Below, piece after piece: positions 1 to 64,000 of a stretch of DNA of 64,000 nucleotides (its first letter is position 1; every line of letters begins with the position of its first letter). The position numbers and the translations under genes were made by a program. This DNA comes from Cellulomonas timonensis (lineage in GTDB: Bacteria; Actinomycetota; Actinomycetes; Actinomycetales; Cellulomonadaceae). The notes beneath the pieces are model-generated. The model was not told where the DNA came from. It did not search any database and worked only from the letters and a program-made list of their open reading frames with translations. The stretch lies in NCBI RefSeq assembly GCF_900046455.1, contig NZ_FCOT01000013.1:434001-498000 (forward strand). Direction: 5' to 3'.

Positions 1-2
1 GG

Positions 3-3000
3 CGCGCGTTCTACGAGTACCACTCGACGCTGATGGAGCCGTGGGACGGCCCGGCGGCGATGACGTTCACGGACGGGACGCTCATCGGCTCGGTGCAGGA
101 CCGCAACGGCCTGCGTCCCGGCCGGTACTGGGTGACCGAGGACGGCCTCGTGGTGATGGCCTCCGAGGCGGGCGTGCTGGACCTCGACCCCTCCACGATC
201 GTGCGCAAGGGCCGGCTCGAGCCGGGCCGCATGTTCCTGGTGGACACCGGCAAGGGCCGGATCATCGACGACGAGGACGTCAAGGCGCAGCTCGCCGCCC
301 AGCGCCCGTACGCGGACTGGGTCCGGGAGAACTCGATCTACCTGGACCAACTCCCCGAGCGCGAGCATGTGGCGCACTCGTCGGCCTCGGTGCGCCGCCG
401 GCAGCGGGCCTTCGGGTACACCGAGGAGGAGCTCAAGATCATCCTGGGCCCGATCGGGGCCACGGGCGCGGAGCCGCTCGGCGCGATGGGCTCCGACACC
501 CCGGTGGCGGTGCTGTCCACCCGCCCGCGGCTGCTGTTCGACTACTTCACCCAGATGTTCGCGCAGGTGACGAACCCGCCGCTGGACGCTATTCGCGAGG
601 AGCTGGTCACCGCGATCGGCGGGGCGATCGGCCCCGAGCCGAACCTGCTGGAGGACGTGCCCGAGCATGCGCGCAAGCTGGTGCTGCCGTTCCCGGTGAT
701 CGACAACGACGCGCTCGCGAAGATCGTCCGCATCGACAAGGACCCGAGGCTCGCGGGGATCTTCCGCTCGGTCATCGTCCGGGGCCTGTACAAGGTCGAC
801 GGCGGGGGAGCGGCGCTGGAGCGCCGACTCGAGGAGATCTTCGCCGAGGTCGACCGGGCCGTGGCCGAGGGCGTGAGCTTCATCGTGCTCTCGGACCGTG
901 ACGGCGACGCCGACCTGGCCCCGATCCCGTCGCTGCTGTTGTCCAGCGCGGTGCACCACCACCTGCTGCGGCGGCGCAGCAGGACACAGGTCTCCCTCGT
1001 GGTCGAGGCTGGCGACATCCGCGAGGTGCACCATGCCGCGCTGCTGATCGGCTACGGCGCCGCGGCGGTCAACCCGTACCTGGCGATGGAGACGGTCGAG
1101 GACCTGGCCCGCAGCGGCTACCTGCCGGGCGTCGCGCCCGAGCAGGCCGTGCGGAACCTCATCAAGGCGCTCGGCAAGGGCGTCCTCAAGGTCATGTCGA
1201 AGATGGGCATCTCGACGATCGCGTCCTACCGCGGCGCCCAGGTCTTCGAGGCCATCGGCCTGTCCCACGCGCTCGTCGACAGGTACTTCACGGGCACCAC
1301 GAGCCGGCTCGGCGGCGTGGGCCTGGACGTCATCGCCGCCGAGGTCGCGGCGCGCCACGCCGACGCCTACCCGGCGAGCGGCAACCGCCAGCCGCATCAG
1401 CGGCTCGCGGTGGGCGGCGAGTACCAGTGGCGCCGCGACGGCGAGGAGCACCTGTTCGACCCGGAGACGGTCTTCCGGCTGCAGCACTCGACGCGCACAC
1501 GGCAGTTCGACGTGTTCCGCGAGTACTCGAAGCGGGTCGACGAGCAGTCCTCGCGGCTGATGACGCTGCGCGGGCTCCTGAAGTTCAAGGACGGCGAGCG
1601 CACGCCGGTGCCGATCGACGAGGTCGAGCCGGTCAGCGAGATCGTCAAGCGGTTCAACACGGGCGCCATGTCCTACGGCTCGATCTCGGCCGAGGCGCAC
1701 GAGACGCTCGCGGTGGCGATGAACAGCATCGGCGCGCGCTCGAACACGGGCGAGGGCGGCGAGGACCCGGAGCGGCTGCACGACCCGGAGCGGCGCAGCG
1801 CGATCAAGCAGATCGCCTCGGGCCGGTTCGGCGTCACGTCCGAGTACCTGACGTTCGCCGACGACATCCAGATCAAGCTCGCACAGGGCGCCAAGCCCGG
1901 CGAGGGCGGCCAGCTCCCGGGCCACAAGGTGTACCCGTGGGTCGCCAAGACGCGGCACTCGACGCCTGGCGTCGGGCTCATCTCGCCGCCTCCGCACCAC
2001 GACATCTACTCGATCGAGGACCTCGCGCAGCTCATCCACGACGCGAAGAACGCGAACCCGCGGGCCCGCATCCACACCAAGCTCGTGAGCGAGTTCGGGG
2101 TCGGGACGGTCGCCGCCGGGGTCGCCAAGGCGCACTCGGACGTCGTGCTGATCTCCGGCCACGACGGCGGGACGGGCGCGAGCCCGCTGACGTCGCTCAA
2201 GCACGCGGGCACCCCGTGGGAGATCGGCCTCGCGGAGACCCAGCAGACGCTGGTGCTGAACAACCTGCGGGACCGTGTGGTCGTGCAGGTGGACGGCCAG
2301 CTGAAGACGGGTCGCGACGTGGTGGTCGGCGCGCTGCTGGGCGCCGAGGAGTTCGGCTTCGCGACGGCGCCGCTGGTGGTGTCCGGCTGCGTGATGATGC
2401 GCGTGTGCCACCTGGACACCTGCCCGGTGGGCGTCGCCACGCAGAACCCCGAGCTGCGGGAGCGGTTCACGGGCAAGCCGGAGTTCGTGGTGACGTTCTT
2501 CGAGTACATCGCCCAGGAGGTCCGCGAGATCCTCGCGAGCCTCGGCTTCCGCACGCTGCTGGAGGCGGTGGGGCGTGTCGAGCTGCTCGACACCCGCACC
2601 GCGATCGAGCACTGGAAGGCCGAGGGCCTCGACCTGGGCCCGGTGCTGGCGGTGCCGGAGCCGGTGGAGGGCTCGGCCCTGCACCACACCCGCGACCAGG
2701 ACCACGGGCTGGCCCGGGCGCTCGACAACGAGTTCATCTCGCTCGCGGCGGATGCGCTCGAGCACGGGACGCCTGTGCAGATCTCGCTGCCGGTGCGCAA
2801 CGTCAATCGCACCGTCGGGACGATGCTCGGCCACGAGGTCACCCGCCGGCACGGCGGCGCGGGCCTGCCCGACGGCACGATTGACGTGACGCTGACGGGC
2901 TCCGCCGGGCAGTCGTTCGGGGCGTTCCTGCCGCGTGGCGTCACGCTGCGGCTGTTCGGCGACGCGAACGACTACGTCGGCAAGGGCCTGTCCGGCGGCC

Positions 3001-3578
3001 GGATCGTGGTGCGGCCGGACCGCAACGCGGTGCTCTCGGGCGGCAACAACGTCGTCGCGGGCAACGTGATCGGCTACGGCGCCACCTCCGGCGAGCTGTA
3101 CGTGAGAGGGCTCACCGGCGAGCGGTTCGGCGTGCGCAACTCGGGGGCGACGCTTGTCGTCGAGGGCGTCGGCGACCACGGCTGCGAGTACATGACCGGC
3201 GGCACGGTGCTCGTGCTCGGGCCCACGGGACGGAACTTCGCCGCGGGCATGTCCGGCGGCAGCGCCTACCTGCTGGACGCCGACCCGGCACTGCTCAACA
3301 CGACGGCGCTGGCCTCGGGGGAGCTGGCTCTCGAGCCGCTCGACGACGAGGACGCCGCCATCGTCGATGACCTGCTCCGCCGACACCTGGCGGAGACCTC
3401 CTCCCCGGTGGCCGAGGAGCTGCTGGCCGACCCGGCCGCGACGCGCGCGCGGATCACGCGGGTCCTGCCCACCGAGTACGCCCGCATGCGCCGTGCGCTC
3501 GCCCAGGCCGAGGCAGACGGCCTCGACCCGGCAGCGCCCGGTGTCTGGAACGAGATCCTGGAGGTGGCACGTGGCTGA
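3..3578 (+). CDS. gltB: Glutamate synthase (GOGAT) large subunit, 5'-truncated by window edge
   Basis: Large subunit of glutamate synthase, which turns glutamine and 2-oxoglutarate into two glutamates. The frame is open from base 3, so the gene begins upstream. About 1,191 residues are present against roughly 1,500 in the family, so the N-terminal amidotransferase Cys and about 300 residues lie outside. The visible part starts in the amidotransferase domain ([16 protein letters not shown]). It continues through the FMN domain ([22 protein letters not shown]), the [3Fe-4S] cysteines in [15 protein letters not shown] (near 2388-2430) and the C-terminal beta-helix of GXGXG repeats. It overlaps gltD by 8 bases, indicating translational coupling. 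Identification is very secure. Confidence 0.97.
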
Positions 3579-5055
3579 CCCGCATGGCTTTCTGAAGGTG
3601 CGGGAGCGCGAGCTGCCCGCCAACCGCCCCGTCCCCGTGCGCCTGATGGACTGGCGCGAGGTCCACGAGCACCGCGCCGGGCATCCCGAGGACACTGCGG
3701 TGCTGACCCGTCAGGCGGGCCGCTGCATGGACTGCGGCATCCCGTTCTGCCACAACGGCTGCCCGCTGGGGAACCTGATCCCCGAGTGGAACGACCTGGT
3801 GTGGCGCGAGCAGTGGGCGGACGCGAGCGAGCGCCTGCACGCGACGAACAACTTCCCGGAGTTCACCGGGCGGATCTGCCCCGCGCCCTGCGAGACGAGC
3901 TGTGTGCTGGGCATCAACCAGCCGCCGGTGACGATCAAGAACGTCGAGGTCTCGATCATCGACGAGGCGTTCGACCGCGGGTTCGTGCAGCCGCAGGTGC
4001 CGCAGCGCCTCACCGGCCACACGGTGGCCGTGGTGGGCTCGGGGCCGGCCGGGCTGGCCGCCGCCCAGCAGCTCACCCGGGCCGGCCACACTGTGGCCGT
4101 CTTCGAGCGGGACGACGCGATCGGCGGACTGCTGCGCTACGGGGTGCCGGACTTCAAGCTCGAGAAGCGGCACATCGACCGCCGGCTCGAGCAGATGCGC
4201 GCCGAGGGCACCCGGTTCCGCCCGGGTGTGGAGATCGGCCGCGACCTGTCGTGGGACGACCTGCGCGCCCGTTTCGACGCCGTGGTCGTCGCCACCGGAG
4301 CCACCGTGCCGCGTGAGCTACGCGTGCCGGGCTCCGAGCTCGACGGCGTGCACGTCGCGATGGACTACCTGCACCAGGCGAACGCCGTGGTCGCGGGGCA
4401 TTCCGTGCCCGACCAGATCACCGCCACCGGCAAGCACGTCATCATCATCGGCGGCGGGGACACCGGCTCGGACTGCCTCGGCACGGCACTGCGCCAGGGC
4501 GCCGCGTCGGTGACCACGCTCGCGATCGGCAAGCGTCCGCCGACGGAGCGGCCCGAGAGCCAGCCGTGGCCCACGGACCCGATCCTCTTCGAGGTCTCGA
4601 GCTCGCATGAGGAGGGCGGCGAGCGCGACTACCTCGCGTCCACCGTGGCGTTCCTCGGCGGCGAGGGCGACGAGGCGGGGCAGGTCCGCGCGCTACGGCT
4701 CGCCACCACGGAGTACCTGCCCGACGGCCGGCGCGTGCCCACGCCCGGCACCGAGCGGGACATCCCCGCCGACCTGGTGCTCATCGCGATGGGCTTCACC
4801 GGGCCTGAGACGGGCGACCTCGTCGAGCAGACGGGCATCGCGCTCACCGCGCGCGGACTGGTCGAGCGCTCGGACGACTTCGCGACGTCGGCGCCCGGCG
4901 TGTTCGTGGCCGGCGACGCCGGGCGCGGGCAGTCGCTCATCGTCTGGGCCATCGCCGAGGGCCGCGCAGCCGCCGCGGCCGTCGACACCTATCTCGCAGG
5001 GAGCACCGAGCTCCCTGCTCCGGTCACGGCCCGCACCATGGCGCTGCGACCGTAA
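3571..5055 (+). CDS. gltD: Glutamate synthase small subunit (NADPH-dependent)
   Basis: Small subunit of glutamate synthase; it passes electrons from NAD(P)H through FAD and iron-sulfur clusters to GltB. The 494-residue protein begins at a GTG inside the end of gltB, reading [15 protein letters not shown], which matches the usual GltD N-terminus. Cysteine clusters [14 protein letters not shown] and [10 protein letters not shown] bind the N-terminal [4Fe-4S] clusters. [13 protein letters not shown] is the FAD Rossmann motif and GGGDTGSDC the second nucleotide-binding site; the end ([19 protein letters not shown]) is typical of the family. It forms one operon with gltB and links this nitrogen sink to the nitrate/nitrite genes further right. 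Confidence 0.97.
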
Positions 5056-5097
5056 TTCCCCAGATCAACGTCGTAACCGGTCGGTGGGAACGCGGGC

Positions 5098-5114
5098 CGG
5101 GACGTTCGGTCCCG
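5098..5114 (+). terminator. Small hairpin after gltD, possible terminator
   Basis: Inverted repeat CGGGAC-GTTCG-GTCCCG: a 6-bp perfect stem with a 5-base loop, 43 bases past the gltD stop and 34 bases before pyk. There is no T-tract, so it could equally be a regulatory palindrome in the pyk leader. The rest of the 93-base gap shows nothing else I can assign. Confidence 0.3.
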
Positions 5115-5148
5115 AACCAGTTCCCCACGAAAGGCCTAGGCTTGCCTC

Positions 5149-6585
5149 ATGCGTAGAGCAAAGATCGTCTGCACCATTGGACCCGTCACGGAGTCCGCCG
5201 AACAGATCCAGGCGCTGGTCGACGCCGGCATGGACGTCGCCCGCCTGAACCGTAGCCACGGTGACACTGACGTGCACCGCAAGGTCTACGAGAACGTGCG
5301 CGCCGCCGCCCAGGCGTCGGGCCGTTCCGTGGCCGTGCTGGTCGACCTGCAGGGTCCCAAGATCCGCCTGGGCCGTTTCGCCGAGGGCAAGCACGAGCTG
5401 GCCGAGGGTGACATCTTCACCATCACCACCGAGGACGTGCCCGGCACCAAGGAGCTCGTCTCCACCACGCACAAGGGCCTCCCGAACGACGCCCGCGTGG
5501 GCGACCCCATCCTCATCGACGACGGCCGCGTGCTCGTGCGCGTCACCGAGGTGGACGGCCCCCGCGTCGTCACCCGCGTCGAGGTCGGCGGCCCGGTCTC
5601 CAACAACAAGGGCCTGAACCTCCCGGGCGTCGCGGTCTCCGTGCCCGCGATGAGCGACAAGGACGAGGCGGACCTCCGCTGGGCCATCCAGATCGGCGCC
5701 GACATCATCGCGCTGTCGTTCGTGCGCAGCGCGGCCGACTACGACGACGTCCGCCGGATCATGGAGGAGGAGGGCCGGATCCTCCCCGTCATCGCCAAGA
5801 TCGAGAAGCCGCAGGCTGTCGAGAACCTGGTCGAGATCGTCGCCGCGTTCGACGGCATCATGGTCGCCCGTGGCGACCTCGGCGTGGAGCTGCCGCTCGA
5901 GCAGGTCCCGCTGGTGCAGAAGCGCGCCGTCGAGCTGGCCCGCCGTTCGGCGAAGCCCGTCATCGTCGCCACGCAGGTGCTCGAGTCGATGATCTCGGCT
6001 CCGCGCCCGACGCGCGCCGAGGCCTCCGACTGCGCCAACGCGGTGCTCGACGGCGCGGACGCGGTCATGCTCTCGGGCGAGACCAGCGTCGGCGACTACC
6101 CGATCGAGGCCGTGCGCACCATGGCGCGGATCATCGAGAACACCGAGGAGCTGGGCCGGGAGCGCATCGCGCCCCTCGGCTCGACGCCGCACACGCGTGG
6201 TGGCGCCATCACGCGTGCCGCCGCCGAGATCGGCGAGACGGTGGGCGTCAAGTACCTGGTGACGTTCACGCAGTCGGGCGACTCGGCCCGCCGCATGTCG
6301 CGTCTGCGCTCGTCGATCCCGCTGCTCGCCTTCACGCCGGAGCGCCAGGTGCGCAACGTGCTGTCGCTGAGCTGGGGCGTGCAGTCCTACGAGGTGCCCT
6401 CGGTCGAGAGCACCGACGCGATGGTCAAGCAGGTCGACACGACGCTGCGCGCCAACGGGCTCGCGGAGGTCGGCGACTACGTCGTCGTCGTCGCGGGCAC
6501 GCCGGTGGGCGAGGTCGGCTCGACGAACTCGATCGTCGTGCACAAGATCGGTGACGAGGACGGCGGCTCGGGCCGCATCGCCTGA
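5149..6585 (+). CDS. pyk: Pyruvate kinase
   Basis: Converts phosphoenolpyruvate and ADP to pyruvate and ATP, the last glycolytic step, in the cytoplasm. The 478-residue length is normal for the family. It opens with MRRAKIVCTIGP; VDLQGPKIRLG, the active-site segment KIEKPQAVENL and the signature FDGIMVARGDLGVE follow, and a C-terminal allosteric domain closes the protein. The substrate-loop sequence reads LNRSHG rather than the more common NFSHG or NLSHG. The ATG at 5149 gives the canonical N-terminus, although no strong ribosome binding site is visible just upstream. It is monocistronic, ending at a strong terminator. Confidence 0.97.
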   Translation: MRRAKIVCTIGPVTESAEQIQALVDAGMDVARLNRSHGDTDVHRKVYENVRAAAQASGRSVAVLVDLQGPKIRLGRFAEGKHELAEGDIFTITTEDVPGTKELVSTTHKGLPNDARVGDPILIDDGRVLVRVTEVDGPRVVTRVEVGGPVSNNKGLNLPGVAVSVPAMSDKDEADLRWAIQIGADIIALSFVRSAADYDDVRRIMEEEGRILPVIAKIEKPQAVENLVEIVAAFDGIMVARGDLGVELPLEQVPLVQKRAVELARRSAKPVIVATQVLESMISAPRPTRAEASDCANAVLDGADAVMLSGETSVGDYPIEAVRTMARIIENTEELGRERIAPLGSTPHTRGGAITRAAAEIGETVGVKYLVTFTQSGDSARRMSRLRSSIPLLAFTPERQVRNVLSLSWGVQSYEVPSVESTDAMVKQVDTTLRANGLAEVGDYVVVVAGTPVGEVGSTNSIVVHKIGDEDGGSGRIA

Positions 6586-6600
6586 TCACCCGCTCACGCA

Positions 6601-6638
6601 GACGCAGGCCCCCGGGATCCTTCCCGGGGGCCTGCGTC
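6601..6638. terminator. Strong bidirectional terminator between pyk and prpC
   Basis: Perfect 17-bp stem (left arm 6601-6617, right arm 6622-6638) with a 4-base TCCT loop, in the 80-base gap between two convergent genes. There is no long T-run, as is usual in high-GC actinobacteria. It probably ends transcripts from both sides. Confidence 0.85.
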
Positions 6639-6665
6639 GTGTGATGTGCGCGTGGGAGCCAAGTG

Positions 6666-7862
6666 TCAGCGTGGGCGGGCGGGCTCGGAGCCGTGGGCCG
6701 TCCGCTGCGGCACATGGCGGCGCTCCGTCCCGGTGTACGCGCTCAGCGGCCTGATCAGCGCGTTGTGGGCGAGCTGCTCGCGCACGTGGGCGGTCCAGCC
6801 GACCACGCGGCTCGCGGCGAACAGGGGCGTGAACGTCGGGGTGTCGAACCCCATCAGGTGGTACGCGGGGCCCGTCGGGTAGTCGAGGTTCGGCAGGATG
6901 CCCGTGCGCTCGGCCATGCCGCGCTCCAGCGCGGCGTACATCGCGCCGAGCCCCTCCGAGTCGTCGAGGGCGAGCAGCCCGTCGAGTGCCGCCTTCATCG
7001 CCGGCACCCGCGAGTCGCCCGTGCGGTAGACGCGGTGGCCAAACCCCATGACCTTCTGCTTGCGGGCGAGGACGTCGTCGAGCCAGGCGTCCACCCGGTC
7101 CGCCGAGCCGATCTCGCCGAACGCGGCCATCACCGCCTCGTTGGCGCCGCCGTGCAGCGGGCCCTTCAGCGCGCCGACCGCCGCGGTGACGGCCGAGTGC
7201 AGGTCGGACAGCGTGGACGCGACGACCCGCGCGGTGAACGTCGAGGCGTTGAACGAGTGCTCCGCGTACAGCACCATCGACACCTCGAAGGCCTGGACGA
7301 CGGGCGCGGGGGGAACCTGCCCGAACACCATGTGCAGGAAGTTCTCCGCGTACCCGAGGTCGGAGCGCGGCTCCACCGCCGCCAGGCCGTGCCGTCTGCG
7401 CTGGTCGAGCGCCACCACGGCGGGGAGCTGCGCCATGAGGTCCTGCGCGCGCGACAGGTCGGCCTCCGGGGACTTGTCCTCCCAGGTGGTGTCGTGCGCC
7501 CCGATCACGCTCACCGCCGTGCGGACCACGTCCATCGGGTGGGCGGTGAGCGGCAGCGCCAGGACGGTCTCCATGACGGCGTCCGGCAAGGCCCGCCGTG
7601 AGCGCTCCGCGGCGCGCAGCCGGTCGAGCTCGGCGGCATCCGGGAGCTCGCCATGCCAGAGCAGGTAGGCGACCTCCTCGAATGAGCAGGCGTCGGCCAG
7701 CTCCTGGACGGGGTAGCCCCGGTACAGCAGCGAGCTGCTGGCGGAGTCCACCGAGGAGATCTCGGTGGCGTCCACCACGACTCCGGCGAGGCCGCGATGG
7801 ATCTGCGGCGGCTCGGGGGGTGCGGCGGCCGTGCCAGCGGTGCGGGTGCTCTCGTCGGTCAT
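6666..7862 (-). CDS. prpC: 2-methylcitrate synthase (citrate synthase family)
   Basis: Citrate-synthase-fold enzyme, 398 residues. Next to prpD and prpB, its likely reaction is propionyl-CoA plus oxaloacetate to 2-methylcitrate. Family motifs include LHGGANEAVM, the signature GFGHRVYRTGDSR and the C-terminal VVGWTAHVREQ. I choose the ATG at 7862 because GGAGG lies 5 bases before it. An in-frame ATG at 7874 would add four residues but has no ribosome binding site. It is the last gene of the operon, 59 bases after prpB, and ends at the shared terminator. Activity as an ordinary citrate synthase cannot be excluded from sequence alone. Confidence 0.9.
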   Translation of the reverse strand: MTDESTRTAGTAAAPPEPPQIHRGLAGVVVDATEISSVDSASSSLLYRGYPVQELADACSFEEVAYLLWHGELPDAAELDRLRAAERSRRALPDAVMETVLALPLTAHPMDVVRTAVSVIGAHDTTWEDKSPEADLSRAQDLMAQLPAVVALDQRRRHGLAAVEPRSDLGYAENFLHMVFGQVPPAPVVQAFEVSMVLYAEHSFNASTFTARVVASTLSDLHSAVTAAVGALKGPLHGGANEAVMAAFGEIGSADRVDAWLDDVLARKQKVMGFGHRVYRTGDSRVPAMKAALDGLLALDDSEGLGAMYAALERGMAERTGILPNLDYPTGPAYHLMGFDTPTFTPLFAASRVVGWTAHVREQLAHNALIRPLSAYTGTERRHVPQRTAHGSEPARPR

Positions 7863-7921
7863 CGGTGCCTCCATCGTCGTGGTGACGTCGCGGTGCGCCT
7901 GAGCTGTTCGAGTCGGTGCTG

Positions 7922-8815
7922 TCAGAGCTGGAAGTCGTCGATCCCCGAGTCGAAGGCCCGGTAGCCGGAGTAGTCGACGAGCGAGTAGAGGTCGGAGCGG
8001 TGCTGCATGCGGTCCAGCAGGGCGGCCTGCGTCCCCGTGGCCCGGATCTCGTCGAGCCCGGCCTCGGCGGCGCCCATCGCCAGCCGGAGGAGCGTGACCG
8101 GGTAGATGACGATGTTGTACCCAAGCGCGGCGAGCTGCTCGGCGGTGAGCAGCTCGCCTTTGCCGAACTCGGTCATGTTCGCGAGCAGCGGGACGTCGAT
8201 CGCGGCGCGGAAGGCCTCGAGCTCGTGGGGCCCGAGCAGCGCCTCGGGGAAGACCGCGTCGGCCCCGGCGCCGACGTACGCCTTCGCCCGGTCGATCGCG
8301 GCGGGCAGGCCCTCGACGGCGCGGACGTCGGTGCGGGCCATCACGAGGAAGTCGGGGTCGCGGCGCCCGGTGACGGCGGCCCGGATCCGCTGCACGGCCG
8401 TGGCCTGGTCGACCACCTGCTTTCCGTCGAGGTGCCCGCAGCGCTTCGGGTTCACCTGGTCCTCGATGTGGCAGCCGGACGCCCCCGCGTCCTCGAGCGC
8501 CTGCACGGTGCGGGCGACGTTCATCGGCTCGCCGAAGCCGGTGTCGGCGTCGACCAGCGTGGGCAGACGGGTCATGCGGGCGATCTGCCCCGCGCGGGCT
8601 GCCACCTCCGTGGCGGTGGTGAGCCCGATATCGGGCAGGCCGAGGTCCGCCGAGAGCACCGCGCCCGACACGTACACCCCGTCGAACCCCTTGGCCTCGA
8701 CGAGCCGCGCGGAGAGGGGGTTGAAAGCGCCGGGCATCTGGAGCAGGTCGCCGCTGGCGAGCCGCTCGCGCAGGGCGCGCCGCTTGGCGGCTGGGGTGAG
8801 GTCCGAGTAGAGCAT
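7922..8815 (-). CDS. prpB: Methylisocitrate lyase
   Basis: Cleaves 2-methylisocitrate to pyruvate and succinate in the methylcitrate cycle. The 297-residue protein belongs to the isocitrate lyase/PEP mutase fold: MPGAFNPLSARLVEAKGFDGVYVSG near the start, the Mg-binding LVDADTGFG, EDQVNPKRCGHLDGK with the catalytic Cys of the KRCGH motif, and RTDVRAVEG. Its ATG overlaps the prpD stop (TGATG), so the two are translationally coupled. Assignment is secure because both motif and neighbours agree. Confidence 0.95.
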   Translation of the reverse strand: MLYSDLTPAAKRRALRERLASGDLLQMPGAFNPLSARLVEAKGFDGVYVSGAVLSADLGLPDIGLTTATEVAARAGQIARMTRLPTLVDADTGFGEPMNVARTVQALEDAGASGCHIEDQVNPKRCGHLDGKQVVDQATAVQRIRAAVTGRRDPDFLVMARTDVRAVEGLPAAIDRAKAYVGAGADAVFPEALLGPHELEAFRAAIDVPLLANMTEFGKGELLTAEQLAALGYNIVIYPVTLLRLAMGAAEAGLDEIRATGTQAALLDRMQHRSDLYSLVDYSGYRAFDSGIDDFQL

Positions 8816-10338
8816 CAGAACAGGCCTCCGGGGCTGTGGAGCCGGTCCAGGAGCCCCGGCCGGGCGGTGAGGTGCACGCCGTCGAGCTCGCCGGGGCCGA
8901 GGGCGGGCAGCCGCTGCGCGAGGTGGAGGAAGCGCTCGAGCTCGCCCTCGTCGACGGCGTCCGCGGCGAGGGCGCGCATCTTGTCCACGTACTGCGGACG
9001 CGTGAACGGGCGGGCGCCCAGGGGGTGCGCGTCGGCCACGGCGATCTCCTCCTCGAGCCGGGAGCCGTCGGCCAGCTCGACGACGAGGCGGCCCCCGAAC
9101 GCCTTCTCCCGCGGATCGGTGGCGTGGTACCGCCGAGTCCACTCCGGGTCCTCCACCGTGGTGATCCGCTGCCACAGCGCCACCGTGTCCGGCCGGGCGG
9201 CGCGCTCGGGCGTGTAGGACGCGTCGTGGTGCCACGCGCCGTCCTGCAGGGCCACCGCCAGGATGAACGGGATCGAGTGGTCGAGCGTCTCGCGGGAGGC
9301 CGCCGGATCGTACTTCTGCGGGTCGTGCGCGCCGGACCCGATCACGTGGTGGGTGTGGTGGGACGTGTGCAGCACGATCGAGCGGACCTTGCCCGGGTCG
9401 CCGACCTCGGGGCGCTCGCGGTGCAGGCGCCGCGCGAGGTCGATGAGCGCCTGCGACTGATACTCGGCCGAGTGCTCCTTGGTGTACGTCTCCAGGATCG
9501 CCCTGCGTGGCTCGCCCGGCCCCGGCAGCAGCACCTCGTAGTCGGCCTCCGGGCCGTCGAGCAGCCACGCGATGACGCCGTCCTCGCCCTCGTAGATGGG
9601 GGTGGGGGAGGTCTGGCCGCGCATGGCGCGATCCACTGCCTCGACGGCGGCCTTGCCCGCGAAGGCCGGCGCGTAGGCCTTCCAGGTGGAGATCTCGCCC
9701 TTGCGGGACTGCCGGGTGGCGGTGGTGGTGTGCAGCGCCTGCCCGATCGCGTGGAAGGTCGCCTCGGGCGGCAGCCTGAGCAGCGAGCCGAGCCCGGCGG
9801 CCACGGCGGGCCCCAGATGGGCGACGTGGTCGATCTTGTGCCGGTGCAGGCTGATCGCGCGGACCAGCGCCACCTGCGCCTCGTAAGCGGTGGCGATGGC
9901 GCGCACCAGGTCGGCGCCGGACGCGCCGACGTGGTGGGCCACGGCCAGCAGCGGCGGGATCGTGTCCCCGGGATGGGAGTAGTCCGCGGCGAGGGACGTG
10001 TCGTGGAAGTCGGGCTCGCGCCCCGCCACGCCGTTGGCCCACGCCGCCCACTCGGGGCTCGTGCGCACGCCCGGCGCTGCGCCCACCACCGTGGACCCCG
10101 TGCCGCCGCGGGACGGCGGGTGGCTCAGAGCCTGCGCGCGGGCCGCCACCACGGGCGGCCGCATGAGCGACGCGGCGGCGACGGCGGCGTCGTCCAGGAC
10201 CCGGTTGACCACCATCTCCGCGACGTCGTCGTCGACGGGGACGTCATCGGCGGCGACCTCCGCCAACGCCCATGCGAGTTGCTCGGAGCGCGCCAGCCGC
10301 TCGCTGCTGGGGTGCACGCGGACGCGGTGGGCGATCAT
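8815..10338 (-). CDS. prpD: 2-methylcitrate dehydratase (MmgE/PrpD family)
   Basis: Dehydrates 2-methylcitrate in the methylcitrate cycle. The 507-residue MmgE/PrpD-family protein opens with [20 protein letters not shown], matching the usual PrpD N-terminus, which supports the ATG at 10338. This ATG overlaps the stop of a short upstream ORF as ATGA and has no strong ribosome binding site of its own. [22 protein letters not shown] and [20 protein letters not shown] are typical core segments. It is first in prpD-prpB-prpC. No PrpR or GntR-type regulator is adjacent within the window. Confidence 0.93.
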
Positions 10339-10415
10339 GCCGAGGTCCGGGCGTGGTCGCGACAGGCCGCGGACGAGGCGGGCAGGCTGGCGTGTGCTGT
10401 GCCGCTGCCGCGCAT
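10335..10415 (-). CDS. 26-residue leader ORF coupled to prpD
   Basis: A strong ribosome binding site (GAGGAGG, then ACCGG) precedes an ATG at 10415. That ATG opens 26 codons ([20 protein letters not shown], then HARTSA) and ends in a TGA overlapping the prpD ATG (ATGA). It is the best ribosome binding site in the prp leader, while prpD itself has none visible. This suggests a translationally coupled leader peptide. It is too short to match a family. A sequencing frameshift in an extended PrpD N-terminus is the alternative, though PrpD starts normally at 10338. Confidence 0.5.
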
Positions 10416-10441
10416 CCGGTCCTCCTCGATCGGGTGGACGG

Positions 10442-10470
10442 AACGTATCAACCAGGGCAGGCGCTGTACA
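10442..10470 (-). promoter_or_regulatory. Candidate promoter of the prp operon
   Basis: Read on the minus strand, TGTACA (10470-10465) and TACGTT (10447-10442) are separated by 17 bases, a sigma-70-like spacing about 27 bases before the leader ATG. The match is moderate. The rest of the 167-base gap between prpD and the CDGSH gene shows no other recognisable site. Confidence 0.35.
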
Positions 10471-10505
10471 CCGGCGCCGCGCTCGGGTCAGTCCCCGGGC
10501 GCCGG

Positions 10506-10754
10506 TCAGGGCGCGGTGAAGCCCACCACTTTGTGGCTGCCGTCGCAGAACGGCTTGATCGCCGACATGCCGCAGCGGCACAGCGCCACTGTCGCGCGCC
10601 GGCGGGGCACGGGCATGCCGTCGCCGTCCAGGATCTCGATGTCGCCACGCACCAGCAACGGGCCGTCCGGGCAGGCGGTGATCCGCACGGCGGGCACGCG
10701 CATCGCCGAGGCTGGCGGCGGTGCGACGCCCTTCGCCGGCTGGGCGCTGGTCAT
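10506..10754 (-). CDS. CDGSH iron-sulfur domain protein
   Basis: An 82-residue protein with a C-terminal CDGSH [2Fe-2S] domain: [17 protein letters not shown] supplies three Cys and one His as ligands. The N-terminal part ([18 protein letters not shown]) is the usual lead-in of bacterial single-domain CDGSH proteins. Its ATG overlaps the stop of the upstream heme-oxygenase-like gene as ATGA, so the two are coupled and probably act together. The domain is redox-active or cluster-transferring in known members. The specific role here is not known, though electron supply to the iron oxygenase partner is plausible. Confidence 0.9.
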
Positions 10755-11797
10755 GCGCCGCTCCCCGCATGCGCGGGGGTGCGGCTCGGGTCGATCGGGG
10801 AGCGCAGCGCGCTCTCGCCGCGGGTCCACGCGCCCATCAGGTGGGAGCCCGCGAGGTCGTCGAGCAGCAGGCAGGCCGCCGCGCCGAACATGATGTCGGG
10901 GAGCAGCGCGGGATCCTGCTGCGCGAGCCCGCCCGCGAGGTCGCGCCCGGCGATCTGCTCGTGCACCGCGTCGGCCTCGACGTGCTCGTCGAAGTACCAC
11001 GTGGTGCCCTCGTCGTGGCCGAGGCGGCGGAAGCCGTTGCCGTAGAGCTGGTTGGGCGTCGAGGACGTCATCTCGAACGCCGCCAGGTGGCCCACGATCG
11101 CCCCGCGCAGCCGACGGTGCAGGCCGAAGAGTGACATGGTGTTGACCGATGCGAGGGTGATGGCCGGGACGTGGTCCACGTAGCGGCCGTAGGAGTCGTC
11201 GAGCCCGAGGCCGCGCATCGTCCGGGCGAACAGCGCCGCGTGCATGCGCTCGGGGTCGCCGCCGCCGTACTCGTCCGCCTGGATCTCCACCAGGGCGGCC
11301 TTGGGGGCGCCGTCGAGCCTCGGGATGGCCCAGGTGTGCGGGTCGGCCTCCTTGAGCTGGTAGACCGACCGGTGCACCAGCAGCTCCTCGAGCTGGGCCG
11401 CGTCCGCGCGCTTGGCCACGTAGGACGCCAGGCCGGGCTTGCCGGGGGCGGTGAGGGCGAACAGCGCCGCGGCGACGGCCGCCGCGGTGGGCTCGACGCC
11501 GGACGGCGGTGTGGCACGCTCCCGCAGCACGCGCTCCAGGTCGGCCTCGATCAGCGCGCGTGACGCCAGCAGGCCCGGATCCCACTCCCACCGATCGTCG
11601 ACGTCGTCGAAGCCGCGGTAGTGCAGCTCGTACAGGCAGTAGAGCGCGAGCTGGAGGTCCTCGTCGTGCAGCAGGTCGCTCGTCGCGCCCAATGCGGCGC
11701 TGACGAGGTCGTCCGGGAGGCCATCCTGCCCGGACGGGCCGTGCAGGAGGTCGAGGAGCGCCTCGCTCACGGGTCCGCGCGGCTGGGGGGTGCGCAT
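10751..11797 (-). CDS. Iron-containing redox enzyme, heme-oxygenase-like fold
   Basis: A 348-residue protein resembling the 'iron-containing redox enzyme' family, helical proteins of heme-oxygenase-like fold, some of which are diiron oxygenases. Candidate metal ligands are the acidic/His clusters [12 protein letters not shown] (about residues 57-68), [16 protein letters not shown], and the late [12 protein letters not shown]. The pattern Glu...Glu-His...Asp-x3-His fits members that assemble an iron pair. It is co-translated with the CDGSH protein downstream. No substrate can be inferred: known relatives act on fatty acids or amino-acid-derived compounds. A 123-base gap separates it from the oxidoreductase at 11921. 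Confidence 0.75.
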
Positions 11798-11920
11798 GGG
11801 GTCTCCAACGGGGGTCTTGCCCGGCAGGCCGGACGGAAGGGGGGTCCTTCAGGGTCGCACCGTCGGCGCTGCGCGCAACCGGAGCCGGGTGAAGCGCCCG
11901 CTCGGCACAGGGCGCGGGCC

Positions 11921-12952
11921 TCAGCGGGCCAGGCGTTCCACGACGTGGCCGTACAGGCGGGGCAGGGTGGCGGCAGCCGGGGCGATGGCGCCGCGCAACG
12001 GCGAGCGGGCCGCGGCGAGCAGCCCCGAGGTCAGCACGCGGTAGTCCCGCGTCGCCTCCGACCATGCCGCCTCGTAGGCCGCCTCGCCCGCGTCCAGGGT
12101 CGCGATGGCCGCCCGGGCCTGGGCCAGGCCCACCCGGATGCCCTCGCCGGTGAGGGCGTCGACGTATCCCGCGGCGTCGCCGACCAGCCGGATGCGCCCG
12201 GCGGAGCGCCGCCGGGCGCGCTGCAGCAGCGGGCCCGCGCCGCGCAGCGCCCCGACGGGCTCGGCGCCCTTCAGGCGTGCCGCGAGGTCCGGCAGCGCGG
12301 CGAGCGTCTCCCGGTAGCCGGCGCCGGGCGGCCCGAGCAGCGCGACGCCCACCAGCTCGGGCCCGACCGGCGTGACATAGGCCTCCGAGCGAGGCGACCA
12401 GTGCACCTCCACCACGTCGCTCCACGGCGCGACACGGAAATGCTGTCGCAGCCCGAACCGCCGGCGCCCCCGTGCGGGCGCCGGCGGGACGGCCAGCCCG
12501 GCGAGCTCGCGCACCCGGGAGTGCAGCCCGTCACAGGCCAGCAGCCAGCGCGCGCGGACGCCTGCCGCGTCGACGGACTCCGCGTCCTGCGCGACGGCGG
12601 TGACCCGCGCCTGGCACACCGTCACGCCCAACTGCACGGCCCGCACCGCGAGGGCGGCGTGCAACTGCGTGCGGCGCGCCCCAAGCCCGGGGCCGGTGGC
12701 GAAGCGGTGCTCAGCGCGCCGCGAGCCGCTCACGTACGCGATGCCGGCCAGGGGGAACCCGGCGGGATGGACCCCCAGCCGGTCCAGCGCCCGCACGGCG
12801 CCCGGCATCAGACCCTCGCCGCACGCCTTGTCGATCACACCCCTGCGGGCCTCGAGCACCACCACGCTGAGCCCGGCGAGACGCGCCTCGATCGCCGTTG
12901 CCAGGCCGATGGGACCGCCGCCGACGACCAGGACGTCGACGGGCGGGCTCAT
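11921..12952 (-). CDS. FAD-dependent oxidoreductase (geranylgeranyl reductase / PHBH-type)
   Basis: A 343-residue flavoprotein with an N-terminal FAD Rossmann motif (VLVVGGGPIGLATAIEARLAG), the second nucleotide-contact segment LACDGLHSRVR and the C-terminal FAD motif LVGDAAGYVDALTGEGI. The GYVDALTGEGI form is common in geranylgeranyl-reductase-family proteins. It is the third gene of the type III PKS-methyltransferase-oxidoreductase operon (ATGA overlap with the methyltransferase). By analogy with the Streptomyces srsABC alkylresorcinol operon it may hydroxylate or oxidise the polyketide product; reduction of a prenyl chain is the alternative. Confidence 0.82.
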   Translation of the reverse strand: MSPPVDVLVVGGGPIGLATAIEARLAGLSVVVLEARRGVIDKACGEGLMPGAVRALDRLGVHPAGFPLAGIAYVSGSRRAEHRFATGPGLGARRTQLHAALAVRAVQLGVTVCQARVTAVAQDAESVDAAGVRARWLLACDGLHSRVRELAGLAVPPAPARGRRRFGLRQHFRVAPWSDVVEVHWSPRSEAYVTPVGPELVGVALLGPPGAGYRETLAALPDLAARLKGAEPVGALRGAGPLLQRARRRSAGRIRLVGDAAGYVDALTGEGIRVGLAQARAAIATLDAGEAAYEAAWSEATRDYRVLTSGLLAAARSPLRGAIAPAAATLPRLYGHVVERLAR

Positions 12953-13578
12953 GACCCCGCCGGGCTCGAACCGCCGCCGCGGCTGCCGGACGGTGAGGGG
13001 GCCGTGGGGGAGGAACCGCCGCCGCGGCTGCCGGACGGTGAGGGGGCCGTGGGGGAGGCGGGGGCCAGCGCCAGCGCGCGCTCCTCGGCGGGGATGCGGA
13101 ACCGCAGCAGCAGCACCGCGTTGAGCACCGTGAACGCCACGGCGGTGAGCCATGCGGAGTGGACGAGCGGCAGCGCGGCGCCCTCGAGGGCCACGGCCAC
13201 GTAGTTCGGGTGCCGCAGCCAGCGGTACGGGCCGCGGGCCACCAGCGCGAGTCCCGGCACCACGATGATCCGCGTGTTCCAGCGAGGGCCGAGCGTCGCC
13301 ACGCACCACCATCGGAGCGCCTGGCTCGCCAGGACCGCCGCAAGGGCGGCGAGGCCCCACCTCGGGTCGAACGGGCGCCCCGACCAGAACGCCTCCGCGA
13401 CGCAGGCGCCCAGCAGGCCCGTGTGCAGCGCGACCATCGCGGGGTAGTGCCCGCGCCCGGACTCGACGCCGCCGTGCGCGAACGCCCAGGAGGCGTTGCG
13501 CTGGGCGACGGCCAGCTCCACGAGCCGCTCCGCCGCCACCGCGGCGATCAGGAGCGTGAACAGGGTGAGCGTGCTCAT
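12949..13578 (-). CDS. Isoprenylcysteine carboxyl methyltransferase-like membrane protein
   Basis: A 209-residue membrane protein of the ICMT family. Hydrophobic helices occupy roughly residues 1-20, 45-65, 75-95 and 130-155. The family motif GPYRWLRHPNYVAVALEGAAL binds S-adenosylmethionine, and a conserved tail (RIPAEERAL) follows. Its ATG overlaps the PKS stop (ATGA). Partners of type III PKSs in this family (SrsB type) methylate phenolic polyketides, so O- or C-methylation of the product is likely. The C-terminus is odd: residues about 175-209 hold two exact copies of a 15-residue Ser/Pro/Gly-rich unit caused by a 45-bp duplication. Confidence 0.87.
   Translation of the reverse strand: MSTLTLFTLLIAAVAAERLVELAVAQRNASWAFAHGGVESGRGHYPAMVALHTGLLGACVAEAFWSGRPFDPRWGLAALAAVLASQALRWWCVATLGPRWNTRIIVVPGLALVARGPYRWLRHPNYVAVALEGAALPLVHSAWLTAVAFTVLNAVLLLRFRIPAEERALALAPASPTAPSPSGSRGGGSSPTAPSPSGSRGGGSSPAGS
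12968..13057. repeat. Exact 45-bp tandem duplication in the methyltransferase gene
   Basis: Two consecutive identical copies, 12968-13012 and 13013-13057, with no mismatch. The unit is a multiple of three and keeps the frame, giving a doubled Ser/Pro/Gly-rich tail (TAPSPSGSRGGGSSP type). Lack of any divergence suggests a recent slippage event. Confidence 0.95.
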
Positions 13579-14660
13579 GTCAGTGCCTCCCATCGCAGCA
13601 GCAGCAGTTCGGTGCTGACCCCCGGGCCGAGGGCGAGCAGCACCACGGGAGACCCGCGCGGAGGCGGCGGGTGATCCGCTCCGGCCAGCGCGTCGGCGAG
13701 CACATGCAGCACCCCCGACGACGAGAGGTTCCCCGTGCGGGCCAGCGCCCGACGGCTCAGGTCCAGCGCATCCGGCGGCAGCCCGATCGATCTGGCGACG
13801 GCGTCGAGGATCCTCGGGCCGCCGGAATGGGCCAGCCAGGCGGCGACGTCGGTGACGGCCAGGCCCTGCGAGCCGAGGAAGGACTCGACAGCCGGCCCGA
13901 GCGCCGTCTCCACGAGACGCGGCAGCGTCGGCGCCAGGACGATCCGGAAGCCCGTGTCGACCACGTCCCAGCCGAGCACGTCCTCCGTGCCGGGGAACAG
14001 CCAGCTCCGGGTGGCCTGGATCGTCGGGCCGGGCAGGGTGGCGCTGACAGCGCGCTCGTCGCCGGCCACGACCACCGCGGTGGCGCCGTCCCCGAACAGC
14101 GCGCACGAGACGGCGTTCGCCAGCGTGCCGTCGTCGCGTTGCAGCGTGAGCGAGCACAGCTCGACAGACACGAGCAGCGCGACGTCGGACGGATGTCCCA
14201 GCAGGTGGTCGTGCAGCCGGGCGAGGCCCGCCGCCCCCGCCACGCAGCCGAGGCCGAAGACCGGGATGCGCTTGACGTCCGGACGCAGGCCGACCCGGCC
14301 CACGAGCAGCGCGTCGAGGGACGGCGCCGAGATCCCGGTGATGGACGTGAACATGATGAGGTCGATGTCGTCCGGGCCCAGCGCAGCCGCCTTGAGGGCC
14401 TGCCGCACGGCCTCCTCGGCGAGGTCCAGGCCGAGGGTGATGAACAGGTCGTTCGCCTGCCCGAAGGAGCGCAGCCCGGCGTACTCCTCGAGGGGCAGCG
14501 CGAAGTGTCGCGTGTCGACGCCGCTGGCGGCGCTCAGGCGTGTGATGACCGCCTGGCGCACGGGATCGGGGCTCAGCAGCGGGGCGATGTGCGCGGCGAC
14601 CGCCGCCTGCGGGTAGGCATGCTCGGGGAGGACGGGCGCGACTGCGACGATCCTGGACAT
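13575..14660 (-). CDS. Type III polyketide synthase
   Basis: Chalcone-synthase-fold enzyme that condenses malonyl-CoA units onto an acyl-CoA starter. The 361 residues are slightly short of plant enzymes but normal for bacterial ones. The catalytic triad is visible: Cys139 in FGLGCVAGAAGLAR, His278 in LAHSGGPR and Asn311 in TGNLSSSG. The first gene of an operon, it overlaps the methyltransferase as ATGA. The GCVAGAAGLAR form resembles alkylresorcinol/alkylpyrone and RppA-like synthases. Starter and chain length cannot be fixed from sequence. The 79-base gap to the divergent prenyltransferase must hold both promoters. Confidence 0.95.
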   Translation of the reverse strand: MSRIVAVAPVLPEHAYPQAAVAAHIAPLLSPDPVRQAVITRLSAASGVDTRHFALPLEEYAGLRSFGQANDLFITLGLDLAEEAVRQALKAAALGPDDIDLIMFTSITGISAPSLDALLVGRVGLRPDVKRIPVFGLGCVAGAAGLARLHDHLLGHPSDVALLVSVELCSLTLQRDDGTLANAVSCALFGDGATAVVVAGDERAVSATLPGPTIQATRSWLFPGTEDVLGWDVVDTGFRIVLAPTLPRLVETALGPAVESFLGSQGLAVTDVAAWLAHSGGPRILDAVARSIGLPPDALDLSRRALARTGNLSSSGVLHVLADALAGADHPPPPRGSPVVLLALGPGVSTELLLLRWEALT

Positions 14661-14739
14661 TTCGGCATCGTGCCACGCCCTGGCTCGAACGGCGCGGGCG
14701 CTGGCGGCGCCCCTACTCTCGGTGGCGGGGGTGAGGCCG

Positions 14740-15681
14740 ATGTCGGACGGGTTGCGGGCCCCGAGCGAGGCGAGCCGCCCAGGCCCTTCAGTGGCGTCGC
14801 GCGCGCCTGTCGGGCCGGCGTCGAGAGCCCCCGCGGCAGGACCGCGCAGGCCGTGGCGGGCCGGGTGGGCGCTCCTCCAGGCGAGTCATCCCGGCCCGGC
14901 GCTCGCGGTGACGGTCTTCGCCACAGCGCTGTGCGCGGGCATGGGGGCCGCGGTGGGGGCGTGGCTCACGATGGCCGGCGCGGTGCTCCTGGGCCAGCTC
15001 TCGGTGGGCTGGTCGAACGACTGGGTCGACCACGCCCGAGACCTCCGTGTCGGCCGTGCCGACAAGCCGCTCGCAGTCGGCAGCCTGCGGGTGGACACGG
15101 TGCGGGCGGCGGCGTTGACGGCTCTCGCGGCGTGCGTCCCCGCCTCGTGGGCGCTGGGGTGGCAGGCTGGCGGCCTGCACCTGCTCGCGGTCGCGTCGGC
15201 GTGGTCGTACAACGTGGTGCTCAAGCGGACGGCGTGGTCATGGGCGCCGTTCGCGGTGTCGTTCGGGCTCATCCCGGTGTTCACAGCGCTCGCCGTGCCC
15301 GGCCGCGCGGCTCCTCCGTGGTGGGCGGTGGCCGCGGGCGCGCTGCTCGGGGTCGGGGCGCACCTGGTGAACGTCGTCCCCGACCTGGAGGACGATGCCG
15401 CGACCGGCGTGCGCGGCCTGCCGCACCGGCTGGGCGCGAGAGCCTCGACCGTGCTCGCCGCCGTGGCGATGCTGGTGGCGACGGGCTGCCTGGTGCTGGC
15501 GCCGGGCAGGGGGCTGATCGGCCCGCCGGGCGCCGGCCTCGCGGCCGCGGTCCTGCTCGTGCTGGGCTGCGCCGCAACGGCAGTGGCCCGCCCGCGGAGC
15601 AGGCTGCCGTTCGCACTGGCCATGGCGGTCGCCGCTGTGGACGTGGTGCTGCTCGTCGGGGTGGTCGGGGCCCAGGCCTGA
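14740..15681 (+). CDS. UbiA-family prenyltransferase
   Basis: Integral membrane prenyltransferase, 313 residues from the ATG at 14740, with GGGGGTGAGG ending shortly before it; an in-frame GTG at 14722 would add six residues. The two Asp-rich, Mg-diphosphate-binding motifs are clear: NDWVDHARD (near residue 92) and VVPDLEDD (near residue 215). Hydrophobic helices fill most of the rest. It starts 79 bases from the type III PKS on the opposite strand, and prenylation of that polyketide or of a related phenol is the natural inference. A role in quinone synthesis is possible, but no menaquinone genes are near. Confidence 0.88.
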   Translation: MSDGLRAPSEASRPGPSVASRAPVGPASRAPAAGPRRPWRAGWALLQASHPGPALAVTVFATALCAGMGAAVGAWLTMAGAVLLGQLSVGWSNDWVDHARDLRVGRADKPLAVGSLRVDTVRAAALTALAACVPASWALGWQAGGLHLLAVASAWSYNVVLKRTAWSWAPFAVSFGLIPVFTALAVPGRAAPPWWAVAAGALLGVGAHLVNVVPDLEDDAATGVRGLPHRLGARASTVLAAVAMLVATGCLVLAPGRGLIGPPGAGLAAAVLLVLGCAATAVARPRSRLPFALAMAVAAVDVVLLVGVVGAQA

Positions 15682-15706
15682 GCCGTCGAGGGCGGGGGCT
15701 CAGGCC
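15675..15706. terminator. Convergent terminator spanning both stop codons
   Basis: Perfect 10-bp stem GGCCTGAGCC / GGCTCAGGCC (15675-15684 and 15697-15706) with a 12-base loop. The arms contain the prenyltransferase stop (15679-15681) and the nnrD stop (15700-15702). Confidence 0.6.
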
Positions 15707-16641
15707 AGCAGTTCAGTGAGCACCAGCGGCAGCTCGTCGAGCAGCTCCCGGGCGAGATAGCCACGATGCCCAACGTGGGCGGCGAGCCGGTCCCCGGCGG
15801 CCCCGTGCAGATGGGTGCCCCAGCACGCCGCCTGGGCGAGATCGCCGCCGCCCGCGAGCACCCCGGCGACGGCCCCGGCGAGCACATCGCCGCTGCCCGA
15901 GGTCGCCAGGCCGTCGCTGCCGGTGGAGGACTGCCAGGCGGCCCCGTCGGGTGTGGCGATTTCTCCGCGCAGCGTCACCACGGCGCCGTGGCGGTCGGCG
16001 ATCCGGGCGGCGGCGAGCCCAAGGTCACCGACGTCGGCGGAGGCCGGGTCGAGCGGGAGCAGCCGAGCCGCCTCGCCGGAGTTCGGGGTCAGCACCAGCC
16101 TGCCGCGCAGCGGCTCCCGGACGGCCTCCGGGAGCTCGGCGAGCACGCCGAGCGCGAACGCGTCGAGCACCACCGACGTGTCGTCGCCGATGCGGGGCAG
16201 GAGGGCGGTGAGGAGCGCGCGGGTCTCGTCGGCCCCGTCGAGCCCAGGACCCACGAGCACTGTCGACGCGCGTTCCAGCTCCGGGCCGAGGGTGGCGACG
16301 CCGTTGTCCGTCAGCAGCCCGGCATCGGTCTCTGGCAGCGCGAGGGCCGCGCACTCGGGCACGGCGACGCCGACCGCCGTCGCGACCGAGCCGCCGACGG
16401 CGAGCGTGAGCCGACCGGCCCCGACCCGTAGCGCCGCGAGGCCGGCGAGCATGGCGGCGCCAGGGGTGCTGCGCGCGCCGCCCACCACGAGGACGGCTCC
16501 TCGGGCGTCCTTCGAGCCCGACGCTCCATCCAGCGGCCATGAGCGCAGGAGGGCGGGCGTCACCGCGACCGCGCCGCGGCCTAGGACGCGCTCGGAGGCG
16601 TTTGACGGGAGCGTGTCAGGGGCGGGGAGGGCGAGCGCCAC
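15700..16641 (-). CDS. nnrD: ADP-dependent NAD(P)H-hydrate dehydratase
   Basis: Repairs hydrated NAD(P)H, using ADP. A 313-residue ribokinase-like protein of the YjeF C-terminal (CARKD) family: KDARGAVLVVGGARSTPGAA near the N-terminus, LVGPGLDG, LTPNSGEAARL and the anion-hole motif GSGDVLAGAVAG. It lacks the N-terminal epimerase domain that many bacteria fuse to it. Start uncertain: the ATG at 16641 gives a 61-base overlap with the upstream phosphatase gene, while a GTG at 16563 would begin right at the conserved VTPALLRSWPL. Its C-terminus reaches the convergent terminator. Confidence 0.9.
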   Translation of the reverse strand: MALALPAPDTLPSNASERVLGRGAVAVTPALLRSWPLDGASGSKDARGAVLVVGGARSTPGAAMLAGLAALRVGAGRLTLAVGGSVATAVGVAVPECAALALPETDAGLLTDNGVATLGPELERASTVLVGPGLDGADETRALLTALLPRIGDDTSVVLDAFALGVLAELPEAVREPLRGRLVLTPNSGEAARLLPLDPASADVGDLGLAAARIADRHGAVVTLRGEIATPDGAAWQSSTGSDGLATSGSGDVLAGAVAGVLAGGGDLAQAACWGTHLHGAAGDRLAAHVGHRGYLARELLDELPLVLTELLA

Positions 16642-17492
16642 GGGGGGGCTCCCTCACGGCCCTCTGGGGGCACTTCCACGGCCAGGGGGGCGTGCCGGCC
16701 GCTCCCCAATCCGGCTACCTCCACCCCGCCGACCCCGTGGCTCGCGCGTACGATCACGATTACCGCGTCCACGACGCCCGAGTGCTCGGTGGCGGGCACA
16801 CCGACGTCCTGGAGGTGGTCGGCGCGGTTGAAGTCATGCAGCGTCCAGGCCCCGCCCGTGGCGGGCCGCGCCAGTGTGGTCACGGAGGCGTTGCGCACGG
16901 GCGCCGTCCGATTGGCGTCGAGGACCTCGACCTCGGTGAGCTGCTCGCACACGTAGCGCGTCACCATGACGACGGCGTCGTGGCACACCACGAGCACCCG
17001 GCGCCCGGCCTCGACCCTGGCCACGTCGTCCAGGAGCGAGCGCATCCGCAGCGCGACGTCGGCCCACGACTCGCCGCCGGGCGGGCGGTAGTAGAACTTG
17101 CCGACCCAGCGCCGCCGCTGCGCCTCGAAGGGCATCCGGACCTCGACGCCGTGCGACGTGAGGGTGTCGAGCACGCCGAGCTCCCGGTCCCGCAGCCGCT
17201 CGTCGACGTGGATGGGCAGGGCCAGTCCTGCGGCGCCCAGCGCGATCTCCGCCGTCTGCACGGCCCGGGCGTACGGCGAGCACCACACGGACTGCGGACG
17301 CTCGGCCGCCGGGAGCCCGTCCAGCCATCGGCCCAGGGCTGCGGCTTGGCTGACGCCGAGGTCGGACAGCAGCACGTCCGGGTCGCGGGCGGGCACGTCG
17401 ATCACCTCGGCACCGGCGGCGTCGGCGGCCGCGGCGGCGAGGTTCGCTTGGCTCTCTCCATGCCTGACCAGCAGCAGCGTCGTGGTGCTCAT
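16581..17492 (-). CDS. Histidine phosphatase family protein
   Basis: A 303-residue phosphoglycerate-mutase-like protein. The RHG motif is in LLLVRHGESQANLAA; the second catalytic His is in VVCHDAVVM. The middle (SDLGVSQAAALGRWL, WCSPYARAVQTAEIAL, ERLRDRELGVLD) is typical of the family. The last 60 or so residues, after VDAVIVIVRASHGVG, are low-complexity and Pro/Ser-rich and overlap the start of nnrD. Members of this size usually end near residue 240, so the tail may be a readthrough into non-family sequence. Substrate unknown. Confidence 0.85.
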   Translation of the reverse strand: MSTTTLLLVRHGESQANLAAAAADAAGAEVIDVPARDPDVLLSDLGVSQAAALGRWLDGLPAAERPQSVWCSPYARAVQTAEIALGAAGLALPIHVDERLRDRELGVLDTLTSHGVEVRMPFEAQRRRWVGKFYYRPPGGESWADVALRMRSLLDDVARVEAGRRVLVVCHDAVVMVTRYVCEQLTEVEVLDANRTAPVRNASVTTLARPATGGAWTLHDFNRADHLQDVGVPATEHSGVVDAVIVIVRASHGVGGVEVAGLGSGRHAPLAVEVPPEGREGAPPWRSPSPPLTRSRQTPPSAS

Positions 17493-17611
17493 GCACCGAA
17501 CCTAGGAGGGATGCCGCCAGGCCGCAGGACGGGGCCGGGCGAGCCGGACATCCTGGGCATGCCGCGGAGTCGCAGGCGAGCGGAGGCTCGCCGGCTCGAG
17601 GTGGGGGCAGA

Positions 17612-17898
17612 ATGACAGAGGGACTGCCGTACGACGACCCAGGCCCGATCGCTCATGTGCGGGAGGGGACGAAGGTCGTCGACGTGGAGGGGCGCGAGGT
17701 GGGCAAGGTCGGCTTCGTGCGGATGGGCGACCCGGAGGCGGTGACGGGACGCGGTCAGAGGGGCATCGGCGCTGTGGCCGCGGCGCTCACCGACGAGGAG
17801 TGGCGGCGGGCGGCACCGGTTCGCGTCGTGCTCAGGTGGCCCGGGTGGAGGGCGACGTCGTCCATCTGAGCGCCCGCGAGGCGGATCTGGTGCGCTGA
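17612..17898 (+). pseudogene. Small conserved actinobacterial protein, internally deleted and frameshifted
   Basis: From the ATG at 17612 (GTGGGGGC before it) the frame reads MTEGLPYDDPGPIAHVREGT, then KVVDVEGREVGKVGFVRMGDPEAVT, and stops at 17869 after 85 residues. From about 17827 a different frame (shifted by one base) reads RAQVARVEGDVVHLSAREADLVR and stops at 17896-17898. That looks like the natural C-terminus of the same PRC-barrel-like family. Between the two halves I would expect further residues, so a deletion and frameshift seem to have joined PVRVV to AQVARV. Either the gene is broken or the sequence here is wrong. Its 119-base upstream gap is shared with the divergent phosphatase gene. 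Confidence 0.55.
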
Positions 17899-17924
17899 CC
17901 GGCGGCTCTATACCAGATCCGCCT
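17879..17924 (+). terminator. 13-bp inverted repeat at the end of the small gene
   Basis: AGGCGGATCTGGT (17879-17891) and its exact reverse complement (17912-17924) flank a 20-base loop holding the restored-frame stop codon. It could be a terminator for the small gene or an operator upstream of the beta-glucosidase, whose GTG/ATG region begins 114 bases later. No T-tract follows. Confidence 0.5.
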
Positions 17925-18038
17925 AGCGGTTGGCAGGGAAATATCGGGTGAAATAGTGTCAATTCCCTCTGGGGTGCCGCGTGAGCGCCGTAGCGACGTT
18001 CATCCGCCGCGCGGATCCCCAACACGAGGGAGTGTCCG

Positions 18039-20972
18039 ATGCGACAAACACGACTATCACCGCCGTTGCGCGTCCTGGCTGCCGCCGCCTGTGCGTTAGC
18101 CCTCGTCGCGCCCGCGACCGCGGCCGTGGCGGGTGAGAGGAACACGCCACGAGGAGGCCAGCAGCACACCAAGGGGGACAACTGGCGGTCCGGCCAGCAA
18201 TGGTGGGACACCGACGAGTCAGCGACCGAACGCGCCGAGGCGCTCCTCGCGGAGATGACCCTCGACGAGAAGGTCGACATGCTCCACGGCGAGCTCAACA
18301 ACTCCTACGGCTTCTACAACGCGCCCATCGAGAGGCTGGGCATCCCCGCCCTGAAGATGACGGACGGCCGCAACGGCGTCCGCGTCGCCAACGACGAGGT
18401 GCCGGGCAAGCGATCCACGCTGCTGCCCTCCGCCGTGAGCGTCGCGGCGTCGTGGGACACCGACATCGCCGCCTACGCGTCCGAGGTCGAGACCGACGAG
18501 ACGTACCTCACCGGTCAGAACATGGTGCTGGCGCCGTCGCTCAACATCGCCCGCGTGCCCCAGAACGGCCGCAACTTCGAGTCCTACGGCGAGGACCCGC
18601 TGCTGCAGGGGAAGCTGGGCGGCGCCTACGTCCGCACCACGCAGAACTACGGCGGGGTGATCGGCAACCTGCAGGACTGGGCGGTCTACACCCAGGAGTT
18701 CAACCGGCTCGAGGGTCTCAACGCCGTCGTCGACGAGCGCGCCCAGCAGGAGATCTACAACCGCGCCTACGACCTCGCCATCGAGGAGTCCCACGCGGCC
18801 TCGGTCATGTGTGGCTTCAACAAGGTCAACGGCGAGTACTCCTGCGGGAGCGACTACCTGATCAACCAGGTCCTCAAGACCCAGTACGAGTTCAACGGCT
18901 GGGTCGTCACCGACTACGGCGCCAACCACGGCACGCTCGAGATCCTCGCGGGCCAGGACCAGGAGATGCCCGGCAACTCCGACCCGTCGCAGCAGCCCGG
19001 CACATGCGCGTTCTGCGGGCCGCTCATCGACGCCGTGAATGACGGCACCGTGCCGATCAGCCGCGTCGACGACGCGGTGCTGCGCATCCTGCGGCCCATG
19101 TTCGGGCTCGGCGTGTTCGACAACCCGCAGGAGATCCAGCCGCTGCCCGAGGAAGAGCACAACCTGGCCTCGGCCGAGATCTCCGAGCAGGGGATCGTGC
19201 TGCTGAAGAACGACGACCAGGCGCTGCCGCTGGGTAGCGGCGTCGACTCGATCGCGGTGATCGGCTCCGACGCCGACACAGTCGTCCAGGGCGGCGGCAG
19301 CTCGCACATCGCCGACCCGACGATCACCACCTCACCGCTGCAGGGCATCCAGAACCGAGCCGGCAGCGGCGCCGACGTCACGTGGACGAGCGGGTCCGAC
19401 CCGGTCACCTCGACAGCGCTCCTGCGCGGTGCGCAGCCCATTCCGTCGGACTTCCTGCGCGACGAGTCGGGCGCCAACGGCCTCACGGCCCGGTACTACC
19501 TCAACCAGGACTTCTCGGGGACGCCGTACTTCGACCGGACGGACCCGTACGCGGGCCTGAACGGCGGGTTCGTCATCTTCGACGGTCTGAACGCCAACTC
19601 GCCGCACTTCCCGCCGCAGACGCAGGCGCTCGACACGAACTCGTCGGTCCGGTGGAGCGGGTCGATCGTGGCTCCCGTGACCGGCGCCTACGAGCTGCAG
19701 GTGGTCACGAACGGCGTGACGACGCTCAACTTCGACGGAGCGGACGTCATCACGACCGAGGCGTTCGTCCCGAACGCGACCGAGTCGAACCAGATCGTGA
19801 GCTACTCGGTCGACCTCGAGGCCGGCTCGACCCACCCGGTCGTGCTGTCCTACGTGTACGACTCGAGCGAGGCGTGGAACCAGAGCGCCCAGCAGATCAA
19901 GCTCGGCTGGGTCCCTCCGGAAGGGGTCGTCGCCCCGCAGGCGACCGGAGCGGCCGAGGCCGCTGCGGCTGCCGACGTGGCAGTGGTCTTCGTCCGCGAC
20001 TACTCGACCGAGGGCGCTGACCTCGCGACGATCGAGCTTCCCAACGGCCAGCCCGACGTCATCCGGCAGGTGGCCGCGGCCAACCCGCGGACGATCGTCG
20101 TCCTGACGACCGGCGCGGCGACCCAGGTCTCCGACTGGCAGGACGGCGTCGCCGGCCTGGTGCACTCCTGGTACGGCGGGCAGAACCAGGGCACGTCGAT
20201 CGCCCGGATCCTGTTCGGCGACGTCAACCCGTCGGGCAAGCTGCCGATCACCCTCCCGGTGGACGACACCCAGACCCCGACGTCCACCCCCGCCCAGTAC
20301 CCGGGCGACGGTCTGGACGCCGAGTACACCGAGGGCATCTTCGTCGGGTACCGCGGCTACCAGGAGCTCGGCATCGAGCCGTCGTACCCGTTCGGCTACG
20401 GGCTGTCGTACACCTCGTTCGCGTACTCCGACCTGCGGATCGCGTGCAAGACGTGGAACGTCACGAACCCGGACTCCGGCTCGGGAGGCCACCAGAAGAG
20501 CGCCGACCCGGATGAGGCCAACGCCAGGTCCAGCCATCTCAACGGCGGTGGCGACCGCGGGGACGACTGGGGCAAGGACAACGGCAAGGGCAAGGGCAAG
20601 GACAAGGGCTGGGGCTGGGGCAAGGGGGGTGGCAAGAAGGACAAGAACTGCAAGCAGGGCCTGACCGCCACCGTCAAGATCACCAACACCGGCAGGCGGA
20701 CCGGCTCCGAGGTGGTGCAGGCCTACGCGGGCGAGCTCACGTCGGCGCCCGTGGCCACCGCGCCCAAGTCCCTGGCGGGATGGGGCAAGGTCACCCTCCG
20801 GCCACGTCAGAGCCAGGTCGTGACCCTGGAGCTCGACCAGGACGCGTTCTCCTACTGGGATGTCGACGGCGACCGCTGGGTGACGCCGTCCGGCGATGTG
20901 CCCGTGTACGTCGGCCCGTCGTCGCAGGACACCCCGCTGGTGGGGACGGTGCGGATCCGTTCACGCTCGTGA
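18039..20972 (+). CDS. Secreted GH3 beta-glucosidase with PA14 domain
   Basis: A 977-residue glycoside hydrolase family 3 enzyme, likely a beta-glucosidase releasing glucose from plant oligosaccharides. A signal peptide spans residues 1 to about 31 (LAAAACALALVAPATAAVA). The GH3 N domain carries the nucleophile Asp292 in WVVTDYGANHG, preceded by FESYGEDP. The GH3 C domain is split by a PA14 domain at about residues 477-625 (GLTARYYLNQDFSGTPYFDR), and a fibronectin-III-like domain ends the protein. Odd: inside the last domain, about residues 818-873, lies a Gly/Lys/Asp/Trp-rich low-complexity insert flanked by single Cys residues. Monocistronic, ending at a strong terminator. Confidence 0.93.
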   Translation: MRQTRLSPPLRVLAAAACALALVAPATAAVAGERNTPRGGQQHTKGDNWRSGQQWWDTDESATERAEALLAEMTLDEKVDMLHGELNNSYGFYNAPIERLGIPALKMTDGRNGVRVANDEVPGKRSTLLPSAVSVAASWDTDIAAYASEVETDETYLTGQNMVLAPSLNIARVPQNGRNFESYGEDPLLQGKLGGAYVRTTQNYGGVIGNLQDWAVYTQEFNRLEGLNAVVDERAQQEIYNRAYDLAIEESHAASVMCGFNKVNGEYSCGSDYLINQVLKTQYEFNGWVVTDYGANHGTLEILAGQDQEMPGNSDPSQQPGTCAFCGPLIDAVNDGTVPISRVDDAVLRILRPMFGLGVFDNPQEIQPLPEEEHNLASAEISEQGIVLLKNDDQALPLGSGVDSIAVIGSDADTVVQGGGSSHIADPTITTSPLQGIQNRAGSGADVTWTSGSDPVTSTALLRGAQPIPSDFLRDESGANGLTARYYLNQDFSGTPYFDRTDPYAGLNGGFVIFDGLNANSPHFPPQTQALDTNSSVRWSGSIVAPVTGAYELQVVTNGVTTLNFDGADVITTEAFVPNATESNQIVSYSVDLEAGSTHPVVLSYVYDSSEAWNQSAQQIKLGWVPPEGVVAPQATGAAEAAAAADVAVVFVRDYSTEGADLATIELPNGQPDVIRQVAAANPRTIVVLTTGAATQVSDWQDGVAGLVHSWYGGQNQGTSIARILFGDVNPSGKLPITLPVDDTQTPTSTPAQYPGDGLDAEYTEGIFVGYRGYQELGIEPSYPFGYGLSYTSFAYSDLRIACKTWNVTNPDSGSGGHQKSADPDEANARSSHLNGGGDRGDDWGKDNGKGKGKDKGWGWGKGGGKKDKNCKQGLTATVKITNTGRRTGSEVVQAYAGELTSAPVATAPKSLAGWGKVTLRPRQSQVVTLELDQDAFSYWDVDGDRWVTPSGDVPVYVGPSSQDTPLVGTVRIRSRS

Positions 20973-21000
20973 GGGTCGGGGCCGCCTAGGCCTCGAGGCC

Positions 21001-21042
21001 GGAGCCGGGGAGGGGCAGAGCGCTCTGCTGCTCCCCGGCTCC
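21001..21042 (+). terminator. Terminator after the GH3 gene
   Basis: Perfect 12-bp outer stem GGAGCCGGGGAG / CTCCCCGGCTCC (21001-21012 and 21031-21042), with CAGAG/CTCTG able to pair inside. It lies 28 bases past the GH3 stop. The rest of the 170-base gap leads to the transporter start. Confidence 0.8.
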
Positions 21043-21142
21043 CGGTCCGCGGGGCCGTCCCGCGCGCTGGCGCTCCTAGGATGAGCGGGTGGGGGCAGCG
21101 CGCCCCCGTGGGGAGAACGCACGTGACACACCAGGCAGCCCG

Positions 21143-22714
21143 ATGATCGAGGTCCTCGCCGCCTCCCCGCTCCTGACGATCCTGCTGGTGCTGGCCCTGG
21201 GCTCGCTGCTCGGCGCCGTCCCCTTCGGTCCGCTGCGCTTCGGCGCCGCGGGCGCCCTGTTCGTCGGGCTCGCCGTGGGCGCCCTCGACCCGCGGCTCGG
21301 GCAGGGCCTGGGGCTCCTGCAGAGCCTGGGCCTGGCGCTGTTCGTCTACACGGTGGGACTCGCGGCCGGCAACAGCTTCTTCCGGGACTTGCGGCGGCAG
21401 CTGCCGATCATGGCGGTGTCCGTGGTGATCCTGGTGATCGCCGCGGGGATGACGATCGTCCTCGCCGGCGGATTCGACATCGCCTCCTCGATCGCGTCGG
21501 GGATCTTCGCGGGCTCGCTCACCAGCACCCCGGCGCTCGCGGCCGCCACCGCGGCGGCCGACGGCAGCCAGGAGCCCGCCGTCGGCTACGCGCTGTCCTA
21601 TCCGGTGGGCGTCACCGTCTCGATCATCGTCGTGGCCCTGACGGTCGGGCGGGCATGGCGGGCGCGGCGCGACCCGGAGTCCGCCGCCCGCCAAGGGCTC
21701 GTGGACATCTCCGTCGAGGTGCACCGCCCGGGCCCGCTGCGTGACGTGCCGGGCTTCGGCGACGGGTCGGTGCGGTTCTCCTACCTCGCCCGCGACGGCC
21801 ACACCCGCGTGGTGACGGCCGACGAGGAGCTGCGCGAGGGCGACGTCGTCGTGGTGGTCGGACCGGCGCCGGACGTGCAGCGCGCCCGCGAGTACCTGGG
21901 CGAGCGGGTGGGCCAGCACCTGGCGCACGACCGCAGCGTGGTCGACTTCCGCCGGTTCCTGCTGTCCAGCCCGAAGGTCGCCGGGCGCACCGTCGGCGAG
22001 CTCGACATCCCCGCGAAGTTCGGCGGCACTGTCACCCGCGTGCGGCGCGGCGACCTGGACCTCCTCGCCTCCGACGACTTCGTCCTCGAGCTCGGCGACC
22101 GGGTCCGCGTCATCGTCCCCCGCGAGGAGATGCCCGCCGTCTCCCAGCTCTTCGGGGACTCCGAGCGCAAGGTCAGCGAGGTCGACGCGCTGTCCCTGGG
22201 CGTGGGCCTGGTGCTCGGCCTGCTGCTGGGCCTGGTGCAGGTGCCGCTGCCCGGCGGCACGACGTTCGCCCTCGGCGCCGCCGCCGGCCCGCTGGTGGTG
22301 GGCATGGTGCTCGGCCGCCTCGAGCGCACCGGGCCGCTGGTGTGGGGGCTGCCGCAGTCGGCGAACCTCACCATCCGCCAGCTCGGCCTGCTGCTGTTCC
22401 TCGCCGCCACCGGGCTGGCGTCCGGGCAGGCCTTCGCCGGGCAGGCGTTCTCCCTGCTCGGCCTCAAGATCGTGCTGGAGGCCGTGGTGGTGGTCGGCGC
22501 GGCCTCGGTGCTGTTCGTCGTGCTCGCCCGGCTCATCGGGGTCAGCTCGGCGCGCGCGGCCGGCGGACTGGCCGGATTCGTGGGGCAGCCCGCGGTGCTG
22601 GCCTACGCGAACAGCCGCACCGTGGACGAGCGCATCGACAGCGGGTACGCGGCCATCTTCGCGCTCGGCATCATCGTGAAGATCATCCTGGCCCCGGTGG
22701 TGGCGCTGATCTAG
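21143..22714 (+). CDS. AspT/YidE-family transporter with TrkA-C domains
   Basis: A 523-residue inner-membrane protein of the aspartate:alanine exchanger (AAEx) family. Five or so hydrophobic helices at residues 1-165 (AGALFVGLAVGAL, GIFAGSLTSTPALAAAT) precede a cytoplasmic region of two TrkA-C/RCK domains (about 190-350, ending near RVRVIVPREEM). A second helical bundle follows with the repeat motif AAGPLVVGMVLGRLERTGP and GGLAGFVGQPAVLAYAN. The family exchanges carboxylates or amino acids; substrate here is unknown. I use the ATG at 21143; an upstream GTG would add 18 residues without family support. It stands alone, convergent with the nar operon. Confidence 0.88.
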   Translation: MIEVLAASPLLTILLVLALGSLLGAVPFGPLRFGAAGALFVGLAVGALDPRLGQGLGLLQSLGLALFVYTVGLAAGNSFFRDLRRQLPIMAVSVVILVIAAGMTIVLAGGFDIASSIASGIFAGSLTSTPALAAATAAADGSQEPAVGYALSYPVGVTVSIIVVALTVGRAWRARRDPESAARQGLVDISVEVHRPGPLRDVPGFGDGSVRFSYLARDGHTRVVTADEELREGDVVVVVGPAPDVQRAREYLGERVGQHLAHDRSVVDFRRFLLSSPKVAGRTVGELDIPAKFGGTVTRVRRGDLDLLASDDFVLELGDRVRVIVPREEMPAVSQLFGDSERKVSEVDALSLGVGLVLGLLLGLVQVPLPGGTTFALGAAAGPLVVGMVLGRLERTGPLVWGLPQSANLTIRQLGLLLFLAATGLASGQAFAGQAFSLLGLKIVLEAVVVVGAASVLFVVLARLIGVSSARAAGGLAGFVGQPAVLAYANSRTVDERIDSGYAAIFALGIIVKIILAPVVALI

Positions 22715-22723
22715 CCGTCCCTG

Positions 22724-22760
22724 GGCTCAGCAGTCCACCGGCTCAGCGGTCCACGGGCTC
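22724..22760. repeat. Short 16-bp tandem repeat at the narI end
   Basis: GGCTCAGCAGTCCACC (22724-22739) and GGCTCAGCGGTCCACG (22740-22755) differ at two bases, and a third partial copy GGCTC follows. The second copy contains the narI stop codon. Probably trivial slippage in a convergent intergenic region. Confidence 0.6.
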
Positions 22761-23486
22761 TGTCGCGCTCCAGCCCGCGCGGTCCGGGCGGGCGGGCTGA
22801 TCGCCCCGGCTGCGGTACACGACATACGGCCGCCACAGGTAGAACAGCGGCGCGCTGAACACGTGCACCAGCCGCGTGAACGGCCACAGCGCGAACAGGA
22901 TCATCGCGACCACCGCATGCGCTTGGAAGCCGATGGGAGCCTCGGCCATCAGCTCGGGCTGCGGCCGCAGCCAGAAGATCCCGCGCCACCACACGGACAC
23001 GCCCTCGCGGTAGTTGTAGTCGCCCTCGACGCTCGGCACGGCGCCGGAGACGGTGTTGAACACGCCCAGCACGATCACGAGCGCGAGGAAGAAGTACATG
23101 ACCTTGTCCATGCGCGTCGTGGCCCGGAACACGGGTCCCACCGTCCGCCGGCGGTAGATCAGCAGCGCGAGCCCGACGAGCGTGCAGAACCCGGCGATCG
23201 ACCCCACCCCCACGGCGAACGCGTGGTAGACGCCCTCGGAGATGCCGATCGCGTCGGTCCACGACTCGGGGATCACCAGGCCGGCGACGTGGCCCACCAC
23301 CACGGCGAGGATGCCGAAGTGGAACAGCGGGCTGCCCCAGCGCAGCAGGCGGCTCTCATAGAGCTGGGAGGACCGCGTGGTCCAGCCGAACTTGTCGTAG
23401 CGGTAGCGCCAGATGTGCCCGCCGATGAAGATCGCGAGGGTCACATACGGCAGCACCACCCAGAGCAGCAGGTCGCCAGAGCTCAT
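22743..23486 (-). CDS. narI: Respiratory nitrate reductase 1, gamma subunit (cytochrome b)
   Basis: Membrane cytochrome b that oxidises menaquinol and passes electrons through two hemes b to NarH. The 247 residues form five hydrophobic helices. WRYRYDKFGWTTRSSQLYES and LLRWGSPLFHFGILAVVVGHVAGL are family hallmarks supplying heme ligands, and LWPFTRLVHVFSAPL is near the C-terminus. It is the last gene of narGHJI; the ATG overlaps the narJ stop as ATGA. It is clearly paralogous to the copy at 58085, with many blocks the same (TTRMDKVMY, RPY-VYRSR). Confidence 0.96.
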   Translation of the reverse strand: MSSGDLLLWVVLPYVTLAIFIGGHIWRYRYDKFGWTTRSSQLYESRLLRWGSPLFHFGILAVVVGHVAGLVIPESWTDAIGISEGVYHAFAVGVGSIAGFCTLVGLALLIYRRRTVGPVFRATTRMDKVMYFFLALVIVLGVFNTVSGAVPSVEGDYNYREGVSVWWRGIFWLRPQPELMAEAPIGFQAHAVVAMILFALWPFTRLVHVFSAPLFYLWRPYVVYRSRGDQPARPDRAGWSATEPVDR

Positions 23487-24184
23487 CGTCGTGCTCCTTC
23501 GGAGGGGTGGCCGCCGAGGGCGGGGTCGTGGGCGCCGTACGGCTCGAGGCCCACCGACTCGTCCGGCGGGCCCTGGGCGACGAGCCGGGCGACCGCGTCA
23601 CGGTCGTTCCCGGCGAGCGGGGGCAGCGTCGCGCACACCGCGGCGAGGGCTCCCGCGTACGGCGAGCCGGCATCGCGCAGCGCCAGGCGCAGCACCTCGA
23701 GCCCGGCACGGTGCTGCAGCAGCAGCGCGGTCCCGGCGGCGAGGTCCTGCGTCGCGCTGAACTCCAGCACCACGCACAGGTGGTCCGGCAGCTCGTCGTC
23801 GCGCAGCAGCAGCCCGGCGGCCCGGTAGGCCTGCTTGAACGCGAGCAGGGCCACACCGCGCTGCCGGGTGTCGCCATGCGCGTAGTAGGTCAGGTAGAGG
23901 CAGGCGCGGCGGCGCAGGTCGAACGTCTCCACGTAGGCCGCCCCGGCCTCCTGGGGCGGAGCGGCCGCCAGGTGGTCGACCAGCCCGGAGAGGTCGGAGC
24001 GCGCCGGCTCGGGGAGGGCGCCCACGGCTGCGCGCAGCGCCGGCAGCCGCCCCAGCAGCTCCGCGTCGGGATAGTCGAGCAGCAGCGCGGCGACGCGGTG
24101 CACGAGCGCGCGGTGGCCGTCGTCCAGCGGCGTGCGCCGGGCCCGCCCACGCCGCAGCCGGGCGGCCGGCGCACGGCTCGTCAT
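23483..24184 (-). CDS. narJ: Nitrate reductase 1 molybdenum-cofactor assembly chaperone
   Basis: Cytoplasmic chaperone that helps cofactor insertion into NarG before NarGH joins NarI; it is not part of the final enzyme. The 233-residue protein belongs to the TorD/NarJ family: VAALLLDYPDAELLGRLPAL, AAYVETFDLRRRACLYLTYY and HGDTRQRGVALLAFKQAYRAAG are typical. The ATG at 24184 overlaps the narH stop. A basic N-terminal extension of about 25 residues precedes the conserved region. Confidence 0.95.
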   Translation of the reverse strand: MTSRAPAARLRRGRARRTPLDDGHRALVHRVAALLLDYPDAELLGRLPALRAAVGALPEPARSDLSGLVDHLAAAPPQEAGAAYVETFDLRRRACLYLTYYAHGDTRQRGVALLAFKQAYRAAGLLLRDDELPDHLCVVLEFSATQDLAAGTALLLQHRAGLEVLRLALRDAGSPYAGALAAVCATLPPLAGNDRDAVARLVAQGPPDESVGLEPYGAHDPALGGHPSEGARR

Positions 24185-25920
24185 CGTGCCTCCGGGTCGG
24201 GCCTGGGGTCGGGCGTGGGCCCGGTGTCGGGCAGGGGGCTTGCGGCCCCCGACGACTCCGCACCCTCGGACGGCTCCGCCCGGGGTGGGAACATCCCCCG
24301 CGGGGCCGCGCGACCGTCCCAGTTGAGCAGGTTGACCCTGCTGCCGGCGCCCGTGGTGTCGGTGCTCGACCCTGAGGTCTGCCGGTCCTGCAGGGCCCGG
24401 AAGTTCTCCACGGCGAGTGGTGTGCCCGCCCCCGAGCCCTCGCCGAACGGCCCCGAGCCGCCCATGCCCGGGCCGCCCTCGTAGTCGAGGCTGCACTCCG
24501 AGGCCAGCTCCTCCAAGTTGTGCGCCTGCTCGGCGTGCGCCGGGGGGATGACGTACCGCTCGTCGTACTTGGCGAGCGCCAGCAGCCGGAACATCGCCTC
24601 CATCTCCTGGGTGGACATGCCCACGGCGGCGGGGATCGACGGGTCGCCCTCGCGGCCCATGTTCAGGTCGCGCATGTACGAGCGCATCGCGGCGAGCTTC
24701 TTCAGCACGCCCGTGACCGGCGCGGGGTCGCCCGCGGTGAACAGCTCCGCGAGGTACTCCACGGGGATGCGCAGCGTGTCGATCGCGGCGAACAGGTTGT
24801 CGGCCGCCTCGGCGTCCTCACCCGTCTCCGCGACGACGTCCACCACCGGGGACAGCGGCGGGATGTACCAGACCATCGGCATCGTCCGGTACTCCGGGTG
24901 CAGCGGCAGCGCCACCCGGTACGTGCTGATCAGCGCCCAGATCGGCGAGCGTCGGGCCGCCTTGACCCAGTCGTACGGGATGCCCGCCTGCTCGGCGGCG
25001 CGCTCGACGGCGGGGTCGTTCGGGTCCAGGAAGACGCCGCGCTGCGCCTCGAGCAGGTCGTGCGGGTCCTGCACGGCCGCCGCCTCCAGCACCCGGTCGG
25101 CGTCGTACAGCACCAGGCCGATGTAGCGCAGCCGCCCCACGCACGTCTCCGCGCACACCGTGGGCAGGCCCACCTCGATGCGCGGGAAGCAGAACGTGCA
25201 CTTCTCGGCCTTGCCGGTGCGGTGGTTGAAGTAGACCTTCTTGTACGGGCATCCGGTGACGCACTTGCGCCAGCCCCGGCACCGATCCTGGTCCACGAGC
25301 ACGATGCCGTCCTCGGCGCGCTTGTAGATCGCCCCCGACGGGCACGACGCCGCGCAGGACGGGTTGAGGCAGTGCTCGCAGATCCGCGGCAGGTAGAACA
25401 TGAACGTCTGCTCGTAGGACAGCTTGACCTTGTCCGAGACCTTGGCGAGCACCGGGTCCTGGCCGAGGGCCGTCGAGCCGCCCAAGTCGTCGTCCCAGTT
25501 CGCGCTCCACGTGATGGCGGTGTCCTCGCCGGTGATCAGCGAGCGGGGCCGCGCGACGGGGATGTGCTCCTGGCTCGGGGCGTCGGTCAGCACCGAGTAG
25601 TCGTAGGTCCACGGCTCGTAGTAGTCGTCGATCGACGGCATCTTGGGGCTCGCGAAGATCGTGAGCAGGTTCTTGAACCGCCCGCCCGCACGGAGCTGGA
25701 GGCGGCCCTTCTTGGTGAGCTCCCAGCCGCCCTCCCACGTGGACTGGTCCTCGTAGCGGCGCGGATAGCCCTGGCCGGGCCGCGTCTCCACGTTGTTGAA
25801 CCACACGTACTCGGTGCCCGAGCGGTTCGTCCAGGCCTGTTTGCAGGTCACCGAGCAGGTGTGGCACCCGATGCACTTGTCGAGGTTCATCACCATCGCC
25901 ATCTGGGCCATGACGCGCAT
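24181..25920 (-). CDS. narH: Respiratory nitrate reductase 1, beta subunit
   Basis: Iron-sulfur subunit that carries electrons from NarI to NarG on the cytoplasmic side. The 579 residues include four Cys groups: CIGCHTCSVTC at the N-terminus, CEHCLNPSCAASCP, CRGWRKCVTGCP (the Trp marks the [3Fe-4S] cluster) and CTFCFPR with CAETC. The C-terminal tail after NLLNWDGRAAPRG is Pro/Ser-rich and longer than in the second copy at 59502. ATG overlaps the narG stop as ATGA; the first 30 codons lie in a stretch almost identical to the second operon. Confidence 0.97.
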   Translation of the reverse strand: MRVMAQMAMVMNLDKCIGCHTCSVTCKQAWTNRSGTEYVWFNNVETRPGQGYPRRYEDQSTWEGGWELTKKGRLQLRAGGRFKNLLTIFASPKMPSIDDYYEPWTYDYSVLTDAPSQEHIPVARPRSLITGEDTAITWSANWDDDLGGSTALGQDPVLAKVSDKVKLSYEQTFMFYLPRICEHCLNPSCAASCPSGAIYKRAEDGIVLVDQDRCRGWRKCVTGCPYKKVYFNHRTGKAEKCTFCFPRIEVGLPTVCAETCVGRLRYIGLVLYDADRVLEAAAVQDPHDLLEAQRGVFLDPNDPAVERAAEQAGIPYDWVKAARRSPIWALISTYRVALPLHPEYRTMPMVWYIPPLSPVVDVVAETGEDAEAADNLFAAIDTLRIPVEYLAELFTAGDPAPVTGVLKKLAAMRSYMRDLNMGREGDPSIPAAVGMSTQEMEAMFRLLALAKYDERYVIPPAHAEQAHNLEELASECSLDYEGGPGMGGSGPFGEGSGAGTPLAVENFRALQDRQTSGSSTDTTGAGSRVNLLNWDGRAAPRGMFPPRAEPSEGAESSGAASPLPDTGPTPDPRPDPEAR

Positions 25921-26007
25921 CAGTACCGCACCTCCTGCGAGCGACGACGGATGACGGTGACCTCGTCACGCTGGTTGCCCGTGGGCCCGAGGTAGTTGAA
26001 CGCGAAG
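25836..26007. repeat. 172-bp near-identical repeat, copy A (narG/narH junction)
   Basis: This stretch covers the end of narG and the first codons of narH. I count only 5 differences over 172 bases from 61109-61280, whereas flanking parts of the two operons differ much more. The copies are direct repeats about 35 kb apart. Confidence 0.9.
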
Positions 26008-29000
26008 CAGAGTTGCGCGTACCCGCCCACCAGGTGGCTGGGCTTCATGAGGATGCGGGTCAGGGAGTTGTGGATCCCGCCACGCTGGCCCGACGCCTCC
26101 GCGAGCGGCACGTCGATGAGCCGGTCCTGGGCGTGGTGCATGTAGACGGTGCCCTCGGGCATCCGGTAGGACACGACGGCCCGGGCCACCACGACCCCGT
26201 TGCGGTTCACCGCCTCGATCCAGTCGTTGTCCGCGACGCCGATCTTCGCGGCGTCTTTCTCGCTCATCCAGATCAGCGGCCCGCCCCGGGACAGGCTGAG
26301 CATGAGCAGGTTGTCCTGGTACTCGGAGTGGATGGACCACTTGTTGTGCGGGGTGAGGTACCGCAGCGTGATGCCCAGCTCGCCCTGCGTGCCGAGTTGC
26401 GGCTCGCCGAAGAGCGCCGCCATGTTGAGCGGCGGCCGGAAGACCGGCAGCTGCTCGCCGAGCTCGATCATCCAGTCGTGGTCGAGGAAGAAGTGCTGGC
26501 GCCCGGTGAGCGTGTGCCACGGCTTGAGGTGCTCGGTGTTGGTGGTGAACGGCGAGTAGCGCCGCCCGCCGGTCTCCGAGCCAGACCACTCCGGCGAGGT
26601 GAGCACCGGCGCGGGCGCCGCCTGGGCGTCGGCGAAGGTGACGCGCCGCCCCTCGTTCTCCAGCGCGAGCACCTCGACCATCGGCTGCCCGGTGCGGCGC
26701 TCCAGGTCGCGGAAGCCCGCCGCCGCCAGGGCGCCGTTCGTGGCGGCCGACTGCGCCAGGATCGCCTCGCAGGCGTGCACGTCCCGCTGCAGCGACGGCC
26801 GCCCGTCCGCGACGCCGCCGCGCACCACGCCGTTCTTGCGGGCCAGGTACGCCACCGGCTCGGTGAGGTCGTAGGTGATGCCCTTGGTCGTGGCGCCGAG
26901 CTTGTCGGCGAGCGGGCCCAGCGCGCCGAGCTTCTCCGCCACCGCCGGGTAGTCCCGATCCACCACCACGAGCTTCGGCATGGTCTTTCCCGGCACGGGG
27001 TCGCACTCGCCCAGCTTCCAGTCCCGGACCCGGCCGGAGGGGTTGGCCATGGCATCGGGGGTGTCGTGCATCAGCGGCACGGCCACGACGTCCTTGCGGG
27101 CGCCCAGGTGCACGGCCGCGAGCTCGGAGAACCTGCGGGCGATGGTGTGGAACGCGTCGAAGTCGGTGCGCGTCTGCCACGGCGGCGCGATGGCCGGGTT
27201 GAACGAGTTGACGAACGGGTGCATGTCCGTGGTGCTCAGGTCGAACTTCTCGTACCAGGTGGCCGCGGGCAGCACCACATCGGAGAACAGGGTGGTGCTG
27301 GTCATCCGGAAGTCCATGGTGAGCAGCAGGTCGAGCTTGCCGAGGGTGGCCTCCGGCGCCCACGCCACGTCCCGGGGACGGACCCCGGGCTCCGCCTCGT
27401 GGGCCCGCAGCGAGGAGTCGGTGCCGAGCAGGTGCTTGAGGAAGTACTCGTCGCCCTTGCCCGAGCTGCCCAGCAGGTTCGAGCGCCACACCGTGAGCAG
27501 CCGCGGGTGGTTCGCCGCCGCCTCCGGGTCCTCGCCCGCGAACTTGAGGCTGCCGTCCAGCAGCGCGGCTGGCACGTACTGGTCGACGGGGACCCCGGCG
27601 GCCTCCGCGTCGTCGGCCAGCGTCAGCGAGCTGCGGTCGAAGGTCGGGTAGCTGGGCATCCAGCCCATCCGCGCGGACTTGGCCAGCACGTCCGCCGTCG
27701 CCATGCCCGTGAACGCCCCGCCGCCGGCCGCTGAGGCGAGGGCGTCGGCGCCGAAAGAGTCGTAGCGGTACTGGCCGGAGTGCAGGTACCAGTAGGCCGT
27801 CTGGATCATCAGGCGCGGGGGGCGCGACCAGTCGAGCGCGTTGGCGTACTGCGTGAAGCCGGTGAGCGGCCGCACCTTCTCCTGGCCGACGTAGTGCGCC
27901 CAGCCGCCGCCATTGACGCCCTGCGTGCCGCACAGCATGGTCAGCGTGAGGAACGCCCGGTACATCGTGTCGGCGTGGAACCAGTGGTTGACGCCCGCGC
28001 CCATGATGATCATGGACCGGCCCTTCGACTCCTCCGCGTTGGCGGCGAACTCCCGGCCCACCCGGGCGGCCTTCGACGCCGCCACCCCGGTGATGGCCTC
28101 CTGCCAGGCGGGGGTGCACGGCGACGACGCGTCGTCGTACCCCGTCGGCCAGGTCCCGGGCAGCCCCGGCCGCCCCACCCCGTACTGCGCCAGGAGCAGG
28201 TCGTACACCGTGGTCACCAGGTGGCCGGCCACCACCCGCATCGGGACGCCGCGCCGGATGACCCCCGCCGAGCCGTCCACCCCGTCGAAGCGCGGGAGGT
28301 CCACCTCGACGCCGCGCGCCCCCTCCCCGGCCATGCTGAGCATCGGCACGACGTCGCCCAGGTCGAGGTTCCACCGCCCCTCGCCTTCGTCGCCGTACCG
28401 GAAGCCGAGCGAGCCGTTCGGCGCCACGGGCCGCCCAGTGGCATCGTCGAGCAGCATCGGCTTGAAGTCCGCATGCTCGCTGATCCCGCCCAGGTCAGCC
28501 TCGGTGAGGACCTTGCCCGGCGTGAACCGGTCACCATGCGGCTCCAGCCGCACCAGGAACGGCAGGTCGGTGAACCGGCGCACGTACTGGTCGAAGTGCG
28601 GGGTGGTGCGGTCCACGAAGAACTCCTTGAGCACCACGTGCCCCATCGCCATCGCCAAAGCGCCGTCGGTGCCCGGCTGCGGGGCGAGCCACTCGTCGCC
28701 GAACTTCACGTTGTCCGCGTAGTCGGGGGAGATGGCCACCACCTTCTGGCCCCGGTACCGGGCCTCCACCATCCAGTGGGCGTCGGGCGTGCGGGTCACC
28801 GGCACGTTCGAGCCCCACATGATCAGGTAGCCGGCGTCCCACCAGTCGCCCGACTCCGGCACGTCCGTCTGGTCGCCGAAGACCTGCGGGGAGGCGACGG
28901 GCAGGTCCGCGTACCAGTCGTAGAACGAGAGCATCGCGCCGCCGATCAGCGCGAAGAACCGCGACCCGACACCATGCGACACCATCGACATCGCCGGGAT

Positions 29001-29624
29001 GGGGGAGAAGCCCGCGATCCGGTCCGGCCCATGCTCCTTGATGGTGTGCACATGCGCGGCGGCGACCATCTCGACGGCCTCGTCCCAGGTCGCGCGGACC
29101 AGCCCGCCCTTGCCGCGCGCCGCCTTGTACGCCCGGCAGCGCCCCGGGTCGGCCATGATGTCCGCCCACGCGAGGACGGGGTCGTCGGTGCGGGCGCGGG
29201 CCTCGCGGTACATCTCCAGCAGCAGGCCCCGCACGTACGGGTATCGGACCCGGGTGGGCGAGTACGTGTACCAGCTGAACGCCGCGCCGCGCGGGCAGCC
29301 CCGAGGCTCGTACTCCGGGCGTCCTGGGCCCGTGGTCGGGTAGTCCGTCTGCTGGGCCTCCCACGTGATGATGCCGTCCTTGACGAACACCCTCCACGAG
29401 CATGAGCCGGTGCAGTTGACCCCGTGGGTGGAGCGCACCACCTTGTCGTGGCTCCACCTGTCCCGGTAGAAGGCGTCGGCCTGCCTGCCCCCCACCTCGT
29501 GCAGCGTGCGCAGATCGTCGGAGACCTCGTTCTTCTGGAAGAACCGGCGGGTGCGCAGCAGCGCGCGGACCACGTCGTCGTCCATCTGTGGCGGGGTGGT
29601 GGCGGGGTCCTCCTGGATCGACAC
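25920..29624 (-). CDS. narG: Respiratory nitrate reductase 1, alpha subunit
   Basis: Catalytic subunit; reduces nitrate to nitrite at a bis-MGD molybdenum centre. It has 1,234 residues, normal for NarG. The N-terminal FS0 [4Fe-4S] site is HGVNCTGSCSW with a later Cys in EPRGCPRGAAFSWYTYSP. YADLPVASPQVFGDQTDVPESGDWWDAGY contains the region of the Asp ligand to molybdenum. GVNHWFHADTMYRAFL and LSRGGPLIWMSEKDA are also family blocks. I choose the GTG at 29624 (SIQEDP) because GGAAGGAC lies just before it and the length fits. It is the first gene of narGHJI, 59 bases after narK. Confidence 0.97.
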   Translation of the reverse strand: MSIQEDPATTPPQMDDDVVRALLRTRRFFQKNEVSDDLRTLHEVGGRQADAFYRDRWSHDKVVRSTHGVNCTGSCSWRVFVKDGIITWEAQQTDYPTTGPGRPEYEPRGCPRGAAFSWYTYSPTRVRYPYVRGLLLEMYREARARTDDPVLAWADIMADPGRCRAYKAARGKGGLVRATWDEAVEMVAAAHVHTIKEHGPDRIAGFSPIPAMSMVSHGVGSRFFALIGGAMLSFYDWYADLPVASPQVFGDQTDVPESGDWWDAGYLIMWGSNVPVTRTPDAHWMVEARYRGQKVVAISPDYADNVKFGDEWLAPQPGTDGALAMAMGHVVLKEFFVDRTTPHFDQYVRRFTDLPFLVRLEPHGDRFTPGKVLTEADLGGISEHADFKPMLLDDATGRPVAPNGSLGFRYGDEGEGRWNLDLGDVVPMLSMAGEGARGVEVDLPRFDGVDGSAGVIRRGVPMRVVAGHLVTTVYDLLLAQYGVGRPGLPGTWPTGYDDASSPCTPAWQEAITGVAASKAARVGREFAANAEESKGRSMIIMGAGVNHWFHADTMYRAFLTLTMLCGTQGVNGGGWAHYVGQEKVRPLTGFTQYANALDWSRPPRLMIQTAYWYLHSGQYRYDSFGADALASAAGGGAFTGMATADVLAKSARMGWMPSYPTFDRSSLTLADDAEAAGVPVDQYVPAALLDGSLKFAGEDPEAAANHPRLLTVWRSNLLGSSGKGDEYFLKHLLGTDSSLRAHEAEPGVRPRDVAWAPEATLGKLDLLLTMDFRMTSTTLFSDVVLPAATWYEKFDLSTTDMHPFVNSFNPAIAPPWQTRTDFDAFHTIARRFSELAAVHLGARKDVVAVPLMHDTPDAMANPSGRVRDWKLGECDPVPGKTMPKLVVVDRDYPAVAEKLGALGPLADKLGATTKGITYDLTEPVAYLARKNGVVRGGVADGRPSLQRDVHACEAILAQSAATNGALAAAGFRDLERRTGQPMVEVLALENEGRRVTFADAQAAPAPVLTSPEWSGSETGGRRYSPFTTNTEHLKPWHTLTGRQHFFLDHDWMIELGEQLPVFRPPLNMAALFGEPQLGTQGELGITLRYLTPHNKWSIHSEYQDNLLMLSLSRGGPLIWMSEKDAAKIGVADNDWIEAVNRNGVVVARAVVSYRMPEGTVYMHHAQDRLIDVPLAEASGQRGGIHNSLTRILMKPSHLVGGYAQLCFAFNYLGPTGNQRDEVTVIRRRSQEVRY

Positions 29625-29683
29625 GGGGGTCCTTCCCAGTTCTCCGGCGATGCTCGGGCGGGGCTGCGGATCTGGCGGGCAGG

Positions 29684-30898
29684 TCAGGGGGAGCGGTGCG
29701 CGGAGCGGCGCAGCGGCCCCCATGTGAACAGCGCTGTCGCGATGCTGGTGAGGGCGAGCAGCGCCAACCCGGGCGCGTAGCTGCCCACTGAGCTGTAGAA
29801 GGCGCCCATGATGAGCGGGGGGACGAAGCCGCCGAGGCCGCCCGCGGCGCCCACAATCCCGGTCACGGCGCCCACCTTCGCCGCAGGCGCCAGGCGCGCG
29901 ACCAGCGCGAACGTCGCCCCCGCGGCGGCGCCGAGCGCGGCGGCCAACCCCAGGAACGCGACGGTGCCCCAGGGGACGAGCGCGGGCTGGAAGGCGGCGA
30001 CGGCGGCGAGCGCGGCGGCCACCAGGAAGCAGGCGACGAGCACCGTGATCGGGTCGATCCTGTCTGAGAGCCAGCCCCCGACCGGGCGCATCGCGACGGC
30101 CAGGACCACGAACCCTGCCGTCCGCAGCGCCGCGTCGGAGGGGGTGAGGTCGTACGCGTTGGTGAGGTAGGTCGGCAAGTAGACGCTGAACGCGACGAAC
30201 CCGCCGAACCCGATCGCGTATGGCCAGGACAGCTGCAACGTCGCCGGCAGCTTGAAGGTCTCCCAGGTGCGCTTGACGAAGGAGCCCGGAGGCGGCGGGG
30301 TGCGGCCTGGCGCGTCGCGCATCCAGAGGGCGGCGACGATCGCGTACGCCACGAGGATCGCCGAGACGAGCACGAACGGGGCGCCGTCGCCGAACCGGTC
30401 CACCAGGTTGACGGTGGTGAACGCGGAGATCGCGGTGCCGCCCATGCCGATCCCGAAGATCCCCAGCGCGGTGCCGCGCCGCGCGGGCGGGTACCAGGCG
30501 TTGACCAGCGGGACGCCGATCGCGAAGGCCGTGCCGCCCAGGCCGAGGAAGAACCCGCCGACCAGCATCGCCACATAGCTCTGCGCCACGAAGCCGACGT
30601 AGAGCACGGGGATCACGGTGAGCAGGCTGATCACCGGGAACATCAGGCGGGCGCCGAACCGGTCGGTCAGCGCGCCGACGGGGATCCGGCCCAGGGACCC
30701 GACGATCACCGGCACGGCCACGATCACCGACTGCTCGAAGTCCGTGAGGTCCAGCGCCTCGCGGTAGCTCGACGCCAGAGGGCTGATCAGCGCCCAGGCC
30801 CAGAAGTTCACCATGAACCCGACGGTGCCGAGCAGCAGCATTAGCCCGGCAGGCGATCTCTCGCCCGCCTCGTCTCGCGCACGTCCCACATCGGACAC
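29684..30898 (-). CDS. narK: Nitrate/nitrite transporter (NarK family, MFS)
   Basis: Major-facilitator transporter moving nitrate in and/or nitrite out. The GTG at 30898 (SDVGRARDEAGERSPAG) gives 404 residues and about twelve helices. FMVNFWAWALISPLASSYRE, GSLGRIPVGALTDRFGARLMFP and the NNP signatures GGTAFAIGVPLVNAWYPP and GAVTGIVGAAGGLGGFVPP are present. The frame stays open upstream but the added sequence is Arg/His-rich and not family-like. GGGGGGCGG before the GTG may serve as ribosome binding site. It is probably co-transcribed with narGHJI. The second transporter, at 35246, belongs to the assimilatory set. Confidence 0.93.
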   Translation of the reverse strand: MSDVGRARDEAGERSPAGLMLLLGTVGFMVNFWAWALISPLASSYREALDLTDFEQSVIVAVPVIVGSLGRIPVGALTDRFGARLMFPVISLLTVIPVLYVGFVAQSYVAMLVGGFFLGLGGTAFAIGVPLVNAWYPPARRGTALGIFGIGMGGTAISAFTTVNLVDRFGDGAPFVLVSAILVAYAIVAALWMRDAPGRTPPPPGSFVKRTWETFKLPATLQLSWPYAIGFGGFVAFSVYLPTYLTNAYDLTPSDAALRTAGFVVLAVAMRPVGGWLSDRIDPITVLVACFLVAAALAAVAAFQPALVPWGTVAFLGLAAALGAAAGATFALVARLAPAAKVGAVTGIVGAAGGLGGFVPPLIMGAFYSSVGSYAPGLALLALTSIATALFTWGPLRRSAHRSP

Positions 30899-30920
30899 GG
30901 CCGCCCCCCGGCGATGGACC

Positions 30921-30953
30921 TCACCCGTTCGGGCGAGATGTCCACTTCTGGAC
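30921..30953 (-). promoter_or_regulatory. Two inverted repeats upstream of narK
   Basis: TCACCCG-TT-CGGGCGA (30921-30936, one mismatch) and GTCCA-CTTC-TGGAC (30940-30953, perfect arms) lie 23-55 bases upstream of the narK start. Either could be an operator of a nitrate, oxygen or NO regulator. Neither matches the classic FNR box TTGAT-N4-ATCAA. The remaining 160-base gap to the VanZ-like gene shows nothing else. Confidence 0.4.
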
Positions 30954-31060
30954 GCTAGCAGTGGGGCCATCCTCCTGCGACAGCGGGTGTGGCGGTCTGG
31001 CATGCCCCGAGCGCCACTACCGTGGGCGGCCCGGTTTTGTCCCGCTTGGAGTGTCTTCCT

Positions 31061-31454
31061 GTGATCTCCACCCTGCTCGTCGCCTACCCGTGGTTCTCTC
31101 CGGCGGTCCTCGCCGTGCTCGTGCTCGCTGGACCGCTGCTCGGCAGTTGGCTGGCCGGCCGCCAGCGGCTGGCGTGGACGTTCTTCGGCGCCTCGCTCCT
31201 TCCGGTGGTGGCGCTCACGCTCGTTCCGACGAGCCGGGAGGTGTTCGAGCGCTGCGCTGTGGCGTGGACCGTGCCGACTTTTAGCCGCGTGGAGCTCTGC
31301 CGGGATCGAGGTGGTGCAGGCGCTCCTCACCGGTCTCGGAAGGTCGTGTGACACGAACGACTGGCTCTCCAACTCGATCGGCGCCGTGATCGGGGCCGGC
31401 CTGGGATGGGCGGCACTAGCGGTGCGCCGACGGGAGGCGGCGCCAGTGCGCTAG
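31061..31454 (+). pseudogene. VanZ-like membrane protein, internally deleted and frameshifted
   Basis: From a GTG at 31061 (GGAG 10 bases upstream) the frame reads ISTLLVAYPWFSPAVLAVLV and on through a VanZ-like N-terminal half to TVPTFSRVEL. It then degenerates and stops at 31351. In another frame the sequence resumes with SAGIEVVQALLTGLGRSCDT, NDWLSNSIGAVIGAGLGW, the VanZ C-terminal signature, and ends at TAG 31452-31454. The helix normally between the halves is missing, so a deletion plus frameshift near 31290-31300 is the simplest reading. VanZ-like proteins are small membrane proteins of mostly unknown function. This is a pseudogene or a local sequence error. Confidence 0.65.
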
Positions 31455-31476
31455 GAGGCATGGCCCGCGGCCCGGC

Positions 31477-33024
31477 TCAGGCGCCAGGGCGAGTCGATCC
31501 GGTCCGGGCGCCTGGGACAGCCGGGCGGCGCGCCAGCGAGGGCTGCCCACCAGGCGGGGAGGGGTCGCTGCGCCCCAGCCACTCGAGCAGTCCGCACACG
31601 GCGTCCTCGCAGCCGCCGCAGCCGGTCGTCGCGCGGGTGGTCCTGGCGACGTCGGCGACCGAGCGCGCCCCGGTCTGCCAGGACGCCACCAGGTCGCCCT
31701 TGGTCACGCCGTTGCAGCGGCACACGGTGGCGCGATCGGGCATGAGCAGCGGCGAGCCGCCCTGCTCCGGGGCTCCGCCGCCGCGGGCCGGTCGCAGCAG
31801 CAGGTGGGCCGGGTCCAGCGGCGCCGGGGTGCGGCGCGTGTAGGCAGACGTCAGGTCCGCGGCCACCGGCCCCGCGCCCACGCACGTCGCGCCGACGACC
31901 ACGCCGCCCTCGACCACCACCTCGACGTGGCGGCCCGCCCCGGGATCGCTGAGCCGGACGGCGCGCCTGCCGTCGCCGCCTGCCCCGCTCACACCCATCG
32001 TGATGACGTCGAGGCCCTGGGCCTTGACGCGCAGCACGTCGACCACCGGCGCCTCGTGCTCGGCGTTGGCGTCGGCGTCGCGCGTGCCGCCCGCCAGGTG
32101 CTCGGCGAGCCGGCGTGCCTGGTCCCATCCCTGGGCGAGCAGCCCGTGGCCCCCCTCGGGTGGTTGCGCGCAGTCCCCGATCGCGTGCACGTCCGGGTCA
32201 GACGTGCGGGCCTGCCGGTCGACGACGATCCCGCGGTCCACCGCGAGACCGCACGCCGCCGCCAGCCCTGTCTCCGGGACTGTGCCCGCGGCCAGCACGA
32301 GCAGGTCCGCCGCGACCGCCTCCCCGTCGGAGAGCAGCAGCCCGCGCAGCCGCCCGTCCGCGACCAGTGCCGACGACACTCCGAGGCCCGCCAGGCGCCG
32401 GATGCCCAGCCGGTCCAGGGCGTGGGCCACGGCGCCACCGGCCGCCTCGTCGAGGTGGCGTTCCATGACGTGCGTGCCCCGGTGGACCACTGTGACCCGA
32501 AGGCCGCGGCGGACGAGCCCGCACGCCACCTCGAGGCCGAGCACGCCACCGCCGAGGACCACGGCGTCGCGGGCGTTCAGTGTCGCCGCGACGATCTCGC
32601 GCGCGTCATCGAGGGTGCGCAGCGGATGCACCCCGGCCACCAGCGACGACGGGCCGCGCGCCGGCTCGCCCGCGCGGCGCAGCCCGGGGATCTCCGGCTC
32701 CACCGCCCGGGCGCCCGTGGCCAGCACCAGGGTGTCGTAGCCGACCATCGGCCCGTCGGCGGTGGCCACCGTGCGGCGCTCGCGGTCGATGGCCGTCACC
32801 AAGGCGCCGGCGCGGACGCGCACGCCGCCCACCGGCGGGCCAGCCAGGGTGAGCGAGGCGAGCTCGACGGTCCCCGCCACCACTTCGCTCAGCAGCACCC
32901 GGTTGTACGGCTCGTACTCCTCCGCCCCGAGCACCGTGACGGCCACATCCGGGTCGCGTCGCACGAGCTCCTCGACGAACCGGGAACCGACCATGCCGTT
33001 GCCCACGACGACGACGCGCCTCAT
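31477..33024 (-). CDS. FAD-dependent NAD(P)H oxidoreductase with BFD-type [2Fe-2S] domain (assimilatory nitrate reductase electron-transfer subunit)
   Basis: A 515-residue flavoprotein similar to the N-terminal half of NirB. The FAD motif is RRVVVVGNGMVGSRFVEEL, the NAD(P)H motif is VVLGGGVLGLEVACGLVRRG, and the FAD-closing motif is VHAIGDCAQPP. Near the C-terminus a bacterioferritin-associated-ferredoxin-like domain holds CRCNGVTKG and TGCGGCEDAVC, four [2Fe-2S] ligands. It has no siroheme domain. Its ATG overlaps the nasA stop, so it most likely hands NAD(P)H electrons to the assimilatory nitrate reductase next to it (NasB/NasC-like role). Confidence 0.88.
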   Translation of the reverse strand: MRRVVVVGNGMVGSRFVEELVRRDPDVAVTVLGAEEYEPYNRVLLSEVVAGTVELASLTLAGPPVGGVRVRAGALVTAIDRERRTVATADGPMVGYDTLVLATGARAVEPEIPGLRRAGEPARGPSSLVAGVHPLRTLDDAREIVAATLNARDAVVLGGGVLGLEVACGLVRRGLRVTVVHRGTHVMERHLDEAAGGAVAHALDRLGIRRLAGLGVSSALVADGRLRGLLLSDGEAVAADLLVLAAGTVPETGLAAACGLAVDRGIVVDRQARTSDPDVHAIGDCAQPPEGGHGLLAQGWDQARRLAEHLAGGTRDADANAEHEAPVVDVLRVKAQGLDVITMGVSGAGGDGRRAVRLSDPGAGRHVEVVVEGGVVVGATCVGAGPVAADLTSAYTRRTPAPLDPAHLLLRPARGGGAPEQGGSPLLMPDRATVCRCNGVTKGDLVASWQTGARSVADVARTTRATTGCGGCEDAVCGLLEWLGRSDPSPPGGQPSLARRPAVPGARTGSTRPGA

Positions 33025-35249
33025 CGGGGCCCCCGGCCCGCGGCGGCCGCGTCATCCACCGGCTCGTCGTCGGCGGGCTGCTCGGCGGAGGGCGGGGCGG
33101 GGCGCCGCGCCACCGCGCACAGCTTGAGGTCGGGCATGCCCGACACGGGGTCGGTGGTGTCGAGGGTGAGCCGGTTCACGCTGCCGGGGCCGGCCCAGTG
33201 GAACGGCATGAACACCGTGTCCAGCCGGGCGCTCGGTGTGACATGCGCGACGGCCATCGCCTCGCCCCGCGCGGAGGCGACCTGCACGAGCTCCCCGTCG
33301 GCGACACCCACCAGGTCGGCGAGCAGCGGGTGGAGCTCGACGAACGGCTCGGGCTGCGCGGCGGCCAGCGCCGGGACCCGGCGGGTCTGCGCCCCCGACT
33401 GGTAGTGCTGGAGGACGCGGCCGGTGATGAGGTGCACGGGAGCGTCGGGGCGCAGGCCGTCTGACGGGGAGTCGGGCTCCACCACGACGAGTCGCGCGCG
33501 GCCGTCGGGTGTCGGGAAGCGCTCTAGGAACAGCCGGGGCGTGCCGGGGTGCTGCTCTGAGCCCGCTGGGGTGGCAGGGCACGGCCAGAACAGCCCGCGG
33601 TGGTCGGCGTCGAGCCGCGCGTGGCTCAGGCCGCTGTAGTCGGCGACCCCTCCCGCGCTGGCCCGGGCGAGCTCGTCGAAGACCTCGGCGGGGTCGACGG
33701 GGAACCCAGTGGGCACACCCAGCAGCGCCGCCAGGTCGTGCAGCACCTCGAGCTCGGTGCGGACGCCCTGCGGCGCGGGCAGCGCCTGGCGGCGGCGCAG
33801 CACCCGGCCCTCGAGCGACGTCATCGTGCCCTCCTCCTCGGCCCACTGGGTCACGGGGAGCACCACATCCGCTAAGAGGGCTGTCTCGGAGGGCACCACG
33901 TCGCACACCACCAAGAGGTCCAGCGCCGCCAAGCGCTCGCGGACCCGGAGGGCGTCGGGGGCGCTGACCACCAGGTTGGAGCCGTGCACCAGCAGCGCGC
34001 GCGGCCCGTCGGCTGTGCCGCACCGCCGCAGCAGCTCGACGGCCGGCACACCCGGGCCCGGCAGGTCGCCAGGGTCCACGCCCCACACCGACGCGACATG
34101 CGCCCGGGCGGCCGGGTCGTCGATCCGGCGCGCCCCGGGGAGCTGGTCGGCCTTCTGGCCGTGCTCGCGCCCGCCCTGTCCGTTGCCCTGCCCGGTGATG
34201 GCGCCATAGCCGCTGCCGACCCTCCCGGGCAGGCCGAGCGCCAGCGCCAGGTTGATCGCCGCGCTGACCGTCGCCGTGCCCTGGGCGCTCTGCTCCACGC
34301 CGCGCCCGGTCAGCACGTACGCGCCGCGGCCACCCCGCGCGGGGGACGCCGCGGCGAGCAGGCGCGCCACTGCGCGCAGGTCGGCGGCGGGGACGCCGCA
34401 CACCTGCTCGGCGCGCTCGGGCCACCACGCGGACACGCTGCTGCGCACCTCGCGCGCGCCGGTCGTGCGGCTCGCGAGGTACCGGCTGTCGGCGAGCCCC
34501 CCCGCCCACAGCACGTGGGCGAGGGCGAGCAGCACCCCGACGTCGGTCCCGGGCGCCGGTTGCAGGTGCACGCCCGCCCCGTCGTCCGCCAGCGCCGCGG
34601 GGGGCGTGCGCCGCGGGTCGACCACCACCAGGCCGCCCGACGCGCGCGCCCCGGCCAGGTGCGCCCCCGACGGCGGCATCGTCTCGGCGAGGTTGCTGCC
34701 CAACAGCAGCACCGCCTGCGCGCCGCCGAGGTCCGCCAGCGGGAACGGCAGCCCCCGGTCCACCCCGAATGCGCGGTTCGCCCCGGCTGCGGCGCTGGCC
34801 ATGCAGAACCGGCCGTTGTAGTCGATGAAGGGGGTGCGCAGCCCCACGCGCGCGAACTTGCCGAGCGCATAGGCCTTCTCGTTCGTCAGCCCGCCCCCGC
34901 CGAACACCGCCACGGCCTCCCGGCCGTGCCGGGCCTGGATCTCCCGCACACGATCGGCCACCATGCCCAGCGCCTCGTCCCAGGTCGCGGGGCGCAGCTC
35001 GCCGTCGGGACCTCGCAGCAGCGGCGTGGTGAGCCGGTCCGAGGCGCGCAGCACCTGGCCGCTGGTCCAGCCCTTCTGGCACAGCCCGCCCCGGTTGGTC
35101 GGGAAGTCCCGTCCGGCCACCGCCACCGGCGCCCCTGCGGCTAGCGCGTCGTCGTCCGGCGGCCCCAGCGTCATCGCGCACTGCAATGCGCAGTACGGGC
35201 AGTGCGTCGCCGCACTCACGGCTGCCGCGCTCACGGTCGCCGCGCTCAC
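33021..35249 (-). CDS. nasA: Assimilatory nitrate reductase catalytic subunit (molybdopterin)
   Basis: Cytoplasmic bis-MGD enzyme reducing nitrate to nitrite for nitrogen assimilation. It has 742 residues. The N-terminal [4Fe-4S] motif is HCPYCALQCAMTLGPP with its fourth Cys in RGGLCQKGW, unlike the His ligand of NarG. FIDYNGRFCMASAAAGANRAFG contains the likely Cys ligand to Mo. GQGNGQGGREHGQKADQLPG and the C-terminal dinucleotide-binding domain (HLITGRVLQHYQSGAQTRRV) are also present. The first GTG (35249) overlaps the transporter stop as GTGA; further in-frame GTGs at 35234 and 35219 arise from a 15-bp repeat, so the exact start is uncertain by ten residues. Confidence 0.93.
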   Translation of the reverse strand: MSAATVSAAAVSAATHCPYCALQCAMTLGPPDDDALAAGAPVAVAGRDFPTNRGGLCQKGWTSGQVLRASDRLTTPLLRGPDGELRPATWDEALGMVADRVREIQARHGREAVAVFGGGGLTNEKAYALGKFARVGLRTPFIDYNGRFCMASAAAGANRAFGVDRGLPFPLADLGGAQAVLLLGSNLAETMPPSGAHLAGARASGGLVVVDPRRTPPAALADDGAGVHLQPAPGTDVGVLLALAHVLWAGGLADSRYLASRTTGAREVRSSVSAWWPERAEQVCGVPAADLRAVARLLAAASPARGGRGAYVLTGRGVEQSAQGTATVSAAINLALALGLPGRVGSGYGAITGQGNGQGGREHGQKADQLPGARRIDDPAARAHVASVWGVDPGDLPGPGVPAVELLRRCGTADGPRALLVHGSNLVVSAPDALRVRERLAALDLLVVCDVVPSETALLADVVLPVTQWAEEEGTMTSLEGRVLRRRQALPAPQGVRTELEVLHDLAALLGVPTGFPVDPAEVFDELARASAGGVADYSGLSHARLDADHRGLFWPCPATPAGSEQHPGTPRLFLERFPTPDGRARLVVVEPDSPSDGLRPDAPVHLITGRVLQHYQSGAQTRRVPALAAAQPEPFVELHPLLADLVGVADGELVQVASARGEAMAVAHVTPSARLDTVFMPFHWAGPGSVNRLTLDTTDPVSGMPDLKLCAVARRPAPPSAEQPADDEPVDDAAAAGRGPR
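35205..35249 (-). repeat. Threefold 15-bp repeat giving three GTG start candidates of nasA
   Basis: On the minus strand three units, GTGAGCGCGGCGACC, GTGAGCGCGGCAGCC and GTGAGTGCGGCGACG, follow one another and encode VSAAT/VSAAA/VSAAT. Each begins with an in-frame GTG. Only the first overlaps the upstream stop. Confidence 0.85.
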
Positions 35250-36589
35250 ACGCCCGCGCCGCTCATCAGCGAGCCGCGCCGCACGTACACGGCCCACGTC
35301 ACGGCGCCCATGACCAGGTACACGGCCACGAACAGCGCCAGGGCGGGCTGCAGGCTGCCGGCCACCGAGCTCGACACCGCGAAGCCGCGCGGGATGAGGA
35401 ACCCGCCCAGCGCCCCGATCGCCCCGGCGATGCCGAGGCAGCCCGCGGCGGCCTTGCGGGCGCGTGCCGCGCGCTCGGGTGTGCTGGCGCCGAGTTGGAA
35501 GACCGCCGGGATCATGCGGTACGTCGCGCCATTGCCCATCCCCGTCGCCACGAAGAGCACCAGGAATGAGCCCAGGAACAGCGCGAAGCTCGACTCGCGC
35601 AGCGCGAGCACCGCGCCGGCTCCTGCCACGGCCATCACCGCGAAGGCGCCGATGGTGACCCGCGCGCCGCCCCACCGGTCGGCGATGACGCCGCCCAGTG
35701 GCCGGGCCAGCGAGCCCACCAGCGCGCCGAGGAACGCGATGCTCAGCGTCACCTCGGGGAACTGGGACTTCAGCAGCGTGGGGAACGCCCCCGAGTAGCC
35801 GATGAACGACCCGAACGTGCCCACGTATAGGAACGAGATGATCCATGTGTGCCGGTTGTGCACCGCGGCGCCGAACGCCCGGTAGTCGGCCTTCGCGGAG
35901 GTGAGGTTGTCCATCAGCCGCCATGCCAGGAACGCGGCGAGCAGCAGCAGCGGCACGAACATCAGGCCCGCCCGGCCGAGTTGCAGCCCCGCGGGCGCCA
36001 CGATGACCAGCGGCACCGCGAACTGCACCGCCGCCGTCCCGAGGTTGCCGCCGGCCGCGTTCAGGCCCAGCGCCTTGCCCTTCTCCCGCTCCGGGTAGAA
36101 GAACGAGATATTGGCCATCGACGACGCGAAGTTCCCCCCGCCGAGCCCCGCGAGGGCGGCCACGAGAAGCAGCACCCCGAACGGCGTCTGCGGGCGGGAC
36201 GCGACGAAGGCCAGGGCGCTCGCGGGCAGCAGCAGGAGCAGCGCCGAGATGATCGTCCAGTTGCGGCCCCCGAACAGCGGCACCGCGAACGTGTACGGCA
36301 GCCGCAGCGCCGCGCCCACCAGGCTCGGCACCGCGATCAGCCAGAACTGCTGGTCCACGGTGAGAATGAAGCCCACCGCCGCGAGCTGTGGGACGACGAT
36401 GCTCCAGGACGCCCACACGGCGAATCCGAGGAACTCGGCGAACACCGACGGCCCGAGGTTGCGCGCGGCGACCCGCCGCCCGGTGGACCGCCAGAAGTCG
36501 GAGTCCTCGGGGTCCCACGCCTCGATCCATCTGCCGCGCCCGGGCCGGTGCAGCGTGGCGGGGGCGTTCATCGTCTGCGGAGTGGTCAT
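35246..36589 (-). CDS. narK: Nitrate/nitrite transporter, NNP family (second NarK)
   Basis: A 447-residue major-facilitator transporter with about twelve helices, for nitrate uptake. Family features: SVFAEFLGFAVWASWSIVVP, AALAGLGGGNFASSMANISFFYP (NNP signature region), GGVIADRWGGARV and VATGMGNGATYRMIPAVF. The ATG at 36589 has AGGAGCCC just before it. A 50-residue hydrophilic N-terminus (WIEAWDPEDSDFWRSTGRRVA) is typical of actinobacterial NarK2-like proteins. It is the first gene of the transporter-nasA-oxidoreductase operon and divergent from nirB. Its sequence differs clearly from the narK at 29684. Confidence 0.93.
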   Translation of the reverse strand: MTTPQTMNAPATLHRPGRGRWIEAWDPEDSDFWRSTGRRVAARNLGPSVFAEFLGFAVWASWSIVVPQLAAVGFILTVDQQFWLIAVPSLVGAALRLPYTFAVPLFGGRNWTIISALLLLLPASALAFVASRPQTPFGVLLLVAALAGLGGGNFASSMANISFFYPEREKGKALGLNAAGGNLGTAAVQFAVPLVIVAPAGLQLGRAGLMFVPLLLLAAFLAWRLMDNLTSAKADYRAFGAAVHNRHTWIISFLYVGTFGSFIGYSGAFPTLLKSQFPEVTLSIAFLGALVGSLARPLGGVIADRWGGARVTIGAFAVMAVAGAGAVLALRESSFALFLGSFLVLFVATGMGNGATYRMIPAVFQLGASTPERAARARKAAAGCLGIAGAIGALGGFLIPRGFAVSSSVAGSLQPALALFVAVYLVMGAVTWAVYVRRGSLMSGAGV

Positions 36590-36848
36590 CGCGGGCTCCT
36601 GCGTGCTCGACGGGGCCGTGCTCTCCCGATCGAGGCTAGGAAAAGGGTGTTTCGGGCGGCGGCGCCGTGCTGTTTCCGCGCCGGAACGAAGTCCGCACCG
36701 CACGGGGGCGGCACCGGTGAGATCTCACACCCAGGACCTGGCGGGTGTGCGCGAACCGTTGCGCATCGGTAACCGCGCCGCGCCGCCGGGCGAAACATCA
36801 CGTTCGTAGCGTCGAGGCCACGGGACGTCGAGCCGAGTGGGGGAACTG
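36590..36848. promoter_or_regulatory. Divergent promoter region narK2 / nirB with palindrome
   Basis: The 259-base gap must drive both the nitrate uptake/reduction operon and the nirBD operon. It holds a perfect 12-bp palindrome, GTGAGATCTCAC (36717-36728), roughly midway, a plausible operator for a shared regulator. Candidate regulators in the window include the HemD/winged-helix protein at 39952. I searched for GlnR-type GTnAC/GAAAC spacing and found only imperfect matches (GTAAC near 36769, GAAAC near 36792). Confidence 0.55.
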
Positions 36849-39455
36849 ATGACTGCACCGCGGGCGCCGGGGGAGATCGTGGTGGTGGGCGGGGGCATGG
36901 CAGCCCAGCGCCTCGTGGAGGCCCTGCGCGACCGCGACGCGGAGGGCCGGTGGGGAGTGACGGTCCTGGCCGAGGAGCCGCGCGCGCCCTACGACCGGGT
37001 CGCGCTGACGTCCTACTTCTCCGGCCGTGACCCACAGGAGCTGAGCCTCGGGTCGCCCGCGCTGTGGTCGGACCCGCTGGTCACCCTGGTGCGCGGCGTG
37101 CGCGTCGAGGCCGTCGACCGCGCCGCCCGGACCGTGAGCGCCGGCGACGGGCGCACCTGGGCCTACGACCAGCTCGTGCTCGCCACCGGCTCGAGCGCGG
37201 CGATGCCGCCCATCGAGGGGAACGACCTGCCCGGCGTCTTCGTGTACCGGACGCTGGACGACGTGGCGGCGCTGCGCGGCTGGGTCGAGGAGCGCGCCGC
37301 CGCGCTGGGCGGCCGCCGGGTGCGGGGCGCGGTGATCGGCGGCGGGCTGCTCGGGCTGGAGGCGGCCGGCGCCTTGCAGGCCCTCGGCGCCCGGAGCACC
37401 GTGCTCCAACTGGGCACGCATCTGATGTCCACGCAGGTCGACCTCGGCGGCGGTGAGGCGCTGCGTCGGCTCATCCACCGGCTCGGGGTGGACGTCCTCG
37501 TCGGCGCCACGACCTCGCGCCTGCGCTCGGGGGCCAGTGGGAGGGTCGAGCGGCTGGACCTGGGGGACGGCGGGCGGCTCGACGTGGACGTGGTCGTGGT
37601 GGCCGTCGGGGTGCGGCCACGCGACGAGCTCGCGCGGGGCGCCGGGCTCGAGACGGGCGCGCGCGGCGGTGTCGTGGTCGACGAGGCGTGCCGCACCGCC
37701 GACCCGCAGGTGTGGGCGGTCGGCGAGGTGGCGTGTGTCGACGGCGCCTGCGTCGGGCTCGTGGCGCCGGGCTACGCGATGGCCGAGGTGGTGGCCGACC
37801 GGCTCCTCGGCGGCGCCGCGGTGGTCCCGCCCGCCGACACGGCCACCAAGCTCAAACTCGCCGGAGTGGACGTCGCGAGCTTCGGGGACGCGTTCGCGCG
37901 GACGCCGGGCGCGCTCGAGGTGGTCCACTCCGACCCCGTGGCGGGCGTCTACAAGAAGCTCGTCCTGTCCGACGACACCCGCACCCTGCTGGGCGGCGTG
38001 CTGGTTGGCGACGCCTCGGCGTATGCGGGCCTGCGCCCGATGCTGGGCCGGGCGCTGCCCGGCGACCCGTCCGCCTACCTCCTCCCCGAGGGCGGCTCGA
38101 CGGCTGCGGGGCCCGCAGACCTGCCCGACGACGCCACCGTCTGCTCCTGCAACAACGTCTCGGCCGGGTCCATCCGGTGCGCTGTCACGGACGGCGGGTG
38201 CACCGACCTCGCGGGCGTCAAGGCGTGCACGCGGGCGGGGACGAGCTGCGGCTCGTGCCTGCCGCTGGGGAAGAAGCTGGTCACGGCCGAGCTGGCCCGC
38301 GCCGGCGTCGCCGTCAGCAACGCGCTCTGCGAGCACTTCGCGATGTCCCGCCGCCAGCTCTTCGACGCCTTGCGCGTCACCGGGCTGCGCACGTTCAGCG
38401 AGATCGTCGCGCGGCACGGCAGCGGGCGCGGCTGCGACATCTGCAAACCGGTGATCGCCTCGATCCTGTCCTCGCTGGACGACGGGCACGTGCTGGACGG
38501 CGAGCGGGCGACGCTCCAGGACACGAACGACCACGTGATGGCCAACCTGCAACGCGACGGCTCGTACTCGGTGGTGCCGCGCATCCCCGGCGGCGAGGTG
38601 ACCCCGGAGGGGCTGCTGGCCATCGGGGAGGTGGCGCGCGACTACGGCCTCTACACGAAGATCACCGGCGGGCAGCGGATCGACATGTTCGGCGCCCGGC
38701 TCGAACAGCTCCCCGACATTTGGCGCCGGCTCGTGGACGCCGGGTTCGAGTCCGGGCACGCCTACGGCAAGTCGCTGCGGACCGTGAAGTCCTGCGTCGG
38801 CTCCACGTGGTGCCGCTTCGGCGTCCAGGACGCCGTGGGCCTGGCGATCGAGCTCGAGCTGCGCTACCGGGGGCTGCGCTCGCCGCACAAGATCAAGCTG
38901 GGCGTCTCGGGCTGCGCGCGGGAGTGCGCCGAGGCGCGCGGCAAGGACGTCGGGGTGATCGCGACGGACAAGGGGTGGAACGTGTACGTCGGCGGCAACG
39001 GCGGGTTCACCCCGCGGCACGCCCAGCTGCTCGCCGAGGACTTGGACACCGAGACCCTGGTCCGGACGATCGACAGGTTCCTCCTCTACTACATCCGCAC
39101 TGCTGACCGCCTGCAGCGCACGGCGCCGTGGCTCGACGAGGTCGAGGGCGGGGTGCAGGGGGTGCGGTCGGTGGTGCTGGAGGACAGCCTGGGCATCGCC
39201 GCCGACCTGGACGCCGCCATGGCCCGGCACGTCGACGTGTATGAGGACGAGTGGCGCGCCACCCTCGACGACCCGGAGAAGCTGCGGAGGTTCGCGTCGT
39301 TCGTCAACGCGCCCACCACGCCGGACCCGTCGCTGGCCTATGTCGCCGAGCGGGGTCAGCGCAGGCCCGCCACGGCCGCCGAGCGTGCCTCCGGCCAGGC
39401 CGACCCCGCAGGGCCCGTGCTCGTCTCCGGCGCGACGCTGGAGGTGCGGGCATGA
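36849..39455 (+). CDS. nirB: Assimilatory NAD(P)H-nitrite reductase large subunit
   Basis: Reduces nitrite to ammonium in the cytoplasm with six electrons from NAD(P)H. The 868 residues comprise an FAD/NAD(P) domain (EIVVVGGGMAAQRLVEAL, AVIGGGLLGLEAAGAL), a BFD-type [2Fe-2S] domain (CSCNNVSAGS with TSCGSCLP) and a second Cys pair (GRGCDICKP). The C-terminal siroheme/[4Fe-4S] domain carries SCVGSTWCRFG and GVSGCARECAEARGKD. The ATG at 36849 follows GGGGGA, better placed than the GTG at 36837. First of four overlapping genes nirB-nirD-regulator-chelatase. With GltBD it completes nitrate-to-glutamate flow. Confidence 0.97.
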   Translation: MTAPRAPGEIVVVGGGMAAQRLVEALRDRDAEGRWGVTVLAEEPRAPYDRVALTSYFSGRDPQELSLGSPALWSDPLVTLVRGVRVEAVDRAARTVSAGDGRTWAYDQLVLATGSSAAMPPIEGNDLPGVFVYRTLDDVAALRGWVEERAAALGGRRVRGAVIGGGLLGLEAAGALQALGARSTVLQLGTHLMSTQVDLGGGEALRRLIHRLGVDVLVGATTSRLRSGASGRVERLDLGDGGRLDVDVVVVAVGVRPRDELARGAGLETGARGGVVVDEACRTADPQVWAVGEVACVDGACVGLVAPGYAMAEVVADRLLGGAAVVPPADTATKLKLAGVDVASFGDAFARTPGALEVVHSDPVAGVYKKLVLSDDTRTLLGGVLVGDASAYAGLRPMLGRALPGDPSAYLLPEGGSTAAGPADLPDDATVCSCNNVSAGSIRCAVTDGGCTDLAGVKACTRAGTSCGSCLPLGKKLVTAELARAGVAVSNALCEHFAMSRRQLFDALRVTGLRTFSEIVARHGSGRGCDICKPVIASILSSLDDGHVLDGERATLQDTNDHVMANLQRDGSYSVVPRIPGGEVTPEGLLAIGEVARDYGLYTKITGGQRIDMFGARLEQLPDIWRRLVDAGFESGHAYGKSLRTVKSCVGSTWCRFGVQDAVGLAIELELRYRGLRSPHKIKLGVSGCARECAEARGKDVGVIATDKGWNVYVGGNGGFTPRHAQLLAEDLDTETLVRTIDRFLLYYIRTADRLQRTAPWLDEVEGGVQGVRSVVLEDSLGIAADLDAAMARHVDVYEDEWRATLDDPEKLRRFASFVNAPTTPDPSLAYVAERGQRRPATAAERASGQADPAGPVLVSGATLEVRA

Positions 39456-39955
39456 CCGCCGACGCGCGCCCGGCGCCCGACGGCCTGCCCAGCGGCGGGC
39501 GCTGGGTGGCGGTGTGCCGGCTCGACGACCTGCCGCGCGAGCGGGGTGTGGCGGCGCTCGTGGCGGGGGGGCAGGGCGCGGTCTTCCGGCTCGTGGACGA
39601 CACGGGGCGCGCCGGGCAGCATCAGGACCCGTACTCCGGCGCGCACGGGCTGGCCCGGGGGATCGTGGGCACGCGCGGCGGCGCCCCGACCATCGCCTCG
39701 CCGATGCACAAGCAGGTCTTCGACCTGCGCACGGGGGAGTGCCTCGACCCGGTCGGGTCAGATCCGCGGAGGCTGCGCACGTGGCGGGTCCTGGTCGTCG
39801 ACGACGTCGTCCTCGTGGCGGGCGTGTCGGGGGGCGACGTCGACTCCGGCGGCCCCGAGCCCTCAGCCCGCGATCTGCCCGCTGTGTCCGATCTGCGAGA
39901 TACGCCGGGCTCGGCGCCGGACTTCGCCGACCAGCACGCGACAGTGGTGCCGTGA
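39452..39955 (+). CDS. nirD: Nitrite reductase small subunit
   Basis: A 167-residue Rieske-fold partner of NirB. GRWVAVCRLDDLPRERGVAALVAG at the start and GTRGGAPTIASPMHKQVFDL are family segments. As usual for NirD, the Rieske Cys-His pairs that would bind [2Fe-2S] are not conserved, so it is structural or helps electron transfer without its own cluster. ATG overlaps the nirB stop (ATGA). The tail after residue 130 is Asp/Ser/Pro-rich and longer than average. Confidence 0.94.
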   Translation: MTADARPAPDGLPSGGRWVAVCRLDDLPRERGVAALVAGGQGAVFRLVDDTGRAGQHQDPYSGAHGLARGIVGTRGGAPTIASPMHKQVFDLRTGECLDPVGSDPRRLRTWRVLVVDDVVLVAGVSGGDVDSGGPEPSARDLPAVSDLRDTPGSAPDFADQHATVVP

Positions 39956-41121
39956 GCGAACCGATTCAGCAGACGATGGCGGGCTGCGCGGTGCTCGTGA
40001 CGGCGGACCGCCGCTCGGCCGAGCTCGGCGCCGCCCTGCGGCGTCGCGGCGCCCTCGTGCGCACGGCGCCCGCGCTGAGCATGATCCCGCACCACGACGA
40101 CGAGCAGCTCCTCGCGGGCACGCGCGCCCTGATCGCCGACCCGCCCGACGTCGTGGTCGTGACCACCGGCATCGGCTTCCGCGCCTGGATCGAGGCCGCC
40201 GACGCGGCGGGGCTCGCGGGGCCGCTGACCGAGGTGCTGGGCGCCGCGCGGATCGTCGCGCGCGGGCCCAAGGCCCAGGGCGCCCTCCAGGCGGCGGGCC
40301 TGGCGGCCGACTGGGTCGCGGAGTCCGAGGTCTCCGCGGAGATCGCCGAGGCGCTGCTGGCCGACGGGGTGCGCGGGCTGTCCATCGCGGTGCAGCACCA
40401 CGGCGCCGGGTCGGACGGCCTGGACGAGGCGTTCGCCGCCGCGGGCGCCCGGGTCCGCAGCCTCGTGGTGTACCGCTGGGGACCGCCGCCGGACCCCGCC
40501 GCCGTGGTCGCGTCGGCGCAGGCCACAGCGGCGGGAGAGATCGACGCCGTGGTGTTCACCTCGGCGCCGGCGGCCGCCGCGTGGCTGGACGCGGCCGACA
40601 CGGCAGGGGTCGTCCCGGCGCTGGTGGAGCGGTTCGGCTCGGGGGAGGTCGTCGCGGCCGCCGTCGGCCCCATCACGGCGCGTCCGCTGGTCGCGCGCGG
40701 GATCACGCCGCTGGTGCCCGATCGCGGCCGCCTGGGCTCGCTCGTGCGGGCGCTCGTCGACCACTACGGCGGCGGGCACGTGCTCGACACCGTGGCGGGG
40801 CCGCTGCAGGTGCACCGCGGCGGCGCGGTGCTCGACGGCCGGGTCTTGGCGCTGTCACCGACGAGCCTGGACGTGCTGCGGCTGCTGGCCGCGCGGCGGG
40901 GCGCCGTCGTGCCTCGTTCCGACGTGCTCGCCGCCCTGCCCGGCGACTCGCAGGACCCGCATGCGGCCGAGGTCGCCGTCGCACGGCTGCGCGAGGCCGC
41001 CGGCAGCCGCGACCTGGTGCGCACGGTGGTGAAGCGGGGCTACCGCCTACAGCTGCATGAGCCAGACCCCGAGCCCGGCCCGCGACTCGACGCTCCGCCG
41101 CAGATGGAGACCGCGCCGTGA
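39952..41121 (+). CDS. HemD-like (uroporphyrinogen-III synthase fold) protein fused to winged-helix DNA-binding domain; likely nitrate-assimilation regulator
   Basis: A 389-residue two-domain protein. Residues 10-265 resemble uroporphyrinogen-III synthase (VLVTADRRSAELGAALRRRGA, VVTTGIGFRAWIEAAD, SLVVYRWG, VVFTSAPAAAAWLDAA). Residues about 285-375 form an OmpR-type winged helix (LSPTSLDVLRLLAARRGAVV, VARLREAAGSRDLVRTVVKRGYRL). This architecture matches NnaR, a co-activator of nitrate-assimilation genes described in streptomycetes and mycobacteria. It is embedded by GTGA overlaps between nirD and the chelatase. It may sense a tetrapyrrole or nitrogen signal; synthase activity is also possible. 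Confidence 0.87.
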   Translation: MSEPIQQTMAGCAVLVTADRRSAELGAALRRRGALVRTAPALSMIPHHDDEQLLAGTRALIADPPDVVVVTTGIGFRAWIEAADAAGLAGPLTEVLGAARIVARGPKAQGALQAAGLAADWVAESEVSAEIAEALLADGVRGLSIAVQHHGAGSDGLDEAFAAAGARVRSLVVYRWGPPPDPAAVVASAQATAAGEIDAVVFTSAPAAAAWLDAADTAGVVPALVERFGSGEVVAAAVGPITARPLVARGITPLVPDRGRLGSLVRALVDHYGGGHVLDTVAGPLQVHRGGAVLDGRVLALSPTSLDVLRLLAARRGAVVPRSDVLAALPGDSQDPHAAEVAVARLREAAGSRDLVRTVVKRGYRLQLHEPDPEPGPRLDAPPQMETAP

Positions 41122-41870
41122 CCGACACCGCCCCCACCTCCGCCGAGCCCGCCGCCGGGCGCGGCGCGGAGCCGGTGCTGATCGGCTGCTCGCATGGCAC
41201 CGACAACGCGCACGGGCGGGCCGCGATCCGCGCGCTTCTCGACGGCGTGCGCGCCGCCCGTCCCGGCCTGGACGTCCGCGAGGCGTTCGTCGACGTCCAG
41301 GAGCCGCGTGTCGCCGCGGTAGTCGAGGGCGCGTTGGCCGAGGAGCGTGCCGTCGTGGTGGCGCCGCTTCTGCTGTCCGCGGGCTTCCACGTGCACGTCG
41401 ACATCGCCACGGCGGTGGCGGCCCCCCAGGCCGTGGCGGCCGCGGCGCTGGGGCCTGACGCGCGGCTGGCGGAGCTCGTGGCCATCAGGCTGCGGGAGGC
41501 CGGCGCGCGGGCGGGCGACGCGGTGGTGCTCGCCGCGGCCGGGTCGAGCGACCCGCGCGCGGCGCAGGCCGTCGAGCAGGTGGCGGCAGGGTTGCGGTCC
41601 GCCTGGACCAGCGGGCCCGTGACCGTGGGGTACGGGGCGGGCTGTGCGCCTCGGGTGCCGGACGCCGTGGCCGCTGCGCGTCGGGCGGGCGCGCACCGCG
41701 TGGTCGTCGCGTCCTACCTGCTCGCGCCCGGTTTCTTCCACGACCGGCTGCTCGCGTCCGGGGCGGACCTGGTGACCGCCCCCCTCACCCCGGACCGTCG
41801 GCTGGTGGATGTGGTGCTCGACCGGTTCGACCGGGCCGCGCGGGCGCTGCCGCAGCGCGACCTCGTCTGA
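41118..41870 (+). CDS. Sirohydrochlorin chelatase (CbiX/SirB-like)
   Basis: A 250-residue protein of the CbiX/SirB class, inserting Fe2+ into sirohydrochlorin to make siroheme, the NirB cofactor. Two CbiX repeats are visible: PVLIGCSHGTDNAHGRAAI with LLLSAGFHVHVDI, and VVLAAAGSSDPRAAQAV with VASYLLAPGFFHDRL. The His residues in CSHG and FHVH are the expected metal ligands. The GTG overlaps the regulator stop (GTGA). Iron rather than cobalt is inferred from the nirBD context; the earlier methylation and oxidation steps are not encoded in the window. Confidence 0.88.
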   Translation: MTDTAPTSAEPAAGRGAEPVLIGCSHGTDNAHGRAAIRALLDGVRAARPGLDVREAFVDVQEPRVAAVVEGALAEERAVVVAPLLLSAGFHVHVDIATAVAAPQAVAAAALGPDARLAELVAIRLREAGARAGDAVVLAAAGSSDPRAAQAVEQVAAGLRSAWTSGPVTVGYGAGCAPRVPDAVAAARRAGAHRVVVASYLLAPGFFHDRLLASGADLVTAPLTPDRRLVDVVLDRFDRAARALPQRDLV

Positions 41871-41896
41871 CAGGGACCACGCCGTACGTCACATTC

Positions 41897-41919
41897 GCCT
41901 GCGTCGTCGCGTCGCAGGC
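41897..41919 (+). terminator. Terminator of the nirBD operon
   Basis: Perfect 7-bp stem GCCTGCG / CGCAGGC (41897-41903 and 41913-41919) with a 9-base loop, 26 bases after the chelatase stop and 35 bases before the signalling gene. No T-tract is present. Confidence 0.5.
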
Positions 41920-41954
41920 CTCACGGACGGTGGTTCGCAGCCGATGGGAAGCGA

Positions 41955-44801
41955 GTGGCCATCGGGAGCGAGGAACCGCGCGAGACATCGGGCGTGACGA
42001 CGACGCTGATCCTGCGCTACGTGGAGGAGCGCGGCGGTCCGCAAGCCGTCGCGGCGACGGTTGAGGCCGCTGGGGTCCCGTTCACCGTGGCGGAGCTCGA
42101 CGACCCGTCGCGCTGGGTGGGCTACGACACCCGGATCCGGTTGTTCGAGGCTGCCACCGCAGTGCTCGGCGACCCTCGGGCGCCCTGGGAGATCGGCGCG
42201 GCGGCCCTCAGGCACGGGCTGCACCACGCGATCGTCCCGCTGCTGCGCGGCTTCGGCTCCCCGCGCGAGGTGTACCGGCAACTGCCGCGCGCGGTGCCGA
42301 AGTTCACCACGACCTCCACGATGGACCTGGTCGAGTGCGCCGGCGACGAGGCGACGATCCGCTACCGGCTGCATGAGGGGCACACCCACTCGAGGCTGGA
42401 TTGCGAGTACGCGCAGGGGCTCATCTCGGGGGTGCCTGTGATCTTCGGGCTGCCGCCCGCGCGGATCCGGCACCCGGAGTGCGAGTCCGACGGGAGCTCG
42501 GCCTGCGTCTACCACGTGAGGTGGGAGCGCCGGCGCCGCTGGTGGTCGAGGGCGGCCCGGCGGGAGTCGGCCGATCTGGGCCTGACCGCGCTACGGGTCC
42601 AGCTCGAGGAGTTCCAGGACGCGGCCGCCGACTTGGTCAGCAGCGACGACGTCGAGGAGGTCCTCGAGCGCATCGTCCGGCGTGCCGTCGCGGCGGTCCT
42701 CGCCCCGGCGTACCTGCTGGTGCTGGACGGCGGCGACGGGGTGATGGCGCGCCACCACGGGCTCGACGCCGAGCGGGCGGAGCGGCTGGCACAGCTGCTC
42801 GTCGCAGGAGAGTCGCTGGGGGAGTCCGCCGTGGTGGTGGACATCGCCTCGGCGCGCCACCGGCACGGGCGCCTCGCGGCCGTCTACCAGCCGGGCCACC
42901 TGCCGCTGGACGGCGACCACTCGCTGCTCCGGGCGTACGCACGGCATGCCGCCGCCGCCCTGGACCTGCTCACCGCGCTCGAGGGCAGCAGGCTCGAGCA
43001 GCGCCGCACGGCCGCGCTGCTCGGCTTGGCGCATGAGCTCGCCGCGGTCGACACCGCCGCCGAAGTCGCCACAGTCGTCGCGCAGGCGGCCCCCGCCATC
43101 ATCGGCTGCCGCGCTGCGGGGATCCTGTTGTGGGACCACGAGGCCGGGGCGCTGGGGGTCGTCGCGACATCAGGCCTCGGCCGGAGGCCGGACGACGTGC
43201 TGTCGGGGGCCGAGTTCCGCGCGGACCAGTCGCCCGAGCTCGTCGAGATGCTCACCCACCACAGCCCGCGCATGCTCCGGCGCGAACAGGCCAGCCCGGA
43301 GATCGCCGCGGCGATGCTGGCGATTGGCGCGGCGAGCCTCGTCGTGGTCCCGCTGCTGGCTGGCGACACGCTGCTGGGTGTGGCGGTGGCGGTCTCCGAC
43401 ACCGAGCCAGGCACCGCGGCCGAGCAGACTGCCCTGGCGCGGCTCGCCGGTGTGGGTGACCAGGCGGCGGCGGCGCTGCAGAACGCGAGGCTGCTCAGCA
43501 CCGTGCGGCGGCAGGCCCATCACGACTCGCTGACGGGCTTGGCGAACCGGGTGCTGTTCTCCCAACGGCTCGACGCGGTGCTGGAGCGGCAGGGAGAGGC
43601 CGCGTGGACGGCGGTGCTGTTCTGCGACCTCGACAACTTCAAGCACGTCAATGACGAGCTGGGGCACAGCGCCGGCGACGAGCTGCTGCGCCAGGTCGCG
43701 GGCCGGTTGCGCGAGGCGGTGGGCCCGGAGCACGTGATCGCCCGGCTCGGCGGCGACGAGTTCGCCGTGGCGATGCGGGCGCCGGACGAGCGGACGGCGG
43801 TGGCCCTGGGTCGGCGGTGCGTCGACTCGGTGACCGCGCCCTTCCCCATCGACGGCCAGGAACTGCGCGTGACGATGAGCGTCGGTGTCGCCCTGCACGC
43901 CGGGCCCGACGGGCGAGGTGAGCGCATGCTCGCCGCGTCGGACCGCGCCATGTACGAGGCGAAGAGGCGCGGCCGCAACCAGGTGGTGGTGGGCGGTGAC
44001 TCGACACAGGGCGCGCCCGGGCCCTCGCTCCAGGCCGAGCTCCGGACGGCGGTGGAGGAGGGGCACCTGCGGCTGCACTTCCAGCCGGTCGTCGACGTCT
44101 CCCAGCCGGGGATGGCCCGCGTGGTGGGCGCGGAGGCCCTGGTCCGCTGGGATCATCCTCGGCTGGGCCTGTTGTCGCCCGCGGCGTTCCTCCCGTTGGC
44201 GGAGGAGACCGGCCAGATCACCGACATCGACCTGTGGGTGCTCGAGGCGGCATGCGGCTGGCTCGCCGCGACGCCCGCGCCGGAGTCGGGTGTGCTGCAC
44301 ATCGCGGTGAACGTGGCGGGCCGGACCCTCAACGACCCGCGGTTCCTGTCGACGGTGCGGGGCGCGCTCAACCGGCACGGCCTCGCGCCGCGGCAGCTGG
44401 TGCTCGAGATCGTGGAGAGCCGGTCGTTGGCCGACCTGCCCGGTGTCGTGGAACGGCTCGTCGAGCTGCGCCAACTCGGCGTGCGGGTCTCGCTCGACGA
44501 CTTCGGCACGGGCTACTCGACGCTCGCGTGGCTGAAGAACCTGCCCGTCGACCAGATCAAGATCGACCGCAGTTTCATCACCGCGCTGCCCGAGCAGGCG
44601 TCGGTGGCCCTGGTGCGCGGCGTGTTGGCCCTGGCAGCCGAGTTGGGCGTCGAGGTCGTCGCCGAGGGCGTGGAGCTGTTCGAGCAGCTCGAGGCGCTCC
44701 GCGAGGCCGAGTGCCACCTGGTGCAGGGATACCTGCTGGGCCGGCCCGAGGTGGAGCCGAGCCTCCAGACCCGGGCGGTGGGCGCGCACCCCGTGGCGTG
44801 A
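41955..44801 (+). CDS. V4R-GAF-GAF-GGDEF-EAL cyclic-di-GMP signalling protein
   Basis: A 948-residue soluble protein. Residues 1 to about 190 resemble the V4R/heme-NO-binding-associated sensor module, ending in HPECESDGSSACVYHVRW. Two GAF-like regions follow (about 200-350 and 355-520). The GGDEF domain has the intact motif at residues 599-603 (RLGGDEFAVA), so it can be a diguanylate cyclase. The EAL domain keeps EAL at 727-729 and DDFGTGYSTLAWLKNLPVDQ, so phosphodiesterase activity is also possible. Start is a GTG at 41955, with another at 41994. It may sense a small ligand or NO; its place between nitrite genes and Dps fits a stress role but is not proof. Confidence 0.9.
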   Translation: MAIGSEEPRETSGVTTTLILRYVEERGGPQAVAATVEAAGVPFTVAELDDPSRWVGYDTRIRLFEAATAVLGDPRAPWEIGAAALRHGLHHAIVPLLRGFGSPREVYRQLPRAVPKFTTTSTMDLVECAGDEATIRYRLHEGHTHSRLDCEYAQGLISGVPVIFGLPPARIRHPECESDGSSACVYHVRWERRRRWWSRAARRESADLGLTALRVQLEEFQDAAADLVSSDDVEEVLERIVRRAVAAVLAPAYLLVLDGGDGVMARHHGLDAERAERLAQLLVAGESLGESAVVVDIASARHRHGRLAAVYQPGHLPLDGDHSLLRAYARHAAAALDLLTALEGSRLEQRRTAALLGLAHELAAVDTAAEVATVVAQAAPAIIGCRAAGILLWDHEAGALGVVATSGLGRRPDDVLSGAEFRADQSPELVEMLTHHSPRMLRREQASPEIAAAMLAIGAASLVVVPLLAGDTLLGVAVAVSDTEPGTAAEQTALARLAGVGDQAAAALQNARLLSTVRRQAHHDSLTGLANRVLFSQRLDAVLERQGEAAWTAVLFCDLDNFKHVNDELGHSAGDELLRQVAGRLREAVGPEHVIARLGGDEFAVAMRAPDERTAVALGRRCVDSVTAPFPIDGQELRVTMSVGVALHAGPDGRGERMLAASDRAMYEAKRRGRNQVVVGGDSTQGAPGPSLQAELRTAVEEGHLRLHFQPVVDVSQPGMARVVGAEALVRWDHPRLGLLSPAAFLPLAEETGQITDIDLWVLEAACGWLAATPAPESGVLHIAVNVAGRTLNDPRFLSTVRGALNRHGLAPRQLVLEIVESRSLADLPGVVERLVELRQLGVRVSLDDFGTGYSTLAWLKNLPVDQIKIDRSFITALPEQASVALVRGVLALAAELGVEVVAEGVELFEQLEALREAECHLVQGYLLGRPEVEPSLQTRAVGAHPVA

Positions 44802-44820
44802 GCGAAACCGATCGGGCCGC

Positions 44821-45342
44821 CTACTGCGCGTCGGGGAGGCTGCCGCCCGAGGACTCCAGGTGCGCCCGCACGAGCCACTGGAAGAACTCCAGGTGGCGCA
44901 GCTGGTGCACGAGGATGCGCTGCGAGACGTCGTCGAGGTCGGCGAGTCGCGCGGCGGCGTCGCGATGGGACGCGGCGACCCGGTCGTACACGGCGTCCAG
45001 GGCGCGGAGGTGGTCGACTGTCGTCGCCCGGGCCAGGGGGTAGTCGGGCCACGAGCGCGTCGCGACGACGGCGCCCGGGGTGCCGTGGGGGACCGCTCCC
45101 AGCGTCGCGACCCGCTCGGCCGTCTTGTCGACCATGCGCTGCACGGACGCCACCTGGGGGTCGAGCATCTTGTGCACGGCGATGAACCGTGGGCCGACCA
45201 CGTTCCAGTGGATGTGCTTGAGCGTCAGCGCGAGGTCCACGAGCGCGACCAGGCGCTCCTGCAGCACGGCCGCGACGTCGCCGCCGTCCGCGAGGGTCAG
45301 GCCGGGCACCGTGTACTTCGGCCGATCAGGCTGACGTGGCAT
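44821..45342 (-). CDS. dps: Dps-family ferritin-like protein
   Basis: A 173-residue Dps protein, storing iron and shielding DNA from oxidative damage as a dodecamer. The ferroxidase signature is TLKHIHWNVVGPRFIAVHKMLD (first His, then Trp and a second His, then Asp), and the paired residues lie around MVDKTAERVATLG. It has a short polar N-terminal tail (MPRQPDRPKYTVPGL) and the ATG at 45342 follows GGAGGGGG. Convergent with the cyclic-di-GMP gene, 19 bases apart. Its 104-base upstream gap leads to the MFS gene end. Confidence 0.93.
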   Translation of the reverse strand: MPRQPDRPKYTVPGLTLADGGDVAAVLQERLVALVDLALTLKHIHWNVVGPRFIAVHKMLDPQVASVQRMVDKTAERVATLGAVPHGTPGAVVATRSWPDYPLARATTVDHLRALDAVYDRVAASHRDAAARLADLDDVSQRILVHQLRHLEFFQWLVRAHLESSGGSLPDAQ

Positions 45343-45446
45343 CGCGGGCCCCCTCCGTCCTGCGTCCCGTCCCCGGTGCGGGGCACCCTGCCAACGTGCA
45401 TCAGGATGCGCGGTCGCGCATCTCGCGGGCACGGGGAGCGGCTGGC

Positions 45447-46688
45447 TCAGGCCGCGACGGGCGCCTCGTCGGCATGGGCGATGTGGGCCATCTGGCGCCA
45501 CAGCAGCACCACGAACAGCGCCGAGCCCGCGAACGCGAACCAGAACGGCGCGGTCACGCCCCACCGCTCCGCGAGCACGCCGCCGGCGCCTGAGCCGATC
45601 ACCAGGCCGCCGAACACCGCGATCGTGTTCACGCTCCCCACCCGTCCTTGCAGGTGGGAGGGCACGGCGCGTTGGCGGATCGTCACCGACGTGGTCCCCC
45701 AGATGAAGGCGTGGGCCCCGAAGACGAAGAAGATCGACATCGCGACCCACGCCTGGCGGGTCAGCGCGAGGCCCAAGTGCGTGAGTGTCTCCACGATCAG
45801 GCCGATCCGCATGAGCTGGCCCAGGCTCACCCGCCGCGTGATCCAGCCGTACGCCGCCATGCCGGCCAGCCCGCCGACGGCGCTGACAGTGGTCAACAGG
45901 CCGAAGCCCACCTCGCCCAGCCCGATCCGCTGCGTGGCGTACAGCACCAGCACCGACCAGGCGGCGCCGAACGTGATGTTGAAGATGAAGATGGTGAGCG
46001 CCAGTGTGCGGACTGCGGCGTGATGGGCCACCCACGTGAGGGCCTCCGCGATCTCCTGGCGCACACGCGTCTCGGCGTCGGGCGCGCGCCCGTGTGGCGG
46101 CAGGACGATGCGCGAGACGAGCAGCGCGCCCAGCGCCACGGCGAGCGCCTGGGTGGCGAACGGCCACACCGCGCCCACGGCGAACAGCGCCGCGCCGAGG
46201 GGCGGGCCCGCGAGTTGGTTGACGGTGATGAAACCGGCCTGCAGCCGGGAGTTCGCCACCGCGAGGTCGTCGCGCGAGACCAGCATCGGCAGCAGGGTCT
46301 GAGAGGTGTTGTCGGCGAACACCTCGGCGATCCCCACGGCGAACAGCGCGGCGAGCACGATCCCGATGGAGACGCGGTCGGTGAGCACGACCAGTGCGAG
46401 CACCACGAGGACCGCCGCCCGCAGCGCGTCCACCGAGACGACCAGCAGCCGGCGGTCGACCCGGTCCGCGAGCGCCCCGGCGAACAGCCCGAAGAGCAGC
46501 GGGGGAAGCCACTGCAGGGTCGCCGCGAGGGCCACGAGGCGCGGGTCGTCGGTGAGCGACGCCACCAGCAGCGGCCCGGCCGCCAGGGCGATGCCGTCCC
46601 CCAGGTTGCTGGTCCAGGACGACGCGAGGAGCCAGCGGAAACCGCCGCCCAGGCGGAGGGGGGCGACGGCCTCGCCGAGTCGTGACAC
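45447..46688 (-). CDS. MFS exporter
   Basis: A 413-residue major-facilitator protein of the EntS/MFS_3 type with about twelve helices. SRLGEAVAPLRLGGGFRWLL at the start, GLFAGALADRVDRRLLVV (loop 2-3 motif A) and GRVGSVNTIAVFGGLVIG later are typical. The GTG at 46688 begins the family region; the open frame beyond it is not family-like. Members export siderophores or drugs; substrate unknown. It stands alone between dps and an acetyltransferase gene. Confidence 0.85.
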   Translation of the reverse strand: MSRLGEAVAPLRLGGGFRWLLASSWTSNLGDGIALAAGPLLVASLTDDPRLVALAATLQWLPPLLFGLFAGALADRVDRRLLVVSVDALRAAVLVVLALVVLTDRVSIGIVLAALFAVGIAEVFADNTSQTLLPMLVSRDDLAVANSRLQAGFITVNQLAGPPLGAALFAVGAVWPFATQALAVALGALLVSRIVLPPHGRAPDAETRVRQEIAEALTWVAHHAAVRTLALTIFIFNITFGAAWSVLVLYATQRIGLGEVGFGLLTTVSAVGGLAGMAAYGWITRRVSLGQLMRIGLIVETLTHLGLALTRQAWVAMSIFFVFGAHAFIWGTTSVTIRQRAVPSHLQGRVGSVNTIAVFGGLVIGSGAGGVLAERWGVTAPFWFAFAGSALFVVLLWRQMAHIAHADEAPVAA

Positions 46689-46730
46689 CGGCGGATCGTA
46701 TCCGGGCGTCGACCCCGGGGGTCGGGTCGT

Positions 46731-46766
46731 TCCGTGGCGCCGCACCGCGCGTCGCGACGCCACGGA
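46731..46766 (-). terminator. Terminator downstream of the acetyltransferase gene
   Basis: Perfect 9-bp stem TCCGTGGCG / CGCCACGGA (46731-46739 and 46758-46766), 18-base loop, beginning 17 bases past the stop of the minus-strand gene at 46783. Confidence 0.55.
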
Positions 46767-46782
46767 CGTCACGCCACAGCTG

Positions 46783-47214
46783 TCACGCCAGGCGCACGGC
46801 CATCCCGATCGACGCGGGCGCCGTCTCGGTGAACCCATGACGCGCGTACAGGCGGTGCCCCGGGGGGTCGGCGAGCAGGCTGACAAAGGCCCCCGGGGGC
46901 GCGTCCCTGTCGATCTGCTCCAGCAGCGAGGCCAGCACCGCGTCTCCCAGGCCTCGGCGCTGATGCTCGGGCAGCACGGCCATGTCGACCACGTGGAAGC
47001 ACCAGCCGCCGTCGCCGATCACCCGGCCCATCGCCACCGTCGTCCCGCTCGTGACGTGCACCACATGGCGTGCGGCCCAGCTCCCGGGCAGCCCGGCCAC
47101 GGCCTGCTCGCGGGTCGCCGGTGTGAGGCCGGCGAGACGGCGCAGCGCCAGGTAGTCCTCGACGCCCGGCACGGCGGCGACGAGCTCATATCCCTCGGGG
47201 AGCGCGACGGTCAT
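46783..47214 (-). CDS. GNAT-family N-acetyltransferase
   Basis: A 143-residue acetyl-CoA-dependent transferase. The acetyl-CoA pocket is VVDMAVLPEHQRRGLGDAVLASLLE (the Q/RxxGxG/A motif reads QRRGLG), followed by ARHGFTETAPASIGM at the end. Substrate unknown. The ATG at 47214 is 49 bases from the divergent ATPase gene, so both promoters share this short gap. Confidence 0.87.
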   Translation of the reverse strand: MTVALPEGYELVAAVPGVEDYLALRRLAGLTPATREQAVAGLPGSWAARHVVHVTSGTTVAMGRVIGDGGWCFHVVDMAVLPEHQRRGLGDAVLASLLEQIDRDAPPGAFVSLLADPPGHRLYARHGFTETAPASIGMAVRLA

Positions 47215-47263
47215 GGGGCACATTCTCGCCGCTGCGTCAGCGGGCCGTGCCAGGGTGGGGCGC

Positions 47264-47992
47264 ATGACGACGGCACCGATCCTGCGGCGCCTCGGGGCGG
47301 ATCCCGAAGGCCCGCCCCCGTCGGCGGACTGGTCTACCGCGATCCCCGCCGTGGCCCAGGTGCTCCGGGACGGCTGGGACCTGTCGGCCGTCACCGTCCT
47401 GGTGGGCGACAACGGGACGGGCAAGTCCACGTTGGTGGAGGCCTGCGCGCTCGCGGTGGGGACCGGGCCGGAGGGCGGCTCGCGGGGGTCGGAGTTCAGC
47501 ACCCGGCCCACCGAGTCCGACCTCTGGCGGCGCCTGGTGGCCGAACGGAGCCCCGGCGCCACCCGGCGGGCCTTCTTCCTCCGGGCCGAGACGGCGCACG
47601 CGTTCTACACCTACCTGGAGGACAACCCCGGCATGCGCCCGGAGCCGGTGTTCCACGAGATGTCGCATGGCGAGTCCTTCCTCGCACTGGTGGGCGACCG
47701 CATGAAGAAGCCGGGCCTGTACCTGCTCGACGAGCCGGAGTCGGCGCTGTCCTTCCATGGCTGCCTCGCGCTGCTCGCCCATCTGCACGCCCTGGTCGCC
47801 TCGGGGTCGCAGGTCATCCTGTCCACCCACTCGCCGGTGCTGGCCGCGCTGCCCGACGCCCACATCTGGGAGCTGGGCGAGTGGGGGATGCGCCGGTCCG
47901 CGTGGGAGGACCTGGACCTGGTGCGCGCGTGGCGGGGCTTCCTCGACGACCCGGCGAGGTATCTGCGCCATGTGCTCGATGACGCGTCCTGA
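47264..47992 (+). CDS. AAA-family ATPase (ABC-like, AAA_23 type)
   Basis: A 242-residue stand-alone ATPase. Walker A is GDNGTGKST (about residues 48-56), the signature-like region is MSHGESFLALV, Walker B is LYLLDEPESAL and the switch His is in ILSTHSPVLAAL. Proteins of this kind occur alone in many bacteria without a known role; no transport membrane partner or nuclease is adjacent. The ATG at 47264 is preferred over an earlier GTG/ATG-type start because the divergent gene begins at 47214. Confidence 0.85.
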   Translation: MTTAPILRRLGADPEGPPPSADWSTAIPAVAQVLRDGWDLSAVTVLVGDNGTGKSTLVEACALAVGTGPEGGSRGSEFSTRPTESDLWRRLVAERSPGATRRAFFLRAETAHAFYTYLEDNPGMRPEPVFHEMSHGESFLALVGDRMKKPGLYLLDEPESALSFHGCLALLAHLHALVASGSQVILSTHSPVLAALPDAHIWELGEWGMRRSAWEDLDLVRAWRGFLDDPARYLRHVLDDAS

Positions 47993-48040
47993 CGCGCGGC
48001 ACTCCGCTTACTGCCAAGAGCGCCAACGCCCGCGCTGGCC

Positions 48041-48445
48041 TCACTTTCGTGACGCGGCCGGCGTGCCCGTGCGCTGGATGGCCTGGAGGAGGTCGCCCTT
48101 CGACATCGTGGAGCGCCCGGCGATCTCCAGCCGCTTGGCGATGTCATAGAGCTGCGCCTTGGTGGCGCTCGCGTCGACGTTCGCGGTGGCGGGCCTGCGC
48201 CGACTGGCCGTGGCGGGGGTGCGCGCCGAGGGCTTGGGTTTGCGCTCCCAGCGTTTGTCGACCTTCTCGAACCTGTCCTTGAGCGCGTCGACGGCGATCC
48301 GGTGCGCGCGCTCGCCCTCGCCGTGCTTCCGGGCGGCGGCGTCATGCGCCTTCGCGAAGGCCCGCTGCGCCTTCTTCCCCGAGCGGGCGACGGCGCCAGG
48401 CAGCTTCTTGGTGCGGATCTTGCCCTTCCTGCTGATCATCCGCAT
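48041..48445 (-). CDS. ChaB-domain protein with Rho-N/SAP-like C-terminus
   Basis: A 134-residue basic protein. Residues 1-70 match the ChaB domain (KLPGAVARSGKKAQRAFAKA, DALKDRFEKVDKRWERK). A Thr/Pro/Arg linker leads to a C-terminal Rho-N/SAP-like helix pair (TKAQLYDIAKRLEIAGRSTM, SKGDLLQAIQRTG), suggesting nucleic-acid binding. I choose the ATG at 48445, because GGGAGA lies 6 bases before it; another ATG at 48475 is in frame. The 163-base gap to the left end of the next gene (48609) shows no clear element beyond weak GC hairpins. Confidence 0.8.
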   Translation of the reverse strand: MRMISRKGKIRTKKLPGAVARSGKKAQRAFAKAHDAAARKHGEGERAHRIAVDALKDRFEKVDKRWERKPKPSARTPATASRRRPATANVDASATKAQLYDIAKRLEIAGRSTMSKGDLLQAIQRTGTPAASRK

Positions 48446-48608
48446 GACGATCTCCCGGTGTGCGACTCGTCCCATGGCCTGCGCCTATCGTCGGCCGCGT
48501 GACGAGCCAGCGCATCCGCAGCGTCGGCGCCGTCCGTTCGAGGTGACTTGACGTGCGGCGCCGGGACAGGCGCGTGCTGTGCCTGCCCCGCCGCCGCATG
48601 CTCATGTC

Positions 48609-49580
48609 CTAGACCGCCCGGGGATGCCATCCCCAGTGGCCGTGGCCCCAGTGGCCGGTGGGCTTGCCGCCGTGGCCGCCACCGCCGCCGTGGCCGCCGC
48701 CCTTGGCCCGCTCGGACGTCAATCCGTCGCGGGCGAGGAGGACGGTGGAGTCGAGCTGGCCGTCGCGGGTGTCGGCGATCGCGATGGTGATCGTCGCCAC
48801 GCGCCCCGCTCGGACCGTGGCCTCGCAGGTGAGCTCCTGCGTGAAGCCGTTGAGCTCCGTGTCGTGCTCGCCGGCGCCCGGGTCGTTCGGGGCGAAGTTC
48901 TGCACGTATTCCTCGGAGTGTGTGGTCTCGTTGATGGTGCTGGTCGAGACCAGGTCTGTGGTCCCTGGCACATGCGAGCACGGCTCGCCGTTGACCATGA
49001 TGGCGAATGAGTCCGTGTAGTCCCGCTCGGCCCAGCCGGCGTACTCCTCGCTGCCGAAGACATACCGGAGCTTGAGTTTCGCGTGGCGCGGGACCACCTT
49101 CATCGTGAGGACCGCGGCGTCGTAGGTCGTGGAGCCGAACAGCTCGTCCAGCTCGGCGGAGCCTTCGCCGCCGAGGTCCCCGGTCGTGGTGAGGCTCACG
49201 TTCGGGCCCAGGATCGACGATCGTGTGAAGTCGACGTCCTCGGGTGACTGCGGGTCGGAGGGGATGACGGAGCCGCTGGTCAGGGCTACGCCACGTGCGA
49301 TACCCGTGGCCTCGAGTCCGCCGAATCGGCCTGCCTGGACATCATTGCCCGTGAACTCCACCTCACGGACGTCGATGTTCCGGCCGGCGATGTTGTCGGC
49401 GAGCGCCTCGGCGTCGATCTGACGCAATGAGACGACTGTCTGACCAGGCGAGGCGTGCGCGACTGTCGCGCCCCCCGCTGCGATCAGGACGGTGACGACG
49501 GTGGTGGCCACTGTGCGCTGTGTCCATCTGTGGCGACCGTCGGCACGTACGGCACGACTGGGTTGGGTTGGGTGCTTCAT
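48609..49580 (-). CDS. Secreted choice-of-anchor L domain protein with Gly/His-rich tail
   Basis: A 323-residue exported protein. A basic N-region and hydrophobic core (VATTVVTVLIAAGGATVAHA) form a signal peptide to about residue 43. The rest is a choice-of-anchor L domain: GIARGVALTSGSV, RYVFGSEEYAGWAERDYTDS, FAIMVNG, FAPNDPGAG. The end is unusual: about 35 residues rich in Gly, His and Trp (GGGHGGGGGHGGKPTGHWGH), where an anchor signal would be expected, and which could bind metal. No LPXTG motif or C-terminal helix is seen. Function unknown; adhesion or surface display is the usual guess. Confidence 0.85.
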   Translation of the reverse strand: MKHPTQPSRAVRADGRHRWTQRTVATTVVTVLIAAGGATVAHASPGQTVVSLRQIDAEALADNIAGRNIDVREVEFTGNDVQAGRFGGLEATGIARGVALTSGSVIPSDPQSPEDVDFTRSSILGPNVSLTTTGDLGGEGSAELDELFGSTTYDAAVLTMKVVPRHAKLKLRYVFGSEEYAGWAERDYTDSFAIMVNGEPCSHVPGTTDLVSTSTINETTHSEEYVQNFAPNDPGAGEHDTELNGFTQELTCEATVRAGRVATITIAIADTRDGQLDSTVLLARDGLTSERAKGGGHGGGGGHGGKPTGHWGHGHWGWHPRAV

Positions 49581-49875
49581 GATGCTCCATGAGTTCGTCG
49601 GGATGCGCCTGAGGCGCCGCCACGCCGGAGCGTGGCGCTTGCTCGATGGAGGGGATGGTCGCCCGTTTCGACCGAAGCACGTGTGACGGCCAGCGGCGTC
49701 GCCGGTCCGTCGGGGCGAGACGGCCCGCCCGTGAACTTCACCCCCTTGGGTCTTGACTTCCCGTGCCCACCCTGAGTGGCGTACGGGGTAATCGCGACAT
49801 TACGCTACGAATCGATGGGGGGAAGACCCGTAGAAAGCCGAAGACGCCACGCCAGTCGAGAGAAAGTGAACGGAC
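49581..49875. promoter_or_regulatory. Divergent intergenic region, choice-of-anchor L / levansucrase
   Basis: The 295-base gap is less GC-rich near the levansucrase side. It has a hairpin GCCACGC-CGGA-GCGTGGC (49619-49636) in the leader of the minus-strand gene, a TTGACT -35-like hexamer at 49753-49758 without a convincing -10 partner, and GTAAT-N6-ATTAC (49788-49803), a small inverted repeat that could be an operator for the levansucrase. No gene is visible. Confidence 0.35.
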
Positions 49876-51651
49876 GTGAAGTCTTCGACACGCACACCCA
49901 GGTCACGCACCGGAAGGCTGACGAGCGCGCTGCTCGCCTCAGCCCTCCTGTTCGGAGTCACAGCAGTCGGCTCCCTCCCGGCATCTGCTGCGGTGGACGA
50001 TCCAGCGGCATCACCTACTCCGGATCCCGGGGCGGGCACCGACGATCTGGCCACCGACGACCCCACCACCGAGGCGCCTGACGACGACGCGCTGGTGACA
50101 CCGTTCCGGCTCCCGGGCTTCCCGGCGCCGACCATCCACAGCCAACAGGCCTACGACCCCGAGTCCGACTTCACCTCGAAGTGGACGCGTGCGGATGCCC
50201 TGCAGATTCGCGCCTTCTCGGATCCGGCGGCGGCGGCGGGGGAGAACTCACTGCCCACCGAGTACACGATGCCGGACATCCCGCAGGACTTCCCGATCAT
50301 GACAGACCAGAACGGGGAGCAGATCTGGGTGTGGGACACCTGGACCCTCACCGACGCCGAGTCGGACCAGCTCAGCTTCAAGGGCTGGGAGGTCATCTTC
50401 TCCCTCACAGCCGACCCGAACGCGGGGTACACGTTCGACGACCGCCACACCCATGCCCGGCTGGGCTTCTTCTACCGCAAGGCCGGTATTCCGGCGGATG
50501 AGCGGCCGGAGAACGGCGGCTGGATCTACGGCGGCCACGTCTTCCCAGACGGCGCCGCCGGGGCGATCTTCGAGGATCAGTCGTTCTCGACGGTCACCGA
50601 GTGGTCGGGGTCGACGCGCATCATGACGGGCAACAAGCTGCGGATCTTCTACACCGCAGTGGCCTTCTACCGCGACGCGAACGACCAGGACATCAAGCCG
50701 GCGGACCCGCGCATCGTCCAGACGGAGGCGCGGATCTTCGCGGACGAGGACGGCGTCTGGCTCACCGGCGCACGCGTCCAGCATCAGCTCCTCGTGCCGG
50801 ACGGCACGTTCTACCAGACGCGGGAGCAGAATCCGTTCGTCAACTTCCGTGACCCGTTCACCTTCGAGGACGCGGCCAACCCCGGCCAGACGTTCATGGT
50901 CTTCGAGGGCAACACAGGCGGTGAGCGCGGCGCCCTGCCGTGCACCGAGGCCGACCTGGGGTATCGACCGGGCGACCCGTACGCCGAGGATCCGGCGACG
51001 GTGACGGCATCAGGCGCCAACTTCCAGATGGCCAACGTGGGAATGGCCACCGCGGACAACCTGGCGCTCACTGAGTGGCACTTCCTGCCCCCGATCCTCT
51101 CGGCGAACTGCGTCAACGACCAGACCGAGAGACCGCAGATCTACCAGGCCAACGGCAAGTACTACCTGTTCACCATCAGCCACCGGAGCACGTACGCCCG
51201 TGGGCCAGGGGTGGACTCCACCGACCCGCGGTTCTGGTACATGGACGGGCCAGACGGCGTCTACGGCTTCGTGGGCGACGGCATCAGGTCCGATTTCCAG
51301 CCGATCAACGAGAGCAGTGGGCTTGCCCTGGGCAACTCGACGAATCTCAACTACCCCGTCGGCACCCCAGCGCTTCCCGCCGAGGGCCAGACGGGGAACG
51401 CGTTCCAGTCGTACTCGCACTACGTGATGCCCGGAGGACTGGTTGAGTCGTTCATCGACGCGATCGGCAACCCGGACGTGCGGCGAGGCGGCACGCTTGC
51501 CCCAACGGTCCGGCTGCAGATCGCCGGCACCAGCGCCGTCGTCGACCGCTCCTACGGGAACGGTGGGCTCGGAGGCTACGGCGACATCCCGGCGAACAGG
51601 GAGCAGGACGTGCCCTCGACGCCGAACCCGCGTCCGACGCCCTTCCCCTAA
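49876..51651 (+). CDS. Secreted levansucrase (GH68)
   Basis: Makes levan from sucrose or hydrolyses sucrose. The 591-residue protein has a signal peptide ending near residue 38 (LPASA) and an Asp/Thr/Pro-rich linker to about 75. The GH68 five-bladed domain keeps all three catalytic residues: nucleophile Asp154 in WVWDTW, transition-state Asp326 in FRDP and acid/base Glu418 in QTERPQ. RHTHARLGFFYRKAGIP and SYSHYVMPGGLVESFID are family blocks. It has no cell-wall anchor, so the enzyme is likely released. It starts at a GTG. The GH32 gene follows after a terminator. Confidence 0.95.
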   Translation: MKSSTRTPRSRTGRLTSALLASALLFGVTAVGSLPASAAVDDPAASPTPDPGAGTDDLATDDPTTEAPDDDALVTPFRLPGFPAPTIHSQQAYDPESDFTSKWTRADALQIRAFSDPAAAAGENSLPTEYTMPDIPQDFPIMTDQNGEQIWVWDTWTLTDAESDQLSFKGWEVIFSLTADPNAGYTFDDRHTHARLGFFYRKAGIPADERPENGGWIYGGHVFPDGAAGAIFEDQSFSTVTEWSGSTRIMTGNKLRIFYTAVAFYRDANDQDIKPADPRIVQTEARIFADEDGVWLTGARVQHQLLVPDGTFYQTREQNPFVNFRDPFTFEDAANPGQTFMVFEGNTGGERGALPCTEADLGYRPGDPYAEDPATVTASGANFQMANVGMATADNLALTEWHFLPPILSANCVNDQTERPQIYQANGKYYLFTISHRSTYARGPGVDSTDPRFWYMDGPDGVYGFVGDGIRSDFQPINESSGLALGNSTNLNYPVGTPALPAEGQTGNAFQSYSHYVMPGGLVESFIDAIGNPDVRRGGTLAPTVRLQIAGTSAVVDRSYGNGGLGGYGDIPANREQDVPSTPNPRPTPFP

Positions 51652-51674
51652 GGGCGACGTCAGGCGATAGCAGG

Positions 51675-51706
51675 GCTGGGCGGCCCGTCTCATCGGGCCG
51701 CCCAGC
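51675..51706 (+). terminator. Terminator between levansucrase and GH32 genes
   Basis: Perfect 13-bp stem GCTGGGCGGCCCG / CGGGCCGCCCAGC (51675-51687 and 51694-51706) with a 6-base TCTCAT loop. It lies 24 bases past the levansucrase stop and 26 before the next start, so the GH32 gene may depend on readthrough. Confidence 0.85.
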
Positions 51707-51731
51707 TGGTGCGCAGGAGGAGGTCCGAGAG

Positions 51732-53330
51732 TTGGCACGAGGCGTGGTGCGGGTGGCGGCCGCCCTGGTGGCGACCACGTTGCTCGCGGTGGCCTGCACC
51801 AGTCAGGGACCTGTGCCCATCCGGCCCTCCCGGCCTACCCCATCCCCGGTGACCGCCGCCGCGCCCGACGTCGGGGCGTACTCCGAGCCGTGGCGGCCCC
51901 AGTTCCACTACAGCCCGCTGAAGGGGCGCATGGCGGACCCGAACGGGCTGGTGTGGTTCGCGGGGGAGTGGCACCTGTTCCACCAGCAGGACGGCACATG
52001 GGCGCATGCGGTCAGCACGGACCTGGTCCACTGGGAGCCTTTGCCGACAGCACTCGACCACGACCGGCTCGGCCAGGCCCTCTCCGGGAGCGTGGTCGTG
52101 GACGGCGCGAACACGAGCGGGCTGTTCGACGGCGTCGAGGGCGGCGGGCTCGTCGCGGTCTACACCTCGACCGAGGGCGGCGAGGCGCAGAGCCTGGCCT
52201 ACAGCTCGGATGACGGGCGCACGTGGCAGCGGTACGCGGGCAACCCCGTCATCCCGAACAACGGCCGCGCGGACTTCCGCGACCCCAAGGTGTTCTGGCA
52301 TGAGCCAACCCGCTCATGGGTCATGGTGGTCTCGGTGGGCGGGGCCGTCGAGCTCTTTGCGTCGCCGAACCTGCGCGAGTGGCGCTTCCTGAGCGCGTTC
52401 GGCGACGGGCAGGGGCTGCACGCCGCGGTGTGGGAGTGCCCCGACTTGTTCCCACTGCCGCTCGACGGCGATCCGGCGCGCACCCGCTGGGTGTTGACCG
52501 TCAGTGTGGGCGACAACGCCGAGACGAACGGGTCGACCGCCCAGTACTTCGTGGGGGCGTTCGACGGCACGGCATTCACCCGCGACCCCGCCACCCCTCC
52601 TTCGACGGTGCAGGTCACAGACGTGGGACAGGACTTCTATGCGGCGCAGACGTTTGAGCACGCGCCGGGCGGGCGACGGATCTGGATGGGGTGGATGGGG
52701 AACTGGCGCTACCCGTACTCAGCGCCGACGGCGCCCTGGCTGAACGCCATGAGCATCCCGCGCGAGCTGTCCCTGCGGACGATCGCGGGCCGCGCCACGC
52801 TGGCCCAAGCGCCCGTGGCCGAGCTCACCGAACTGCGCGAACGCGCCGTGACGATCGAGGGGTTGGCCGTGGAGGGCGACGTCCCCGTGGACGTCACGAG
52901 CACGACCTTCGAGTTCATCGCTGAGATCGACGTTGGGGACGCGGACGAGGTCGGGCTGCGCGTCCGCGAGCGGCCGGCAGGCCGCGGGGCGCTCGCCGAG
53001 GCGACGGCCATGGGGGTGGACCTGCGCTCGGGGACGTTCTTCTTGGACCGCACCGAGGGCGGGCTCGCGACGATCCGGGCCCGGGACGGCTCGGACTTCG
53101 ACTTCGCGCTGCGCCGGACGGCGGCGTACTCCCCGCCCGACGGTGTGGTCCGGCTCCACGGGTTCGTGGACGAGTCCTCGGTGGAGGTGTTCGTCGACGA
53201 CGGCGCGCTGACCGGCACGCTTCTCACGTTCCCGTCGGCCGGCGCGGACCGGCTGTCGGTCTACGCGAACGGGGGGACGGCGACTCTGCGCTCGCTCACG
53301 GTGTTCCCGCTGCGCTCTATCTGGCGTTGA
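51732..53330 (+). CDS. GH32 beta-fructosidase lipoprotein (levanase/levan-biosidase type)
   Basis: A 532-residue hydrolase of fructans or sucrose. It begins at TTG with an excellent ribosome binding site (AGGAGGAGG, 8 bases before). The N-terminus ALVATTLLAVAC looks like a lipoprotein signal with Cys about residue 22, though the lipobox AVAC is not ideal. The GH32 catalytic residues are Asp69 in RMADPNG, Asp184 in FRDPKVF and Glu235 in WECPDLF. A C-terminal beta-sandwich follows (VRLHGFVDESSVEVFVDDG). Paired with the levansucrase it would make and then use levan. Its last 14 bases overlap the convergent regulator gene. Confidence 0.93.
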   Translation: MARGVVRVAAALVATTLLAVACTSQGPVPIRPSRPTPSPVTAAAPDVGAYSEPWRPQFHYSPLKGRMADPNGLVWFAGEWHLFHQQDGTWAHAVSTDLVHWEPLPTALDHDRLGQALSGSVVVDGANTSGLFDGVEGGGLVAVYTSTEGGEAQSLAYSSDDGRTWQRYAGNPVIPNNGRADFRDPKVFWHEPTRSWVMVVSVGGAVELFASPNLREWRFLSAFGDGQGLHAAVWECPDLFPLPLDGDPARTRWVLTVSVGDNAETNGSTAQYFVGAFDGTAFTRDPATPPSTVQVTDVGQDFYAAQTFEHAPGGRRIWMGWMGNWRYPYSAPTAPWLNAMSIPRELSLRTIAGRATLAQAPVAELTELRERAVTIEGLAVEGDVPVDVTSTTFEFIAEIDVGDADEVGLRVRERPAGRGALAEATAMGVDLRSGTFFLDRTEGGLATIRARDGSDFDFALRRTAAYSPPDGVVRLHGFVDESSVEVFVDDGALTGTLLTFPSAGADRLSVYANGGTATLRSLTVFPLRSIWR

Positions 53331-54090
53331 CCGCTGCCAGGGACGGGCCTGGCGCGTCGGCCGTCAGGCGCAACGCGCAATGCTGCGGCCCCACGAACGG
53401 CTCGAGGGCCTGCGCGCGCACGGGACCGCCGACCTGCTCCAGCACGCCCTGTGCGAGCCCGAGGTGCACGCTGCACACGACCTCGGGCCGGGACCGCGCG
53501 AGGCTGAGGAAAGGGCATCGCCACAGGTCGAACGTGAGCGTCTCGGGGTCGAGCACGGGGTCGAAGCCCATCCGGTCCAGGTGTGCGTCGAGCGCGAGGA
53601 TTTGCCGGTCGCGGGGGTCGCGGGGGTCGCAGGCCGCGGAGTGCCCGGGCGGCGGGCTGCTGTCGACCAACCTCCGGCCGACGCTGGCGCCGTGCTGCTG
53701 TGCGGAGTCCGCGACGTCGTCGGTCGCGGCGCCGTAGCCGTCCAGCAGCGCGCGGACCAGCGCGGCCTGTGCGATCGAGTCCTCGAGCCGTCGCGTGGCG
53801 AGGGGATCCTCGTGCACGTCGCGCGCGGTGGTGGAGCGGTAGCGCATCCGAGGGCGGCCGCGCCCGTCCGGAGTGCCGCGCTCACGGTGGACGTACCCCT
53901 CGGCGATGAGCCGCTGCAGGTGCTCACGGGTGGTGTTCTCGTGCAGGCCGGTGGCCGTGGCCAGCTCGCCGACGGTGGACGGGCCGTTGCGCTGGAGCGC
54001 GTCGAGGAGCTCGACCCGTCGGCCGGAGGCGAGGACTGCGCGCGGGCGCCGCTCCAGGGGGTCCGTGCTCGTCGTCTCGTCCATGCGCAT
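53317..54090 (-). CDS. Winged-helix regulator with possible Fe-S-binding cysteines
   Basis: A 257-residue protein of the ArsR/DeoR-like COG2345 type. The N-terminal winged helix is STVGELATATGLHENTTREH, LQRLIAEGYVHRERG. The C-terminal domain has Cys192 (RCPF), Cys206 with His209 (VVCSVH) and Cys238 (QHCALRL), the same pattern as SufR-like regulators that bind an iron-sulfur cluster; Cys154 is an additional candidate. The ATG at 54090 has AGGAG 7 bases before it. It is divergent from the membrane protein-NirK operon, and the 100-base gap between them holds a perfect palindrome, so control of NirK in response to NO or nitrite is the natural hypothesis. Confidence 0.82.
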   Translation of the reverse strand: MRMDETTSTDPLERRPRAVLASGRRVELLDALQRNGPSTVGELATATGLHENTTREHLQRLIAEGYVHRERGTPDGRGRPRMRYRSTTARDVHEDPLATRRLEDSIAQAALVRALLDGYGAATDDVADSAQQHGASVGRRLVDSSPPPGHSAACDPRDPRDRQILALDAHLDRMGFDPVLDPETLTFDLWRCPFLSLARSRPEVVCSVHLGLAQGVLEQVGGPVRAQALEPFVGPQHCALRLTADAPGPSLAAVNAR

Positions 54091-54141
54091 CCCCTCACTC
54101 CTGCTGCACCGCAGCCTGCGTCGACATCGGCGCCGTGCCCA

Positions 54142-54155
54142 GGGACGTACGTCCC
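54142..54155. promoter_or_regulatory. Perfect palindrome between the regulator and the nirK operon
   Basis: GGGACGTACGTCCC, 14 bases, perfect dyad, 52 bases from the regulator start and 36 from the first nirK-operon gene. Position and symmetry suit an operator for a dimeric regulator controlling both directions. Confidence 0.6.
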
Positions 54156-54190
54156 GTGGACAGCCTGCCCCGAAATACCACGATGATCCC

Positions 54191-55366
54191 GTGGAAAATC
54201 GACGCGTCGCCCCGCGCTCCGCCTTCCTGCTGCCTGCGGGGGTCGCGATGCTCGCGGGCCTCGACGGCGCCCTGCTGCTCCTCGGCCTGCCCGCGCCCGT
54301 GGACCTGCAGCGGCTGCCCGAGGTGCACGGGCCGGTCATGGTGCTCGGGTTCGTCGGCACTGTGGTCGCGCTGGAGCGCGCCGTCGCGGTGGGCCGGCGG
54401 CCCGGCTTCGCGGCGCCGCTCCTGCTCGGCGCCGGCGGCCTCGCGCTGATCTCACCCCTGCCACGCGTCGTGGGGCAGTGGGGCCTGCTCCTCGGGGCCC
54501 TCGCCCTCGGCTGGCTCTACACCCGGGTGTGGCGACGGCAGCCCGCCACGGCAGTCGCCGTGCAGGCCACCGGGGCCGCGCTCGCGGTGGCGGCCGCCGC
54601 GCTGTGGGCGAGCGGGGTCTCCATCCCGCACCTCGCGCCGTGCCTGGCGGGCTTCCTGGTCCTGACGATCGCCGGGGAGCGCCTCGAGCTCCTCCGGGTG
54701 GCGGCCCCGCCGCGCGGGGTCGAGGACGCCGTGCTGGTGCTGGCACTCGGGTGGTGCGCCGCAGCGGTCCTCGCGCTGCTGTGGCCAGCTGTCGGCTATC
54801 CGGTGCTCGGCGCGGTGCTGCTGCTCCTCGTCGGCGTCCTCATGCGTCACGACGTCGCCCGCCGCACCGTCCACTCGACAGGGCTGCCGCGGTTCATGGC
54901 GGTGGCGATGCTCAGCGGGTACCTGTGGCTCGCCGTCGCGGGAGGGGTGTGGCTCGCCGCCGGGCCGGTGCTCTCCGGGACGGGGTACGACGCCGTGCTG
55001 CACAGCGTGTTCCTCGGCTTCGTGATGTCGATGATCATGGCCCGCGCCCCGGTGATCCTCCCCGCCGTCGTGCGCCGCCCGCTGCCGTACCACCCAGTGA
55101 TGCTCGCGCCGCTCGCGCTGCTGCATGTGAGCCTGGCCGTGCGGGTGCTGATCGGCGACGCCCACGACGTGCCCGTCGCGGTGCAGATCGGCGGGGTCGG
55201 CAACATCGTCGCGCGGCTGGGATTCCTGGTGGTCGCGGCTGGGTCGGTCGTCCGTGCGGGCCGCTGCGGTCCCGACAGGCCCGCCCGGCCGCGCGATCCT
55301 GATCCGGCGCTCACGCGACCCGCCGGGCCGACAGTGGTGGCGGGCACGATCGGACTGCGGCCGTGA
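54191..55366 (+). CDS. Polytopic membrane protein, NnrS-like (first gene of nirK operon)
   Basis: A 391-residue protein with roughly ten to twelve hydrophobic helices. It resembles NnrS, a heme- and copper-containing membrane protein linked to NO resistance, in EVHGPVMVLGFVGTVVALER and LHSVFLGFVMSMIMARAPVI, each with a conserved His. The match is distant, so the name is tentative. The GTG at 54191 is chosen because it is the only in-frame start close to the hydrophobic region; no strong ribosome binding site is visible. GTGA overlap couples it to the next gene. Confidence 0.65.
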   Translation: MENRRVAPRSAFLLPAGVAMLAGLDGALLLLGLPAPVDLQRLPEVHGPVMVLGFVGTVVALERAVAVGRRPGFAAPLLLGAGGLALISPLPRVVGQWGLLLGALALGWLYTRVWRRQPATAVAVQATGAALAVAAAALWASGVSIPHLAPCLAGFLVLTIAGERLELLRVAAPPRGVEDAVLVLALGWCAAAVLALLWPAVGYPVLGAVLLLLVGVLMRHDVARRTVHSTGLPRFMAVAMLSGYLWLAVAGGVWLAAGPVLSGTGYDAVLHSVFLGFVMSMIMARAPVILPAVVRRPLPYHPVMLAPLALLHVSLAVRVLIGDAHDVPVAVQIGGVGNIVARLGFLVVAAGSVVRAGRCGPDRPARPRDPDPALTRPAGPTVVAGTIGLRP

Positions 55367-56628
55367 ACCGCGCGGCATGGCACCTGCGCGCCAATGTCGT
55401 CGTCCTGGCCTGGCTGGCCGCGGCGGCGCTCGCGACTGTGGTGCACCGCGAGATCGCGGGTTCCGGCTGGCTCATGGTCCACCTGCTGCTGCTGGGCGGC
55501 GCCAGCACCGCGATCCTCATCTGGAGCCAGCACTTCGCCGATACGCTGCTGCGCCACCCGGCGAGCCGGCGTGCGCTGCTGGCACGCCTGGCCCTGCACA
55601 ACGCCGGGGCCGTGGCCGTGGTGGTCGGGGTCCAGGTCGTCAGCACCCCGCTGGTCGTCGTCGGCGGCGCCGCCGTGGCGGGCGCGGCCGTGCACCAGGT
55701 GGTCGGCATCGTGCGGCAGCGCGGCCACGCCCTGCCCGCGCGCTTCGCGCACCTCGTGCGCTACTACCTGGCGGCCGCGGTGTTCCTGGTCCCGGGCGTG
55801 TCCTGCGGTGTCGTGATGGCGCGCTTCCCCGTCGACCCGGAGCCGCATGCGCGGCTGTCCGTCGCGCACCCCGCCCTCACGCTCTTCGGCTGGGTCGGGC
55901 CCACGGTCGCGGGCACGCTCGTCGTCCTGTGGCCGACGGTGCTGCACGCGCGCATCCCCCCCGCTGCCGCGGCCGCCGCCCGGCGCGCGTTCCCCGTCCT
56001 CGTGGGCGGTGTGGTCGTCCTGACGGCCGGGCCCGCCTCCGGCAGCAGGGTGCTCGTGGCGGTGGGGGCGGCAGTCGTCGTGGCGGGGATCGCCATGCTC
56101 GGCCGCTTCGTGGTCGCCCAGGCGCGGTCCTCGGCGCCCCGGACCTTCTCGGCCTGGAGCGTGGCCGCCGCGCTGCTCTGGTGGACCGGCACGACAGCGA
56201 CGCTGGGGCTGCGGGTCGCCCTCGCCCCGGACTGGGAGGCGGCAGCCGCCGCGCTCGTCGAGCTGGTGCCCGCGTTCGTCGTCGGGTTCGTCGCCCAGGT
56301 GCTGGTCGGGTCCATGTCCCACCTGCTGCCCGTTGTGCTCGGCGGCGGCCCCGCCGTCCAGCGGCGCACCTCGGCGGCGCTCGACCGGGGCGGCGCCGCC
56401 CGGGTCGTGCTGCTCAACGGCGCGCTGCTGCTCTACGTCGCGCCGGTGCCCAGCGCGGTGCGGGTGGTCACCTCCCTCGTCGGTCTCGGCGCCCTCGTCG
56501 CCTTCCTCGTGCTGGCAGTCGTCGCCGTGCTTCAGTCCCGCCGCCCTGCCCCCGCAGCGACAACCCCCGCGCCGGCGGCTGCAGAAGGGGCGCAGCGTGA
56601 GGCGGCGTCAGAGGTGTATAAGGTATAA
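55363..56628 (+). CDS. Second polytopic membrane protein of the nirK operon
   Basis: A 421-residue protein with about ten to twelve helices, distantly like NnrS or the membrane part fused to some actinobacterial NirK proteins. GWLMVHLLLLGGASTAILIW and VGSMSHLLPVVLGGGPAVQR contain candidate heme/metal His residues, with more in WSQHFADTLLRHPA. It starts with GTG overlapping the preceding stop. Its TAA stop (56626-56628) is followed in the same frame by open sequence that runs into nirK, see the separate note. Possible role: quinol-to-copper electron transfer or NO handling. Confidence 0.65.
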   Translation: MNRAAWHLRANVVVLAWLAAAALATVVHREIAGSGWLMVHLLLLGGASTAILIWSQHFADTLLRHPASRRALLARLALHNAGAVAVVVGVQVVSTPLVVVGGAAVAGAAVHQVVGIVRQRGHALPARFAHLVRYYLAAAVFLVPGVSCGVVMARFPVDPEPHARLSVAHPALTLFGWVGPTVAGTLVVLWPTVLHARIPPAAAAAARRAFPVLVGGVVVLTAGPASGSRVLVAVGAAVVVAGIAMLGRFVVAQARSSAPRTFSAWSVAAALLWWTGTTATLGLRVALAPDWEAAAAALVELVPAFVVGFVAQVLVGSMSHLLPVVLGGGPAVQRRTSAALDRGGAARVVLLNGALLLYVAPVPSAVRVVTSLVGLGALVAFLVLAVVAVLQSRRPAPAATTPAPAAAEGAQREAASEVYKV

Positions 56629-56630
56629 GG
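56617..56630 (+). repeat. Tandem TATAAGG duplication at the membrane protein/nirK junction
   Basis: TATAAGG occurs twice back to back, an AT-rich spot in GC-rich DNA, and the second copy supplies the TAA stop of the membrane protein. It also resembles a -10 box, so a nirK promoter here is possible. Confidence 0.6.
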
Positions 56631-56697
56631 GACAGCGGGTGGGCCGCGGCCCGACCCGCTGCAGCCCACCCGCCACCGGGGAGGCGCCGCAGCCGCG

Positions 56698-58080
56698 GTG
56701 GGCGGCCTGCTCCTCGCCGTGGTCGTCGGCGTCGCGATGGACCCGGTCGCGGCCGGCCTGACGGACGCCGCCTCCTCATCGGCGGGATCGTCGGTCGTCG
56801 CCACGGGCGGCACGACGACAGTGCAGGTCACGGCGCTGGACATGCGCTTCAGCCCGCGGGAGGTCGAGGTGCCCGCCGGCGACCGGCTCGTCATCGAGCT
56901 GACCAACGGCGACTCCGCGGTGCACGACCTGGTGCTGGCGTCCGGCGCCACCTCGGGGCGGCTCGAGCCGGGGGAGACCACCACCGTGGACGCGGGCGTC
57001 GTCGCCTCCGACACCGACGGATGGTGCTCCGTGGCGGGGCACAGGCTCATGGGGATGACCCTGGAGATCGTGGTCACCGGCTCCGCCGCCGAGGCCGCGC
57101 CACCCGCTGTCGAGCACCAGCACGGCCAGGCCTCCGACGCGACGGACGCCGCCGACGACCTCGACCCCGGCGCCGAGCCGGACGCGGACTTCCGGGCCTG
57201 GGACGCCGTCCTGGCCCCTGCGGCCCTCTCCGGCGTCGAGCAGTCCGGCGGAACGGCGCACACGGTCGACGGCGCCACCACCCATCACGTGACGCTGCGT
57301 GCCCAGGAGGCCGAGCGCGAGGTCGCCCCCGGGGTGACGCAGCTCGCCTGGACCTTCAATGGCGCCGTGCCTGGGCCGGTGCTGCGCGGCCGCGTCGGGG
57401 ACACGTTCGTGGTGACCCTCGTCAACGAGGGCGGCATCGGGCACTCGCTCGACTTCCACGCGGGCGCCCTGTCGCCGGACGAGGTGATGCGCACGATCGC
57501 CCCGGGCGAGACGCTCACCTACACGTTCACCGCGAACCGCAGCGGCATCTGGATGTACCACTGCTCCACCGCGCCCATGAGCCTGCACATCGCGAGCGGC
57601 ATGTTCGGCGCCGTCATCATCGACCCGCCCGGCCTTCCGGCGGTGGACCACGAGTACCTGTTGGTCCAGTCCGAGCTGTACCTCGGCCCGCAGGGCGGCG
57701 AGGCGGACGCGGCCAAGGTCGCCGATGGGGACTCCGACCTGGTGGTGTTCAACGGGTACGCGCACCAGTACCGCCACCGCCCCCTCGAGGTGCTGACGGG
57801 CGACAGCGTGCGGATCTGGGTGCTCGACGCCGGGCCGAACCGGGCGAGCGCGTTCCACGTCGTGGGGGGCCAGTTCAGCTCGGTGTACCGGGAGGGCGAC
57901 TGGGTGCTGCGGGACGGCGGCTCAACCGGAACCGGGGGCTCCCAGGTGCTCGCGCTGCAGCCCGCGGAGGGCGGCTTCGTCGAGCTGGACTTCCCGGAGG
58001 CCGGGACCTACCCGTTCGTGACGCATGCGATGAGCGACGCGGAGTCGGGCGCCAGCGGCCGGTTCCTCGTCACGGACTGA
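56698..58080 (+). CDS. nirK: Copper nitrite reductase with extra N-terminal cupredoxin domain
   Basis: Reduces nitrite to NO outside the membrane. From the GTG at 56698 there are 460 residues. A hydrophobic segment (LLLAVVVGVAM) is followed by cupredoxin 1 (about 40-128), which has a full type-1 site: His76, Cys110, His115, Met118 or 120. The NirK core follows: His249 and Cys289-His297-Met302 (type 1), His254, His288 and His387 (type 2), Asp252 as catalytic Asp, and a possible His356 as the second catalytic residue. The extra cupredoxin may feed electrons. The start is uncertain: upstream in-frame codons add basic residues (PTRHRGG) and no stop until the TAA at 56626. Confidence 0.85.
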   Translation: MGGLLLAVVVGVAMDPVAAGLTDAASSSAGSSVVATGGTTTVQVTALDMRFSPREVEVPAGDRLVIELTNGDSAVHDLVLASGATSGRLEPGETTTVDAGVVASDTDGWCSVAGHRLMGMTLEIVVTGSAAEAAPPAVEHQHGQASDATDAADDLDPGAEPDADFRAWDAVLAPAALSGVEQSGGTAHTVDGATTHHVTLRAQEAEREVAPGVTQLAWTFNGAVPGPVLRGRVGDTFVVTLVNEGGIGHSLDFHAGALSPDEVMRTIAPGETLTYTFTANRSGIWMYHCSTAPMSLHIASGMFGAVIIDPPGLPAVDHEYLLVQSELYLGPQGGEADAAKVADGDSDLVVFNGYAHQYRHRPLEVLTGDSVRIWVLDAGPNRASAFHVVGGQFSSVYREGDWVLRDGGSTGTGGSQVLALQPAEGGFVELDFPEAGTYPFVTHAMSDAESGASGRFLVTD

Positions 58081-58084
58081 GCGG

Positions 58085-58834
58085 TCATCGCTGGCGCGAG
58101 CCGGGACGCTCCGAGCGCTCCCACCCCGGGCGCACGGCGCGCGAGCCGATCTGCTCGTCACGGGACCGGTAGACGATGTAGGGCCGGACCACGTAGCCCA
58201 GTGGCGCGGAGAACACGTGCACCAGCCGGGTGAACGGCCACAGCATGAACAGGAGCATCGCGCTGAGCACGTGCAGCTGGAACATCAGCGGCACGTCGGC
58301 CATGAGCGCCGCGTCGGGCCGCAGCGAGAAGAGCCCGCGCACCCACGGCGCGATCGACCCCCGGTAGTCGTACGCGTCGCCGAGGACCTGGAACAGCACC
58401 GTCGCGGCGGTCCCGAACGCGAGCGTCGCCCCGAGGCTGACGTACATGACCTTGTCCATGCGGGTGGTGGCGGTGAACACCCGGGTGACGGTGCGCCTGC
58501 GGTAGACGAGGATGGCCAGCCCGGCCAGGGTCAGCACGGCGGCCGCGGCGCCCATCCACGTCGCGCCCAGGTGGTAGAGGTGCTCGGTCACGCCGATCGC
58601 CTCGAGCCAGCCGCGCGGGATCAGCAGCCCCACCACGTGCCCGGCGATGACCATGAGGATCCCGACGTGGAACATCGGCGAGCCCCAGCGCAGCAGGCGG
58701 TTCTCGTAGACCTGCGACGAGCGCGTGGTCCAGCCGAACTGGTCGTAGCGGTAGCGCCACACGTGCCCGACGACGAAGACGGCGGACGCGACGTAGGGCA
58801 CGACGACCCACCACAGGGTGTCCCAGGTGTTCAC
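58085..58834 (-). CDS. narI: Respiratory nitrate reductase 2, gamma subunit
   Basis: Cytochrome b subunit of the second nitrate reductase, 249 residues, five helices. WRYRYDQFGWTTRSSQVYEN and LLRWGSPMFHVGILMVIAGHVVGL match the first copy closely, as do TTRMDKVMY and LWPFTRLVHVFSAPL. It begins at a GTG overlapping the narJ stop (GTGA) and ends 4 bases from the convergent nirK. Sequence identity to the first NarI is high in the heme regions and lower in loops and at the C-terminus. Confidence 0.96.
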   Translation of the reverse strand: MNTWDTLWWVVVPYVASAVFVVGHVWRYRYDQFGWTTRSSQVYENRLLRWGSPMFHVGILMVIAGHVVGLLIPRGWLEAIGVTEHLYHLGATWMGAAAAVLTLAGLAILVYRRRTVTRVFTATTRMDKVMYVSLGATLAFGTAATVLFQVLGDAYDYRGSIAPWVRGLFSLRPDAALMADVPLMFQLHVLSAMLLFMLWPFTRLVHVFSAPLGYVVRPYIVYRSRDEQIGSRAVRPGWERSERPGSRQR

Positions 58835-59505
58835 GAGAGCGCCTCCACAGGTCGGGTCGTGGGGAAGGGGAGCAGGGGGGTGGACAGCCCGACCATCTCC
58901 TGCGGCGGCCCGGCGGCGACCAGAGCGGTGAACCGCTCGGCGGTCGCGGCGTCCACCTGCGGAAGCGTCAGGCAGACCGCGTCGAGCACGTCGGCGTACG
59001 GGCTGGCCAGGCCGTGCAGGGCCGATCGCAGCACCTCGAGCCCGTCGCGGTGGGCGCCCAGCAGCAGGTCGCTGACCTCGCCGGGCTCGCGCGCGCACAG
59101 CTCGAGCACGGCGGGCAGGTAGTCGGGGAGCTCGTCGGGGGGCGGCTGCCAGCCGCATGCCCGGTACGCCTCGGAGAAGGTCACGAGCGCCATGCCGCGC
59201 CGGCGGGGGTCACCCGCGGCGTAGAACGTCAGGTACAGCGCGCAGCGGCGTTTGAGGTCGAACGTGCGGACGTACTCGGCCTCATGATGGGCGAGGTCCC
59301 ACGTCCCCACCTGGTCGAGGAACGAGGTGAATGCCCGCTCCACCCGGCGGGGCAGGTCGGCGGCCGTCGAGCGGAGCGTCGCGAACCCGTCGCGCAAGCC
59401 GGCCGTCGGGTAGTCGAGCAGCAGGGCGGCCATCATGTGCGCTGCCGCGCGCTGAGTGCCGGAGCACGCGACCGGCGCCAGGAACGGCAGGGCGGTGCGC
59501 GTCAT
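58831..59505 (-). CDS. narJ: Nitrate reductase 2 assembly chaperone
   Basis: A 224-residue TorD/NarJ-family chaperone: MAALLLDYPTAGLRDGFATL, AEYVRTFDLKRRCALYLTFY and GDPRRRGMALVTFSEAYRACG. It lacks the basic N-terminal extension of the first NarJ. ATG overlaps the narH stop. Each operon keeps its own chaperone, which suggests the two reductases are matured separately. Confidence 0.95.
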   Translation of the reverse strand: MTRTALPFLAPVACSGTQRAAAHMMAALLLDYPTAGLRDGFATLRSTAADLPRRVERAFTSFLDQVGTWDLAHHEAEYVRTFDLKRRCALYLTFYAAGDPRRRGMALVTFSEAYRACGWQPPPDELPDYLPAVLELCAREPGEVSDLLLGAHRDGLEVLRSALHGLASPYADVLDAVCLTLPQVDAATAERFTALVAAGPPQEMVGLSTPLLPFPTTRPVEALS

Positions 59506-61193
59506 GACCGCGCCTCGGGTCCCTGGCCGTATCCGGCTTGGTCGGGCGCGGGCGGGAACAGCCCGGGCGGGGCGCCGCCGCCGTCCCAGTTGAGCAGGTT
59601 GACGCGGGCCGGCGCCCCCTGGTCGGCGGGGCTCTCAGCGCGCTGCCGGTCGCGCAGCGCGTGGAACGTCTCGACGGTCGCGCGGACGGGCCGCCCGCTC
59701 GCGGCGCCGAAGGGTCCGGCCGGGCCGCCGCCCATGCCAGGCCCGCCCTCGCCGTCGAGCGAGCACCCGCTGGCGATCTCCTCGAGCGCGCGCGCCCCCT
59801 CGGCGTGCGCGGCCGGGATGACGTAGCGGTCCTCGTATTTCGCGATGGCCAGCAGCCGGTACATCGCCTCGATGGTCGTGGCGTCCATGCCGACGGCCGC
59901 CGCGATGCGCGGGTCCTGCACGACCCCCAGGTTCACGTTGCGCATGTGGGCCCGCATCGCGGCGAGCCGTTGCAGCGACGCGACCACGGGCTCGGTGTCA
60001 CCGGCGGTGAACAGCCCCGCCAGGTACTCGACCGGGATGCGCAGCCGGTCGATCGCGGCGAACAGCGTGGGCGCGTCCTCGCCGTCGGCGCCCGATCCGG
60101 CCACCACGTCGACCACGGGGGACAGCGGGGGGATGTACCAGACCATCGGCAGGGTCCGGTACTCGGGGTGCAGCGGCAGGGCGACCTGGTACTCCGAGAT
60201 CAGCGACCAGATCGGCGACGCCTGGGCAGCCGTGATCCAGTCCTCGGGGATCCCGGCCTCGCGGGCCGCACGGACCACCTCGGGGTCGTGCGGGTCGAGG
60301 AACACCGAGCGCTGGGCGTCCAGCAGCTGGGCAGGGTCCTCGACGCTCGCGGCCTCCAGCACGCGGTCGGCGTCGTACAGCACGAGGCCGAGGTAGCGCA
60401 GGCGGCCGACGCAGGTCTCCGAGCACACCGTGGGCAGCCCGACCTCGAGCCGCGGGTAGCACATGGTGCACTTCTCGGCCTTGCCCGTGGCGTGGTTGAA
60501 GTAGACCTTCTTGTACGGGCACCCGGTCACGCACATCCGCCAGCCGCGGCACGCGTCCTGGTCCACCAGCACGATGCCGTCCTCGGAGCGCTTGTACATC
60601 GCGCCCGAGGGGCATGACGCCACGCAGGACGGGTTGAGGCAGTGCTCGCAGATGCGCGGCAGGTAGAACATGAACGCCGACTCGAACTCGGCCTTGACCT
60701 GCGTGCTCATGGTCGCGAGCACCGGGTCGCCGGCCATCGTCTCGCCCGAGCCGCCGAGGTCGTCATCCCAGTTCGCCGACCAGCGGATCTGCATGTCCTC
60801 ACCGGTCAGCAGCGACTTCGGGCGGGCGACCGGGGTGTGCTCGCCCAGCGGCGCCGACAGCAGCGTGTCGTAGTCGTACGTCCACGGCTCGTAGTAGTCG
60901 TCGATCCCGGGCAGGGTCGGGTTGGAGAAGATGTGCGCGAGCTTGCTGAACCGCCCGCCGGCGCGGAGCTTGAGCCGGCCGCCGCGCGTGCGCACCCATC
61001 CGCCGCGCCACCGGTCTTGGTCCTCATACCGGCGCGGGTAGCCGACGCCCGGGCGGGTCTCGACATTGTTGAACCACGCGTACTCCACGCCCGTGCGGTT
61101 CGTCCACGCCTGTTTGCAGGTCACCGAGCAGGTGTGGCACCCGATGCACTTATCGAGGTTCATCACCATCGACATCTGGGCCATGACGCGCAT
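59502..61193 (-). CDS. narH: Respiratory nitrate reductase 2, beta subunit
   Basis: A 563-residue iron-sulfur subunit with the same four Cys groups as the first copy: CIGCHTCSVTC, CEHCLNPSCVASCP, CRGWRMCVTGCP and CTMCYPR with CSETC. The tail after RVNLLNWDGGGAPPGLFP is shorter than in NarH 1. The ATG overlaps the narG stop, and the first codons belong to the 172-bp near-identical repeat. Confidence 0.97.
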   Translation of the reverse strand: MRVMAQMSMVMNLDKCIGCHTCSVTCKQAWTNRTGVEYAWFNNVETRPGVGYPRRYEDQDRWRGGWVRTRGGRLKLRAGGRFSKLAHIFSNPTLPGIDDYYEPWTYDYDTLLSAPLGEHTPVARPKSLLTGEDMQIRWSANWDDDLGGSGETMAGDPVLATMSTQVKAEFESAFMFYLPRICEHCLNPSCVASCPSGAMYKRSEDGIVLVDQDACRGWRMCVTGCPYKKVYFNHATGKAEKCTMCYPRLEVGLPTVCSETCVGRLRYLGLVLYDADRVLEAASVEDPAQLLDAQRSVFLDPHDPEVVRAAREAGIPEDWITAAQASPIWSLISEYQVALPLHPEYRTLPMVWYIPPLSPVVDVVAGSGADGEDAPTLFAAIDRLRIPVEYLAGLFTAGDTEPVVASLQRLAAMRAHMRNVNLGVVQDPRIAAAVGMDATTIEAMYRLLAIAKYEDRYVIPAAHAEGARALEEIASGCSLDGEGGPGMGGGPAGPFGAASGRPVRATVETFHALRDRQRAESPADQGAPARVNLLNWDGGGAPPGLFPPAPDQAGYGQGPEARS

Positions 61194-61280
61194 CAGTACT
61201 GCACCTCCTGCGAGCGACGGCGGATGACGGTGACCTCGTCACGCTGGTTGCCCGTGGGCCCCAGGTAGTTGAACGCGAAG
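61109..61280. repeat. 172-bp near-identical repeat, copy B (narG/narH junction)
   Basis: Counterpart of 25836-26007, same orientation, 5 differences in 172 bases by eye. Both copies straddle the narG stop/narH start ATGA. Confidence 0.9.
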
Positions 61281-64000
61281 GACAGCTGCGCGTAGCCGCC
61301 GATCAGATGGCTCGGCTTGAGCAGCACCCGCGTGAGGGAGTTGTGGATGCCGCCGCGCAGCCCTGACGTCTCCGACCGCGGCACATCCACGGTGCGGTCC
61401 TTGGCGTGGTACATGTACACCGTCCCGGCCGGCATCCGGTGGGAGACGATCGCGCGGGCCACGACGACGCCGTTGCGGTTGTACGCCTCGATCCACTCGT
61501 TGTCCCGCACCCCGATGGTCGTGGCGTCCTGCGGGGACATCCAGATGGTCGGGCCGCCCCGGGACAGCGACAGCATGAAGAGGTTGTCCTGGTACTCCGA
61601 GTGGATCGACCACTTGGAGTGCGGGGTCAGGTACCGCACGGCCACCTCCGCCGTCCCCTCGGAGCCGGGCGCCCCGCTGGGGTCGGTGGACCCGGGCCGC
61701 GCGTCGCCGAACAACCGGTGCAGGTCGAGCGGCGGGCGGTAGACGGGCAGGTTCTCGCCGAGCTCGGTCATCCAGTCGTGGTCGAGGTAGAAGTGCTGGC
61801 GGCCGGTGAGCGTGTGCCAGGGCTTGAGGTGCTCGACGTTGATGGTGAACGGCGAGTACCGGCGGCCGCCGTGCTCGGAGCCCGACCACTCGGGCGAGGT
61901 GATCACGGGCACCGGGCGCGCCTGCACGTCGGCGAACCGGATCCGCTCGCCCTCATGGTCACGGGCGAGGGAGGCCAGCTCGGTGCCGGTGCGCCTCTCC
62001 ATCTGCTCGAAGCCCTGGACCGCGAGGCGGCCGTTCGTGGTGCCGGACAGCGCCAGGATCGTCTCGCACACGTGCTGCGCGGTCGTCAGGCGTGGCCGCC
62101 CCGCCGTCGGGCCCGTGGTGACCGTCCCGTTGAGCCGCCCGAGCGCCTCGACCTCCGGCTCCGGCGAGTACGTGACGCCCTTCGTCACCATCCCCGCCTT
62201 GGCGGTCAGCGGGCCGAGCGCCTCCCACCGGTCGGCGATGGTCGTGTAGTCGCGCTCCACGACGACGAGCTTGGGCATCGTGACGCCCGGCACCAGCTCG
62301 GCCTGCTCGGGCACCAGGCCGTAGGGAGTGCTGAGCTCGTCGGGGGTGTCGTGCAGCAGCGGCGCCGCCACGAGGTCCTCGCGCACGCCGAGATGCTCCG
62401 CTCCGAGCCGCTGCACCTCGCGCGCGAGCGTGGCGAACGTGTCGAAGTCGGTGCGGGTCTGCCACGGCGGCGCGATCGCGGGGTTGAACGAGTGCACGAA
62501 CGGGTGCATGTCGGTGGTCGACAGGTCGTGCTTCTCGTACCAGGTGGCGGTCGGCAGCACGACGTCGCTGAACAGCGTGGTGGACGTCATCCGGAAGTCG
62601 CTCGTGACGAGCAGGTCGAGCTTCCCGCGCGGCGCCTCGTCATGCCACTCCATGCTCACGGGGCGGCGTCCGGGCAAGGACTCCTCGGCCCGCACCGCGT
62701 TGTCGGTGCCCAGCAGGTGCCGCAGGAAGTACTCGTTGCCCTTGCCGGACGAGCCGAGCAGGTTCGCCCGCCACACCGTCAGCACCCGGGGGAAGTTCGC
62801 GGGGTCGTCGGGGTCCTCGCACGCGAACCGCAGCCGCCCGGCCTCGAGCTCGTCCACGACGTGCTGTGCGGGCTCCTTGCCCTGCGCGCGCGCCTCGTCG
62901 ACGAGGTCGAGCGGGTTGCGGTTGAACGTGGGGTAGGAGGGCATCCACCCGCGTCGCGCCGACTCCACGAGGCAGTCGGCGGTGGTGCGCCCGGCGAACG
63001 CGCCCTCGGCGAGCGGGCTGGCCAGCGCGTCGGCGGGCAGCCCGTCGTAGCGCCACTGGTCCGTCGCGAGGTACCAGAACGCCGTGCTGATCATGTGGCG
63101 CGGCGGGCGTGACCAGTCCAGGCCGTTGGCGTACTGCGCCCACCCGGTGACGGGCCGGCACTTCTCCTGCCCGACGTAGTGCGCCCAGCCGCCGCCGTTG
63201 ACGCCCTGGCACCCGGTCATCGTCACCAGGGCGAGGAACGCGCGGTAGATCGTGTCGGAGTGGAACCAGTGGTTGGTCCCGGCGCCCATGAGGATCATCG
63301 AGCGCCCGCCCGACGCCTCGGCGTTCGCGGCGAACTCCCGTCCGATCCGCTCCGCCGTCGCGGCGGGCACCGAGGTGATCTCCTCCTGCCACGCGGGCGT
63401 GCCGGGGCTGGCCGGGTCGTCGTAGCCCGTGGGCCAATCGCCCGGCAGCCCCTCGCGCCCCACGCCGTACTGCGCGAGCATCAGATCGAAGACCGTGGTG
63501 ACGAGATGGTCGCCGATCCGCCGCACGGGCACGCCGCGCCGCACGATCCCGGCGCCGCCCTGGTGCTCGTCGCCGGGCTGCGGCGCCACGTCGAAGCGCG
63601 GCAGGTCGATGGCGACGGCGGCGCCGTCCCAGTCGGCCGCGTCGGCCACCGACAGCACGGGGTCGATGTCCCCGAGGTCGAGGTTCCACCGCCCCGCCTG
63701 CGCGGGGTCGAACCGGTGCCCGAGCGTCCCCGGCGGGACCACGGCCTCGCCCGACGCGTCCAGGACGACCGTCTGGAACGCCGCGTCGCGGTCCGCGCTG
63801 GGGGTGGGGAGCAGGTCGCCCGTGAGGAACTTGTCCGGCACCCAGCCGTCCTCGCGCGCCTTGAGCCGCACCAGGTGCGGGGCGTCGGTGAACTGCGTCA
63901 TGTACGACGCGAACTGCTCGGTGCGGCGGTCGACCAAGAACTCGCGCAGGATGACGTGCCCCATCGCGATCGCCAGCGCGCCGTCGGTGCCGGGGTGCGG
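61193..64000 (-). CDS. narG: Respiratory nitrate reductase 2, alpha subunit, 5'-truncated by window edge
   Basis: The C-terminal 935 residues of a second NarG; the frame stays open to base 64000 (PHPGTDGALAIAMGHVIL), so about 300 residues including the FS0 cluster and the Mo ligand lie outside. GTNHWFHSDTIYRAFLAL, LSRGGPTIWMSPQDA and SHLIGGYAQLSFAFNYLGPT agree with NarG. Differences from NarG 1 include an Asp/Gly/Pro-rich insert after RLFGDARPG. Both copies appear intact, so this is unlikely to be a decaying duplicate. Confidence 0.96.
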   Translation of the reverse strand, partial: PHPGTDGALAIAMGHVILREFLVDRRTEQFASYMTQFTDAPHLVRLKAREDGWVPDKFLTGDLLPTPSADRDAAFQTVVLDASGEAVVPPGTLGHRFDPAQAGRWNLDLGDIDPVLSVADAADWDGAAVAIDLPRFDVAPQPGDEHQGGAGIVRRGVPVRRIGDHLVTTVFDLMLAQYGVGREGLPGDWPTGYDDPASPGTPAWQEEITSVPAATAERIGREFAANAEASGGRSMILMGAGTNHWFHSDTIYRAFLALVTMTGCQGVNGGGWAHYVGQEKCRPVTGWAQYANGLDWSRPPRHMISTAFWYLATDQWRYDGLPADALASPLAEGAFAGRTTADCLVESARRGWMPSYPTFNRNPLDLVDEARAQGKEPAQHVVDELEAGRLRFACEDPDDPANFPRVLTVWRANLLGSSGKGNEYFLRHLLGTDNAVRAEESLPGRRPVSMEWHDEAPRGKLDLLVTSDFRMTSTTLFSDVVLPTATWYEKHDLSTTDMHPFVHSFNPAIAPPWQTRTDFDTFATLAREVQRLGAEHLGVREDLVAAPLLHDTPDELSTPYGLVPEQAELVPGVTMPKLVVVERDYTTIADRWEALGPLTAKAGMVTKGVTYSPEPEVEALGRLNGTVTTGPTAGRPRLTTAQHVCETILALSGTTNGRLAVQGFEQMERRTGTELASLARDHEGERIRFADVQARPVPVITSPEWSGSEHGGRRYSPFTINVEHLKPWHTLTGRQHFYLDHDWMTELGENLPVYRPPLDLHRLFGDARPGSTDPSGAPGSEGTAEVAVRYLTPHSKWSIHSEYQDNLFMLSLSRGGPTIWMSPQDATTIGVRDNEWIEAYNRNGVVVARAIVSHRMPAGTVYMYHAKDRTVDVPRSETSGLRGGIHNSLTRVLLKPSHLIGGYAQLSFAFNYLGPTGNQRDEVTVIRRRSQEVQY

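Follow-up and report, generated by a model that had tools for sequence, protein, structure and literature searches.

The second gene of a nitrite-reduction unit in Cellulomonas timonensis, a soil-type actinobacterium, is proposed to encode a single protein, in which the membrane module memB is followed by a linker helix and then by a type-1 cupredoxin and the copper nitrite reductase NirK. Together with the preceding membrane protein (memA), this protein is best read as a membrane-bound quinol:nitrite oxidoreductase under hypoxia/NO control, an interpretation that we hold to be somewhat favoured. It is based on the fusion found in relatives, gene linkage, invariant ligands, the predicted fold of memA, shared upstream boxes and a DosS/DosR-like pair; heme content, quinol site, electron direction, memB fold, topology and regulator targets are what we infer. 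The window (the whole stretch of 64,000 nucleotides that was analysed) contains the following features:

53317..54084, minus strand: winged helix-turn-helix (wHTH) regulator of 255 aa, ArnR-like, with C190-x13-C204-x31-C236 and H207
54142..54155: GGGACGTACGTCCC, putative DosR/DevR-like box
54191..55366, plus strand: memA, membrane protein of 12 helices with a predicted fold like that of heme-copper oxidase subunit I, remote NnrS relative
55363..56576, plus strand: memB module, 12 helices, with invariant H40 and H169; linker helix next in relatives
56577..56642: suspect assembly segment, 66 bp as against 6 bp in a sister contig
56643..56756, plus strand (borders approximate): linker with transmembrane helix, from memB to the cupredoxin
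56800..57080, plus strand: extra N-terminal type-1 copper cupredoxin (PF13473), H, C, H, M ligands complete
57270..58080, plus strand: two-domain copper nitrite reductase core, type-1 and type-2 copper, catalytic Asp and His
58085..63964, minus strand: narIJHG nitrate reductase genes, convergent; open reading frames named by sequence inspection

Gene linkage and the junction of memB and NirK

Among the 198 genomes of the order sample, 87 match NirK at E<=0.001 and 50 keep a NirK core, which was defined by E<1e-90; the 37 weaker matches outside these 50 include G016 (2e-37), the locus of which was read, and G197 (2e-24). A membrane module is present in all 50 NirK-core genomes (memB in 45, memA fused to NirK in 5); of 47 genomes that match memB strongly, 45 have a NirK core. 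The preliminary description had regarded these genes as one functional unit, and had said that finding the membrane proteins away from nirK in the majority of genomes would speak against it; the strong linkage between nirK and the membrane genes, along with the fusion in most relatives, bears the unit out. memB lies in frame with NirK at 37 of 44 loci of the order sample, and a membrane domain is fused to cupredoxin and NirK at 74 of 80 named loci. Most relatives encode one protein of about 900 residues comprising the 12-helix module, linker helix, extra cupredoxin and two-domain NirK, and one genus has memA instead of memB fused to NirK.

Passages of Decleyre et al. (2016; PMC4770552) describe actinobacterial NirK of about 900 aa (Propionibacterium acnes type) with an N-terminal membrane domain of about 400 aa, an extra cupredoxin and the core, and report membrane-domain NirK across Actinobacteria, the domain being 'of unknown function'. 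Relatives display this same architecture, whereas the window copy is broken by adapter-like sequence and conforms to it if that stretch is an artefact. In G201, of the same genus, memA and NirK are present, and memB was not found within the 16 kb read. The fused architecture is already in print; new are the predicted fold of memA, the conserved histidines, the partner gene and the regulatory context. A search of the open-access literature found no published fold for the actinobacterial NirK membrane domain.

In the window, the memB and NirK reading frames form one common frame, parted by the TAA at 56626-56628. A match to the Nextera Read-1 adapter (20 of 22 bases) occupies 56601-56622, and the TAA, which comes 4 bases later, lies inside a 12-base stretch (56624-56635) identical to the adapter end at 11 of 12 positions. 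The best 22-base adapter match has 2 mismatches here, versus 6 to 8 in 30 Markov-simulated windows. In a sister Cellulomonas, memB on one contig runs in frame into the NirK leader, where the contig ends, and the NirK-bearing contig begins 12 bases before an adapter match of 25/27; a second adapter-like match (17/19) is found elsewhere on the same contig (L308:7430). Hence the apparent split is most likely an assembly artefact from adapter sequence. Of the earlier picture of two coupled membrane proteins and a free NirK, the coupling holds, with 4 bp shared by memA and the gene after it; the separateness is not supported, the in-frame stop being located in adapter-like sequence.

That the strain truly carries memB and NirK split by a nonsense event is extremely unlikely in our estimation. 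The assembled TAA is in frame, the listed NirK start (GTG 56698, inside the linker stretch) has GGGGAGG before it, unfused pairs exist (the two frames differ in 7 of 44 loci), and the sister contig that reads through stops just beyond the junction, so that the fusion is not seen on one contig there either. However, the adapter match directly beside the stop, the adapter at the sister contig break, the further match on the same contig and the sister read-through argue against a natural split, and a NirK begun at 56698 would start within its own transmembrane helix. As a caution, a fused gene may appear artificially split in assemblies that contain adapter sequence.

Copper domains and membrane modules

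All residues that we take to be the type-1 and type-2 copper ligands of NirK are in place: His, Cys, His and Met of the core type-1 site, three His of the type-2 site, with catalytic Asp and His, and the complete extra N-terminal type-1 site that had been noted before. In 38 fused relatives the NirK copper ligands and the catalytic Asp and His are invariant except for the core type-1 Met (37/38), and those of the N-terminal cupredoxin are invariant throughout (38/38). NirK scores 155.7 bits with NCBIfam TIGR02376 and so misses the cut-off of 296.3, which serves for naming and does not define the enzyme biochemically; the protein is filed as NirK because its ligands and two-domain NirK fold fit, not because of this score. 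Its best PDB sequence match is the three-domain NirK of Hyphomicrobium denitrificans (2dv6, 6tfd, 6tfo), in which a type-1 cupredoxin likewise stands N-terminal to the NirK core; unlike the fused actinobacterial form, the solved protein has no membrane module. According to passages of PMC4770552, the distance between N-terminal copper and core in the Hyphomicrobium enzyme is too great for electrons to pass effectively, and its mutant is more active than the wild type.

Structure modelling confidently predicts a heme-copper oxidase/NO reductase subunit I fold for memA, while a Foldseek search by itself stayed above E 0.001 for memA (best 3e-3). The twelve-helix fold is common to cbb3 CcoN, NorB and the predicted memA, as are histidines on helices 2 and 10; memA has invariant histidines, H46 and H271 lie on these helices as candidate heme ligands, and memA probably holds one low-spin heme between the two helices. 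In contrast to CcoN and NorB, which carry the CuB/FeB His on helices 6-7, memA has no well-conserved His there, and the usual CuB/FeB site is missing. In memB, H40 and H169 are each conserved in 129 of 129 sequences and are situated on helices 2 and 6, as against 2 and 10 in memA, H169 being the single conserved His of helices 6-7. Since the CuB/FeB His are lacking (none in memA, H169 only in memB), neither module is counted among the catalytic oxidases or NO reductases. memB may have an oxidase-like fold; in the fusion model, the NirK domain took up the VIA result, which therefore leaves the memB fold out. The similarity of memA and memB is weak, and its strength depends on the alignment (hhalign P rises from 1.5e-5 to 1.3e-3 with more sequences).

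COX1 profiles match memA and memB at P 0.04-0.08, no better than unrelated membrane proteins; single COX1 proteins give P 0.022-0.49 versus 0.066-0.82 for decoys, and PDB sequence searches with the memA and memB profiles returned weak matches only. One of 38 fusion members has a COX1 match (E 1.1e-4), which was set aside because scanning 10 memB stretches did not reproduce it.

The membrane proteins had been called NnrS-like, which stands as remote homology only, the Pfam cut-off for PF05940 not being reached. PF05940 matches none of the window proteins; at E<=1 it picks up 5 of the 28 memA members, the best of them at 0.017 and below the cut-off. NnrS is itself polytopic, and hhalign relates one NnrS sequence to both memA and memB at P 2.2e-4, five of five controls with other polytopic proteins lying at P>=0.066. 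NnrS matches occur in 3 of 396 genomes of the phylum, and the one above the cut-off was used for this comparison; the NnrS search of the own genome returned nothing, with its search controls silent too. A search of the open-access literature brought up no paper that, by title or abstract start, deals with a shared fold of NnrS and heme-copper oxidases. We know of no NnrS fused to NirK.

Regulatory context

The divergent regulator was confirmed, with MarR and HTH_24 Pfam matches. C190, C204, C236 and H207 are invariant among 81-82 aligned sequences, and the fourth Cys of the window protein is variable. The preliminary description had seen a SufR-like Cys pattern; the protein has three invariant Cys instead of four, and SufR is rejected on their spacing (C203, C216 and C244 in the SufR-type Rv1460, versus C-x13-C-x31-C) and on a TIGR02702 score of 19.2 versus 178.8 bits. 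By its sequence, the regulator resembles the NO-sensing repressor ArnR more closely. Passages of PMC12343034 list three conserved Cys (179, 193, 223) and a conserved His in ArnR of Corynebacterium glutamicum. Compared by description, both are wHTH proteins with C-x13-C, an extra His and a link to nitrate respiration; the second Cys spacing is 29 in ArnR versus 31 here, and the known targets of ArnR are narKGHJI and hmp.

The perfect 14-bp palindrome GGGACGTACGTCCC exists as described, and is unremarkable by itself because fifteen such palindromes occur in the window. In Cellulomonas its form GGGAC-N4-GTCCC is conserved, and the genome is enriched in this form (16 sites, versus 3 for the reversed control); the window site fits 10 of 12 specified positions of the DosR consensus GGGACTTNNGNCCCT. 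Other DosR-like boxes stand before nuoA, cydA, nrdD, nrdI and pntA. The palindrome thus looks like a DosR/DevR-type box common to other respiratory genes, and the idea that it serves as the own operator of the divergent regulator is not favoured. None of the 7 divergent regions extracted from outside Cellulomonas contains the strict form, and neither does any of 43 co-directional upstream regions; of 25 divergent pairs, 19 regions fall within the 900-bp limit, two of them repeats from the same contig. The genome encodes a DosS-like kinase (GAF-GAF-HisKA_3-HATPase; DevS GAF E 4e-32) with an adjoining response regulator (DevR E 1.5e-49).

Proposed electron route and its alternatives

NirK is normally joined to a membrane module that seems to be related to respiratory oxidases, probably in order to draw its electrons directly from the membrane. 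Such a route to the NirK cupredoxin, already envisaged in the preliminary description, is supported by the fusion in most relatives, by co-occurrence and by the conservation of candidate heme-ligating His in the membrane modules. We hypothesize that menaquinol would be oxidised in the membrane part formed by memA/memB, and that electrons would pass via heme to the N-terminal cupredoxin, the type-1 and finally the type-2 copper of NirK. The copper nitrite reductase would face outside and form NO from nitrite provided by the neighbouring NarGHI; narIJHG is the likely nitrite source, and 12 of 80 named loci have matches to it close to the unit. Tied to a nitrite-reducing cupredoxin, the module would pass electrons in the reverse of the flow from cupredoxin to subunit I in oxidases. 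A DosR-like activator may induce the unit in response to hypoxia or NO; the ArnR-like regulator, with a putative [4Fe-4S] cluster, may add NO control. Weighing against this reading are the lack of memA in 20 of the 50 NirK genomes, the G201 locus with no memB in the 16 kb read, the memB His on helices 2 and 6 instead of 2 and 10, the Foldseek result for memA, the weak sequence links of the modules to each other, to COX1 and to PDB chains, and the statements on the Hyphomicrobium enzyme.

An unlikely alternative is that the modules are NnrS-like accessories for NO protection or copper/heme loading that pass no electrons to NirK, which would then be reduced by another carrier, e.g. the c-type heme/copper domains of the bcc-aa3 supercomplex. 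The remote NnrS similarity of memA (PF05940) and of both modules (hhalign) is consistent with this, as is the location of memA away from nirK in G079 (on another contig), G118 and G188, in two of which it adjoins a regulator of the same family. In most genomes, however, memB (or, in one genus, memA) is covalently fused to the cupredoxin, which electron transfer explains better than a separate role in protection would.

Very unlikely in our view is a membrane module that is itself an NO reductase, the fusion, with or without memA, turning nitrite into N2O. In its boldest form, to be given equally little credence, a repurposed heme-copper oxidase would both send electrons outward to the fused cupredoxin-NirK and reduce NO, the pair making N2O and filling the NO reductase gap in Cellulomonas. 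The predicted fold of memA is that of NO reductase subunit B, and the only PF00115 match of the own genome is a strong COX1; no NorB/qNOR was found with this family, which we assume to cover both. According to passages of PMC6454037, Cellulomonas WB94 made N2O with no NO reductase gene found, which its authors ascribe to incomplete assembly. Against such an activity stand the missing usual CuB/FeB site in memA and memB and the fact that other proteins can yield N2O.

The reading bears on how NirK is reduced in Gram-positive denitrifiers lacking a soluble periplasmic cytochrome c. Should the module be a quinol dehydrogenase derived from an oxidase, this would explain the fusion and provide testable heme ligands, and an oxidase fold would be shown to work in reverse with a cupredoxin.

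Gene layout and the memB–NirK junction

The unit named in the preliminary description (divergent regulator, 14-bp palindrome, two membrane ORFs and NirK) is present:

53317–54084, minus strand: divergent regulator, winged-helix domain (Pfam)
54142–54155: palindrome of 14 bp, between regulator and memA
54191–55366: memA, membrane gene, no family assigned in the Pfam scan
55363–56628: memB, second membrane ORF, likewise no family assigned
56698–58080: NirK ORF, cupredoxin and multicopper-oxidase domains (Pfam)
4 bases past the NirK ORF, convergent: narIJHG, named by inspection

Upstream (49876–53330) lie two genes which we take to resemble levansucrase and levanase. NirK matches the copper nitrite reductase entry of NCBIfam with a score under the family cut-off, and its closest PDB sequence is 2dv6, the three-domain enzyme of Hyphomicrobium.

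The preliminary description had memB and NirK as separate proteins. Both ORFs are real; their separation is very probably an assembly artefact. They share one frame and are parted by a single TAA (56626–56628), which sits within a stretch (56624–56635) agreeing with the adapter end at 11 of 12 positions. Over 56601–56622, 20 of 22 bases agree with the Nextera Read-1 adapter, while the best 22-base match in simulated windows (n = 30) still had 6 to 8 mismatches. In the sister Cellulomonas genome, memB on contig C28 runs in frame into the NirK leader, with a junction of 6 bp versus 66 in the window. Since C28 ends after this leader and NirK is carried on contig C23 (which starts 12 bases ahead of a 25/27 adapter match), the sister fusion is likewise not contained in one assembled contig.

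A second adapter-like stretch (locus L308, 7430–7448, on the window's contig, C13 of genome G000) matches 17 of 19 positions of the Nextera mosaic end, and a cydC-like ORF at L308:7430 opens with its translation. Relative to the sister, memB P170, P180, P199 and A203 each reflect one change to C, all within 102 bp (55870–55971); memA residue 285 (codon at 55043) is Arg in the window alone among 95 sequences, the remaining 94, sister included, having His. These could be base errors.

Linkage of the membrane modules to NirK

In 198 genomes of the order, NirK matched 87 at E ≤ 0.001, and the 50 with a core at E < 1e-90 were counted. memB is present in 45 of them; in the remaining five, all of one genus, memA is fused to NirK in its place. 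The case named beforehand as refuting, membrane proteins mostly apart from nirK, is not what was found: 45 of the 47 genomes with memB at E < 1e-30 have the core, which is absent from G016 (cupredoxin only) and G170. For the G170 memB relative (locus L155), neither the region read nor the genome search gave a NirK match. The memB match of G040 is weak (2e-4). memA occurs in 31 genomes, 30 with the core, and lies away from nirK in three (G079, on another contig; G118; G188). Loci L160 and L161 carry memA plus a same-family regulator away from nirK, and such standalone pairs suggest a second role for memA.

Among the 44 sample loci with memB and core (window excluded), memB and NirK form an in-frame fusion at 37 and lie in separate frames at 7. 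Four of seven genus genomes have the core: the window's, the sister's, G198, which has a memB fusion, and G201, which has memA and NirK but shows no memB in the 16 kb read there. In a public collection, which shares some contigs with the sample, confirmed memB relatives number at least 562. The best 80 of these include Cellulomonas, Cryobacterium, Georgenia, Cellulosimicrobium, Rhodococcus and Mycobacterium; 74 are fused and 2 adjacent but unfused; a contig end interrupts 2 more, and in the last 2 the NirK core was not found.

A possible route from nitrate to NO

NarGHI, encoded by the neighbouring genes, would turn nitrate into nitrite, its established function. Menaquinol may then be oxidised in memA/memB, as fold, invariant His and fusion suggest. 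Electrons would pass from heme via the N-terminal cupredoxin to the NirK core, following the covalent order; copper ligands for the latter step are present. A contrary view on N-terminal-copper transfer is reported for the soluble Hyphomicrobium enzyme (PMC4770552). Conversion of nitrite into NO at NirK is strongly supported by its complete ligands. The own genome yielded a single PF00115 protein. In denitrifying microcosms Cellulomonas nirK is reported to be transcribed, and strain WB94 is described as forming N2O without an identified NO reductase, for which the authors blame incomplete assembly (PMC6454037).

Regulator and palindrome

C190, C204, C236 and H207 of the regulator are invariant across 81–82 aligned family sequences (duplicates included); the one other Cys of the window's protein is not. 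The cysteine pattern had been called SufR-like; its spacing, C-x13-C-x31-C, is nearer to Corynebacterium ArnR (Cys179, 193, 223 and a conserved His; PMC12343034) than to Rv1460 SufR (C203, C216, C244; PMC6034842). ArnR carries a [4Fe-4S] cluster, regulates narKGHJI and hmp, and lets go of DNA upon NO (PMC12343034).

Of 11 distinct divergent regions in Cellulomonas, the window's among them, eight contain strict GGGAC-N4-GTCCC and three a version with one mismatch. The strict form is absent from all 7 divergent regions extracted from other genera and from all 43 co-directional upstream regions. The own genome holds 16 sites, versus 3 for a reversed control pattern. Five sites stand no more than 200 bp ahead of nuoA, nrdD, nrdI and pntA, which score over their NCBIfam cut-offs, and of a cydA match that falls short of its own (E 5e-92); the window site is one more, and two precede weaker ricR and VKOR-like matches (8 of 16 assigned in all). 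The palindrome agrees with the DosR box, GGGACTTNNGNCCCT (PMC6448022), at 10 of 12 specified positions. The window's contig also encodes a GAF-GAF kinase (best PDB match DevS) beside a response regulator (best match DevR). Based on this likeness and this pair, we read the palindrome as a candidate hypoxia/NO DosR-type box.

The ~900-residue architecture has been published, its membrane domain there "of unknown function" (PMC4770552). As far as our open-access searches go, the additions here are the predicted fold of the partner memA, the linkage in 50 of 50 genomes, and putative DosR/ArnR-like control. A DosR-like regulon of nuoA, cydA, nrdD, nrdI, pntA and the nirK unit is possible in Cellulomonas.
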